From: Nitrospira sp. CG24E | GTDB taxonomy: Bacteria > Nitrospirota > Nitrospiria > Nitrospirales > Nitrospiraceae | Assembly (NCBI GenBank): GCA_002869895.2 | Contig: NEWP02000027.1 | Location: 76,184-114,489, forward strand | Direction of reading: 5' to 3' | Length of the DNA stretch: 38,306 nt | Shown: in pieces, positions 1 to 38,306 of the stretch | Layout of the letters: each line of letters opens with the position of its first letter | How positions within the stretch are numbered: the stretch's first letter is position 1 | Notes under the pieces: generated by a model | Database searches by the model: none | Seen by the model: only the letters and a program-made list of their open reading frames with translations | Told to the model about the DNA's origin: nothing | Program-made: the position numbers and the translations under genes

Positions 1-123
1 GAAGCCACAGAAACAATCCCGTGGGGCTGTCGTGAGCACGGAAGGGAACGCATCGATAGGAACGCCCCATCGCTCAGCATACTTCTGACATTCTATCACA
101 CTGGGGTCTGCTATAGCGAACAT
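1..123 (-). CDS. Possible 5' part of an unidentified minus-strand gene cut by the window edge
   Basis: The minus strand is open from an ATG at 123 to the window start, giving 41 codons that begin MFAIADPSVIECQKYAERWG. No family is recognised and no clear ribosome binding site precedes the ATG. In-frame codons extend upstream to a stop at 160-162. It is listed because nothing else accounts for this segment. It could equally be chance coding. Confidence 0.2.
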   Translation of the reverse strand, partial: MFAIADPSVIECQKYAERWGVPIDAFPSVLTTAPRDCFCGF

Positions 124-428
124 CGCAATGAAGGTTGTGCTAGGCTGGTAGATCCTTGCTCACAGATATGTGGAGTGCCCTTCCCTAGGCTATTTTGTTC
201 ATTCTTGGTCATTTGGCATATTTAGCGGCTTGGGCCTTTCTGAATAGATGAGCAAAATAAGTAGATAAATCCTGTAGATGGGCATCTTGCCCTCCTAATC
301 AAACAAATAAATAAACCGGGGTGATTTCCTGCCGCAAAAAGGGTATCCTGCGCGGCGACAAGATGTCCGAGTCAGAGGGGATACGACTTTGCAGGCTGTC
401 ACGTGAGAATCAACCAATGAGGCAAGGC
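124..428. other. Intergenic region with no recognised gene
   Basis: Stretch before the first lipoprotein gene. Positions 190-320 are clearly AT-richer than the rest and probably contain the promoter of the downstream plus-strand gene, but no confident -35/-10 pair was identified. No RNA gene or repeat family member was seen. Confidence 0.4.
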
Positions 429-1115
429 ATGAAGATCCACACCGCCACAGCCGGGATGCTGTGTCTCATGGCTCTTACCACCGGAGCCTGTGTCATGCGG
501 AGCACCTACGGCGAAGCTGTGGCTGATCTCGCAACGACGAGGGCCGAGCTCGACAGCACCAGAAGCCAATCCCAGGCGCTTACGGAACAAATCAACGAAC
601 TCCAGGAGCTCAAGAACGATCTTGCACAGCGCGTAGAGGCCGCCTCGTCGGCGCTCCAGCTAGCCAAGCAGCGGATGAAAATCGATCGCGCCGCCTCCCA
701 AGAACGGCTGAGCAGGCTTAATTGGACAATCGGTCAGCTGACTGCCCAACAGAACAAGCTGCGGTACGCCCTTCAGCGTGCGAACGAAGAGCGGCCAGCA
801 TTGCAATCAGTCGTTGAAACCTATAAGTCCAAACTGGGTGAGGCAAACGGATTCAGCGCCTCGCAATCTCCTTCGTCGGTCGCACCGATCAACGAACAAA
901 CTGCGGCATCCGCCGCCCCACCAGCGCAGGTGACAGCCCAAATGGATTCTGTCGCCAAACCGGCAGTGACAGCACCGGCACCATCCGTAAACCCACCCAC
1001 AGTCAACCGGAATCCGATGCCGGCGAACAATCAACCTGCCGAACCAGTCGAAAACGATTGGTTGTCTACGATTAAGGGATGGATCATCTCCTTCTGGCAA
1101 TCGATCTTTACCTAA
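429..1115 (+). CDS. Coiled-coil lipoprotein, function unknown
   Basis: The frame is open from 321, but the ATG at 429 is preferred. It is preceded by GAGG at about six bases and gives a proper export signal (MKIHTATAGMLCLMALTTGA followed by Cys), a lipobox-like end that would make the protein a lipoprotein. Residues about 30-130 are rich in Leu, Gln, Glu, Arg and Ala with heptad spacing, so a long coiled coil is likely. Residues about 145-205 are a Pro/Ala/Ser-rich linker, and the end is Trp-rich and amphipathic (WLSTIKGWIISFWQSIF). The layout suggests an envelope-anchored rod with a C-terminal membrane-touching segment. No enzymatic motif was seen. A 48-residue membrane protein gene starts seven bases after the stop and is probably co-transcribed. 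Confidence 0.72.
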   Translation: MKIHTATAGMLCLMALTTGACVMRSTYGEAVADLATTRAELDSTRSQSQALTEQINELQELKNDLAQRVEAASSALQLAKQRMKIDRAASQERLSRLNWTIGQLTAQQNKLRYALQRANEERPALQSVVETYKSKLGEANGFSASQSPSSVAPINEQTAASAAPPAQVTAQMDSVAKPAVTAPAPSVNPPTVNRNPMPANNQPAEPVENDWLSTIKGWIISFWQSIFT

Positions 1116-1122
1116 CAGCAGC

Positions 1123-1269
1123 ATGGAAGCTTCCGCAAACAGCGATCACCTGATCGATCTGGCATACTTGATCGCGCTTCTCTGTCTAGCCGCTTTTGGA
1201 TCTGTGGTATTCATACTTATCTGGCGTACCTGGTTCAAACAACGGGATAAACCGGATAAATCAGACTAA
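1123..1269 (+). CDS. Small single-span membrane protein (48 aa)
   Basis: An ATG seven bases after the lipoprotein stop opens a 48-codon frame ending at TAA 1267-1269. The product has a short polar N-terminus, one strong hydrophobic helix (about residues 13-36, LAYLIALLCLAAFGSVVFIL) and a basic tail (RTWFKQRDKPDKSD), which predicts a cytoplasmic C-terminus. No family is recognised. Tight linkage to the coiled-coil lipoprotein suggests they act together at the envelope. The call rests on spacing, the textbook transmembrane profile and the positive tail. Confidence 0.5.
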   Translation: MEASANSDHLIDLAYLIALLCLAAFGSVVFILIWRTWFKQRDKPDKSD

Positions 1270-1357
1270 GGCCTGGTTCCCCCATCCACGACTTGCCAAC
1301 AATCAACGCGAAGTCGAGACAGTCGACAAACAGGAGGGAAGTCGCCTTTGGAGAGAT

Positions 1358-2737
1358 TCAGGGCCTCATGCTCTGATCGGATGCAATGTCGTACTGTTTA
1401 ATCAGGCGGGCGAGGTAGGTTCGCTGTAAGCCGAGCCTGGCAGCGGCTTTGGTCTGATTGCCGCATTCTTCGCGAAGGGCATGAAAAATGAGGGTGCGCG
1501 TATGTTCTTTCATCGACTCATGGTATGGGAGTAAGAGATAGGGGAGGCGTTCACCTTGCGAGGTAGGGCCCGTATCATCCAGCGACAGCATGTCCGGTTC
1601 GATGGTGTCCGACTGGTTCAGGACGACAGATCGCGCGACAACGTTTTCCAACTCGCGAATGTTTCCCGGCCAACGGTACCGGCTCATGGCCTCCATGGCA
1701 GCGGGGCTGAACATCATGCCGGGACGCTTTGCCTCCCTGGCATGCCGGTTCAAGAAAAACTTGGCCAGAGCGGGGAGGTCGTCTGGCCGTTCTCTGAGCG
1801 GGGGCAGGGTGAGGCTGATGACGTTCAAACGGAAGAAGAGATCCTCGCGAAATTCACCGGATTTCACGGCCTGTCGGAGATCCTTGTTCGTGGCTGCAAT
1901 GATCCTTACATTGATCGATACGAGACGTGTGCCGCCGACTCGATGAAACTCTCTGTCCTGGAGCACGCGCAGGAGCTTGGCTTGCAGCGGGAGCGGCATG
2001 TCTCCGATTTCGTCCAGGAAGATCGTGCCTCCATCCGCCATTTCCAGTTTGCCCTTTTGCAGGCGATCCGCGCCGGTGAACGCGCCGCGTTCATGCCCGA
2101 AGAGCTCGTTTTCGAGCAACGTCTCCGTGAGAGCGACGCAGTTGATCACCACCAGAGGAAGGGCCTGACGTGGACTCCACTGGTGGATGGAACGCGCGAA
2201 GAGTTCCTTTCCCGTACCGCTTTCGCCGAGCAGTAACACGCTGGCATCGGATTTCGCGGCACGTTGGGACGATTCCATCACTGTACGGATCTTGGCGCTC
2301 ATGCCCACGATCGAAGCGTAGCGGCTATCGATTTCCGACTTGAGGCAGGCGACCTGCCGTTTGAGCGTGTCTCTTTCCAAGGCTTTGCTGATCACGAGGA
2401 GGAGATGGTCTTTGTCCAGCGGCTTGGTCAGAAAATCGTAGGCGCCGGTTTTCATGGCTTCGACTGCGGCATCGATCGAGGCATGGGCGGTCATGACGAT
2501 CACCGGGATATCTTCGACCGTTCTGATTTTCGGGAGTCTTTTGAGAACCTCAAGGCCTGTCAGACGTGGCATATCCAGATCGAGCAACATGAGGTGAGGA
2601 GTTTCCTGCTCGACCAGTTCTAGTGCCTGCACCCCATCTCGTGCGACCACGGTCCCGTAGTCGGAGGCCTGCAGACGATCCTCCAGCATTGTGACAATAT
2701 CTGGATCGTCGTCGACGATGAGGATTTTGGCTTTCAC
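1358..2737 (-). CDS. NtrC-family sigma-54-dependent response regulator
   Basis: 459 residues in the classic three-domain order. The receiver domain (about 1-120) has acidic residues D9-D11, phospho-acceptor D53 in LLDLDMP, the conserved T in MTAHAS and K in LTKPLD. The AAA+ domain (about 140-380) has Walker A GESGTGKE, the sigma-54 contact loop GAFTGAD and Walker B DEIGDM. A Fis-type helix-turn-helix near the C-terminus reads QTKAAARLGLQRTYLARLI. The start is GTG at 2737-2735, preceded by AGGGGGACCGA. After phosphorylation by a partner histidine kinase it should drive transcription from RNA polymerase carrying sigma-54. No kinase gene lies next to it, so it is an orphan regulator here and its targets cannot be read from this window. 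Confidence 0.93.
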   Translation of the reverse strand: MKAKILIVDDDPDIVTMLEDRLQASDYGTVVARDGVQALELVEQETPHLMLLDLDMPRLTGLEVLKRLPKIRTVEDIPVIVMTAHASIDAAVEAMKTGAYDFLTKPLDKDHLLLVISKALERDTLKRQVACLKSEIDSRYASIVGMSAKIRTVMESSQRAAKSDASVLLLGESGTGKELFARSIHQWSPRQALPLVVINCVALTETLLENELFGHERGAFTGADRLQKGKLEMADGGTIFLDEIGDMPLPLQAKLLRVLQDREFHRVGGTRLVSINVRIIAATNKDLRQAVKSGEFREDLFFRLNVISLTLPPLRERPDDLPALAKFFLNRHAREAKRPGMMFSPAAMEAMSRYRWPGNIRELENVVARSVVLNQSDTIEPDMLSLDDTGPTSQGERLPYLLLPYHESMKEHTRTLIFHALREECGNQTKAAARLGLQRTYLARLIKQYDIASDQSMRP

Positions 2738-2757
2738 TCGGTCCCCCTGCAGTGCCA

Positions 2758-2844
2758 GTCAATGGTTATTGGTCAACGGTCAATAGTGAAGGTATAGGAC
2801 TGGCTTGTTCTTTTCCATTGACTAATGACGGTTGACCATTGACC
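2758..2844. repeat. Inverted array of 7-bp units (GGTCAAY)
   Basis: The left arm (2758-2786) consists of four degenerate copies of the heptamer GGTCAAT. The right arm (2815-2844) consists of four copies on the opposite strand. Together they can form a long imperfect hairpin with a spacer of about 28 bases. It lies between the DUF1015 gene, whose TAG stop touches the right arm, and the response regulator start, so it could act as a terminator or RNA processing site for the minus-strand transcript. Confidence 0.75.
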
Positions 2845-4169
2845 TACTCACTCTCCATTACGTTCATCACCAATCCAGTCAGTGGCTTCGGGAAAAAATA
2901 TGTCGACTTATGCGGCATACGTTCTCCGGCTGTTGCGACGGCCTGAATTTCACCGACCTTCGTGGGATTGAGGAGCAAGGCTCCCGTTCCTGTTCCTTGC
3001 GCCACCCAATCCAATGCCTCATGGTCGTCTTTGGTGTAGAGAATCGATTCTTGTTCCTGCTCTGTCCGACAGAGCGTGGCGAGGATGAGCTGCTGAAGGA
3101 GAGAGACGTCCAGCTTCGTCCGAGGCGATGCGTTCGCCGGTGGGCGATGGGCCGGTTTAAGGGTTAACGTGAGGTAGGAGTCTGTTCCCTTCAATGCCAT
3201 CCCGAACATCGGAACCGTACGGCCGTTGGTTCGCAAGGCGTCAATGAATTGCGCGCGGACTGCCGGTTGAGTTTCTGCGGTAAAGGGAAATTTCTGTAGC
3301 TCGAACTGGTCGGCGAAGAGGGCTTGCACCTTGTCATAGGAAGGGAGCGAGGTGGTGGTGACTCGATGGGTCGGCAGGACGGTGAGTCCTGGGTCTTCGA
3401 GTGCAGCCAGCAGCATCAGCACACCGTCGTAGGATTGGAAACCGGCTGGTGACCCGGCCTGTTGTCGGCGCAGCCGTTGATAGTTCAGCGCTGTTTCATA
3501 GCGATGATGGCCATCCGCGATGAAGAGCGGCTTAGGACCCATCGCTTCGACCGCCTGGGCGAGAATTGCGGGATCTGTGACGGCCCACAATTGTTGTCGA
3601 AACCCGACATCATCCGTAAAGTCGATCCGTGCCGGCTTTCCTTTGACGGCTGCCTCGATGAGCCCGATCACGACGCCCTGAGGGTCAGAGTAGAGCGACC
3701 AGATCGGGCTGAAGTTCGTATGGCAGGCTTCGAGCAAATTCAGGCGATCGGTTTTTGCCGCAGCGCGTGTATTTTCATGCGGATAGATATGGCCTGAGTC
3801 GAGCGCTTCCAGTTTGACGGTGGTAAGAAATCCTTTCAGTACCTTCATCGGAGCCCGAGGATCCGATGCCGGAGGCCGATAGTCGATGGTGTGGTAGTAG
3901 ATGGTGGGCTGTGTGTCACGTCTCAAGGCCCCGCTCCGGAGCCATTCATGGAGTGTCGACCCGGCCCGTGTGTAGCGATTGTTCGCGGGGCTATCGCCTG
4001 GCTGGTCGAGGCCGAGTTCCAGGCGGATGATGTTTTGTGGATGGCGGTCGTGCAGGGCCTGTTGCCCTGCGGCGTCGATGATATCGTAGGGCGGCGCGAC
4101 GACCCGAGTGACGTCTCCGACCACTGTTGTATCGAATGAGGTCCCATGAAACGGAATGATCTTGGCCAT
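2844..4169 (-). CDS. DUF1015 family protein
   Basis: 441 residues, the usual length of the DUF1015 family (Pfam PF06245). Family hallmarks are the N-terminus MAKIIPFHGTSFD, the VAPPYDIID motif, IRLELG, the central HPYENT-like HIYPHENT segment, and the strongly conserved IADGHHRYETALNY motif. The biochemical role of the family is not settled. The DGHHR motif resembles the GxHR signature of ParB/sulfiredoxin-type folds, which is only a hint. The ATG start has AAAGGA upstream. It lies 124 bases downstream of the polyprenyl synthase gene on the same strand, and the pair may share a transcript. Confidence 0.88.
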   Translation of the reverse strand: MAKIIPFHGTSFDTTVVGDVTRVVAPPYDIIDAAGQQALHDRHPQNIIRLELGLDQPGDSPANNRYTRAGSTLHEWLRSGALRRDTQPTIYYHTIDYRPPASDPRAPMKVLKGFLTTVKLEALDSGHIYPHENTRAAAKTDRLNLLEACHTNFSPIWSLYSDPQGVVIGLIEAAVKGKPARIDFTDDVGFRQQLWAVTDPAILAQAVEAMGPKPLFIADGHHRYETALNYQRLRRQQAGSPAGFQSYDGVLMLLAALEDPGLTVLPTHRVTTTSLPSYDKVQALFADQFELQKFPFTAETQPAVRAQFIDALRTNGRTVPMFGMALKGTDSYLTLTLKPAHRPPANASPRTKLDVSLLQQLILATLCRTEQEQESILYTKDDHEALDWVAQGTGTGALLLNPTKVGEIQAVATAGERMPHKSTYFFPKPLTGLVMNVMESE

Positions 4170-4293
4170 GACGAATCCTTTGCTCTGTGAAAATGGTTCA
4201 GTGCGTTAGGGTAACCACTATAGGAAGGGTGTCCTTTCTACCGACGCGGTGCCGTTTCCATGGTTGACCCCTGGAAACACGCGGGGAGAAAGG

Positions 4294-5298
4294 CTATCGA
4301 TCGCGGGTAACCATATAGTCGGCAGTCACCGAGAGGGCTCGTTTGGCCGTACTATCATCGAACTGGTCGAGATCCCGTTGGGCTGCGTCAATGTAGGATC
4401 GTGCCCGATCCATGGCATAGTTAATCGAACCCAACTCTTCCATCATGCGGATGAACCGAGCGAGGTCTTCCTCTGTCAAGGTCCTGGTTTCCATACGGTC
4501 GATGATCATCAGGCGGTCCTGTTCAGAACAGTGATGCAGCAGATGCAGCAGCGGCAACGTGGCTTTACCTTCGCGGAGGTCTTGTCCCAGAGCCTTGCCC
4601 AAGTGTTCGCCGTTGGCCGTATAGTCGAGCGTATCATCGGCCACTTGGAAGGCGATTCCAAGATGGAGCCCGAATCGGAACAGCGCATCCTGTTGGGCAT
4701 CCGAGGCATCTGCGAGAATGGCGCCCATGCGACAGGAGGCGGCCATCAAACCGGCTGTTTTGTGTTCGACAATCTTGAGGTATTCCGATTCCGGCATGGA
4801 GGGGTTGCCGTTGTAATAGAGTTGAAGCACTTCACCCTCTGCCATCTTCTTGCAGGCCTCGCCAAGTACCTCGTTGATCCCGTGGTTCCGGAACTCGACG
4901 ACTTGGCAGAAGGCTTTGGAGTAGAGATAGTCGCCGACGAGGATGCTGATTTGATTGCCCCAGACTTTCCGGGCGGTCCGTCGGCCTCGCCGGATATCGG
5001 CGTCGTCGACCACATCGTCATGGAGCAGAGAAGCGGTATGAATGAATTCCACCAGACTGGCGAGTTGATAATGATCGTGACCGGTATAACCGCAGAGACG
5101 GGCAGAGAGTAGAAGTAAAAAAGGCCGAATTCGTTTTCCACCGCTGTTCAGGATGTGGGCGGCAACGGTATTGACGAGCGTCACGCTGGAATCGAGATTT
5201 GTTCGAGCTTGGCGTTCCATCCCTTCCAATTCATCACGGTACGCCTCCCAGACGTCTACCATGGTGTTGATCGTAGGGGTGATTGGGCTCTGGGGCAT
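4294..5298 (-). CDS. Long-chain trans-polyprenyl diphosphate synthase (IspB/HepT-like)
   Basis: 334 residues with the two aspartate-rich magnesium-binding motifs of trans-prenyltransferases: LLHDDVVDDADIRRG for the allylic substrate and QVADDTLDYT for isopentenyl diphosphate, plus the GGKRIRP and GDYLYSKAF family motifs. It condenses isopentenyl diphosphate units onto an allylic primer to build the side chain of respiratory quinones, in the cytosol or at the membrane. Chain length cannot be read with certainty. Menaquinone would be expected in a Nitrospira-like organism. No strong ribosome binding site precedes the ATG at 5298. An internal Met 13 is an alternative start. Confidence 0.92.
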   Translation of the reverse strand: MPQSPITPTINTMVDVWEAYRDELEGMERQARTNLDSSVTLVNTVAAHILNSGGKRIRPFLLLLSARLCGYTGHDHYQLASLVEFIHTASLLHDDVVDDADIRRGRRTARKVWGNQISILVGDYLYSKAFCQVVEFRNHGINEVLGEACKKMAEGEVLQLYYNGNPSMPESEYLKIVEHKTAGLMAASCRMGAILADASDAQQDALFRFGLHLGIAFQVADDTLDYTANGEHLGKALGQDLREGKATLPLLHLLHHCSEQDRLMIIDRMETRTLTEEDLARFIRMMEELGSINYAMDRARSYIDAAQRDLDQFDDSTAKRALSVTADYMVTRDR

Positions 5299-5392
5299 GC
5301 GTCGGATGGTAGGGCAGAGAAGGAAACAAAGTCAAGCCAGTTACCCCTTCGGTGGGGACTGGCGGTTCGGGCGATCTGTCTGACAGGCAATC

Positions 5393-5419
5393 TTGACAGA
5401 GGAATCGTGCTTCTATTAA
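5393..5419 (+). promoter_or_regulatory. Candidate promoter of gltB
   Basis: TTGACA at 5393-5398 is followed after 15 bases by TATTAA at 5414-5419, about 125 bases before the gltB start, in the divergent gap between the polyprenyl synthase and gltB. A short palindrome, CTGTCTGACAG, lies just upstream. The spacing is short, so this is tentative. Confidence 0.3.
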
Positions 5420-5544
5420 GGTGAGCGAAGCGGATAAGAACGGAATTCGCCTTGTGAGTGACGGGGTTATCCATCCCGACCGCCTCTCTGGTGTAACCTC
5501 CGTCCAGTAGCAAACTCGCCTACATTTTTCACGCGAGACGAGCA

Positions 5545-9754
<4,210 letters not shown>

Positions 9755-9758
9755 GACG

Positions 9759-9819
9759 AGGTTAAGGTTGAGGCTAAGCAAGAAGGATTTCGACTCAACC
9801 TTGGCCTTAACCGCAACCT
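9759..9819. repeat. Inverted array of 6-bp units (AGGTTR) between gltB and gltD
   Basis: Positions 9759-9782 read as four hexamers (AGGTTA, AGGTTG, AGGCTA, AGCAAG). Positions 9794-9819 carry four similar hexamers on the opposite strand. The arms can pair around an 11-base spacer. The array starts five bases after the gltB stop and ends just before the gltD ribosome binding site, so it could modulate gltB/gltD expression as an intercistronic hairpin. Confidence 0.7.
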
Positions 9820-9833
9820 GAAGAGTTGAAGAG

Positions 9834-11267
9834 ATGGGTGACCCCAAAGGTTTCATGAAATATGCCCGCGAGGGTCCCAAGCGGAAGCCGGTCGAGCTTC
9901 GTGTGCTCGATTGGAAGGAGATGTATGAACCCATCTCCGAGGAAAAGCTCAAAACGCAAGGTGCTCGCTGCATGGACTGTGGCGTACCCTTTTGCCAGGG
10001 CAACACCGGCTGTCCGGTCGTCAACTTGATTCCTGATTGGAACGATCTGGCCTCACGAGGCCGTTGGAAAGATGCGCTCAAGGCGCTCCATACGACAAAC
10101 AATTTCCCGGAGTTTACCGGACGGCTCTGCCCGGCCCCCTGTGAAGGGGCCTGCGTGCTCGGTATCAACGAAGATCCAGTCTCTATCAGGATCATCGAGT
10201 GGAATATCATCGACCGCGGCTTTAACGAGGGGTTGGTCGAACCGGCGTTACCGATGGCGAAAACAGGCAAGACGGTGGCCATTGTCGGTTCAGGGCCGGC
10301 GGGCATGGCGGCGGCGCAACAATTGGCGCGAGCCGGTCACAGTGTCACGCTCTTTGAGAAGTCCGATCGCATCGGCGGCCTGCTGCGGTATGGCATTCCG
10401 GATTTCAAAATGGAGAAGTGGGTCATCGACCGTCGATTGGAACAGATGAAGGCCGAAGGGGTGGAGTTCAGGACCGGCGTTTCTATTGGGAGAGATCTCA
10501 CGGGTGAACAGTTGCGGCAGCAGTTCGATGCGGTCGGCCTGACCCTGGGCGCGGAGCAGGCGCGTGAACTGCCGATTCCAGGCCGAGAACTCAAGGGTAT
10601 CCACCTCGCGATGGACTATCTGACCCAGCAAAACAAACGGAACGCCGGCGACAGGGTTACGGACGAACCTATTACGGCAAAGGGCAAGCGCGTCGTCATC
10701 ATCGGCGGCGGCGATACAGGGTCGGACTGTCTTGGCACCGCCCATCGCCAGGGCTGCATCGAAGCGCATCAATTCGAACTCTTGCCGGAGCCGCCGCCGC
10801 AACGCGCCGGCTCGACGCCTTGGCCTCTCTGGCCCATGCAGCTCCGTACCTCGCACGCGCATGAAGAAGGTTGCGATCGGCAGTGGAGTATTTCAACCAC
10901 GAAGTTCACTGGCCATAATGGCCAGGTGACGAAGCTCCATGGCAATCAAGTGAAGTTCGAGAACGGCAAGTTCACGCCGATTCCCAACAGTGACTTCGAC
11001 ATGGACGCGGATCTGGTGCTGCTCGCGATGGGCTTCACCGGCCCGGTGAAGAATGGTCTACTCGACAGCCTCGGTGTGAAGTACGATCAGCGTGGTGCAG
11101 TGTCGGTGGATGACAACTTCATGACCAACCTCGACGGTGTCTTTGCCGGTGGCGACACCAAACGCGGCGCCTCCCTCATCGTCTGGGCCATTGCCGAAGG
11201 ACGCAAGATGGCGGCGGGGATCGATAAGTATTTGCAGGCTGGGAAGTCTGCAAAAACAGGCCGCTGA
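9834..11267 (+). CDS. gltD: Glutamate synthase small subunit
   Basis: 477 residues, full length for bacterial GltD. The N-terminal segment carries cysteine clusters for two 4Fe-4S centres (CMDCGVPFCQGNTGC and CPAPCEGAC). The FAD-binding motif is VAIVGSGPAGMAAAQQLARA, followed by GGLLRYGIPDFKM. The NADPH-binding motif is VVIIGGGDTGSDC, and the C-terminal FAD segment is GVFAGGDTKRGASLIVWAI. It passes electrons from NADPH to the large subunit for reductive transfer of glutamine amide nitrogen to 2-oxoglutarate. It sits 79 bases after gltB. The last codons and the TGA stop (11265-11267) lie inside the left terminal repeat of a palindromic element, so the extreme C-terminus (GR-stop) is element-derived. 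The subunit is intact although its partner is disrupted. Confidence 0.96.
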   Translation: MGDPKGFMKYAREGPKRKPVELRVLDWKEMYEPISEEKLKTQGARCMDCGVPFCQGNTGCPVVNLIPDWNDLASRGRWKDALKALHTTNNFPEFTGRLCPAPCEGACVLGINEDPVSIRIIEWNIIDRGFNEGLVEPALPMAKTGKTVAIVGSGPAGMAAAQQLARAGHSVTLFEKSDRIGGLLRYGIPDFKMEKWVIDRRLEQMKAEGVEFRTGVSIGRDLTGEQLRQQFDAVGLTLGAEQARELPIPGRELKGIHLAMDYLTQQNKRNAGDRVTDEPITAKGKRVVIIGGGDTGSDCLGTAHRQGCIEAHQFELLPEPPPQRAGSTPWPLWPMQLRTSHAHEEGCDRQWSISTTKFTGHNGQVTKLHGNQVKFENGKFTPIPNSDFDMDADLVLLAMGFTGPVKNGLLDSLGVKYDQRGAVSVDDNFMTNLDGVFAGGDTKRGASLIVWAIAEGRKMAAGIDKYLQAGKSAKTGR

Positions 11268-11379
11268 AAACGACCTCCAACTGCGTTCTCGCCTCGCTCA
11301 AACCCTCAACGTACCTAGAACCGTACGCCTTCGGGCTCTCGCTCGCTGCGGCCTTGTTGGAAGGCCGTTTTGAGCGGCC
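11259..11379. repeat. Palindromic intergenic element, copy 1 (121 bp)
   Basis: Imperfect terminal inverted repeats of about 23 bp: GGCCGCTGAAAACG at 11259-11272, matched by CGTTTTGAGCGGCC at 11366-11379 with one mismatch, and continuing inward. The interior contains GCGTTCTCGCCTCGC, CCTCAACGTA, a small central stem and TACGCCTTCGG, all shared with related elements at 17008 and 20639. It carries no open reading frame of its own and behaves like a short non-autonomous repeat. Confidence 0.75.
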
Positions 11380-11397
11380 TGAAGAGGATTTGGTTTG

Positions 11398-11426
11398 TTG
11401 ACACCACCATCAATGCAACGTACGGT
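11398..11426 (+). promoter_or_regulatory. Candidate promoter of the HEPN-like gene
   Basis: TTGACA at 11398-11403 is followed after 17 bases by TACGGT at 11421-11426, just beyond the palindromic element and about 55 bases before the coding start. The -35 box is perfect and the -10 box is weak. Confidence 0.3.
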
Positions 11427-11481
11427 ATCCCGCTGTCACAGATAAGCTCTAGGTAAAACGCAAGGAGACGATTGTTTCCAC

Positions 11482-12102
11482 ATGTCAACAGCCCAGCCAG
11501 ATCGATCAAAGATCGATGAATTCATAAGAGTGCTAAGTGGTGAGGACGAACTTGGCGCCGTTGTTCGGGCGCACATTCATATTGAAGCTCTTCTATTTAA
11601 GTTGCTTGGATTGTTGGTTAAGGACGAAGATTACTTGAGGAAACTCAATCTCGAATTCTCTCAATGTGTTGACTTAGCAGTTGCGCTGGGACTAGGTCGT
11701 GAACATGCCAAAGGCCTTCGCGCTTTTGGTGGCCTTCGCAATGAGTTCGCACACAATCTAGACTCTGAATTATCCGAGGGCCGTGTTAATAACTTGTATG
11801 AATCTCTCTCGGCTACTGATAAAGAGGTTGTGCAAGTTGCCTATGTGCAGACTAACTCCCAGTTGGGTGTTAGTCCCCCAAAGTTCAAGGATCTAACCCC
11901 AAAGGAGAGGTTCGTCCTTATTGCAGTAGCATTACGCGGTATGTTGGAGGTTGCACTTTTAGAGGTTCAGAAGAACCAGTCAATCTCATTCTTAGTTGAA
12001 ATTGCGAAGCAACCTCCGGCATGTGATGCGCTCAATGGCCGTGTGCCGGCATGTATTTCGCCATCCTGCCGAATAACGGTCTCGGCATTTGCCCTAGGAT
12101 GA
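11482..12102 (+). CDS. HEPN/MltR-like protein, possibly with an altered C-terminus
   Basis: 206 residues, mainly helical. The segment LRAFGGLRNEFAHNLDSEL (about residues 74-92) carries the R-x4-H signature of HEPN domains and resembles the LRNEFAH motif of mannitol operon repressor (MltR) relatives. HEPN proteins are often RNases in defence and toxin modules, while MltR-type members are regulatory, so the role is open. Base composition is AT-richer than the neighbours, consistent with acquisition. The last 25 or so residues (after QNQSI-type helix, from ACDALNGR) look unlike the rest and may derive from the end of the adjacent insertion sequence. GGAG lies rather far (about 15 bases) from the ATG. 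Confidence 0.6.
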   Translation: MSTAQPDRSKIDEFIRVLSGEDELGAVVRAHIHIEALLFKLLGLLVKDEDYLRKLNLEFSQCVDLAVALGLGREHAKGLRAFGGLRNEFAHNLDSELSEGRVNNLYESLSATDKEVVQVAYVQTNSQLGVSPPKFKDLTPKERFVLIAVALRGMLEVALLEVQKNQSISFLVEIAKQPPACDALNGRVPACISPSCRITVSAFALG

Positions 12103-13522
12103 ACGCTCCTCACGCTCTTCATGTCTCCCCCTTGGCTTCCCCGTGCTAGGCGATCCGTGATTGCAGCGCGGACTGGCGCTGGCGTTCGCGCTGCAAGGTA
12201 TCCTGGAGTTGTCGCAGAGGCCGATAGCCTTTGATCCGCCGCAAGCGTGGCTCGATCAGTAACAACGCGCTGGCGACCCAGCGCTGTTTCTGGTCGGACG
12301 TCCGCCAGTGATCCACCTTGTCCGTCAGCTGCCCGAGCTGGGCGTTGAGCGATTCCAGACAGTTCGTGGTCTTGAGGCTGATGTCCAGGGTGGCGAACAC
12401 GCCGAGGCGATGCAGCGTCAGCGTCTCCTCGAATCCCTCGTCCAAGCTGGTCACGGCGGAGAGATTCACCGGCCGCAGGGCCTGCCGCAGCCGGAGCAGG
12501 GCGGCCTTGGCCTCTGCATACGTCGGGCGCTCATAGGCCTGCTGCAGCCGTCGACGCCAGGTCGCCTGCTGGCCTTTGGGTAGATACCGCACCACATTCT
12601 CCCGTTTATGCCACTGACATCGCTGCACCACCGCCTGGCCACCGAAGACCGTCTGGATCGCCTTGCGCAGCCCCTTCGCGCCGTCCATCACACAGAGCAG
12701 CCCCTGCTCGGTCCGCAATCCCCGCTCCAGCAACTCCCGCAAGAACGCCGCCCACACCGGTTCGTTCTCGGTGGCGGTCTGGACAAAGCCCAGGATCTTC
12801 TTCTCCCCGGTGGTCGTGATCCCCAAGGCGATCACGATCGTGTCCGCCGCGAACGTCTTGCCGTCGAGCACGAGCGCGACGAACTCGTCCCGGTCCAGGC
12901 GGCGCTCACAGAGCGTCTGCAAGTGGCGGGCGCTGGCCCGGATGAAGCGGCGGGAGACGCTCGACGCACTCAGCCCAAACGCGGTGGGCACCGCCTCCGC
13001 ACAGGCGGCGTACTGCCGACAGGTCAAGCCCACCAGGATCTTCCGGAACAAGCCGGCATCCGCCGCTCGCGGCTGTTGCAATCGTTCATAGGTGGCCAAC
13101 GGCACCTCGCGGTTTGCCGCCTGATCACGGACCCGCGGGACAGGAATGGGCAGCTTCTGATCGGCCAGGTACACGGAGCCCGGCTGCTGGCCCCAGCGGA
13201 CGACACCGGGGCGTCCACCTGTCCGGCGATAGCGATCTCCCGCCAAGGCGACAACCTCGGCCGCCAACGCCTCACCGACGGCGTGCAGCCCCAACGGAAT
13301 GAGCGCCTGAATCAGCGCCACCGTCGTCTCAATCTCCTCAGCCGGCCATCCGGCGGCGGCGGTCGACGCACTCACGTCTTTCACCTTGCCTTGTCGCTGA
13401 ATCTGGACTCCGCTTTTCATGGAGCGGCTCCTTTCGCTTGGTGTGGGGTGGTGGTTGTCTGAGCAACGATCACTGCACCACACCGGGGCCGCTTCGTCAA
13501 TTATCAACTAAGCCTGGCACAC
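12041..13522 (-). mobile_element. IS256-family insertion sequence (ends tentative)
   Basis: The transposase at 12146-13420 is flanked by short matching ends: GTGTGCCGGC at 12041-12050 and, in inverted orientation, GCCTGGCACAC at 13512-13522. The match is only about 10 bases. I could not find an 8-9 bp target duplication outside it, so the boundaries are a proposal. If they are right, the left end falls within the 3' part of the HEPN-like gene. Confidence 0.4.
12146..13420 (-). CDS. IS256-family (Mutator-type) transposase
   Basis: Start at ATG 13420-13418, chosen over the longer frame because AAAGGAG lies seven bases upstream. This gives 424 residues, close to IS256-family length. Expected features are the catalytic acidic residues in VLDGKTF and VMDGAKGLRKAI, the QRCQWHKRENVV motif (C/H region typical of the family), and the third acidic residue in TTNCLESLNAQL. 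Basic N- and C-terminal regions would bind DNA. The frame is uninterrupted, so the enzyme may be active. It lies on the opposite strand to the surrounding accessory genes. Confidence 0.92.
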   Translation of the reverse strand: MKSGVQIQRQGKVKDVSASTAAAGWPAEEIETTVALIQALIPLGLHAVGEALAAEVVALAGDRYRRTGGRPGVVRWGQQPGSVYLADQKLPIPVPRVRDQAANREVPLATYERLQQPRAADAGLFRKILVGLTCRQYAACAEAVPTAFGLSASSVSRRFIRASARHLQTLCERRLDRDEFVALVLDGKTFAADTIVIALGITTTGEKKILGFVQTATENEPVWAAFLRELLERGLRTEQGLLCVMDGAKGLRKAIQTVFGGQAVVQRCQWHKRENVVRYLPKGQQATWRRRLQQAYERPTYAEAKAALLRLRQALRPVNLSAVTSLDEGFEETLTLHRLGVFATLDISLKTTNCLESLNAQLGQLTDKVDHWRTSDQKQRWVASALLLIEPRLRRIKGYRPLRQLQDTLQRERQRQSALQSRIA

Positions 13523-13771
13523 TTTCTTCAGAAGAGTGGCATTGGTAAGAAGTGAAAAGCCAAAATTTAAGGGGACATTCTGGTTTCCCTGTTGCTTGGC
13601 AAAGAAAAAGGTTCCAGGAACCATTGATTGTCCTCTGGGCATCTCGGATGAATGAGAACCGTAGTTTGCGGCTGTTGATGAGTAAGTAACCCGTCCTGTC
13701 GTTGCAACGACTGGTTAAACCTTGTAGAGTTCTCGGCCGAGGCTGTAGATTCCCCTACCGAGAGGAAGGCG
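13523..13771. other. Intergenic region with a short palindrome
   Basis: Between the IS end and the next gene. It contains a perfect 13-bp palindrome, GGTTCCAGGAACC, at 13610-13622 and a segment reading AAGGGGACATTCTGGTTTCC upstream of it, which looks like leftover mobile-element DNA. No gene was recognised. Confidence 0.35.
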
Positions 13772-14005
13772 ATGACTGCACGAGCGTTGGCTCTCGAAAA
13801 GCAGGCGCAGAAGTTACCCGCAATGGAACGCGAACGGTTGGCTGAGCGACTGCTTGTGCAAATGAAGCACAAACCGCTTACAGCCGTAGATGAAGCGTGG
13901 ATCGCAGAGGCCGAGAAACGGTTTGGCGCGTGGAAGCAAAAAACCACAAAGACCGTTCCTGCAGGCAAGGCACTGCGTGAGATACGCAGGGAAGTTCGTC
14001 ATTGA
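13772..14005 (+). CDS. Addiction-module antitoxin, Unstab_antitox (TIGR02574-like) family
   Basis: 77 residues, helical and charged, with MTARALALEKQAQKLPAMER and a conserved VDEAWIAEAEKR core followed by a Lys-rich linker and AGKALREIRREV. This is the pattern of the short antitoxins that precede ParE/RelE-type toxins. AGGAAGGCG precedes the ATG. The toxin frame starts with TTG overlapping the stop but is disrupted, so the antitoxin is now without a working cognate toxin at this locus. Confidence 0.8.
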   Translation: MTARALALEKQAQKLPAMERERLAERLLVQMKHKPLTAVDEAWIAEAEKRFGAWKQKTTKTVPAGKALREIRREVRH

Positions 14006-14251
14006 AAGTCCGCCTCGATCTCGCCGCGAAGTAGGAAATCCGTCAAGTCGCATTGTTCTATGAAGATTGCCGGGAAGGGCTGGGACAAGAGTTCGCGGAC
14101 TCGGTCGAATCAGTTTTTGGAATCAAGAACACGTTCCGGGATTTCTTCTAGCCTTAGTTCGCTTTCTCTACCCATCTACATCCACTCCGAGCGCTGGCAT
14201 GCTGCTGCGCGACCTCACCGGAGGAACGGGGACCCACAGAGGCGCGGCTAG
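14002..14251 (+). pseudogene. Decayed ParE/RelE-type toxin
   Basis: Directly overlapping the antitoxin stop, TTG at 14002 begins LKVRLDLAAK, then an in-frame TAG (14032-14034), then EIRQVALFYEDCREGLGQEF and ADSVESVFGI up to another stop at 14149. A second frame in the same stretch yields IYIHSERWHAAARPHRRNGD, which resembles the C-terminal strand of ParE toxins (VAHxHRRPGYW-type ending). Together these are the N- and C-terminal parts of one toxin separated by a nonsense codon and at least one frameshift. Confidence 0.65.
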
Positions 14252-14336
14252 CGCGCGTGATTCATAGAGACTCGTTATGAAACTGTGAAGACGCCAAGCG
14301 AAACGGGCGCGTCCGGGCGATCGAATCCTTCCTTGA

Positions 14337-14373
14337 TTGACAGAGAGAGCCGTGCCGGTATAATTTCTATACC
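14337..14373 (+). promoter_or_regulatory. brnTA promoter overlapped by a palindromic operator
   Basis: TTGACA (14337-14342), a 16-base spacer and TATAAT (14359-14364) form a near-consensus sigma-70 promoter. The palindrome GGTATAATTTCTATACC (14357-14373) covers the -10 box. BrnA antitoxins repress their own operon, so this is the expected operator. The transcript would begin around 14371, only some six bases before the brnT ATG. Confidence 0.75.
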
Positions 14374-14376
14374 AAG

Positions 14377-14649
14377 ATGGATTTCGAGTTCGATGCTTCG
14401 AAAAGCAAGGCCAATCGTGAAAAGCATGGAATCGATTTTGTGGAGGCGCAACAACTGTGGGAGGATGAGGACCGGCTCGAAATCACAGCGAGAACAGAAG
14501 ATGAACCTCGATACGTTCTCATCGCAGCCCTCAGTCAGAAGCTCTGGTCGGCCTTTTTCACCTATCGGAAGGGAAGCATACGCTTGATTTCGGTCCGAAG
14601 AGCCAGAAAGGAAGAGAGGAAGCTGTATTATGAAAGCGAAGAATCTTGA
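14377..14649 (+). CDS. brnT: BrnT family toxin (type II toxin-antitoxin)
   Basis: 90 residues with the DUF497/BrnT pattern: MDFEFDASKSKANREKHGIDF, then EAQQLWEDEDRLEI, a central AALSQKLWSAFFTYR strand region, and the terminal RLISVRRARKEERKLYYES. BrnT proteins are RNase toxins with a RelE-like fold that cut RNA and slow growth until bound by BrnA. There is no ribosome binding site ahead of the ATG, and the promoter position implies a nearly leaderless mRNA. The antitoxin gene overlaps the 3' end by 20 bases, the usual toxin-first order for this family. The reading frame is intact. Confidence 0.9.
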   Translation: MDFEFDASKSKANREKHGIDFVEAQQLWEDEDRLEITARTEDEPRYVLIAALSQKLWSAFFTYRKGSIRLISVRRARKEERKLYYESEES

Positions 14650-14866
14650 AAAGATGTTTGATGAGGGGAAGGACATAACCTCTCATCTCGCCCTCTCGAA
14701 GACCCGTCGCCCCGGGCATGAGCAGAGACGCGTGAACGTCGATTTTCCCAATTGGATCATCGAGTCGCTGGATGCGCAGGCAAGCCGTCTTGGGGTAACG
14801 AGGCAATCGATTATCAAGATGTGGATTGCCGAGCGATTGAAGGAAGAAGTGAGGAAGGCCAGCTAA
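14630..14866 (+). CDS. brnA: BrnA family antitoxin (ribbon-helix-helix)
   Basis: 78 residues. The N-terminal half (KMFDEGKDITSHLALSKTRR) is the flexible part expected to wrap the toxin. The C-terminal half is a ribbon-helix-helix DNA-binding domain (RRVNVDFPNWIIESLDAQAS, then RLGVTRQSIIKMWIAERL). It neutralises BrnT and should bind the palindrome at 14357-14373. AAAGAGAG-type purine-rich sequence inside brnT serves as translation signal, and the overlap suggests coupling. Intact. Confidence 0.9.
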   Translation: MKAKNLEKMFDEGKDITSHLALSKTRRPGHEQRRVNVDFPNWIIESLDAQASRLGVTRQSIIKMWIAERLKEEVRKAS

Positions 14867-14920
14867 CTACCGGCGGGAGAACTCCGATAAGCCTCAAGGC
14901 ACTCAGCAGCGCCAGATGCG

Positions 14921-15166
14921 ATGACATCTCAAACGTATCCCCGCAGCCCCAAATCTCTTCTTGGCGGCATCGCCTATCTCGGGCGGTTTATCGACAAGAT
15001 TCGTCTGCGGAACGCAGGCAAGATTCAGGAGTACAACTACATCACAGTGGGGTTCGATAAGTACCTGATTGATTTTCTGCAGATCGATCCGAAGGCGTTT
15101 GAGCAGCGGGTGTTGGCTGGCGGAACAGATGACGAATTTCTTGCCAGCGGTTGCCCTATTTCGTAA
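14921..15166 (+). pseudogene. Truncated DUF5069-family copy
   Basis: The first 75 or so residues (YPRSPKSLLGGIAYLGRFID, then KIRLRNAGKIQEYNYITVGF) closely match the complete DUF5069 protein at 15884. Homology stops after DDEFLA (about 15145), where the frame runs into ASGCPIS and a stop. The intact paralogue continues for about 65 more residues. No ribosome binding site precedes the ATG. It looks like the surviving 5' part of a duplicated gene. Confidence 0.7.
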
Positions 15167-15232
15167 TCGTCCTCGCTCTCCTTGGCGTTCTTGATAGCCC
15201 ACTCCTTCCCCTTATTGCTTCCCCTAGTGCGC

Positions 15233-15262
15233 ATGTGTATTATTCATGCAAGTCATACACAT
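15233..15262. promoter_or_regulatory. Palindromic operator upstream of vapB
   Basis: The perfect 8-bp arms ATGTGTAT (15233-15240) and ATACACAT (15255-15262) are separated by 14 bases, 17 bases upstream of the vapB ATG. VapBC complexes bind such inverted repeats to repress their own operon, so this is the probable operator. Confidence 0.55.
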
Positions 15263-15278
15263 CCCTATCGGAGGGGCT

Positions 15279-15475
15279 ATGCGCACCAATATCGTGATCG
15301 ACAACAGTCTCATGCGGCAGGCGATGAAGGCTACCGGGCTCTCAACCAAGAAGGCAGTCGTCGAGGAGGGGCTTCGCTTGCTCGTCAAAGTCAAAGGACA
15401 AGAAGGTATTCGCCGTTTGCGTGGGAAGGTGATCTCAGTGCGATGCGCGAGAGCCGCATCAAGGCCGCTTCATGA
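15279..15475 (+). pseudogene. vapB: VapB-type antitoxin with a frameshift near its 3' end
   Basis: The ATG at 15279 has GGAGG just upstream and encodes MRTNIVIDNSLMRQAMKATG, STKKAVVEEGLRLLV and GIRRLRGK, the standard VapB (PF09957) N-terminus. The expected toxin-binding tail WEGDLSAMRESRIKAAS is present but in another frame, ending at the TGA that overlaps the vapC ATG. The in-frame product instead runs to 15545 as an unrelated tail. The break is at about 15420-15430 in a repeated GGGAAGG context, where slippage could have removed bases. The DNA-binding half is intact, but the toxin-neutralising half is probably lost unless this is a sequencing error. Confidence 0.75.
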
Positions 15476-15867
15476 TCGTTGTCGATACGACGGTATGGAT
15501 CGATTACTTTCGCGGGACGCACACGCCTCATGCCGACTGGCTTGAAGCCAATCTGACCAGTGCACGATTCGGTCTCACCGACCTCATTCTGTGCGAAGTG
15601 TTGCAGGGTGTTCCCACAGATAGCCAATTCGATGCTGTTCAAGAAGAGCTTCTACGATTCGAAGTCTTTGAGACGGGGACTGTTGTATTGGCAGTCGAAG
15701 CGGCGCTGAATTATCGACGGCTTCGTGTTGCCGGGCGAACCATTCGCAAGACGATCGATTGTCTTATTGCGACGTATTGTCTGATTGAGGGCCATACATT
15801 ACTTCACAACGACCGCGACTACGATCCATTTGAAGATGTGCTCGGATTGAACGTCGTACACCCATAA
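15472..15867 (+). CDS. vapC: VapC-type PIN-domain ribonuclease toxin
   Basis: 131 residues starting at ATG 15472, overlapping the original vapB stop by four bases. PIN-domain acidic residues are visible: D5 in VVDTTVWIDYF, the E in LILCEVLQGV, D in RKTIDCLIATYCL and D in LLHNDRDYDPF. VapC toxins cut tRNA or rRNA using magnesium at this site. The frame is intact. Because the adjacent antitoxin is frameshifted, either the toxin is silent or inactive, the antitoxin N-terminus or another VapB suffices, or the frameshift is not real. Confidence 0.92.
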   Translation: MIVVDTTVWIDYFRGTHTPHADWLEANLTSARFGLTDLILCEVLQGVPTDSQFDAVQEELLRFEVFETGTVVLAVEAALNYRRLRVAGRTIRKTIDCLIATYCLIEGHTLLHNDRDYDPFEDVLGLNVVHP

Positions 15868-15883
15868 AAAGGAACAACGATTC

Positions 15884-16321
15884 ATGGCCAATCAACAATA
15901 TCCCCGCAGCCCCAAAGCTCTTCTTGGCGGCATTGCCCACTTGGGTCGGTTCATCGACAAGATTCGTTTACGGCATGCTGGCAGGATTCAGGAGTACAAC
16001 TACATCACGGTCGGGTTTGACAAGTACCTGATCGATTTTCTGCAGATCGATCCGAAAGCGTTTGAGCAGTTGGTGTTGGCTGGCGGGAGTGATGATGAGT
16101 TGCTTGCCTGGGTGAAGGCCAACAGCCGAAAACCATCCGAGCAGGAGATCGCACAATGGAGCCAGGATCTTCTGTCTTCCGGTCCAAAAGATGATGCCGC
16201 TCGCCAACGGTTTCAGGGGCGCCTGCAAGACATCGCCACGAAACGCGGTGTAGTGTTTTCGTCTCTCCCTTCCGTCCAGACCTGGGCCGATGTCATTGAG
16301 CTTGATGAGGAGAGACTGTAG
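15884..16321 (+). CDS. DUF5069 domain-containing protein
   Basis: 145 residues beginning MANQQYPRSPKALLGGIAHL, then GRFIDKIRLRHAGRIQEYNY and FLQIDPKAFEQLVLAG. This is the DUF5069 pattern (PF16798), whose function is unknown. The C-terminal half (EQEIAQWSQDLLSSGPKDDA) is helical and charged. AAGGAA lies about ten bases before the ATG, and the gene starts 16 bases after vapC, so it may be read with the toxin. A diverged, 3'-truncated paralogue lies at 14921, on the other side of the vapBC pair. Confidence 0.8.
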   Translation: MANQQYPRSPKALLGGIAHLGRFIDKIRLRHAGRIQEYNYITVGFDKYLIDFLQIDPKAFEQLVLAGGSDDELLAWVKANSRKPSEQEIAQWSQDLLSSGPKDDAARQRFQGRLQDIATKRGVVFSSLPSVQTWADVIELDEERL

Positions 16322-16520
16322 CCGGTACCGGTAGTGAGGCGGTTTGGCTGGTTTCTCCTCCATCTCGTCTCAGCTTTTGTGCGGATGGATCGAAACGCAG
16401 GGCACTGCTCCTCTTTTCATGGAATAGGTGGTATTGTTTTCTTCCTCCCTGTAGCATCATTCTTGCTTTGATGACAACGATGCCACTTCAACATTCAAAC
16501 CTAATTCAGGGAGGGTCAGT

Positions 16521-16934
16521 ATGATCAGGACCGTAGCTTCATTGACGGCTGCCGCAGTCTTGTGCACGTTTACGATCGCTTTGGCGCAAGAGCCTGCCCC
16601 AGCAACAACTCCACCTTCGCCTTCCGCCCCGGCTTCAGCACCGGAGGCGACTACGCCGGCTTCTGCTCCGACTCCGGTTATGGAAGCGGAGAAGAAGGGC
16701 GACAAGCATGAGATGAATGGCGAGCACGACGGGAAGGGCAAGGGGAAAGGCAAAGGCAAAGGGAAGGGGCATGGCAAGAAGCGTGGTTTGGAGCGGGCCG
16801 ACGAAGCAGCCGGCGAACATGGGAAACATGGTCGTGATAAGGCTCGAGGCCATGGAAAGCACAAAGATCGAGAGAAGCCTGGCAAAAAAGACAAGCACGA
16901 AGAGGGTGAACAGAGCGAGACTGAGAAAAACTAA
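16521..16934 (+). CDS. Secreted Lys/Gly/His-rich low-complexity protein
   Basis: 137 residues. The signal peptide is MIRTVASLTAAAVLCTFTIA, with cleavage likely after LAQ (about residue 23). A Pro/Ala/Ser-rich stretch follows (about 24-52), then a highly basic region with a (GK)n run (about residues 72-84) and many His, Asp and Glu residues to the end. GGGAGG precedes the ATG. The mature protein would be disordered and polycationic with possible metal-binding histidines. No family is assigned. It may be a periplasmic or surface polyelectrolyte. A stem-loop follows the gene. Confidence 0.75.
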   Translation: MIRTVASLTAAAVLCTFTIALAQEPAPATTPPSPSAPASAPEATTPASAPTPVMEAEKKGDKHEMNGEHDGKGKGKGKGKGKGHGKKRGLERADEAAGEHGKHGRDKARGHGKHKDREKPGKKDKHEEGEQSETEKN

Positions 16935-16967
16935 TCGATAGCGCCTATGGGCGCCTACGCTTGAAAT

Positions 16968-16999
16968 AAGGCGGTCGGTCCTGATGGGCCGGCCGCCTT
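16968..16999 (+). terminator. Stem-loop, possible terminator
   Basis: AAGGCGGTCGGTCC and GGGCCGGCCGCCTT form a 14-bp stem with two G-T type mismatches around a TGAT loop, 34 bases after the stop of the Lys-rich protein. Only a weak T run follows, so termination may be partial. Confidence 0.5.
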
Positions 17000-17007
17000 C
17001 GTGCTTT

Positions 17008-17201
17008 AGCAGGATGCTGAAAAAGCACGCCAGCGGCGTTCTCGCATCGTTCAGACCTTCAACGGGGACCCGGGCGCCTCACCGACTCGGCGGCGCGCAC
17101 AAACTTGGTGCTCCTTATTCGTCGCAGCGTGCGCCCCAGAGGTACGCCTTAGGCTTTCACTCACTGCGGCCTTGCTGGGCTGCCTTTTTGAGCATCCTGC
17201 T
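17008..17201. repeat. Palindromic intergenic element, copy 2 (194 bp)
   Basis: Terminal inverted repeats of about 27 bp begin AGCAGGATGCTGAAAAAG (17008-17025) and end CTTTTTGAGCATCCTGCT (17184-17201). The interior shares GCGTTCTCGC, TTCAACG and GTACGCCTTAGGC with copy 1 at 11259, in the same orientation. About 75 bases of extra sequence sit at its centre relative to copy 1. No reading frame of its own. Confidence 0.75.
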
Positions 17202-17230
17202 GGCAAAAGCCGTTCTGTCGTTCGCGAATC

Positions 17231-17339
17231 GTGAGCGAGACAGGCGAGGCGTGCACGACAGGCGCGACTCGCAAAGACAGACCTTCCGACCAGTCTCGTA
17301 TTTCTCGCCAGTCTCGCGAGTTTCGCGCGAATAACGAGA
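17231..17339. repeat. Inverted array of 9-bp units (AGGCGAGAC-like)
   Basis: 17231-17280 holds about five nonamers of the type AGGCGAGAC. 17290-17339 holds about five on the opposite strand (CAGTCTCGC-like). The arms can pair into a long imperfect hairpin in the convergent gap between the Lys-rich protein and the PilZ gene. One 18-19 base block of the right arm recurs nearly unchanged at 34181-34204. Confidence 0.7.
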
Positions 17340-17381
17340 TACGCTCGTATTTCGATCGGAAATGCTTTCTGCTAGAAAAAA

Positions 17382-17747
17382 TTATGCGCCGACAGCGCTC
17401 AGCGTAGGTGTCGCGTGATTGGGGTAGGTGTGAAGTGCCGATGGTGGCAAGACTCCGACAAGATTTGTAACTCTCTCACGGTCTCCCTGACTGTACCGAA
17501 GAAACTCTACTCCAAAGTGGCCGTCTTTACACCAGCGAACCACCGACACTTCCACCGCCAGGGGGATTGGCTCATGAGTAACGGCAATCTGCAGTGCGAG
17601 ATAGGATCCTGCACTCAACGCGATATCGCTGCGCATTTTGCATCCAGTGGGTGAGAGGTCCAGCAAGACCCCTTCTCCGGCGTCGGTATCGCTTTGGATA
17701 CTGGCAGGATAGCCGACTGGCACTCGAAGACGGGCTCGTGGTTGCAT
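17382..17747 (-). CDS. PilZ domain protein
   Basis: 121 residues, a single PilZ domain. Both cyclic-di-GMP binding motifs are present: RxxxR in RARLRVPV near the N-terminus and the DxSxxG motif in LLDLSPTGCKM. Two strands with GHFGVEFLRYS follow. It probably binds cyclic di-GMP and changes the activity of a partner protein in motility, secretion or polysaccharide production. The partner is not evident here. AGGAG lies about nine bases before the ATG. Confidence 0.88.
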   Translation of the reverse strand: MQPRARLRVPVGYPASIQSDTDAGEGVLLDLSPTGCKMRSDIALSAGSYLALQIAVTHEPIPLAVEVSVVRWCKDGHFGVEFLRYSQGDRERVTNLVGVLPPSALHTYPNHATPTLSAVGA

Positions 17748-17896
17748 CGCAAGAAGCTCCTGTTCTGAATGCTATAGAACATATCGGTAGAGGCAAGGAA
17801 AACTTGATTTGCGGGATACTGATGAGGAATGGGGGAAAGATCCTAACGGCTGCAGGATGGTTGCTTTCCGGGCAAGATTTGGGATTCGGCAGTTTA

Positions 17897-18421
17897 CTAA
17901 TCCACCCACCCATCACCGACTTTTGGAATCCCTGTCTGGCGCACCGCCAGGCTTTCGATATTCTCGACCGAAGGCGGAGGCGACTGCAGGGTCTGTCGTA
18001 TGACCGTCACCAGGGCTTGCTGCTCGAACGGTTTTGAAAGAAATGCAAGGTTCCCACGACGAATGCCGTATCCCGCCAAATCGTGGTCGATATTGCCTGA
18101 CATCAGGACGACTCGCAGGTTTTTTCGCATGTGGAGCGCGCGGACGGCCAACTCATGGCCGTGCACGTGGGGGAATTGATCGGAGCTTGACGCCAATTGA
18201 AATCCAGGAGGCGGTAGAACGAGATCTGTGAGCAGCAGATCGATGGTGTCTTTGTGCTGCGCGCAGATTTTGAGAGCCTCTGAGCTGTCGTCCGTCGTGA
18301 GGACTGAAAAGCCTGCCTGCTGAAGGATTGCCTTGCACAGCTTCGTGATGGACGGTTCGTCATCGACTACCAGAATGGTCGTCGACGTGGATTGAGGCGT
18401 GATGTCTTGCTGGCCTGACAT
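17897..18421 (-). CDS. Stand-alone receiver (CheY-like) response regulator
   Basis: 174 residues. After a 14-residue polar leader comes TTILVVDDEPSITKLCKAIL, the phospho-acceptor Asp in DLLLTDLVLPP, the conserved Ser in VVLMSGN and the Lys in LSKPFEQQ. There is no output domain, only a 30-residue polar tail. The loop after the phospho-site (PPPGFQLASSSDQFPHVHGH) is longer than usual. It lies upstream of the PilZ gene on the same strand, so a phosphorelay feeding cyclic-di-GMP functions is plausible but unproven. Confidence 0.88.
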   Translation of the reverse strand: MSGQQDITPQSTSTTILVVDDEPSITKLCKAILQQAGFSVLTTDDSSEALKICAQHKDTIDLLLTDLVLPPPGFQLASSSDQFPHVHGHELAVRALHMRKNLRVVLMSGNIDHDLAGYGIRRGNLAFLSKPFEQQALVTVIRQTLQSPPPSVENIESLAVRQTGIPKVGDGWVD

Positions 18422-18510
18422 ATCGTGTGGTTACCCATCAGCAGCATAGTACCGGACCGCGTCCATAGCGAGATATTCTTCGTTTCCGGCGGCAGGGATG
18501 AAGGGGATCG

Positions 18511-19959
18511 TTACGCCTGAGCCGTTCGGGTTTTGAGTGCGTCCAGCCGTTTCTTTTCCAGACTCACATGCAGAGATTTTTCCTGGGTGACCGTGACCGC
18601 CCTTGGTGCCTGGCCCTTGGCCTTTTTGACCCATTTCCGTCTCGTGTAGATGACATCGCCTTTACCGCTCTTCTTCAAATCGCTATAGAGCAGCGCCAGC
18701 GTGGCGGCATCTCGTATTGTTTCGAGCGGCGGATCGCTTCCTTTCTCCAGGCGCACCACGACGTGTGAGCCGGGCGTACCACGGGCATGCAGCCAGAGGT
18801 CGTCGCTCTTGGCGAGTCCGAACGTCAGCTCGTCGTTCTCGCGCGCGTTTCTTCCGACATAAATTGCCAGACCGTCCGATGAGGTGAAGCGGCGGAACGG
18901 ACCTTGATGCTGCCCCGGACGTTCCTTCTCTCTACCTATCCGTGAAAGGGCTCTTGTCCGTGCGATTGGATGGGGTTTGTCGGGCATTTGCCAGGTTCCC
19001 TGTTCGATGGCGGTTAATTCTCCCTGCAGGGCCTCCAGTTCCTTCTGCCCTTCTTCGATGCGTGGGCGCAACTCTCTCTCCGCGGCCAGGTGCTTCCGAT
19101 GTTTTCGGAAGTAGTCGTCCATATTGCCCTGGGGAGTTTTGGCTTGGTCGAGTGGGATGGTTAGGCCGGGAAGCTCTTCATCGAAGTAGTCCACCAGCGT
19201 AACGTCGGTCTGGCCTTTGCGGATGGTCCCTAGATTTGCCTTGATGAGTTCCCCGTATCGCGCGTAGTTCTTGTACTTCTCCGCCTTTGCGAGGTCTTCG
19301 TGCCAGGCAGCTATGCGGCGGCGGAGCTTCTTGATGGATTTCCTCAATACCCCTGCTCGGGAATTCCGAAGGGTCTCGACGCTGGAAGCGGCTTCTGTCC
19401 TTCGGTAGTGGCGCTCGATGGCAGCCGATAGAGGGAATGGGGATTCTGGATTATCCAGATTGAATCGAACGTGGTCGGTGAGATCTTCCTCTCGTTGTGG
19501 GCGAGTAGGAGGAACGTAGAGTTGCCCCAGACGATCTTTCATCCGGTTCAGGTCTCGTCGGATAAGCCCCGCCCCATCGAGCAGAAGGAGATTGGCGGTC
19601 TTCCCTGTCAGTTCTATAACCAACCGGCAGGGGCCTTCCTTGCCGCTCAATGTGAGATGAACCATCCGATCTCCTGGAATCTGTTCAATCCGGTCGATGT
19701 GCGCCCCTTGCAGATGGGCGCGGAGAAATTGACAGAAAGGCGGGGGTGTCGGTGGATTCTGCAAGGCTGAAGTGGTGAAGTGCAGTCTGGTGGATTCATG
19801 GTGGCATGAGATAAGCAGCCGGTGGGTCCGTCCCGGCGCGCGAATCTCCAGCACAATCGTCCGATCCGTAGGCTGGTAAATCTTTTGAATCCAACCTCCG
19901 GCTAAGGCTGGAGCGATTTCACTTGTCACCTTCATAATTTCTGACGCAGTGAGTGCCAC
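18511..19959 (-). CDS. NFACT family protein (RqcH-like, ribosome quality control)
   Basis: 482 residues starting at GTG 19959 with AGGCAA upstream. The NFACT-N domain (MALTASEIMKVTSEIAPALA, then WIQKIYQPTDRTIVLEIR) is followed by a helical coiled-coil middle (about 180-330) and an NFACT-R/DUF814 domain with SSDGLAIYVGRNARENDELT, DDLWLHARGTPGSHVV and KGDVIYTRRKWVKKAKG. The family binds stalled 50S-peptidyl-tRNA complexes, and bacterial RqcH adds alanine tails with tRNA-Ala. It is somewhat shorter than Bacillus RqcH. Older names such as fibronectin-binding protein are misleading here. Confidence 0.9.
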   Translation of the reverse strand: MALTASEIMKVTSEIAPALAGGWIQKIYQPTDRTIVLEIRAPGRTHRLLISCHHESTRLHFTTSALQNPPTPPPFCQFLRAHLQGAHIDRIEQIPGDRMVHLTLSGKEGPCRLVIELTGKTANLLLLDGAGLIRRDLNRMKDRLGQLYVPPTRPQREEDLTDHVRFNLDNPESPFPLSAAIERHYRRTEAASSVETLRNSRAGVLRKSIKKLRRRIAAWHEDLAKAEKYKNYARYGELIKANLGTIRKGQTDVTLVDYFDEELPGLTIPLDQAKTPQGNMDDYFRKHRKHLAAERELRPRIEEGQKELEALQGELTAIEQGTWQMPDKPHPIARTRALSRIGREKERPGQHQGPFRRFTSSDGLAIYVGRNARENDELTFGLAKSDDLWLHARGTPGSHVVVRLEKGSDPPLETIRDAATLALLYSDLKKSGKGDVIYTRRKWVKKAKGQAPRAVTVTQEKSLHVSLEKKRLDALKTRTAQA

Positions 19960-20284
19960 AATTTGCCTAGATCGACCGTTGTATTTGAAGAATCCAGCGT
20001 TGATGTACCATGAAGGAGGAAACTTGCCGTTCAGGCCATCGGCTGGTTTGGCTTCCGGATCGGATCATTTTTGCCGCATGAGACCAAGGTGTCGCAGGTA
20101 GAAGCGGTTCAGACCGGATTCGATCCGACTCCACTCTACGATTCACCGCTAAAACACGCAAGCAGTTGTCATCAGCATCGTGGCACCGCGATTGCTACAT
20201 GATGCGGGTAAACGGCTGGCTATACGTCTGCTAAGCTTGGAAGGGGAATGGGCGTGGTTCTAGCCTGAACAGGAGGAGGACTCC
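19960..20284. other. Divergent intergenic region, no gene recognised
   Basis: Separates the minus-strand NFACT gene from the plus-strand zinc-ribbon gene and must hold both promoters. Short frames exist, such as one after AGGAGG at about 20012, but none has a convincing start and family match. No repeat-family member was seen. Confidence 0.4.
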
Positions 20285-20500
20285 ATGCAGTGCACGAAGT
20301 GCAATGGTTTCATGGTTGCCGACAACCTGATCGACATGATGGAGAGCAGTATTCCGATGTGGATGAAGGGGTGGCGATGTGTATCCTGCGGGAACATTGT
20401 CGATCCGCTCATCCAGAAGCATCGGATGATCCAACAGGCGGGAGCCTCACGGCTACTTGAGACAAAAACCGCTGTGCCGCGACTCCGCCGCGTCGCGTAA
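20285..20500 (+). CDS. Small zinc-ribbon protein (71 aa)
   Basis: A strong ribosome binding site (AGGAGGAGG) precedes the ATG. Two CxxC knuckles, CTKC at residues 3-6 and CVSCG near residue 38, are spaced to hold one zinc ion. Between them lies a Met-rich amphipathic segment (MMESSIPMWMKGW). The tail is basic. Function unknown. Proteins of this shape act as small nucleic-acid or protein adaptors. Confidence 0.75.
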   Translation: MQCTKCNGFMVADNLIDMMESSIPMWMKGWRCVSCGNIVDPLIQKHRMIQQAGASRLLETKTAVPRLRRVA

Positions 20501-20638
20501 CGCAGTGTTCATCTAAAGGATCGGTGCCGGCCGTCCAGGCAATGTCGAGGGGTACCGATTGCTTAGGATACGTTCAACCTCCGGTCCATAGAATCTCTGT
20601 CCCGCACGCAGCATCTGCTGTCGTATTGATACTCCTTC

Positions 20639-20827
20639 CTAGGAGCCTGTCCGACATTGACCGTTCTACTGCGGCAAACGATGCGCAACCATCTGCGTCG
20701 TTCTCGGCCCCAAAAAATCCTCAACGTATTCTCTCGAATACGCCTCCGGTTTTTTCAGGCCTTGCGCCGCTCATCTGGCCGTACCTCCTTTGCCTCGTCA
20801 CGAAGGCCATGTCGGACAGGCTCCTAG
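20639..20827. repeat. Palindromic intergenic element, copy 3 (189 bp)
   Basis: Perfect 19-bp terminal inverted repeats: CTAGGAGCCTGTCCGACAT at 20639-20657 and its complement at 20809-20827. The core has CCTCAACGTA, a perfect 7-bp central stem (CGTATTC...GAATACG) and TACGCCTCCGG. The CCTCAACG...TACGCCT core is 27 bases long here and in copy 1. It sits in a 600-base gene-free stretch (20501-21100), the rest of which shows nothing recognisable. Confidence 0.8.
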
Positions 20828-21100
20828 CCCGGACGATTCATGAGCGTTTGCTGAGTGGTCCGGGCTTCTTGCCTGCGAAGTTTCTCTCGTTCGGCACCCG
20901 CGCCGGCATTCATGAATAATTCTGGCTGGTTTTCGGCGTTCCATCTTGTTCGTGGCGCTGTATGTATTTAACCCTCCATCGATGGGATTGGGTAGCGGCT
21001 ATTCCCGTCAGTCTGTCGAGAACCGTAAATAACTCGACAGGTTGGAACTCGTGTGTAAGCCTTTCTGCAGCAGGCATTTCTCTTGCTGAAAGGTCCCTGT

Positions 21101-21907
21101 ATGAAATTCGATTCGAGGACAGAAAGCCTAGATCTGCCGGCAGCCGGAGCCGGCAATCGATGTAATTGGACGCGTGTCTTGAGTCTGAGCCTGGTTGTGG
21201 CAGGATCTTTGTTGCTGCAAGGTTGTCTCGCCGGGGCCTGGGTAGCACTGGTAGCGGCAGATACCATGAGAGATAGCAATGGAACCGTCGGGTCGTTCGA
21301 AGAATTTCGGGTGGGACAAGTGGCAGTGAATGCAGAGACGAGCGGCCATGTGAGCTTCGGGCAGTTTGAGAAATCTTGGGTGGCGAAGCGGGACCAATCG
21401 GGTGATGCGGTTTTCAATTCCAAGGTGACGAGTGTTGCGGTTCTCCCGGTTGAGGGCGACCCTGAAATGGGTGTGCGGCTTGCGACTTTGTTGCAACAGG
21501 AAACTGCATTGCGCGTCGAATCGCCTCCGACCGCCTCGGCAGGAGGTACGGTTGCCGATCTCCGTTCGGGAAACGCTGATGATGCAGACCGCAGTATCCT
21601 GGCCAAAGAAGTCACGCGGGACTTGGATGTCGATACCATTCTCGTCAGCCGAATAGCCGAATCACCCTCTCATCCGAGCGACTGGGGGCTGAAAGCAGAG
21701 GGTTCACGACGCCTCTATCTGTATCTGCTCAATCGCGAGGGGGATCTGCTCTGGAAGGATGAACTGCCTTTCGTGCTGGCAAAAGGCCCTACGCCCCCGC
21801 AGAGCAGGTCTGTACAGACCGAGTTTACCCATCATGTGATGCAGCATGTTAAAGTGTTGCACCTTGATGAGCTCGGCTATCTGCCGAACAAGGAGAAGCG
21901 GAGATAG
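21101..21907 (+). CDS. Lipoprotein, function unknown
   Basis: The ATG at 21101 is chosen over the frame start at 21083 because AAAGG lies eight bases upstream. The 268-residue product has an unusually long N-region, then a hydrophobic segment ending in the lipobox SLLLQGC (about residue 41). The mature part includes SKVTSVAVLPVEGDPEMGVR and VDTILVSRIAES, reminiscent of outer-membrane lipoproteins that build a multimeric envelope base (LpoB/CsgG-like GNA1162 fold), but this is only a resemblance. It ends near the start of the HExxH enzyme gene, about 270 bases downstream on the same strand. Confidence 0.65.
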   Translation: MKFDSRTESLDLPAAGAGNRCNWTRVLSLSLVVAGSLLLQGCLAGAWVALVAADTMRDSNGTVGSFEEFRVGQVAVNAETSGHVSFGQFEKSWVAKRDQSGDAVFNSKVTSVAVLPVEGDPEMGVRLATLLQQETALRVESPPTASAGGTVADLRSGNADDADRSILAKEVTRDLDVDTILVSRIAESPSHPSDWGLKAEGSRRLYLYLLNREGDLLWKDELPFVLAKGPTPPQSRSVQTEFTHHVMQHVKVLHLDELGYLPNKEKRR

Positions 21908-22003
21908 ACCAATCGTCCATCTGCAACATTGACGCCTATCGAGTGACCTTTGTTAAGAGTCCGCCACACAATGCAACAGGTCAAAGAACCGTATCTTCAT
22001 TCG

Positions 22004-22031
22004 CTTTCAGCCTTCAGCCTCGAACCTCCAG
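22004..22031. repeat. Short array of 7-bp units (CCTTCAG-like), single orientation
   Basis: Four adjacent heptamers (CTTTCAG, CCTTCAG, CCTCGAA, CCTCCAG) lie downstream of the lipoprotein stop. No inverted partner arm was found nearby. It resembles the other periodic arrays of this window in unit length and position. Confidence 0.45.
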
Positions 22032-22173
22032 CATTCTTTGCCCCGTGACGTCACTCCCAGCCTGTTTCAGGATCTCTTGCCTGCAGAGTTTCTCCGCACC
22101 CTGACAGGCTATATTGCAGCGCGCAGGCTTCTCCGGTAGAGTCCGCTGTCTGTATCTCGGAGCCTGTGTCCCC

Positions 22174-23739
22174 ATGCCGTTACTCGATCTGCCCTTGCTC
22201 ACTCGCCTTCAGGAAGAGTTTCGCCTGTCGATGAAGCGTCTGTTGGACGACCTCTGTCTGGATTTGGAAAGCCAATATGCAGACGTTGCGAAATCCTTGT
22301 CGTTGCCCGTCGGATATTTCCGGTTTCTGAGGCAAGCGCTCGAACGGGATGCCTATAACCACTGGAAAGTCGTCGGCTGGATCGAAGCGCTGAACGATCT
22401 TGTCTACTTCATCGATCTGCTGCAACAGACTCGGGGAGAGCAGAATCTTCGTGAGTTTGCGGCGCAGTTGTTTGTCGAGTGCCAGGAGAAGTTCTTCGAA
22501 AACAGTTATCTGGACGATCTATTCCCGCGCGGAGTCCCGCAGACCTCTGGACTCGAACGGCGACTGCATGGACTCTGCAGAAGACTGACTCAGGAGCTGC
22601 TTCAGGAATTGCTTTGTCTTGTGCCGGGACTTCCGATGCAGTGGTGCGCCTCCCGCAAGATTTCGTCCTGGACCGTACAGGCACATCTCGGCCACAACGT
22701 CGAGCGGGGAGAAATATCGGGAACGATGACTATGGGGATGGCGGGCGATGTCTACGAGGCTCCTCCATCGATAAAGAGAGCCATCAGGCAATCGTCCGGC
22801 CAGGCGACCATTCTCATCCAGCCTCACGAACTGTCTCTGAGGATTGGACGATTGGTGACGCCTCTCTGTACGATGCGAAGCAATCGGTTGCAATGGAGTT
22901 GGAAACATCTCCCGGCAGTTGTGGCAGCGGAGACTTCATCTGGAGCCGTCACAGTCGGGCCTTCGCTCGTCTATGGGAAGGATCGCCAACCTCGCAGGGT
23001 GGTCCCTACCTCAGCTGATCAGGTCTCGCGAATCGGGCGGACATGGACAATCATACGAGAGGTCTGGCCGGAAGGACAGGAGATCCTCGCGCTCTTGACC
23101 GCTCGGATTATCCCGCTCAAGGCCAAGGGCGTCGTCAGTTTCAGCTATCGCCACCGTCCGGGACTATCCTTTATTAATTGCTTCGACCGGGACGATCTCG
23201 ATCTGATCGATGATTTGATTCACGAGAATAGCCATCACCATCTCAATCTTCTGTTGCGGAAACAGATTCTCTTTCACGGAGATCGCAACCAGCAAATTTT
23301 CTATTCTCCCTGGCGCAGAAGTCTGCGTCCGCTCAGAGGTATTTTGCACGCGGCATTTACGTTCACGGTGGGGGCGATGCTTTTTGAGCGGTTATCGACC
23401 TGGGCGTCTGGACCCGGCGGATCCGCCCGGTGGAAGCGAGCGGGGCTGACCTCCCGCGATCTTCAGCGAGCCCGCTTTCGCTGTCTTGAGGAGGTGGAAT
23501 CCGTCCGCTATTCGATCCAGGATTTGGAGTATGCCGGCTGGCATCTCAAGTGGCTCACCGGCTCAGGCCAACGGCTGTTCAAACAGTTGGTTGAATCGGT
23601 CGAGCAAGTCGAGCGCAACATCGCGCCTCACAGAAAGGCCGTCCTTGCCTCCGCATTCGGGCCGGCCCTCCGCCGCCACATGAAGGAACTCCAGCAAGCT
23701 CGCCAGGCCTATGGACCGGTGCGCTTGGGGACCGTATGA
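22174..23739 (+). CDS. aKG-HExxH-type peptide beta-hydroxylase-like protein
   Basis: 521 residues from ATG 22174. The frame is open from TTG 22114, but the ATG gives a natural helical N-terminus. The diagnostic block is residues 345-400: DLIHENSHHHLNLLLR carries HExxH (H350, H354), then FYSPWRRSLRP (SPW at 378-380), then LRGILHAAFTF with H392. This HExxH ... SPWR..RP..G.LH layout is that of the family NCBI names aKG-HExxH-type peptide beta-hydroxylase (formerly HEXXH motif putative peptide modification proteins), which act on ribosomal peptides. H350, H354 and H392 are the probable iron ligands (inference). The N-terminal half is a helical domain of unknown role. No precursor peptide, leader peptidase or exporter is adjacent, so the substrate is unknown. 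Confidence 0.7.
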   Translation: MPLLDLPLLTRLQEEFRLSMKRLLDDLCLDLESQYADVAKSLSLPVGYFRFLRQALERDAYNHWKVVGWIEALNDLVYFIDLLQQTRGEQNLREFAAQLFVECQEKFFENSYLDDLFPRGVPQTSGLERRLHGLCRRLTQELLQELLCLVPGLPMQWCASRKISSWTVQAHLGHNVERGEISGTMTMGMAGDVYEAPPSIKRAIRQSSGQATILIQPHELSLRIGRLVTPLCTMRSNRLQWSWKHLPAVVAAETSSGAVTVGPSLVYGKDRQPRRVVPTSADQVSRIGRTWTIIREVWPEGQEILALLTARIIPLKAKGVVSFSYRHRPGLSFINCFDRDDLDLIDDLIHENSHHHLNLLLRKQILFHGDRNQQIFYSPWRRSLRPLRGILHAAFTFTVGAMLFERLSTWASGPGGSARWKRAGLTSRDLQRARFRCLEEVESVRYSIQDLEYAGWHLKWLTGSGQRLFKQLVESVEQVERNIAPHRKAVLASAFGPALRRHMKELQQARQAYGPVRLGTV

Positions 23740-23809
23740 GAGCACCCTCCTAAGGTGGGATACCGCTAGCCTGCGTACCTCGGTACAATCCAACCTCACG
23801 GAGGCTGTG

Positions 23810-24190
23810 ATGGCGCCACCTCATTATGCTCGGACCTATCACCGGTTCCCGCTCCGCTATCCCGTCATTTTCGGAGGGGCTCCGTTTGTCGGCGAAGGTA
23901 TCCTGAACAACCTGTCGTTGATGGGCTGCTCCATCCTGTGCGATAGAGAAGTCCTCTGCGGCAGCGCGGTGCGGGTAAGTGTCCTGCTCCCAAATCAGAC
24001 GCAGGCACTGTCGATCGAACTCGGCACGGTTAAATGGGTTCAGGGCGAAGAATTCGGAGTGGAGTTTTTTCGCCTGCCGCTTGAGGCGAGGAAACGTCTT
24101 AATACGACTCTCCGCGTTGAACTCATCAACCTGCTGAAGGCCCGTGCGGTCACAAACGAAGTGCCGGAATTGCTCAATCGGGTGAGCTAG
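23810..24190 (+). CDS. PilZ domain protein
   Basis: ATG 23810 has GGAGG six bases upstream, giving 126 residues. The frame is open further upstream, but that part lies outside the domain. The PilZ motifs are RxxxR in YHRFPLRYPV and NxSxxG in LNNLSLMGCSI, followed by GEEFGVEFFRLP. It is expected to bind cyclic di-GMP. It is clearly a paralogue of the PilZ protein at 17382 in layout (short single domain, GVEF strand). It starts 70 bases after the HExxH enzyme gene on the same strand. Confidence 0.87.
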   Translation: MAPPHYARTYHRFPLRYPVIFGGAPFVGEGILNNLSLMGCSILCDREVLCGSAVRVSVLLPNQTQALSIELGTVKWVQGEEFGVEFFRLPLEARKRLNTTLRVELINLLKARAVTNEVPELLNRVS

Positions 24191-24251
24191 GCGTTAGGTC
24201 GTGCGTTTAGGCATCCCGCCGCAATCCCCACAACAGCCATTTGGTTCGCGG

Positions 24252-24926
24252 TTATTTCACATGCTGCAACTGGAGATCGTCGAAGTAGGTGACGGCGTCC
24301 GACTTGGTCCATAGTCCAATCGTCCCTTCACGGAACGTCTTGTCACAGAGATCGAAGACTTGCTTGTCGTCATAGAAGATGTCGATCTGACACCCGCGAT
24401 GCATAACGCGTAAGGTGTGCCACTCTCTCAAGTTGATCGTCTGATTGAAGCTTTGTAAAAGGCGTCGCACGCCTCTTACGACCCGATACACTCGTATATT
24501 TTGTTCCAGCGGGTTAGCTCGTGCCAGATAGTAATTGCGATCGTCGGACGCCCGCCAGATCAGACCACCACCCATGTCTGCCTGTCCCTGAATCGGTAAG
24601 AACGAAACTTCAAGAGTGAGCTCAGAGGCGATGACCTCCTTGATCAGCAGCACTTTGTAGGCATGTTCCGCTCCCTTGGCCATGAGCTGGGCGAGCACAT
24701 GTGGGGGACTCTTGGCTCGATCAGTCGTGAGGACTTGCCAATCGCCTGCCGGCCTTCCATCAAACAAAGTTCCAATTGATAACCCGCTGGGAAGGGTGCC
24801 AGGCTGCTCACGATCGAAGTTCCACACGAGCGCAGAAGACGCAGTCTCTGCCTGCGTTGCCACGGTTCCGAATCCCGTGGAAATCGCGACCAGCACAGTG
24901 AGAAAGGCTTTGGCCAACACCTTCAT
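24252..24926 (-). CDS. Secreted protein with a concanavalin-like (DUF1080-type) domain
   Basis: 224 residues from ATG 24926, which overlaps the stop of the upstream gene as ATGA and has GGAG six bases before it. The signal peptide is about residues 1-26 (VLAKAFLTVLVAISTGFGTV). The mature part has LVWNFDREQPGTLPSGL, GGGLIWRASDDRNYYLARAN, REWHTLRVMHRGCQIDIFYD and GTIGLWTKSDAVTYFDDLQL. This is the jelly-roll pattern of DUF1080/3-keto-disaccharide hydrolase-like and LamG-type domains. Catalytic activity cannot be claimed. Translational coupling to the next gene upstream suggests joint function in the periplasm. Confidence 0.7.
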   Translation of the reverse strand: MKVLAKAFLTVLVAISTGFGTVATQAETASSALVWNFDREQPGTLPSGLSIGTLFDGRPAGDWQVLTTDRAKSPPHVLAQLMAKGAEHAYKVLLIKEVIASELTLEVSFLPIQGQADMGGGLIWRASDDRNYYLARANPLEQNIRVYRVVRGVRRLLQSFNQTINLREWHTLRVMHRGCQIDIFYDDKQVFDLCDKTFREGTIGLWTKSDAVTYFDDLQLQHVK

Positions 24927-25675
24927 CGGGCGCTCCGCCACGTTACTTCGTCCCAGCAGAGATGGACAAAGGTTTCAAATGGCGGAAAGTTGTTCGTGTT
25001 TTGCTCCTTCGACCGGACCCAGAGATCGATTTCCATTCCGGCCGGATCGGTTTCCCCTCCAGGCAGGGTTCGCTTGACCGGATATCGAGCCTCGTGGGTC
25101 CTGGGATCGCGGGACCGTTCCATGACCATGAAATGGGCGTCGTAATCTTTGTGGAGTACCTCCTGGTTCTTGAACATCGTGGCAACGCCCCACCCCCCGA
25201 GATAGAGCCATGTTTTCGGATACAAGGGATCGCCGTTTCCGGAGTCACCGTGCTCATAGATTCTAGTCGCAATGCCTCCATCCTGGAACGGGGCCTTCGC
25301 GGCAAACCGGTCAAAGACGATCCGATAGCGGTCGCCACCCTCGACAAACTCGGCCACTACCTGGCCGCTGTTCGTAAGTTCGTTCACCTCGATGTCGATC
25401 GTCCCTTGCACCGGAGTCAGGCGCTTGCCGGCATAATCGAGGTGATCCCAGGGTGCGCGATCTTGCATGCTTCCGATCAGAGTCGTTCTCTGCCCGGAAA
25501 GGTGAAATTGCCCACTATAGTGTTGATGCTCCGTGGCCTTGAAGATGCGCGTACCTTCGTCCTCTTTCGGAGTGCCGAATTGCTCTATCGCAAGAGCGGG
25601 CAGATACAGGACACACAGGGACACAAGCGATAGGCTCAGGAGTTTCGCCGCCATTCGATCCCATCCCGTAGGCAT
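24923..25675 (-). CDS. Secreted protein of unknown function
   Basis: 250 residues from ATG 25675, chosen because AAAGGAG lies six bases upstream. The frame is open to 25726. A signal peptide with a hydrophobic core (LLSLSLVSLCVLYLPALA) ends near residue 30. The mature protein is rich in strands and aromatic residues (GTIDIEVNELTNSGQVVAEF, then EGGDRYRIVFDRFAAKAPF, then YPKTWLYLGGWGVATMF). No family was recognised with confidence. It is translationally coupled to the concanavalin-like protein by a four-base overlap, and the two are probably exported together. Confidence 0.65.
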   Translation of the reverse strand: MPTGWDRMAAKLLSLSLVSLCVLYLPALAIEQFGTPKEDEGTRIFKATEHQHYSGQFHLSGQRTTLIGSMQDRAPWDHLDYAGKRLTPVQGTIDIEVNELTNSGQVVAEFVEGGDRYRIVFDRFAAKAPFQDGGIATRIYEHGDSGNGDPLYPKTWLYLGGWGVATMFKNQEVLHKDYDAHFMVMERSRDPRTHEARYPVKRTLPGGETDPAGMEIDLWVRSKEQNTNNFPPFETFVHLCWDEVTWRSAR

Positions 25676-25696
25676 CGTGGTCTCCTTTGGTGAGAT

Positions 25697-25860
25697 AGTG
25701 CCCCTCATTGTAGCGCTGTACCGCATTGCGGTATAGGAGCCGTTCCCAGGGGGGCATAAAGCGTTTCGTCCACGGTGAGTCCGATCACCACGATGATGAG
25801 CATGGCCCCGCTTACTTGATCCAAGGCATTCAGGAGCAAGCTATTTACTGCCACCAGCAC
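25697..25860 (-). pseudogene. Decayed C-terminal fragment of an ABC transporter permease
   Basis: The minus strand encodes NSLLLNALDQVSGAMLIIVV and GLTVDETLYAP, then, after a one-base shift inside a run of six C (about 25748-25753), PWERLLYRNAVQRY. A last transmembrane helix followed by D-x-x-x-Y/F-x-P-x-E-R-x-x-x-R is the typical ending of NitT/TauT-type (nitrate, sulfonate) permeases. Nothing upstream on that strand continues the gene, so this is a remnant. Confidence 0.4.
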
Positions 25861-26232
25861 TAAAGGCTGATCAGCTTGGGTCGCTGATGGATGTAAGCAG
25901 GCTGGATGAAAAGAGGGGCGTCCGAGAATGGATTCCATCTCTGACGGTACTTCTTGATCTCCTCATCCATGGAAACTCAGTCGAAGCCCTAGGGGGATCA
26001 TTAAGTAAGAGAGCGAGGAAAAAGGAGAAAGGTTAAACAACGAGGAGTCATAAGGAAGGGGTCGCACAAACAAATATTAAATATTAGTTTATCGATCGGA
26101 ATTAAAATATATATGACAAGTTCATTCCTTGTTAGTTCAAAAGTTGACAAATATATAATATATTAAGGCTTAAATTGTTTATTCAGACGGACGATGCTTG
26201 CAGAGACGGTCATCTTCAGAGAGACATAATGC
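25861..26232. other. Gene-free, partly very AT-rich regulatory region
   Basis: No gene recognised. Positions 26070-26175 are strongly AT-rich against the GC-rich background and contain palindromes such as AATATTAAATATT (26074-26086) and AATATATAATATATT (26150-26164). A TTGACA box lies at 26144-26149. This region leads into the molybdate regulator and probably holds its control sites. Confidence 0.55.
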
Positions 26233-26262
26233 TTGACATAAACTTTGCATTATTGCTACACA
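26233..26262 (+). promoter_or_regulatory. Candidate promoter giving a leaderless mRNA for the molybdate-type regulator
   Basis: TTGACA (26233-26238) is followed after 18 bases by TACACA (26257-26262), preceded by TG at 26254-26255 as in extended -10 promoters. The start of transcription would fall at about 26268-26269, right at the ATG. No ribosome binding site exists upstream of this ATG. Confidence 0.45.
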
Positions 26263-26268
26263 GTCAAA

Positions 26269-27450
26269 ATGGCTATTCTGGGAAAATCGACCAAAACGAT
26301 CTCTCAGCTGTCCAACCACCTGAAATCGTTTCGTATCAACAAAGGCTTCTCGCAGGCCGAACTTGCTGCTCGTGCTGGCATCACGCGGCAGGCGGTGTCT
26401 TCCATTGAGTCGAATCTGTATCTGCCGACGACAGCCGTTGCCCTTCATTTAGCCTCGGTGCTGGCCTGCCGGGTTGAAGATCTGTTCAGCCTTGCTGCGG
26501 CGGAGGACTTCATCGAGGGCCGGTTAATCGGCCATCTTCCGCACAGCGACACGAAGGCTGTGCCCGTTCGAGTCAAAGTGACCAAAGTTGGAACGCGGAC
26601 GGTCGTGAGCCCACTCATTGGATTGGGCGAGCTGCTTTCTTTCACTGTCCCTGCTGATGGCTATGTCGTCGAGGCGCATGGTCAGACTTCTGGTATGACG
26701 GTGCGGGTGAAACTCTCGCGGGACCGACGGGCGATTGAACAGGAAATTTCTGTGGCCGGCTGCGATCCGGCAATTTTTCTTGCCGGTGAACATCTCCGGC
26801 GCGGTAAGGATCAGACCTCCGTAATCGGCTGGACGATGGGCAGCATGGCGGCACTGCATGCGTTACAACGCGGCGAGGTGCATGTTGCAGGTCTGCATCT
26901 CTTCGATCCGACGACCGGGGAATCAAACCTGCCGTTCCTCCGGCGTGCGCTGAAAGGTTCAAATTATGAAGTGGTCACGTTCGCGACCTGGGAAGAGGGC
27001 TTGCTCGTTCGAGCGGGGAATCCCAAGTCTATCCGTGCCGTCACCGACGTGGTCGACCCCTCCGTCACACTCGTGAATCGGGAAGAGGGGGCCGGGGCTA
27101 GGCTGTTGCTGGATCAGCGGTTGCGTGTTGCGGGAATCAATCAGGATCAGGTGAAGGGCTATGGCACGATCGTCGCCTCGCATTTCGAGGTTGCACGTGC
27201 GATTGCAGGCCGTCAGGCTGATGTCGGGGTCGGCATCCGGTCTGCGGCGCAACTTTTTGAACTGGACTTTGTACCGCTTCAAACTGCGCGCTATGACCTT
27301 GTCGTGCCCAAAGCCTATTTGAAGTCTCATCCGACGTTAACCCATTTGTTCGAGACTCTGGTCAGCCGCCCGTTTCGGCATGAGATCGAGGCGCTGGGCG
27401 GGTATGACACCAGCGAAACAGGAAAGCTCCATGCGCTGCGTGTCGGCTGA
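26269..27450 (+). CDS. XRE-family regulator fused to a molybdate-type substrate-binding (PBP-like) domain
   Basis: 393 residues from ATG 26269. Eight more codons are open to a TTG. The N-terminal helix-turn-helix (about 16-70) reads LKSFRINKGFSQAELAARAG, ITRQAVSSIESNLYLP. Residues about 130-380 form a periplasmic-binding-protein-like ligand domain (PF12727 type) with GCDPAIFLAGEHLRR, GWTMGSMAALHALQRGEVHV, EEGLLVRAGNPKSI, NREEGAGARLLLDQ and ASHFEVARAIAGRQADVGVG. Proteins of this architecture sense molybdate or related oxyanions or cofactors. It directly precedes a porin and modABC on the same strand, so it most probably controls them. The ligand identity is inferred from context. Confidence 0.85.
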   Translation: MAILGKSTKTISQLSNHLKSFRINKGFSQAELAARAGITRQAVSSIESNLYLPTTAVALHLASVLACRVEDLFSLAAAEDFIEGRLIGHLPHSDTKAVPVRVKVTKVGTRTVVSPLIGLGELLSFTVPADGYVVEAHGQTSGMTVRVKLSRDRRAIEQEISVAGCDPAIFLAGEHLRRGKDQTSVIGWTMGSMAALHALQRGEVHVAGLHLFDPTTGESNLPFLRRALKGSNYEVVTFATWEEGLLVRAGNPKSIRAVTDVVDPSVTLVNREEGAGARLLLDQRLRVAGINQDQVKGYGTIVASHFEVARAIAGRQADVGVGIRSAAQLFELDFVPLQTARYDLVVPKAYLKSHPTLTHLFETLVSRPFRHEIEALGGYDTSETGKLHALRVG

Positions 27451-27459
27451 CAATCTTAC

Positions 27460-27469
27460 AGATATATAA
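27460..27469. promoter_or_regulatory. AT-rich motif shared by three sites around the molybdate locus
   Basis: The ten bases AGATATATAA lie between the regulator and porin genes. The 8-mer ATATATAA recurs at 26151-26158 upstream of the regulator and at 31731-31738 after modC. It could be a binding site for the regulator, but AT-rich words recur by chance. Confidence 0.25.
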
Positions 27470-27508
27470 ACAGTTTGAGAATCGCGGTTGTGGATAACTG
27501 GAGGAGCT

Positions 27509-29035
27509 ATGATCATGGGCGGATGGTGGTGCGCCTTCATGAGCGCACTGTTCCTCGTTGTAGGGGCGGGTGCAGTGAGGGCCGTAGAGTACGGTGAAAT
27601 GGTGCAGAAAGACGGAAAGTGGGTATTTCAGAGTACGGAAGACCCTGTGTTCAAACTCATGCGCAATAAGGGACTGATCACGAATGAGGAATATTTCAAA
27701 ACTTCAGCACAGACCGGAAAAAATTGGAAGGAAACAGCTGATGCCGCCCTCATTTTAGAGAGAGAGACCAAGTGGCCTCGGTATCTAAAGACTGCAATGC
27801 ACTTACCCGATTGGGTCGACCTGGGCATTGAAAATCGGACGCGATTCGAAAGTTATGATCATCCTTGGCGATCGACTCAACAAAATGGAGGCGGGCAGAC
27901 GGATTCCCAGGCGATTGTCCGATCCAGGGTGCGCTTCGGGTTGGGTAATGGCCCTTTCCTGTTTCTCTTTGAAGGACAGGATTCACGGGCCTATTGGAAC
28001 GATAATCCCGGGGATTTTGTAAATGCCACGACAGTCAACGAGTATGACATCTTGCAGTTACTTGGATCTGCGACTCTGGACAATGTGTTAGGGAGCGGAT
28101 TACGCACGGACTTGCATGTCGGTCGAATGACCCTGGATTTTGGAATGCGTCGGTACATTGCCCGAAATGATTTCCGAAATACCACGAATGCCTTCGATGG
28201 AGTTCATTGGCAAATCGGCGAAGGCAAAACCTGGCGGTTTAGGGCATTTTTGGTTGAGCCGGTCATTCGAAATGAAGTGAAACTCGATGAGCAGAGCGCA
28301 GATAGTGTCTTCTGGGGAACCTATGTGGAGAGCGAACACCTTCCCTGGTTCAACGTGAACGTGTTTTATTTCGGGTTAAACGATCAAAAACCCCAGAACA
28401 AAAATCTTCACCGTACCTATAGCACGTACGGACTTCGCCTATTCAAGACTCCTGCGATCAACGAATTCGATTATGAGTTCGAAGGAGCCATTCAAGAAGG
28501 ACGCTTAGGCAACGTCGATCATTTCGCCTATAACCCAAACGCTGAGGCTGGCTATACGTTCAATCTGCCTTGGGCTCCACGTTTTTTGGCGCAGTATGCC
28601 TACGCCAGTGGCACGAATACCCCGGGAGGGAGTCAGGACGGAAACTTTGACTTCCTGTTCGGCGCCCGCAATTTTGATCTCATGCCTACGGGAAATTTTG
28701 GACCATTTAACCGGTCCAACATCAGTTCTCCCGGTTGGAGGCTGATTGTCAGACCTGCCTCGAATGTGACAGCGCAAATCAAACACCGCTTCTGGTATCT
28801 GGCAGAAGCGCGCGGGGCATACGTAGCCGGTGTCTTGCAAGATTCCACGGGAGGGGCAGGAAACTATCTAGGTCATGATGTGCAATTACGTCTCCAATGG
28901 GCCGTCAGTAATAACCTGGATTTCGATATCGGATACGACCATTGGTTCAAGGGACCTATTTTGACCGGCTCCCTGTTTCTGCCAATTTGCCAGCCGGTGG
29001 GAACAAGGATACGGATTATTTTTATCTTCAGATGA
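27509..29035 (+). CDS. Alginate-export-type outer-membrane porin, frameshifted at its C-terminus
   Basis: ATG 27509 has GGAGGAGCT immediately upstream. The 508-residue product starts with a signal peptide (AFMSALFLVVGAGAVRA), then a short helical part, then alternating aromatic beta-strands with the Alginate_exp (PF13372) look: LGIENRTRFESYDHPW, VRSRVRFGLGNGPFLFLFEG and DLHVGRMTLDFGMRR. The last 25 residues (TGSLFLPICQPVGTRIRIIF) do not look like a porin end. The next frame supplies DRLPVSANLPAGGNKDTDYF YLQMRVRL and a TAG at 29047-29049. A single missing base at about 28957 explains this, so the final membrane strand needed for outer-membrane insertion is lost as written. It may transport an oxyanion or another solute for the adjacent ABC system. 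Confidence 0.8.
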   Translation: MIMGGWWCAFMSALFLVVGAGAVRAVEYGEMVQKDGKWVFQSTEDPVFKLMRNKGLITNEEYFKTSAQTGKNWKETADAALILERETKWPRYLKTAMHLPDWVDLGIENRTRFESYDHPWRSTQQNGGGQTDSQAIVRSRVRFGLGNGPFLFLFEGQDSRAYWNDNPGDFVNATTVNEYDILQLLGSATLDNVLGSGLRTDLHVGRMTLDFGMRRYIARNDFRNTTNAFDGVHWQIGEGKTWRFRAFLVEPVIRNEVKLDEQSADSVFWGTYVESEHLPWFNVNVFYFGLNDQKPQNKNLHRTYSTYGLRLFKTPAINEFDYEFEGAIQEGRLGNVDHFAYNPNAEAGYTFNLPWAPRFLAQYAYASGTNTPGGSQDGNFDFLFGARNFDLMPTGNFGPFNRSNISSPGWRLIVRPASNVTAQIKHRFWYLAEARGAYVAGVLQDSTGGAGNYLGHDVQLRLQWAVSNNLDFDIGYDHWFKGPILTGSLFLPICQPVGTRIRIIFIFR

Positions 29036-29061
29036 GAGTCAGACTGTAGAGGAGACGGCGT

Positions 29062-29838
29062 ATGCTTCGAGTCGTCATCGCATTGTGCCTGTTTGTCATG
29101 CCAGGCGTGAACTTTGCGACTGCTGAGGAGATCACGATTGCGGCTGCGTCGGATCTGAATTTTGCTTTCAGGGAAATCGCGACTGAGTATGAAAAAACAA
29201 CCGGCAACCACGTGAGGCTGTCGCTCGGATCCTCCGGCAATTTCTATGCGCAAATTCACAATGGCGCGCCGTTCGATCTCTACTTTTCGGCCGACATCGA
29301 CTATCCCAGGAAATTGGACGAAGCCGGATTGACCTTTCCCGGCTCCCTCTATCCCTATGCAGTCGGGCGGATCGTTTTGTGGAGCGGGTATGAATCGCAC
29401 ATCGATGTGACGCAAGGATTCGAGGTGTTGCGCGAGGCGGCCGTCAAGAAAATTGCCATCGCCAATCCCAAACATGCTCCCTATGGCAGGGCGGCTGTGG
29501 CTGCAATGGAGCATTTCAAGGTCTATGACCAGGTCAAAGGCAAGCTCATTTTGGGAGAGAATATCTCGCAAGCGGCGCAGTTTATCGAATCTGGAGCCTG
29601 CGATATCGGGATCATTGCATTGTCTCTGGCGATGGCTCCTGTCATGCAATCGAAGGGAACCTATTGGGAGGTTCCGGCGGAAGCCTACCAGGCTCTTGAG
29701 CAGGGCGCCGTAGTCTTGAAGTCGTCGAAGCAGCAGGACGCGGCGAAACAGTTCCTGGCATTTGTCAAAAGTGCACAAGGACAGGAGATCATGAAGCGCT
29801 ATGGCTTCGTCGTTCCGAGATCCGGTGCCGACCAATGA
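29062..29838 (+). CDS. modA: Molybdate ABC transporter periplasmic binding protein
   Basis: 258 residues. The signal peptide ends near ATA-EEI (about residue 21). The mature protein begins EEITIAAASDLNFAFREIA, the classic ModA opening whose AASDL loop contacts the oxyanion, and has SLGSSGNFYAQIHNGAPFDL, FSADIDYPRKLDEAG, ANPKHAPYGRAAVAAMEHF and the DIGIIALSLA segment. GAGGAG precedes the ATG. Molybdate (or tungstate) is bound in the periplasm and handed to ModB. It starts 26 bases after the porin frame. Confidence 0.95.
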   Translation: MLRVVIALCLFVMPGVNFATAEEITIAAASDLNFAFREIATEYEKTTGNHVRLSLGSSGNFYAQIHNGAPFDLYFSADIDYPRKLDEAGLTFPGSLYPYAVGRIVLWSGYESHIDVTQGFEVLREAAVKKIAIANPKHAPYGRAAVAAMEHFKVYDQVKGKLILGENISQAAQFIESGACDIGIIALSLAMAPVMQSKGTYWEVPAEAYQALEQGAVVLKSSKQQDAAKQFLAFVKSAQGQEIMKRYGFVVPRSGADQ

Positions 29839-29868
29839 ATCTCGCCCATGTTGAGTGTCTAACTGTGC

Positions 29869-29896
29869 GTTTCACGTTTCACGCTTCACGCTTCAC
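29869..29896. repeat. Array of four 7-bp units (GYTTCAC) between modA and modB
   Basis: Two copies of GTTTCAC are followed by two copies of GCTTCAC, exactly adjacent. They occupy the modA-modB gap within the operon, just before the modB ATG, where a ribosome binding site would be expected. No inverted arm was found. Unlike the other arrays it is in one orientation only. Confidence 0.75.
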
Positions 29897-29905
29897 GGCA
29901 CTTCC

Positions 29906-30580
29906 ATGAACTGGATCGCCATTGCCGTCACCTTCAAGCTTGCGCTGCTTACGGCGGCCGTCTTGCTCATCGTCGGTCTACCCATCGCCTATTGGCTCAC
30001 CTTTTCGAAATGGCGCTGGAAATTCATTGTCGAGTCGGTGGTCGCGCTTCCGCTCGTGCTGCCTCCGACGGTGCTGGGTTTTTATATCTTGGTCGCGATC
30101 GGTCCCCATAGCCCGGTCGGTCGGTTCTACAGCGACGTGATCGGGCATCCGCTTCCCTTTACCTTCGAAGGTCTGCTGATTGCGTCGATCCTCTATAGCC
30201 TGCCGTTTGCCGTGCAACCGTTTGCTGCAGCTTTCGAGCAAGTGGATCGCCGGTTGATCGAAGCCTCCTGGACGTTGGGGGTGTCGAAGGTCAAGACCTT
30301 CTTCCGTTTGATTGTGCCACTGTCGACGGCGGGTCTGATTACCGGCGCGGTACTGAGCTTTGCCCACACATTGGGGGAGTTTGGTGTCGTCCTCATGGTC
30401 GGCGGCAACATCGAGGGAGAGACGCGCACCGTCTCGATCGATATTTACGATGAAGTCCAAGCGCTCAATTATGCGGGAGCCGCCAAGACGGCGCTGTTGT
30501 TGCTGGCGGTCTCCTATGGAGTCCTGTTGCTGGTCTATGCGATGAATCGAAAGGTCTGGGCTGTATGGCCGCAGCGTTGA
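29906..30580 (+). CDS. modB: Molybdate ABC transporter permease
   Basis: 224 residues from ATG 29906, the first Met that gives a normal ModB N-terminus (MNWIAIAVTFKLALLTAAVL). The frame opens earlier, but those codons include the heptamer array. About five membrane helices; LPLVLPPTVLGFYILVAIG is a strongly conserved ModB motif, and the cytoplasmic coupling loop EASWTLGVSKVKTFFRLIVP is the EAA motif contacting the ATPase. It forms the membrane channel for molybdate. No clear ribosome binding site lies before the ATG. Its end overlaps modC by 16 bases. Confidence 0.95.
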   Translation: MNWIAIAVTFKLALLTAAVLLIVGLPIAYWLTFSKWRWKFIVESVVALPLVLPPTVLGFYILVAIGPHSPVGRFYSDVIGHPLPFTFEGLLIASILYSLPFAVQPFAAAFEQVDRRLIEASWTLGVSKVKTFFRLIVPLSTAGLITGAVLSFAHTLGEFGVVLMVGGNIEGETRTVSIDIYDEVQALNYAGAAKTALLLLAVSYGVLLLVYAMNRKVWAVWPQR

Positions 30581-31659
30581 CAGTTGACTGCCGCAAGACC
30601 TTTCGCGGGAGATTTACGGCTGCTGCGAAGTTGGATCTCCCGCTGGAGCCTCCGCAAGTCCTGATTCTTTTTGGGCCGTCGGGATCCGGGAAAACGACCC
30701 TGTTGCGTTGCCTTGCCGGACTGGAATGGCCAGAAGAAGGACGGATTCAGTTCGGTTCGACGACATGGGTCGATGCAGCATCCAATATTCGCCTCTCGCC
30801 GCAAGCCAGGAGGATCGGCTACATGCCGCAGGAGTATGCGCTCTTTCCCACGCATACCGTAGCCGGGAACATTGAATATGGATTGAGCGATCTGCCGATT
30901 GAAGCGCGCCGTGCGCGTATCCGTGAGTTGATCGCCTTGCTGCAACTTCAGGGGCTTGAACAGGCCAAGCCGGCTCAGTTGTCCGGTGGGCAACAGCAAC
31001 GTGTGGCGCTCGCGCGCGCGATTGCGAGACGACCGCAGCTTTTGCTGCTGGATGAACCCCTGTCGGCCTTGGATGCGCCGACACGCAGTCGCTTGAGGGG
31101 AGAATTGCGATCTCTCCTGACGCAGTTGCACATTCCTTCTATCGTCGTCACGCACGATTGGGCCGAGGCCTTGACGTTGGGCGATATTATTGCAGTGATG
31201 CAGGGCGGGACGATTCTTCAAACCGGTTCGCCACAGGAGGTGTTCTCTCGGCCGGCGAATGCGGAGGTGGCCCAGATCGTCGGTATCGAGACGGTCGTGC
31301 AGGGTCACGTCGTCGCGAACGACAATGGGTTGGCGACCCTGTCGGTAAATGGGACGAGGTTGAAAAGCCTAGGAACGGACCTGAAGGGTTCAGATGTGTA
31401 CGTCTGCATTCGCGCGGAAGATGTTCTGCTCGAACAGACGGGGGGCGGCGTCACGAGCGCTCGGAATCACCTGTCCGGTTCTGTGACTGAGATACTGCCG
31501 CAGGGTGTGTTGGTGACGGTCACGGTCGACTGCGGGTTCCCCCTGCGGGCGGTGATTACGCGGGGCGCCAGAGAAGAGCTCGGTCTCAAGATCGGTTCAG
31601 CAGTTGTGGCGGCGATCAAAGCTGGAGCGGTACATCTCGTGCCAAGATCTGTGGCCTAA
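30565..31659 (+). CDS. modC: Molybdate ABC transporter ATP-binding protein
   Basis: 364 residues. Walker A is GPSGSGKTTLLRCLAGLE, the Q-loop MPQEYALFPT, the signature LSGGQQQRVALARAI, Walker B LLLLDEPLSALD, and the H-loop VTHDWAEAL. After about residue 240 a TOBE/Mop-like domain follows (SGSVTEILPQGVLVTVTVDC), which in ModC binds molybdate and gives feedback. It powers import with ATP in the cytoplasm. Translation is probably coupled to modB. The last gene of the locus. Confidence 0.96.
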   Translation: MAAALTVDCRKTFRGRFTAAAKLDLPLEPPQVLILFGPSGSGKTTLLRCLAGLEWPEEGRIQFGSTTWVDAASNIRLSPQARRIGYMPQEYALFPTHTVAGNIEYGLSDLPIEARRARIRELIALLQLQGLEQAKPAQLSGGQQQRVALARAIARRPQLLLLDEPLSALDAPTRSRLRGELRSLLTQLHIPSIVVTHDWAEALTLGDIIAVMQGGTILQTGSPQEVFSRPANAEVAQIVGIETVVQGHVVANDNGLATLSVNGTRLKSLGTDLKGSDVYVCIRAEDVLLEQTGGGVTSARNHLSGSVTEILPQGVLVTVTVDCGFPLRAVITRGAREELGLKIGSAVVAAIKAGAVHLVPRSVA

Positions 31660-32077
31660 GTTAACTATCGAACTTCTTCTGAGTTATTTTCCACGGAGCT
31701 TAGGCAATCGACGAGGAGGAAACGACCAAGATATATAAGAAAGGTCAAGGAAAATATTTGCGAAACCCTCTCCCCAACTTCTGTGGATAAGCCTGTTCAT
31801 AAGCCAGCTGCACTGCCAAAATACCGCGCATTTTTCGATATCCGAGACGTGATTGCCTAAAAAGTATGCATTGATGGAAGCGAGCTGTACACCACAAGAT
31901 ATGGGGGTGCTTTCAGGGAAATCAGGGAGAAATAACAAAACCTAGGTAGGCATACGCGTATCGTGTATCACAATTCTGTATTGCAGCGCTGGGAGAGCCG
32001 TTCGAAGGCGAGTTATGCACAGATGTCGCTCCTGGAAAGTAGTTTCTGCTCCATTATAAGGAGTCCATTGAGAGAGC
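31660..32077. other. Intergenic region with two DnaA-box-like words
   Basis: No gene recognised. It contains TGTGGATAA (31782-31790, a perfect DnaA box on the reverse strand) and TTATGCACA (32013-32021, matching TTATNCACA). Two such words are not enough for a replication origin and there are no origin genes nearby. The last part holds the promoter of the LexA-like gene. Confidence 0.35.
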
Positions 32078-32116
32078 TTGACAGGGAATCGCAGTGTATG
32101 TAACCATTGGTTACAT
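32078..32116 (+). promoter_or_regulatory. Promoter and 19-bp palindromic operator of the LexA-like gene
   Basis: TTGACA (32078-32083) is followed after 17 bases by TAACCA (32101-32106). The perfect palindrome ATGTAACCATTGGTTACAT (32098-32116) covers the -10 box and ends one base before the ATG. It is the probable autoregulatory site of the encoded repressor. The transcript would have a leader of about five bases. Confidence 0.7.
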
Positions 32117-32117
32117 T

Positions 32118-32663
32118 ATGAAGCCTGCCGATTTGAAACATCTTCGGGAACAGCTCGGCCTCACACAACAGCAATTGGCCGATGCATTGCGAACCACGCG
32201 TGTGTCGGTGGCGCGATATGAAGCGGGTATGCGGCGGATTCCTGGCATGGTGAAGGTCGCGATCGATCAGCTGGGGCGCTCGTCTGAAATTTCTATGGCA
32301 GGGATAGTGGCGGCTGGTTCGCCGATCGAACCGGTGCAGCAGGCTGAGCGCATCGATGTGCCTCCCAGCATGTTACGCGGTGGAGATACCTTTGCGCTTC
32401 GGGTCAAGGGGGAATCGATGAAAGATGACGGCATTCTGCCGGGCGATCTCGTCGTGGTGCGGAAGCAGGCGACGGCAAGAAATGGGCAAACGGTGGTGGC
32501 CTTGGTGAATCATGAAGCCACGATCAAGACCTATTTCAAAAAAGATTCGCACATCGAACTGCATCCGGCCAACGAAGCGATGCAGCCGATTATTGTGAAA
32601 CCGTCAGATACGTTTCAGATCGAAGGTCTTCTCATCGGTGTGATTCGTCATTGTACGGTGTAA
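32118..32663 (+). CDS. LexA-like repressor with XRE helix-turn-helix and S24 autoprotease domain
   Basis: 181 residues from ATG 32118, with no ribosome binding site and next to the operator. Residues 5-55 form an XRE helix-turn-helix (LKHLREQLGLTQQQLADALR, TTRVSVARYEAG). Residues 60-181 form a LexA/UmuD-type S24 peptidase domain. The self-cleavage site is Ala66-Gly67 in IVAAGSP, the nucleophile is Ser100 in VKGESMKDDG, and the general base is Lys137 in EATIKTYF. Such proteins cut themselves when RecA filaments signal DNA damage, or respond to other stress, and so release their genes. The XRE domain differs from the winged helix of canonical LexA, so it may be either the LexA substitute or a phage-type repressor. 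Confidence 0.88.
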   Translation: MKPADLKHLREQLGLTQQQLADALRTTRVSVARYEAGMRRIPGMVKVAIDQLGRSSEISMAGIVAAGSPIEPVQQAERIDVPPSMLRGGDTFALRVKGESMKDDGILPGDLVVVRKQATARNGQTVVALVNHEATIKTYFKKDSHIELHPANEAMQPIIVKPSDTFQIEGLLIGVIRHCTV

Positions 32664-32670
32664 CGAATGC

Positions 32671-32806
32671 GGTTCATTTGGTCTGTCTGGTTTATTTCGT
32701 TTGTTTTGTTCAACTGGTTTCTCTGGTTAGCTGGTTCGTTTGGTTTCTTTCGTTCTTCGAACCAAACAAACGAGACAAACCAAACAAACCAATCGAACAA
32801 GACAAG
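32671..32806. repeat. Long inverted array of 9-bp units (GGTTTGTTT)
   Basis: The left arm (32671-32759) is about ten tandem nonamers near GGTTYRTTT (for example GGTTTATTT, CGTTTGTTT, GGTTCGTTT), one of them 8 bases long. The right arm (32760-32806) is about five nonamers in the opposite orientation. The two arms meet almost directly, so the RNA would fold back into a long, imperfect hairpin. It starts eight bases after the LexA-like stop and ends just before the ribosome binding site region of the next small gene. Confidence 0.85.
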
Positions 32807-32850
32807 CTGGCGGCTTTTTTCAGCACTCTGCTAAAAGGAAGGAGGACAAG

Positions 32851-33099
32851 ATGCTCATAGCAAGACGATCCCTTAGGACAGACCGGCTCGCTGATTTGAA
32901 GCGAACGGTGGATGTATTGAATGGACAGTTACGCGAGGCGCAGGGGGAGTTGTATCGTGTCAAAGCGGAGCCGTTACTTGTGTGGTTATGGCGGAATCTC
33001 GTGAGCGTCAAAGGTAGACAGGCGTTCATGTCTGCTGTCTGCAATCGGCGCGTTCGCCCGAATACAAGGATGGTGCTCCATGCTGACCCAAGGGCGTAG
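32851..33099 (+). CDS. Small coiled-coil protein (82 aa), function unknown
   Basis: GGAAGGAGG lies six bases before ATG 32851. A longer upstream frame exists but reads through the nonamer array and is discarded. The N-terminal 45 residues (RTDRLADLKRTVDVLNGQLR) are charged and heptad-like, then WLWRNLVSVKGRQAFM, then a basic tail. It lies in the probable operon behind the LexA-like repressor and overlaps the next gene by 20 bases. No family is recognised. Confidence 0.55.
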   Translation: MLIARRSLRTDRLADLKRTVDVLNGQLREAQGELYRVKAEPLLVWLWRNLVSVKGRQAFMSAVCNRRVRPNTRMVLHADPRA

Positions 33100-33262
33100 G
33101 GTGGACGGTCCAGTCGTCGGCATCTGTGTTGACTGTGGGGTAGTGGTCCAGGGAGGAGTTGCCTGCGTCGATCGGACGGCCCATTCAACCGTGGAACTGT
33201 GCGAACGTTGCCGCTGTATCTTTCGGCAGCGACAGGTCTTCACAGGCGGATGCTGCGAGTAG
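33080..33262 (+). CDS. Small cysteine-rich zinc-ribbon-like protein (60 aa)
   Basis: Starts inside the previous gene with AAGGA about nine bases upstream. Cysteine pairs CVDCG (about 16-20) and CERC (about 41-44), with more Cys near the end (RCIF, GGCCE), fit a zinc-binding fold. It shares a transcript with the coiled-coil protein and possibly the LexA-like repressor, so it could be a damage-inducible small protein (inference). Confidence 0.5.
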   Translation: MLTQGRRVDGPVVGICVDCGVVVQGGVACVDRTAHSTVELCERCRCIFRQRQVFTGGCCE

Positions 33263-33282
33263 AGAATGCAGAAGTAGTGATT

Positions 33283-33358
33283 TGGTGGCGGTGCCCCGGA
33301 TTGAACGGGGGACCCGCGGCTTATGAGTCCGCTGCTCTACCAACTGAGCTACACCGCC
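33283..33358 (-). tRNA. tRNA-Met (CAT anticodon)
   Basis: The reverse complement folds as a complete cloverleaf: acceptor GGCGGTG/CACCGCC, D-arm AGCTCAGTTGGTAGAGC, anticodon loop CTCATAA, T-arm CCCCG-TTCAATC-CGGGG, discriminator A, and an encoded CCA. The G1-C72 pair excludes initiator tRNA. It is most like elongator tRNA-Met. A tRNA-Ile2, whose CAT anticodon is modified by TilS, cannot be excluded by eye. Confidence 0.92.
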
Positions 33359-33423
33359 GGAAACGATGGTACATGAGCGGGCGATATGATACAGGAATGA
33401 TTCGGAGAGTGTCTACTCCGTCT

Positions 33424-33489
33424 GGTCGATCTGGTTTATCTTGTTCGTCTGGTCCATCTGGTGTTTGGTTGAACGAAACCAATCAGACC
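33424..33489. repeat. Inverted array of 9-bp units (GGTCYATCT)
   Basis: Five nonamers (GGTCGATCT, GGTTTATCT, TGTTCGTCT, GGTCCATCT, GGTGTTTGG) fill 33424-33468. Two inverted nonamers (AACGAAACC, AATCAGACC) fill 33472-33489. The pair folds back on itself with almost no loop. It lies between the tRNA and the ferritin-like gene. Confidence 0.75.
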
Positions 33490-33548
33490 ATCATGTGGGT
33501 GTCCTGTTACATCTTGGTTTCGTCCCGTCCTTCCGATAAGCTGGGCAC

Positions 33549-34130
33549 ATGATTCATCCCCTGCCTTCCAGCTGCGAACGGGCGATCTTGGAGCAATTTC
33601 TCAAGGCGGAGGCGATGGCCTTGTGGGCGGTACGTTCTGCGCAAGTGCAGGAGGTTCCGCCCGCAGTACTGCAGTTTTTGCGCCGCCATGAAGAAGAAGA
33701 GGCCGAGCACCTCAAGCAGTTTGAGCTGTTGCTGGGAACAAGCTCGCACGGTAAGTCGGCGCTTCCTCGTATGCCCAGTCAATGGAGAGTCCTCGCGGTG
33801 CATCTCTACGGGTATGAAACGCTGGGATTGGAATTTGCGCGGCTGTTAGTCGGATTGCGGTCTGATTTGACTTCCATCTTGGAAGATGAAGAAGTGCATG
33901 TGGGGTTTTTTGAAGATGAGGTCCGCACCATTCTTGCTCGAAGCGGATCCGTCGCAGATGGTGCGAGGCAGGCGGCACAGGCCTGGCGGAAGCGGTTGCC
34001 TCGCACGGTCGACCGGTATCTTCACGATGAGAGTCTCGCGCCTTTTCGGGACGACCTGCGCCGACATATCCTTGACGCGATCGACAGGCGTTTTCTTGCT
34101 GTGGGATTGTTGATCGGTGAAGTAGCCTGA
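33549..34130 (+). CDS. Ferritin-like diiron-type protein
   Basis: 193 residues, all helical. The carboxylate/histidine ligand pattern of four-helix-bundle diiron proteins is visible: E in FLKAEAMALW, ExxH in EEEEAEHLKQF, E in HLYGYETLGLEFA, and ExxH in EDEEVHVGFFEDEV. It could store or oxidise iron or act as an oxidase; the exact subfamily is not recognised. The start has only a weak GGGC-like ribosome binding site. It is convergent with sthA. Confidence 0.7.
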   Translation: MIHPLPSSCERAILEQFLKAEAMALWAVRSAQVQEVPPAVLQFLRRHEEEEAEHLKQFELLLGTSSHGKSALPRMPSQWRVLAVHLYGYETLGLEFARLLVGLRSDLTSILEDEEVHVGFFEDEVRTILARSGSVADGARQAAQAWRKRLPRTVDRYLHDESLAPFRDDLRRHILDAIDRRFLAVGLLIGEVA

Positions 34131-34136
34131 AGGCCG

Positions 34137-34204
34137 AAAATCAGAACACCCAGAAATCAGAACCCAGAATAATCACTCGTCTCGCTTTTCCCGCCAGTCT
34201 CGCG
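34137..34204. repeat. Periodic array in the convergent gap (7-bp, then 9-bp units)
   Basis: 34137-34172 shows AAATCAG/AACCCAG-type heptamers. 34176-34204 shows nonamers ending in TCTCGC. The last block, CCGCCAGTCTCGCG, with its neighbours is nearly the same as in the 17290-17339 arm. The array fills the short gap between the ferritin-like stop and the sthA stop. Confidence 0.6.
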
Positions 34205-34208
34205 TGTG

Positions 34209-35624
34209 TTATGCGGCGATCGAGGTCCGGAGTCTTTGACGTTGGCCCACGATATCAAGCGCGGCGACGCGATAGGTTTCCGCCAGCGTCGGGAAGTTGA
34301 AGATGTTCTCGACAAAGGAGTCGATCGTGGCTGCATGCTGCAGCGCCATCTGGCCGACATGAATCAGTTCCGTGGCGCCTTCCCCGACAATTTGGACGCC
34401 TAGCAGGTGTTCGCCTCTCGGATCGGCGATCAGTTTCAGTAATCCGTTGCGAATATCCGAGATCTGGCCGCGGGCGATTTCGTTAAATCGTGCTCGTCCT
34501 GCAAGAACCCCTCGATAACGTACACGAGCCGCTGCTTCATCAAGTCCGACACTGGCCATTTCTGGAATTGTGTAAATTCCGACTGGAATGATGCCGGTGC
34601 CCTGTCCTTCCGGGAGACCCAGGGCATGACAGACGGCACGGCGGCCCTGTTCCATGGCAGTGGAGGCCAAGCCTGGGGGGCCGATGAGATCGCCGACGCC
34701 GTAAATGTGTGGAATCGCTGTCTGGCAATGTTCATTGACGGCCAACATTCCCTTTTCGGTGAGGGTCAAGCCGGCGGCGCCGATGTTGAGATCTTCAAGA
34801 TTTGCCTGGCGCCCCAATGCCACGAGCATTTTATCGCTCGTGAACACCTGTCCGTTCTGGAGTGTCGTCACCACGTGAGAGATGCCGTTCCATTGGACGT
34901 CCTTGATTTTCTGTCCCCCGCAATAACGACCGCCGTCGAGTTCGAAGCTTTGCATGAACGTGCGGATGAGTTCCTCATCGAAGAACTGAAGGGGGCGATC
35001 CGCCTTGTCGATCATGGTGACCTGTACTCCAAGTGCGGCAAAGATCGATGCATACTCCGATGCAATGATGCCGCCGCCCAATACGGTCAGAGATCGCGGT
35101 AAATAGATCATCGAGAGGATCGAGTCACTGTCCAGAATATGTTCATGCTCGATGGGAATGTCGATCGGTGCGCGGGGCCTGGATCCTGTGGCGATGACGA
35201 TCGTGTCGGCGGTGAGCGTTTGTGTCATACCGTCGACCGTGAGCAGCTCGATCAGTCGGTCGGAGCAAAAGTGGGCTCGCCCATGGAACAACGTGATCCC
35301 GTTGCGCGTCAGCTGGTTCATCATATAGTCGCCATGAGATGCGACGACCTCGTCCAAGCGGCGCATCAACGTGGAGACCAAGGTGTTCGGAGGGATCTGC
35401 TTGCCCAGTGCGGTCGAAGACCGTTTCATCCGGTCCATTTGCAGCGCGCTCTCGCGGAGCGTTTTGCTTGGAATGGTTCCTCGGTACACACAACCGCCGC
35501 CCACGCCCGGCTCTCGTTCGATCATTGCCACATGTTTGCCGGCTTTGGCGCCCTGGATGGCGGCCTTTTGGCCGGCCGGGCCGCTTCCGATCACCACAAT
35601 GTCGTAGTGAATCACGGTGCTCAT
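34209..35624 (-). CDS. sthA: Soluble (Si-specific) pyridine nucleotide transhydrogenase
   Basis: 471 residues of the flavoprotein disulfide reductase superfamily. FAD binding is at VVIGSGPAGQKAAIQGA, NAD binding at LTVLGGGIIASEYASIFAA, and the second FAD motif at HIYGVGDLIGPPGLAS. At the redox site C45 is kept (GGGCVYRGTIPSK) but the second Cys is replaced by Thr50, which is the mark of SthA against dihydrolipoamide dehydrogenase. It moves hydride between NADPH and NAD in the cytosol. Its ATG overlaps the stop of the HDOD gene by four bases (ATGA), so translation is probably coupled. Confidence 0.93.
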   Translation of the reverse strand: MSTVIHYDIVVIGSGPAGQKAAIQGAKAGKHVAMIEREPGVGGGCVYRGTIPSKTLRESALQMDRMKRSSTALGKQIPPNTLVSTLMRRLDEVVASHGDYMMNQLTRNGITLFHGRAHFCSDRLIELLTVDGMTQTLTADTIVIATGSRPRAPIDIPIEHEHILDSDSILSMIYLPRSLTVLGGGIIASEYASIFAALGVQVTMIDKADRPLQFFDEELIRTFMQSFELDGGRYCGGQKIKDVQWNGISHVVTTLQNGQVFTSDKMLVALGRQANLEDLNIGAAGLTLTEKGMLAVNEHCQTAIPHIYGVGDLIGPPGLASTAMEQGRRAVCHALGLPEGQGTGIIPVGIYTIPEMASVGLDEAAARVRYRGVLAGRARFNEIARGQISDIRNGLLKLIADPRGEHLLGVQIVGEGATELIHVGQMALQHAATIDSFVENIFNFPTLAETYRVAALDIVGQRQRLRTSIAA

Positions 35625-36490
35625 TGCGCCATCGTGTCCACGAGATGGAGAATCTTCTCGTTCAGATTGAGGAGGGTCTCAATATCGTTGGGGTAGAGGT
35701 TGAGATCGGCAAAGACACTGTGGTCTCGCAGGGTGCTGTCATCGAAGGAATCGGGAACGAGCAGGTAGGTTGCCAATCGGTCTGCCAGGCAGGTCATCAT
35801 GGCTTCTTGCCGATGTGAGGCTGCCTGTTCATAGGCCCAATAGTAGGTGATGGCTTCAGCGACCTGTGGGGGCAAGGCCCATTCAGTTGCGATTAAGCTG
35901 CCTACGCGTGAGTGGTAGCCGTCGAGGAACGAGATGATTTCGTGAGGTTTGAGCGGGATCTGCAGTTCTGCGGCGATGGTTGCGACGGCTTTGAGTACGA
36001 CCGGTTTTCCAACGGCATGCAAGAGCCCGCACAGGTACGCGCTTTCAACATTATAGCGACGCATGCGCGCGATCTCTTTGGCGTAAGCTCCGCTGGCCAG
36101 CGCGTGACGCCAGAGTTGCCGCACCTCCGTTTCATGACCCGGGATCTTCACGGCGGCACTTTTCAAAGAAATTGTGACGGCGATCTCCGACAGTTGATTG
36201 ACTCCGAGCATGGCGACGGCATGTTGGAGCGAGGCAATCGGAGTCCGGGGCATATAGGCCGGTGAATTGGCCACTCTCAGCACGTGGGCTGCCAGTGCCT
36301 GGTCCTGATGAATGAGCGCTGACAGACGGGCTGCATCTGCGGATGGGTCGTTCGCCAGAGCCATGACCCGGCCGGCGACTTGCGGCAACAGGGGAAGCTC
36401 GATCCGATCCTTGTCGATCCGTTCGGCTAAGGCCCGCTCAATCTGCTCCGGCATTCCTACGTTGTGAGCGTGAGGTATTATTGTATCCAT
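35621..36490 (-). CDS. HDOD domain protein
   Basis: 289 residues. The N-terminal two thirds match HDOD (PF08668): ELPLLPQVAGRVMALANDPS, ADAARLSALIHQDQALAAHV LRVANSPAY, SLQHAVAMLGVNQLSEIAVT and LCGLLHAVGKPVV. HDOD lacks the usual catalytic HD set and typically works as a signalling or regulatory module with two-component and cyclic-di-GMP networks. It is coupled to sthA by ATGA, an unusual pairing of a signalling domain and a redox enzyme. Confidence 0.9.
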   Translation of the reverse strand: MDTIIPHAHNVGMPEQIERALAERIDKDRIELPLLPQVAGRVMALANDPSADAARLSALIHQDQALAAHVLRVANSPAYMPRTPIASLQHAVAMLGVNQLSEIAVTISLKSAAVKIPGHETEVRQLWRHALASGAYAKEIARMRRYNVESAYLCGLLHAVGKPVVLKAVATIAAELQIPLKPHEIISFLDGYHSRVGSLIATEWALPPQVAEAITYYWAYEQAASHRQEAMMTCLADRLATYLLVPDSFDDSTLRDHSVFADLNLYPNDIETLLNLNEKILHLVDTMAQ

Positions 36491-36627
36491 GGCGCCGCTG
36501 ATCCACTGTGCCGATAGCTGTTCACTGTCGGTTGGTGCAATGCCTTGTCGGTCGAATGTGTCGGAACCTTAATCAGCAAGGAGGGCGCCATTGTGAGTTC
36601 AGTAGTACCTAGAACCCTGTGCGACAG

Positions 36628-37083
36628 CTACGGGGGAAATGGGCTAGTCGTCTTGCGCGCGCTGGCTCCTGCGGGAAACGGGGCGGAGAACGTTCCCATT
36701 CGCTCCACCCTGGCTCTCGGCCCGCGTCTCGTACCCCAATCGGACTGGCCCTGAAAATGGGCCCCCGCTTCAATGGAAATCGCCCGCGTGCGGATATCGC
36801 CGATCAAGATCCCTGGCTTCAGGATCTTGATTTTTTCAGACGCGATCACTGTGCCCTCAATTTTACCGCTCATGATCAAGGTTCCTGCCAAAACATTGCC
36901 GTTGATGATGGCATGTTCTCCAATCGTCAACGTCCCAGTGGTGCGGAGTTCCCCCTTAATCCGACCATCGATTTGTACATTTCCTTCAACGGTCAGAGTT
37001 CCTTCGAAGGTCACATCCTTGCCCATGAACGAGCATTCTGCTTGCTCCGCCGCTGTTCCGGATTGGCTTTTTCCGAATGCCAC
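36628..37083 (-). CDS. Bactofilin family cytoskeletal protein
   Basis: 151 residues starting at GTG 37083 with AGGAG about ten bases upstream. The core is the repetitive right-handed beta-helix of bactofilins (PF04519): FMGKDVTFEGTLTVEGNVQI, DGRIKGELRTTGTLTIGEHA and INGNVLAGTLIMSGKIEGTV. The Pro/Arg-rich tail (about 115-151) is disordered. Bactofilins polymerise without nucleotide and scaffold envelope or polarity functions. Followed 64 bases upstream on the strand by a second bactofilin. Confidence 0.9.
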   Translation of the reverse strand: MAFGKSQSGTAAEQAECSFMGKDVTFEGTLTVEGNVQIDGRIKGELRTTGTLTIGEHAIINGNVLAGTLIMSGKIEGTVIASEKIKILKPGILIGDIRTRAISIEAGAHFQGQSDWGTRRGPRARVERMGTFSAPFPAGASARKTTSPFPP

Positions 37084-37147
37084 GATGACAGACTCCTACC
37101 AGGTGTATTTCGGTTGGTGACGCAGTCGAACTTCAGGGTCGTCCGTG

Positions 37148-37666
37148 TTATGCATTAGCCCGTTTGAGAACTGGTGTCTCTGAATCATCGACGGAACGGG
37201 CCGACGTTTCACGAGGCGCTTCACGCGGTACGGCGCGAGGCATTTCCCGAACCGCTTGCGGCATTTGGAGCGTCCCGTTGAACAGCACTCCCTCTTCAAT
37301 CGAAAGCATCGGCGTCTTCACTCCGCCGTTGAGCACGGCGGGGGACTGCAGCTTGACCTTGTCTTTTGCCTCGACATCGCCGGTGATCTTTCCCATACAG
37401 ATGATGGTTCCCGCTGTCACCTTTGCGGTGATGACGGCTTCTTCTCCGACCAACAGGGTTCCATCCGTGTGGATCTCCCCATCGAGCAATCCGTCGATCC
37501 TCACAGACCCGCTGTAGGAAATCGTCCCTTTGAACTCGACGCCTTTGCCGATGAAGGCCACGACTGCTTCTGTCGACTCCGGTCTGGTGTTAGGGTATGT
37601 CAGTCCGCCTTCGCCTGTGAGTGATTGCATCGAACGTCTCGTGTCCTGCTTCTCCGGCTGCCACAT
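37148..37666 (-). CDS. Bactofilin family cytoskeletal protein
   Basis: 172 residues from ATG 37666, chosen because AGGAGG lies seven bases upstream. The frame is open to 37792 without a better signal. The beta-helix core reads FIGKGVEFKGTISYSGSVRI, DGLLDGEIHTDGTLLVGEEA and VITAKVTAGTIICMGKITGD. N- and C-terminal tails (about 1-30 and 140-172) are polar and disordered. With the neighbouring bactofilin it may form mixed filaments. The pair is probably one operon. Confidence 0.9.
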   Translation of the reverse strand: MWQPEKQDTRRSMQSLTGEGGLTYPNTRPESTEAVVAFIGKGVEFKGTISYSGSVRIDGLLDGEIHTDGTLLVGEEAVITAKVTAGTIICMGKITGDVEAKDKVKLQSPAVLNGGVKTPMLSIEEGVLFNGTLQMPQAVREMPRAVPREAPRETSARSVDDSETPVLKRANA

Positions 37667-38042
37667 GATCGGTCCTCCTCTGTATGTGAGATCAGTACAA
37701 TAGGGCTCAGAGTCTGTCGAAAGCTGTATCGGTCGGTGGGGGAGAAATATTGAGCGTCTCGTCACACGCAAGTGTTTTGCGGAGGTTCGCATCCGCTCGC
37801 TTCATCGTATGGGTAAGGTTTTTTCGGCTGGCTTTTGACCTGAGAGACGGGTTTCATTTTCTGGGCGCTTGCTAGACCCAGGTAACCTACGTAGGTCACG
37901 GAAAGTCAGCACTGGTCGTGGATAGACAACGATTACAGGTCGCCATCTTAGAGCTGATCGGCATCATTGTCCTTGATTGAGAAGGTATTTATCATCGAGT
38001 CGAAACTATCATGTCAGCATGCATCAGGACTATGGGTTTCTT
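37667..38042. other. Divergent intergenic region with a near-perfect palindrome
   Basis: Between the bactofilin start and the receiver gene. The 18-bp near-palindrome GTAACCTACGTAGGTCAC (37882-37899, centre ACCTACGTAGGT perfect) is a likely operator. No gene recognised. Confidence 0.5.
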
Positions 38043-38306
38043 ATGACACCGATCAAGATAGTGATCGTGGACGACCATGAAGTCACGCGGATGGGATTGC
38101 GGACCCTCCTCGGTCGAAAGGGCAGGATCACGGTCGTCGGCGAAGCGGCGAGCATCCAGGGGGCCGTCGAGACGGCCTGCCGGCTTCAACCGGATGTCGT
38201 CTTGATGGATGTCCGTTTGCCCGATGGGAGTGGAGTGGACGCCTGCCGTGCCATCAGGGGCTCCTGTCCCGCGACGCGGGTGCTCTTTCTCACCTCCTAT
38301 CAGGAC
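38043..38306 (+). CDS. NarL/FixJ-type response regulator (partial, cut by window end)
   Basis: 88 codons from ATG 38043 run to the window end. The receiver domain reads MTPIKIVIVDDHEVTRMGLR, with D10, D11, phospho-acceptor D56 in VVLMDVRLPDGSG and a Thr/Ser switch in LFLTSYQD. The DDHEVTRMGL opening is typical of NarL-type regulators, which carry a LuxR-like DNA-binding domain after the receiver. That part lies beyond the window. The palindrome at 37882-37899 may be its own site (inference). Confidence 0.85.
   Translation, partial: MTPIKIVIVDDHEVTRMGLRTLLGRKGRITVVGEAASIQGAVETACRLQPDVVLMDVRLPDGSGVDACRAIRGSCPATRVLFLTSYQD

Follow-up and report, generated by a model that had tools for sequence, protein, structure and literature searches.

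A gene of Nitrospira sp. CG24E, lying in the window of 38,306 nt (the whole stretch of DNA that was analysed), encodes an alphaKG-HExxH-type oxygenase that is conserved lineage-wide in the Nitrospiraceae and has no recurrent RiPP neighbourhood (Table 1). The protein is probably an Fe(II)/2-oxoglutarate oxygenase that hydroxylates one of the side chains of its substrate, which is likely to be a cellular protein or peptide conserved in this family of bacteria. The alphaKG-HExxH oxygenases are a young family; those whose role is described in PMC12636437, PMC13060819 and PMC12707348 all come from clusters for natural-product peptides, and in open papers we found neither a member described as a lineage-wide core gene outside RiPP clusters nor any literature on Nitrospira HExxH oxygenases. 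If confirmed, the case would represent a variant in biological role that is new for the alphaKG-HExxH family.

Table 1. Features of the oxygenase gene, its neighbours in the window, and second copies of its 3' end in related genomes.
Feature	Position	Strand	Remarks
NFACT (RqcH-like) gene	18511..19959	-	Conserved divergent neighbour; PF05833
Small CxxC...CxxC protein gene	20288..20500	+	Recurrent upstream neighbour
Putative lipoprotein gene	21101..21907	+	Lipobox-like LLLQGC from sequence; neighbour in this clade only
alphaKG-HExxH-type oxygenase gene	22174..23739	+	521 aa; TIGR04267 above cut-off; fold match to 8s5f and 22ob
N-terminal part, residues 1-277	22174..23004	+	Helices to about 160, strands 166-277; 25/277 columns invariant
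Catalytic core, residues 311-410	23104..23403	+	53/100 columns invariant (42 orthologues)
HENSH (H350, E351, H354)	23221..23235	+	Invariant; H350 and H354 putative iron ligands
SPWRRSLRP with R381 and R385	23305..23331	+	Invariant; putative 2-oxoglutarate-binding arginines
H392, candidate third metal ligand	23347..23349	+	His in 41/42 orthologues
PilZ-domain gene	23810..24190	+	Incidental neighbour; PF07238
Second copy of oxygenase 3' end	L146:2341-2487		
Second copy of oxygenase 3' end	L148:2206-2367		
Second copy of oxygenase 3' end	L149:2350-2457		
Second copy of oxygenase 3' end	L147:931-1125		

Family, fold and predicted active site

Against the NCBIfam model TIGR04267 (aKG-HExxH-type peptide beta-hydroxylase, also IPR026337), the curated cut-off of which is 40 bits, the protein scores 70 bits (E 2.5e-19), and two of its orthologues reach 76 and 81.5 bits. 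A sequence search of the PDB retrieves the crystallised HExxH domain of ChlH/ChlB (8s5f) with an E value of 7.1e-9 and SjiH (22nu/22ob) with one of 0.0025; both are found again, with better scores than for the single sequence, by a profile of 42 orthologues whose identity to the window protein goes down to 51%. Score, fold, the HExxH motif and the (S/A)PWRxxLRP arginines all agree with membership in the alphaKG-HExxH family, and the resemblance noticed in the preliminary description, which was made from the sequence alone, goes beyond chance. The HENSH block lies in frame where that description placed it, and its numbering of H350, E351, H354 and H392 is right when counted from the ATG at 22174, a start common to the orthologues; the interval of 23100-23420 contains the block but corresponds to the catalytic core, not to the whole gene. 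Judged by its sequence, the protein as such is a member of a known family that NCBI's own model would name, since stand-alone members are already known. A Pfam scan gave no significant match. The PHROGs and PADLOC searches were blank and no plasmid relative was found, and the reading as a phage or defence gene was rejected.

An AlphaFold model built from the 42 orthologues has a mean pLDDT of 90.4 and a pTM of 0.87. Foldseek ranks 22ob and four chains of 8s5f first (E of about 3e-6 for 8s5f), with nothing else below E 0.001, and VIA-align superposes the model on 8s5f with Z of 22.3 and rmsd of 3.6 Å over 292 residues (model range 1-480) and on 22ob with Z of 20.0 and rmsd of 4.7 Å over 375 residues (model range 1-504), the next-best row, a helical bundle, standing at 9.8. 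The predicted fold is thus like that of the family, and neither of the two outcomes that were to count against the preliminary description, a missing HMM match and a dissimilar fold, occurred. The large helical N-terminal part of the preliminary description is borne out as far as about residue 160, but it is followed by a beta-rich segment (166-277) and does not form an extra domain: the alignments to 8s5f and 22ob begin at model residue 1, so that this segment, too, is included in the known fold.

H350, E351, H354, R381 and R385 are invariant across the 42 orthologues, and invariant columns, dense in the catalytic core, amount elsewhere to 19/165, 6/112, 3/33 and 15/111. From the set of H350, H354 and H392 that had been singled out earlier, the first two hold, while H392 is not strictly conserved, being replaced by Gln in one orthologue. 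Gln occupies this position also in SjiH, a protein with the same fold and a weak sequence match for which no describing paper was found, and in the RiPP-type paralogues L153 and L154 it is taken by Asp or Leu, with a His three residues on; a role of residue 392 as the third metal ligand is thus plausible, though unproven. The core SPWRxxLRPxxGxLHAxF is common to the oxygenase and ChlH, and the arginines are present in SjiH as well. Oxygenases of the alphaKG-HExxH type have positively charged residues for 2-oxoglutarate (PMC12614342), and R381 and R385 are the obvious candidates for its binding here. In an active enzyme H350 and H354 would bind iron, perhaps with H392 as the third ligand, 2-oxoglutarate would be held by R385 and/or R381, and hydroxylation would most likely take place at the beta-carbon of a peptide or protein side chain.

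The same motif can be read differently, namely as that of a zincin-like, peptide-hydrolysing metallopeptidase, in which case the family's oxygenase name would be misleading. Apart from HExxH itself, the description of the fold as reminiscent of zincin proteases and the hydrolysis of leaderless peptides by PflC with several metals (PMC12636437) agree with such a reading; it is nevertheless quite improbable, as no Pfam peptidase family matched the protein at E up to 10, the arginines conserved in the oxygenase family are invariant here and the fold matches are oxygenases.

Characterised relatives and the neighbourhood of the gene

The characterised members of the family use Fe(II), 2-oxoglutarate and O2 to produce beta-hydroxylated residues in RiPP precursors (PMC12636437). 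The named enzymes PflC/PosC, PesO and BipH/BpmH (PMC12636437, PMC13060819, PMC12707348, PMC12257519), compared here by description, are separate proteins like the Nitrospira oxygenase, but all of them come from RiPP clusters in which precursor peptides are encoded. PflC/PosC and PesO hydroxylate peptides, PflC/PosC in addition break the backbone by oxidation in front of an Ala (PMC12636437), hydroxylation of Pro is dealt with in PMC13060819 and BipH in PMC12707348. ChlH, the ChlB domain of Chlorogloeopsis (8s5f), shares with the oxygenase both the fold and the core LIHExxH...SPWRxxLRPxxGxLHAxF; according to PMC12636437, which cites Morishita et al. 2024 (doi 10.1038/s41557-024-01596-9) for it, the domain is part of a fusion with radical SAM that is encoded in a RiPP cluster, and it acts on Asp/His of a cyclophane peptide. 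Unlike ChlH, the Nitrospira oxygenase is encoded by a stand-alone core gene without a RiPP cluster.

This statement holds beyond the window. Eighty orthologous loci were surveyed with rough gene calls (longest ORFs, at least 40 aa), and no family of RiPP precursor-like proteins, of radical SAM/MNIO or other maturases, of proteases or of exporters recurs in them; the non-RiPP context asserted in the preliminary description extends to all 80 loci. A search of the genome for NHLP leader peptides gave no match, its control matching nowhere either. Other TIGR04267 proteins of Nitrospirota (L153, L154, L112 and L114) are sporadic and 295-459 aa long. The HExxH protein of L153 adjoins a radical SAM/SPASM maturase-like gene and that of L154 an HxsB-like radical SAM gene, while those of L112 and L114 are located beside ORFs reading like SPASM ends and 2OG-Fe oxygenases. 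Since these sporadic paralogues from the same phylum do sit beside radical-SAM genes, the contrast in context is real, and a RiPP context of the radical-SAM kind would have shown at the oxygenase loci. The segments L153:2886-5736 and L154:1170-5655 are possible peptide clusters in two Nitrospiraceae genomes, the latter also with a metallo-hydrolase-like ORF.

The genes that do accompany the oxygenase are of another kind. The NFACT gene is found at 60 of the 67 loci with enough upstream DNA, and a response regulator recurs beyond it; in 41/72 loci the oxygenase gene is immediately preceded by the CxxC gene, which is absent from the locus in a large clade. The CxxC protein, without a match in Pfam and NCBIfam, has about 10 diverged paralogues in its own genome. 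On the other side, a DUF2059 gene is located downstream in 25 loci, and a convergent transporter-like gene, tentatively of the APC amino-acid type by reading of its sequence, is present in 59. The lipoprotein and PilZ genes, named earlier as neighbours, are real in the window but not conserved (11/80 loci for the former; for the latter two, L041 and L035), and an operon uniting them with the oxygenase is rejected on these counts. The short ORFs at 21943-22104 (+) and 22014-22202 (-), covering the 21950-22140 interval that had been pointed to in the search for conserved short ORFs, recur in a single relative, 95% identical, and are rejected as precursors.

Two further observations concern these surroundings. 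In 32 loci a 2OG-Fe(II) oxygenase gene (PF13661/PF13640; e.g., L056:4870-5532), unrelated to the alphaKG-HExxH oxygenase nearby, lies 1.4-7 kb upstream. In the window, a gene for a regulator with HTH and PBP_like domains (PF12727; 26245-27450, +) adjoins one for an alginate-export-type outer membrane protein (PF13372; 27488-29035, +), a pair missing from this place in most orthologous loci.

With such recurrent neighbours, the substrate might be a product of one of them, i.e., the CxxC protein or, given that RqcH adds alanine tails, such tails produced by the RqcH-like NFACT protein. The frequency of the two genes at the locus and the oxidative cleavage before Ala by PosC (PMC12636437) would fit; yet the genome G189 has the oxygenase with no NFACT match, by which dependence on NFACT is rejected, in G002 the oxygenase is absent while NFACT and the genes for the CxxC protein and the lipoprotein are present, and the clade without the CxxC gene at the locus is large. 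The linkage of the oxygenase with NFACT and CxxC may reflect mere chromosomal order, because other genes are syntenic too, and the idea has very little probability.

Distribution, inheritance and the substrate

The genome of Nitrospira sp. CG24E has one copy of the oxygenase gene. Matches to the full-length profile come from 117 of the 120 Nitrospiraceae genomes sampled, mostly of Nitrospira, nearly always in a single copy and with a few of the matches being contig-edge fragments; among 275 other sampled Nitrospirota genomes the full-length form was not found, and four genomes outside Nitrospiraceae gave matches to the core alone, from reading frames 318-350 aa long. Even reduced genomes of 1.7-2.0 Mb (G001, G029, G189, G134) have retained the gene. 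The three family genomes without it are G002, G424 and G205. G002 is a clean loss, with NFACT and the CxxC and lipoprotein genes in place and ABC export genes where the oxygenase is expected, and the oxygenase is therefore not strictly essential. The G424 contig starts inside NFACT, on the oxygenase side, which leaves the absence there undecidable, and G205 is an odd genome that also lacks NFACT and NxrB-like matches. NxrB-like matches, none of which reached the model cut-off, were obtained in 14 of 16 tested genomes; by this measure G169 keeps the oxygenase without an NxrB-like match, which speaks, though weakly, against a dependence of the gene on nitrite oxidoreductase.

In the 61 loci with both genes, the protein distances of the oxygenase and NFACT are correlated with r of 0.91 and a slope of 0.99 (none of 999 permutations gave as high a value), and their mean divergence is equal, 0.40. 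Compared with L041, the 95% relative, the oxygenase has a dN/dS of 0.16. Together with the dense invariant columns of the catalytic core, this is how a core gene looks that is inherited vertically and whose active site is fixed; the pattern bears on inheritance, not on chemistry.

Such an inheritance also bears on the supposition that the protein is after all a RiPP tailoring enzyme, with its precursor, protease and exporter encoded elsewhere in the genome and a peptide conserved across Nitrospiraceae. The alphaKG-HExxH enzymes characterised in PMC12636437, PMC13060819 and PMC12707348 are RiPP enzymes, some RiPP clusters have no local protease (PMC12636437) and RiPP-type paralogues do occur in Nitrospiraceae; RiPP genes, however, are usually clustered and patchy in distribution, whereas the oxygenase gene is present as one copy, in conserved synteny and almost throughout the family, and the sole precursor-like ORF of at least 40 aa that recurs beside it is that of the CxxC protein with its paralogues. 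We therefore regard a distant RiPP system as unlikely.

The oxygenase would then most likely act on a conserved Nitrospiraceae protein or peptide rather than on a natural-product precursor. A cellular substrate is likely because the gene is single-copy, vertically inherited and present in nearly all Nitrospiraceae, and no RiPP cluster accompanies it; the modification of a native protein, which had been one of the early suggestions, is supported indirectly by this core-gene conservation. That the HExxH branch acts as a protein hydroxylase with a housekeeping role in the Nitrospira family, hydroxylating a core cellular protein or cleaving its backbone oxidatively throughout the lineage, has in our judgement an even chance of being correct. 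Nitrospiraceae are a family of nitrite oxidisers and comammox bacteria, and cultures of Nitrospira exist. A branch fixed in nearly all Nitrospiraceae would imply that proteins of these bacteria, which are central to the nitrogen cycle, bear a conserved and so far undescribed modification.

The 3' flank of the oxygenase gene

In related genomes the region on the 3' side of the oxygenase gene is a toxin-antitoxin hot spot. Downstream, within 3 kb, 29 of 64 related loci carry such a cassette; upstream, within the same distance, none of 69 does. The cassettes, seen for instance in L040, L032, L051, L062 and L068 and not in the window, consist of Fic/Doc with a MazE-like partner or of a ribbon-helix-helix protein with PIN. 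Some genomes carry the gene's final 36-65 codons a second time, at another place (Table 1), and these second copies of its 3' end suggest cassette recombination at that end. The copy in L146 follows a Fic/Doc module, that in L148 is a 110-aa ORF near ribbon-helix-helix and PIN genes, and that in L149 forms an in-frame fusion at the end of an M50/HlyD-like ORF.

Follow-up and report, generated by a model that had tools for sequence, protein, structure and literature searches.

Directly behind a lexA-like gene of Nitrospira sp. CG24E, the intergenic DNA is built of short units that run first in one direction and then, as an inverted array, in the other. An earlier note on this DNA, made from the letters alone, had placed this element in a class of intergenic elements with one architecture and different unit sequences. 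This raises the question of whether such arrays are copies of a repeat, products of a process that generates arrays or hairpins kept by selection at gene ends. We addressed it in the window, that is, the whole analyzed stretch of 38,306 nucleotides, in a larger part of the genome and in related and distant genomes.

Array Elements in the Window and in the Genome

The lexA-like gene (32,094–32,663, forward strand) has HTH_3 (PF01381) and Peptidase_S24 (PF00717) domains according to Pfam, and the element at 32,671–32,806 starts directly 3′ of its stop codon. Read directly on the forward strand, it comprises a G/T-rich 5′ arm of about nine GGTYNRTYT-type nonamers (32,671–32,753), the center CGTTCTTCGAA between the arms (32,751–32,761), which is identical in the sister species G023, and an A/C-rich 3′ arm in which five AACCARAYN-type nonamers form the inverted array (32,760–32,804). 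This agrees closely with the earlier reading of about ten nonamers one way and about five the other. The period-9 array exceeded shuffles of its intergenic region at P = 0.003, which is the floor of the 300 shuffles used per region, and Tandem Repeats Finder (TRF) called the right arm with period 9 and a score of 52. The predicted RNA fold of the whole element (32,655–32,840) had −52.7 kcal/mol (z = −2.85 vs. shuffles), and a scan for intrinsic terminators, i.e., a G+C-rich stem followed by a T run, revealed none at this element.

Among the other named sites in the window, four are clear: TTGGTCA-type 7-bp inverted arrays (2,758–2,844, P = 0.003), AGGTTR/YAACCT 6-bp inverted arrays (9,759–9,819, P = 0.007), a one-arm CGTTTCA 7-bp array on the forward strand (29,869–29,898, TRF score 47, P = 0.003) and, at 33,424, a second nonamer array (33,421–33,490, forward strand, TRF call at 33,421–33,462, P = 0.003). 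Weaker are a one-arm TTCAGCC 7-bp array (22,004–22,032, forward strand, TRF call at 22,006–22,020, P = 0.017) and, at 34,137, a short directly read CCCAGAA-type array followed by GTCTCGC nonamers (34,139–34,208, forward strand, P = 0.033). The site at 17,231 does hold an array, but it belongs to a separate dispersed repeat, a GTCTCGC-type nonamer palindrome (17,217–17,345) with copies of 80–87% identity in relatives; the GTCTCGC units that end the 34,137 element are related to it. The 6- and 7-bp elements differ in their unit words and their spacers look unrelated, so the unit sequences are indeed unrelated among them, but not among the nonamers, where the elements at 32,671 and 33,424 represent one family.

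To place these elements in the genome, we surveyed 798 kb of its 3.45 Mb, with genes called by a simple codon-usage script, and scored 554 intergenic regions (140 kb) against dinucleotide shuffles at a threshold of at least 16. The survey yielded 37 arrays of period 9, 11 of period 7, two of period 6 and one of period 12; no array of period 8, 10 or 11 reached this score in the 554 regions. Shuffles gave no array at any period, and apparent period-5 matches were runs of N. The class is thus far above chance (37, 11 and two arrays at periods 9, 7 and 6 vs. zero in shuffled intergenic DNA). The idea of a single architecture, with different words, at gene ends is supported.

The Nonamer Family and the lexA-Like Junction

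Sequence similarity assigns the elements at 32,671–32,806 and 33,424 to a single dispersed family of nonamer palindromes, so these two were spread by copying. The element behind the lexA-like gene had 63 BLAST matches in its own genome and was matched in 30 of the 32 genomes of the genus searched, as well as in nine genera of the family. A single profile, seeded from one copy in the relative G026, recovered 75 of the 82 nonamer elements and none of the 62 heptamer elements. The earlier argument against homologous spread therefore fails for this element. The center GTTCAACCAA was found again in about one third of the nonamer elements, and nonamer arrays occupy the place of the second copy (33,421–33,490) in G023 and G026. 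The G/T-rich arm comes first in 65 of the 66 nonamer elements with callable orientation, a count that is not independent evidence because these are copies of one family. Plasmid records gave no match.

The forward-strand tail of the lexA element, GCTGGCGGCTTTTTTCAGCACTCTGCT (32,806–32,832), resembles a MITE-like terminal inverted repeat (GCAGGATGCTGAAAAAG... reversed) when compared with positions 17,008–17,202 and with a nonamer element of G026 that is flanked by both ends; a left end at the lexA element is doubtful (CGAATGC). The MITE-like dispersed repeat itself (17,005–17,204, ends AGCAGGATGCTGAAAAAG and CTTTTTGAGCATCCTGCT) is matched 66 times in its own genome, with many matches covering just the two ends. 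Further dispersed repeats, with many copies and 80–90% identity in relatives, lie at 11,257–11,381 and at about 20,640–20,830. REP and BIME elements are single palindromes of 20–40 bp that bear a GTAG or CGTC tag and are accompanied by a RAYT gene; the lexA element is, in comparison, a 130-bp array of 9-bp units, and the genome carries three Y1_Tnp genes.

A small conserved ORF on the forward strand (32,851–33,099) follows the element, and in most relatives it lies directly behind the lexA-like gene; the longer frame that contains it (32,740–33,099) had no Pfam match. In 22 of the 28 orthologous junctions, this ORF starts 18–30 bp past the lexA-like stop codon and no array is present. The junction measures 187 bp in this genome (G000) and 137 bp in the sister species G023, both with the nonamer element; the difference, about 52 bp, lies in the left arm, where whole units are missing in G023. 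An AGTTCTG heptamer array stands at the same junction in G026 and G019, and other short inserts are found in G005 and G028. The gene tree, read irrespective of branch support, places G000 with G023 and G026 with G019 as sister clades, and the history of the junction involved either two insertions or one replacement. In the reading we favor, a copy of the nonamer family entered the site behind the stop codon before G000 and G023 diverged, and units were later gained or lost; the insertion and the change in copy number are visible in the comparison, and slippage would be the probable route of the latter. In the majority of relatives, the two genes set apart by the element lie almost end to end, an argument against the idea that a terminator was required there ancestrally.

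Replacement of Words at Orthologous Gene Ends

The earlier note had proposed comparing arrays at orthologous loci, and this comparison revealed different words in the relatives, a stronger pattern than could be seen in one sequence. At the 2,738–2,843 junction, the word is TTGGTCA in G000, GGCGTKA in G014 and TCAGCWK/GCTGATA in G019. Read by eye, an unrelated long palindrome (GGATGATTCC ... GGAATCGTCC) appears to occupy this junction in the array-free relatives G023, G005 and G026. At 9,755–9,833, the hexamers of G000 and G023 are one base apart and G019 carries AGTGCTG/CAGCACT; G005, G014 and G026 have other heptamers, and since their words partly differ between left and right, replacement seems to have affected just one of the two arms. 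The 29,839–29,905 junction holds CGTTTCA in G000, CCCTCAC in G019 and AATGACG in G026, with the genes abutting in G005 and G014, and at the 34,137 junction the words are different in every relative examined.

Across 403 orthologous pairs, arrays were present in both species in 36, in one species in 75 and in neither in 292, and the word differed in 19 of the 36 pairs with arrays in both. When a real intergenic region was required in both species and any two nonamers were treated as one family, 18 pairs showed recurrence with different words (pooled odds ratio 2.8, p = 0.003), a p value that is optimistic because the species pairs overlap and share loci. Two single species pairs gave odds ratios of 7.0 (G019–G026, p = 0.016) and 8.8 (G005–G026, p = 0.034), and three others were not significant. 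Exact empty sites were not obtained for most loci, where the alignments were too diverged.

Heptamer words are shared between loci of the genus at a rate of 0.14, vs. 0.02 for shuffled words. Genome-specific vocabularies were not seen, with nearly equal sharing within and between genomes (0.143 and 0.136). The exact CGTTTCA triple occurs in at least 117 stretches from many phyla, 80 of which, from 44 genomes and about 13 phylum-level groups, were analyzed. With CGTTTCA-like words set aside, sharing between Nitrospira and other phyla (0.0205) was that given by composition (0.0201). A universal vocabulary was rejected on this basis: CGTTTCA is widespread, and other words are not common to phyla beyond composition. 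The architecture is therefore general, whereas words, shared within the genus but not between phyla, are tied to lineages.

Location, Pairing and Polarity of the Arms

Arrays were found in only 6 of 138 divergent intergenic regions (4.3%), in comparison to 143 of 874 others (16–18%; p = 5 × 10⁻⁵), and between co-directional genes they lie nearer the upstream stop codon (80:41, median 27 nt). A same-word opposite arm within 120 bp, at a score of at least 11, accompanies 31 of the 72 heptamer arrays, with none in the reversed-word control; in the other 41, no second arm was detected at score 11.

Initial signals of covariation between the arms (z = 4.7 and 6.6, p = 6 × 10⁻⁸) were withdrawn because elements and centers had been chosen by pairing, and they vanished once the arms were set by composition or word. 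With arms defined by base composition, nonamer arms paired no better within elements than between them (16.9 vs. 17.6, p = 0.95); with arms defined by word, the unit order of the second heptamer arm was not a mirror of the first (19.9 in real elements vs. 20.4 with shuffled unit order). In the absence of arm-specific covariation in these unbiased tests, selection for exact RNA pairing is unsupported.

The arms do have a direction. In two-armed heptamer elements from about 13 phyla, the G-rich arm is 5′ and the C-rich arm 3′ in 68 of 76 (68:8), in a sample whose other-phyla loci were gathered with one heptamer word and include several from one Chloroflexaceae genome. The bias is present in nearly every phylum group and is not created by the choice of strand, since the orientation reads the same on either strand. 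Ordinary hairpins, in contrast, were G-first at 140:100 in intergenic regions of the genus and at 189:182 in the other-phyla loci. The bias was replicated in freshly sampled stretches of five genomes that belong to other phyla and were selected for their CGTTTCA arrays, but with all words counted, where G-first ratios were 26:5 for heptamers, 31:12 for all periods and 181:159 for ordinary hairpins. Pooled over distinct heptamer words, the ratio was 52:11. Within this genus alone, the difference between heptamers (20:5) and hairpins (140:100) is marginal (p = 0.051). The G-first rule does not extend to period-8 arrays (3:7), most of which are purine-first (8:2). A rule placing stop codons in the 5′ arm (60:15) was set aside because it is tied to G-richness and because arrays with one arm have no preferred strand with respect to the gene (15:15). 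Dense palindromic arrays of periods 7 and 8, with many words, were also observed in the Chloroflexota stretches L161, L196 and G107.

Relation to Known Repeats

The earlier note knew of no named family with this rule, but close relatives have been described. In Xanthomonas, GGGAATC forms dispersed tandem heptamers, mostly intergenic, that lie close behind the upstream ORF, 28 nt from its 3′ end vs. 160 nt from the next ORF, are rare between divergent genes (7–8%), include 70–75 inverted pairs per genome called convergent (one strand, then the other) and were read as G-quadruplex repeats (Rehm et al., 2015, PMC4692102). As in Nitrospira, these are heptamers at gene 3′ ends, few in divergent regions and with inverted partners, and their convergent pairs would fit the G-first polarity. 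Xanthomonas uses one word per genome, whereas Nitrospira has many, in units of 6, 7 or 9 bp, and its species can differ in word at an orthologous site.

In the STRR and other heptamer arrays of cyanobacteria such as Nostoc, and in the P6b stem of the Nostoc trnL intron, two sides pair (PMC4476775, PMC4692102); in the P6b stem, two unrelated 7-nt motifs have repeatedly replaced each other with the fold kept (PMC4476775). There, the exchange concerns one site inside a structured intron, whereas in Nitrospira it takes place at many gene ends. Intergenic 7-bp tandem arrays of the STRR or Xanthomonas kind occur in the window at 2,758, 22,004 and 29,869, and the element at 32,671 differs by its 9-bp unit; TTGGTCA, the word at 2,758, presumably matches an STRR word. 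The TAACTGA repeats of Beggiatoaceae are intergenic heptamer direct repeats whose word is common to distant phyla, but unlike the Nitrospira arrays they lie upstream of start codons, in 169 direct sets and one indirect (PMC4679880). Surveys of prokaryote tandem repeats found period 7 to be the commonest intergenic length, proposed polymerase slippage and suggested that 7 nt may reflect polymerase contact (Mrazek, 2007, as quoted in PMC4679880; for period and slippage also SPADE, PMC6344855); inverted arms, gene-end location, word turnover and polarity are not described in the parts of these accounts considered here. Inverted heptamer arrays are thus already known from Xanthomonas and Nostoc; what looks new is the turnover of words and the bias in polarity.

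Origin of the Arrays

The arrays themselves, the same word in both arms, the site at gene ends, the changes in copy number, the turnover of words and the polarity bias are direct observations. They lead us to propose, with a probability of about 0.45, that mutation is the main source of the class. Slipped-strand synthesis would expand a short unit, and a strand switch would then add an inverted array of this word close by; if the switch occurred during synthesis of the G-rich strand, it would give the bias toward a G-rich 5′ and a C-rich 3′ arm. Words would spread between loci within a lineage, and arrays would persist since the sequence just past stop codons presumably tolerates them. The unmirrored unit order of the second arm counts against the strand switch, which would have to be ancient or since obscured by slippage, and the 8-mers, which are not G-first, count against the proposal as a whole. 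Arrays could also recur at the same junctions because they have a function there, and not because they are tolerated.

The main rival remains selection for hairpins at mRNA 3′ ends, acting on stability or termination, in which any pairing word would suffice, so that words are swapped and the build stays. The earlier note had offered such selection as one of its explanations, and the location fits it well: arrays are rare between divergent genes and close to stop codons. The predicted folds of 32,655–32,840 and of 9,755–9,833 (z = −4.1) are stable, the array-free orthologs of the 2,758 junction appear by eye to carry a different palindrome, and the return of arrays with different words at orthologous junctions would be expected. 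Arm-specific pairing, however, is absent once arms are defined without it, more than half of the heptamer arrays lack a detected second arm, most lexA orthologs have no array, the lexA element has no terminator-like site, and the folds of the 33,424 and 29,869 elements are not clearly beyond shuffles (z = −0.7 and −1.2). We consider this selection possible, though on balance improbable.

For the nonamers, it can be argued that the element is the cargo or interior of a transposase-mobilized MITE with GCAGGATGCTGAAAAAG... ends, so that the arrays ride along. The tail of the lexA element and the G026 copy with both ends point this way, as does an inward-facing MITE-like end within 60 bp of 12 of the 82 nonamer elements vs. 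3 of the 72 elements with 6- or 7-bp units. Full end-to-end copies make up just 7 of 207 profile hits, though, the end sequence is common in array-free intergenic regions too (67 of 606), and the heptamers are left unexplained, which makes the MITE origin unlikely. Very improbable is the reverse transcription of a short template by a telomerase- or retroelement-like enzyme, a form of the templated synthesis raised in the earlier note. By analogy, the fixed unit length and G-rich strands recall telomeres, but a PF00078 search of the 98.2%-complete genome detected no reverse transcriptase; a divergent polymerase could escape this search.

Returning to the mutational origin, it may be, although we find this rather doubtful, that many phyla share a directional process in which the second arm is formed by strand switching after a G-rich (purine-rich) strand and which, at gene ends, keeps replacing the words. 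Palindromes of short units would then run from G-rich to C-rich on whichever strand they are read. Intergenic heptamer arrays are common in bacteria, and the literature on them, as far as considered here, gives no clear function or origin. The directional bias of the arms is a fingerprint of mechanism, and words that are swapped while the build is kept, together with a G-first direction seen across phyla and absent in ordinary hairpins, make the question of their origin testable.
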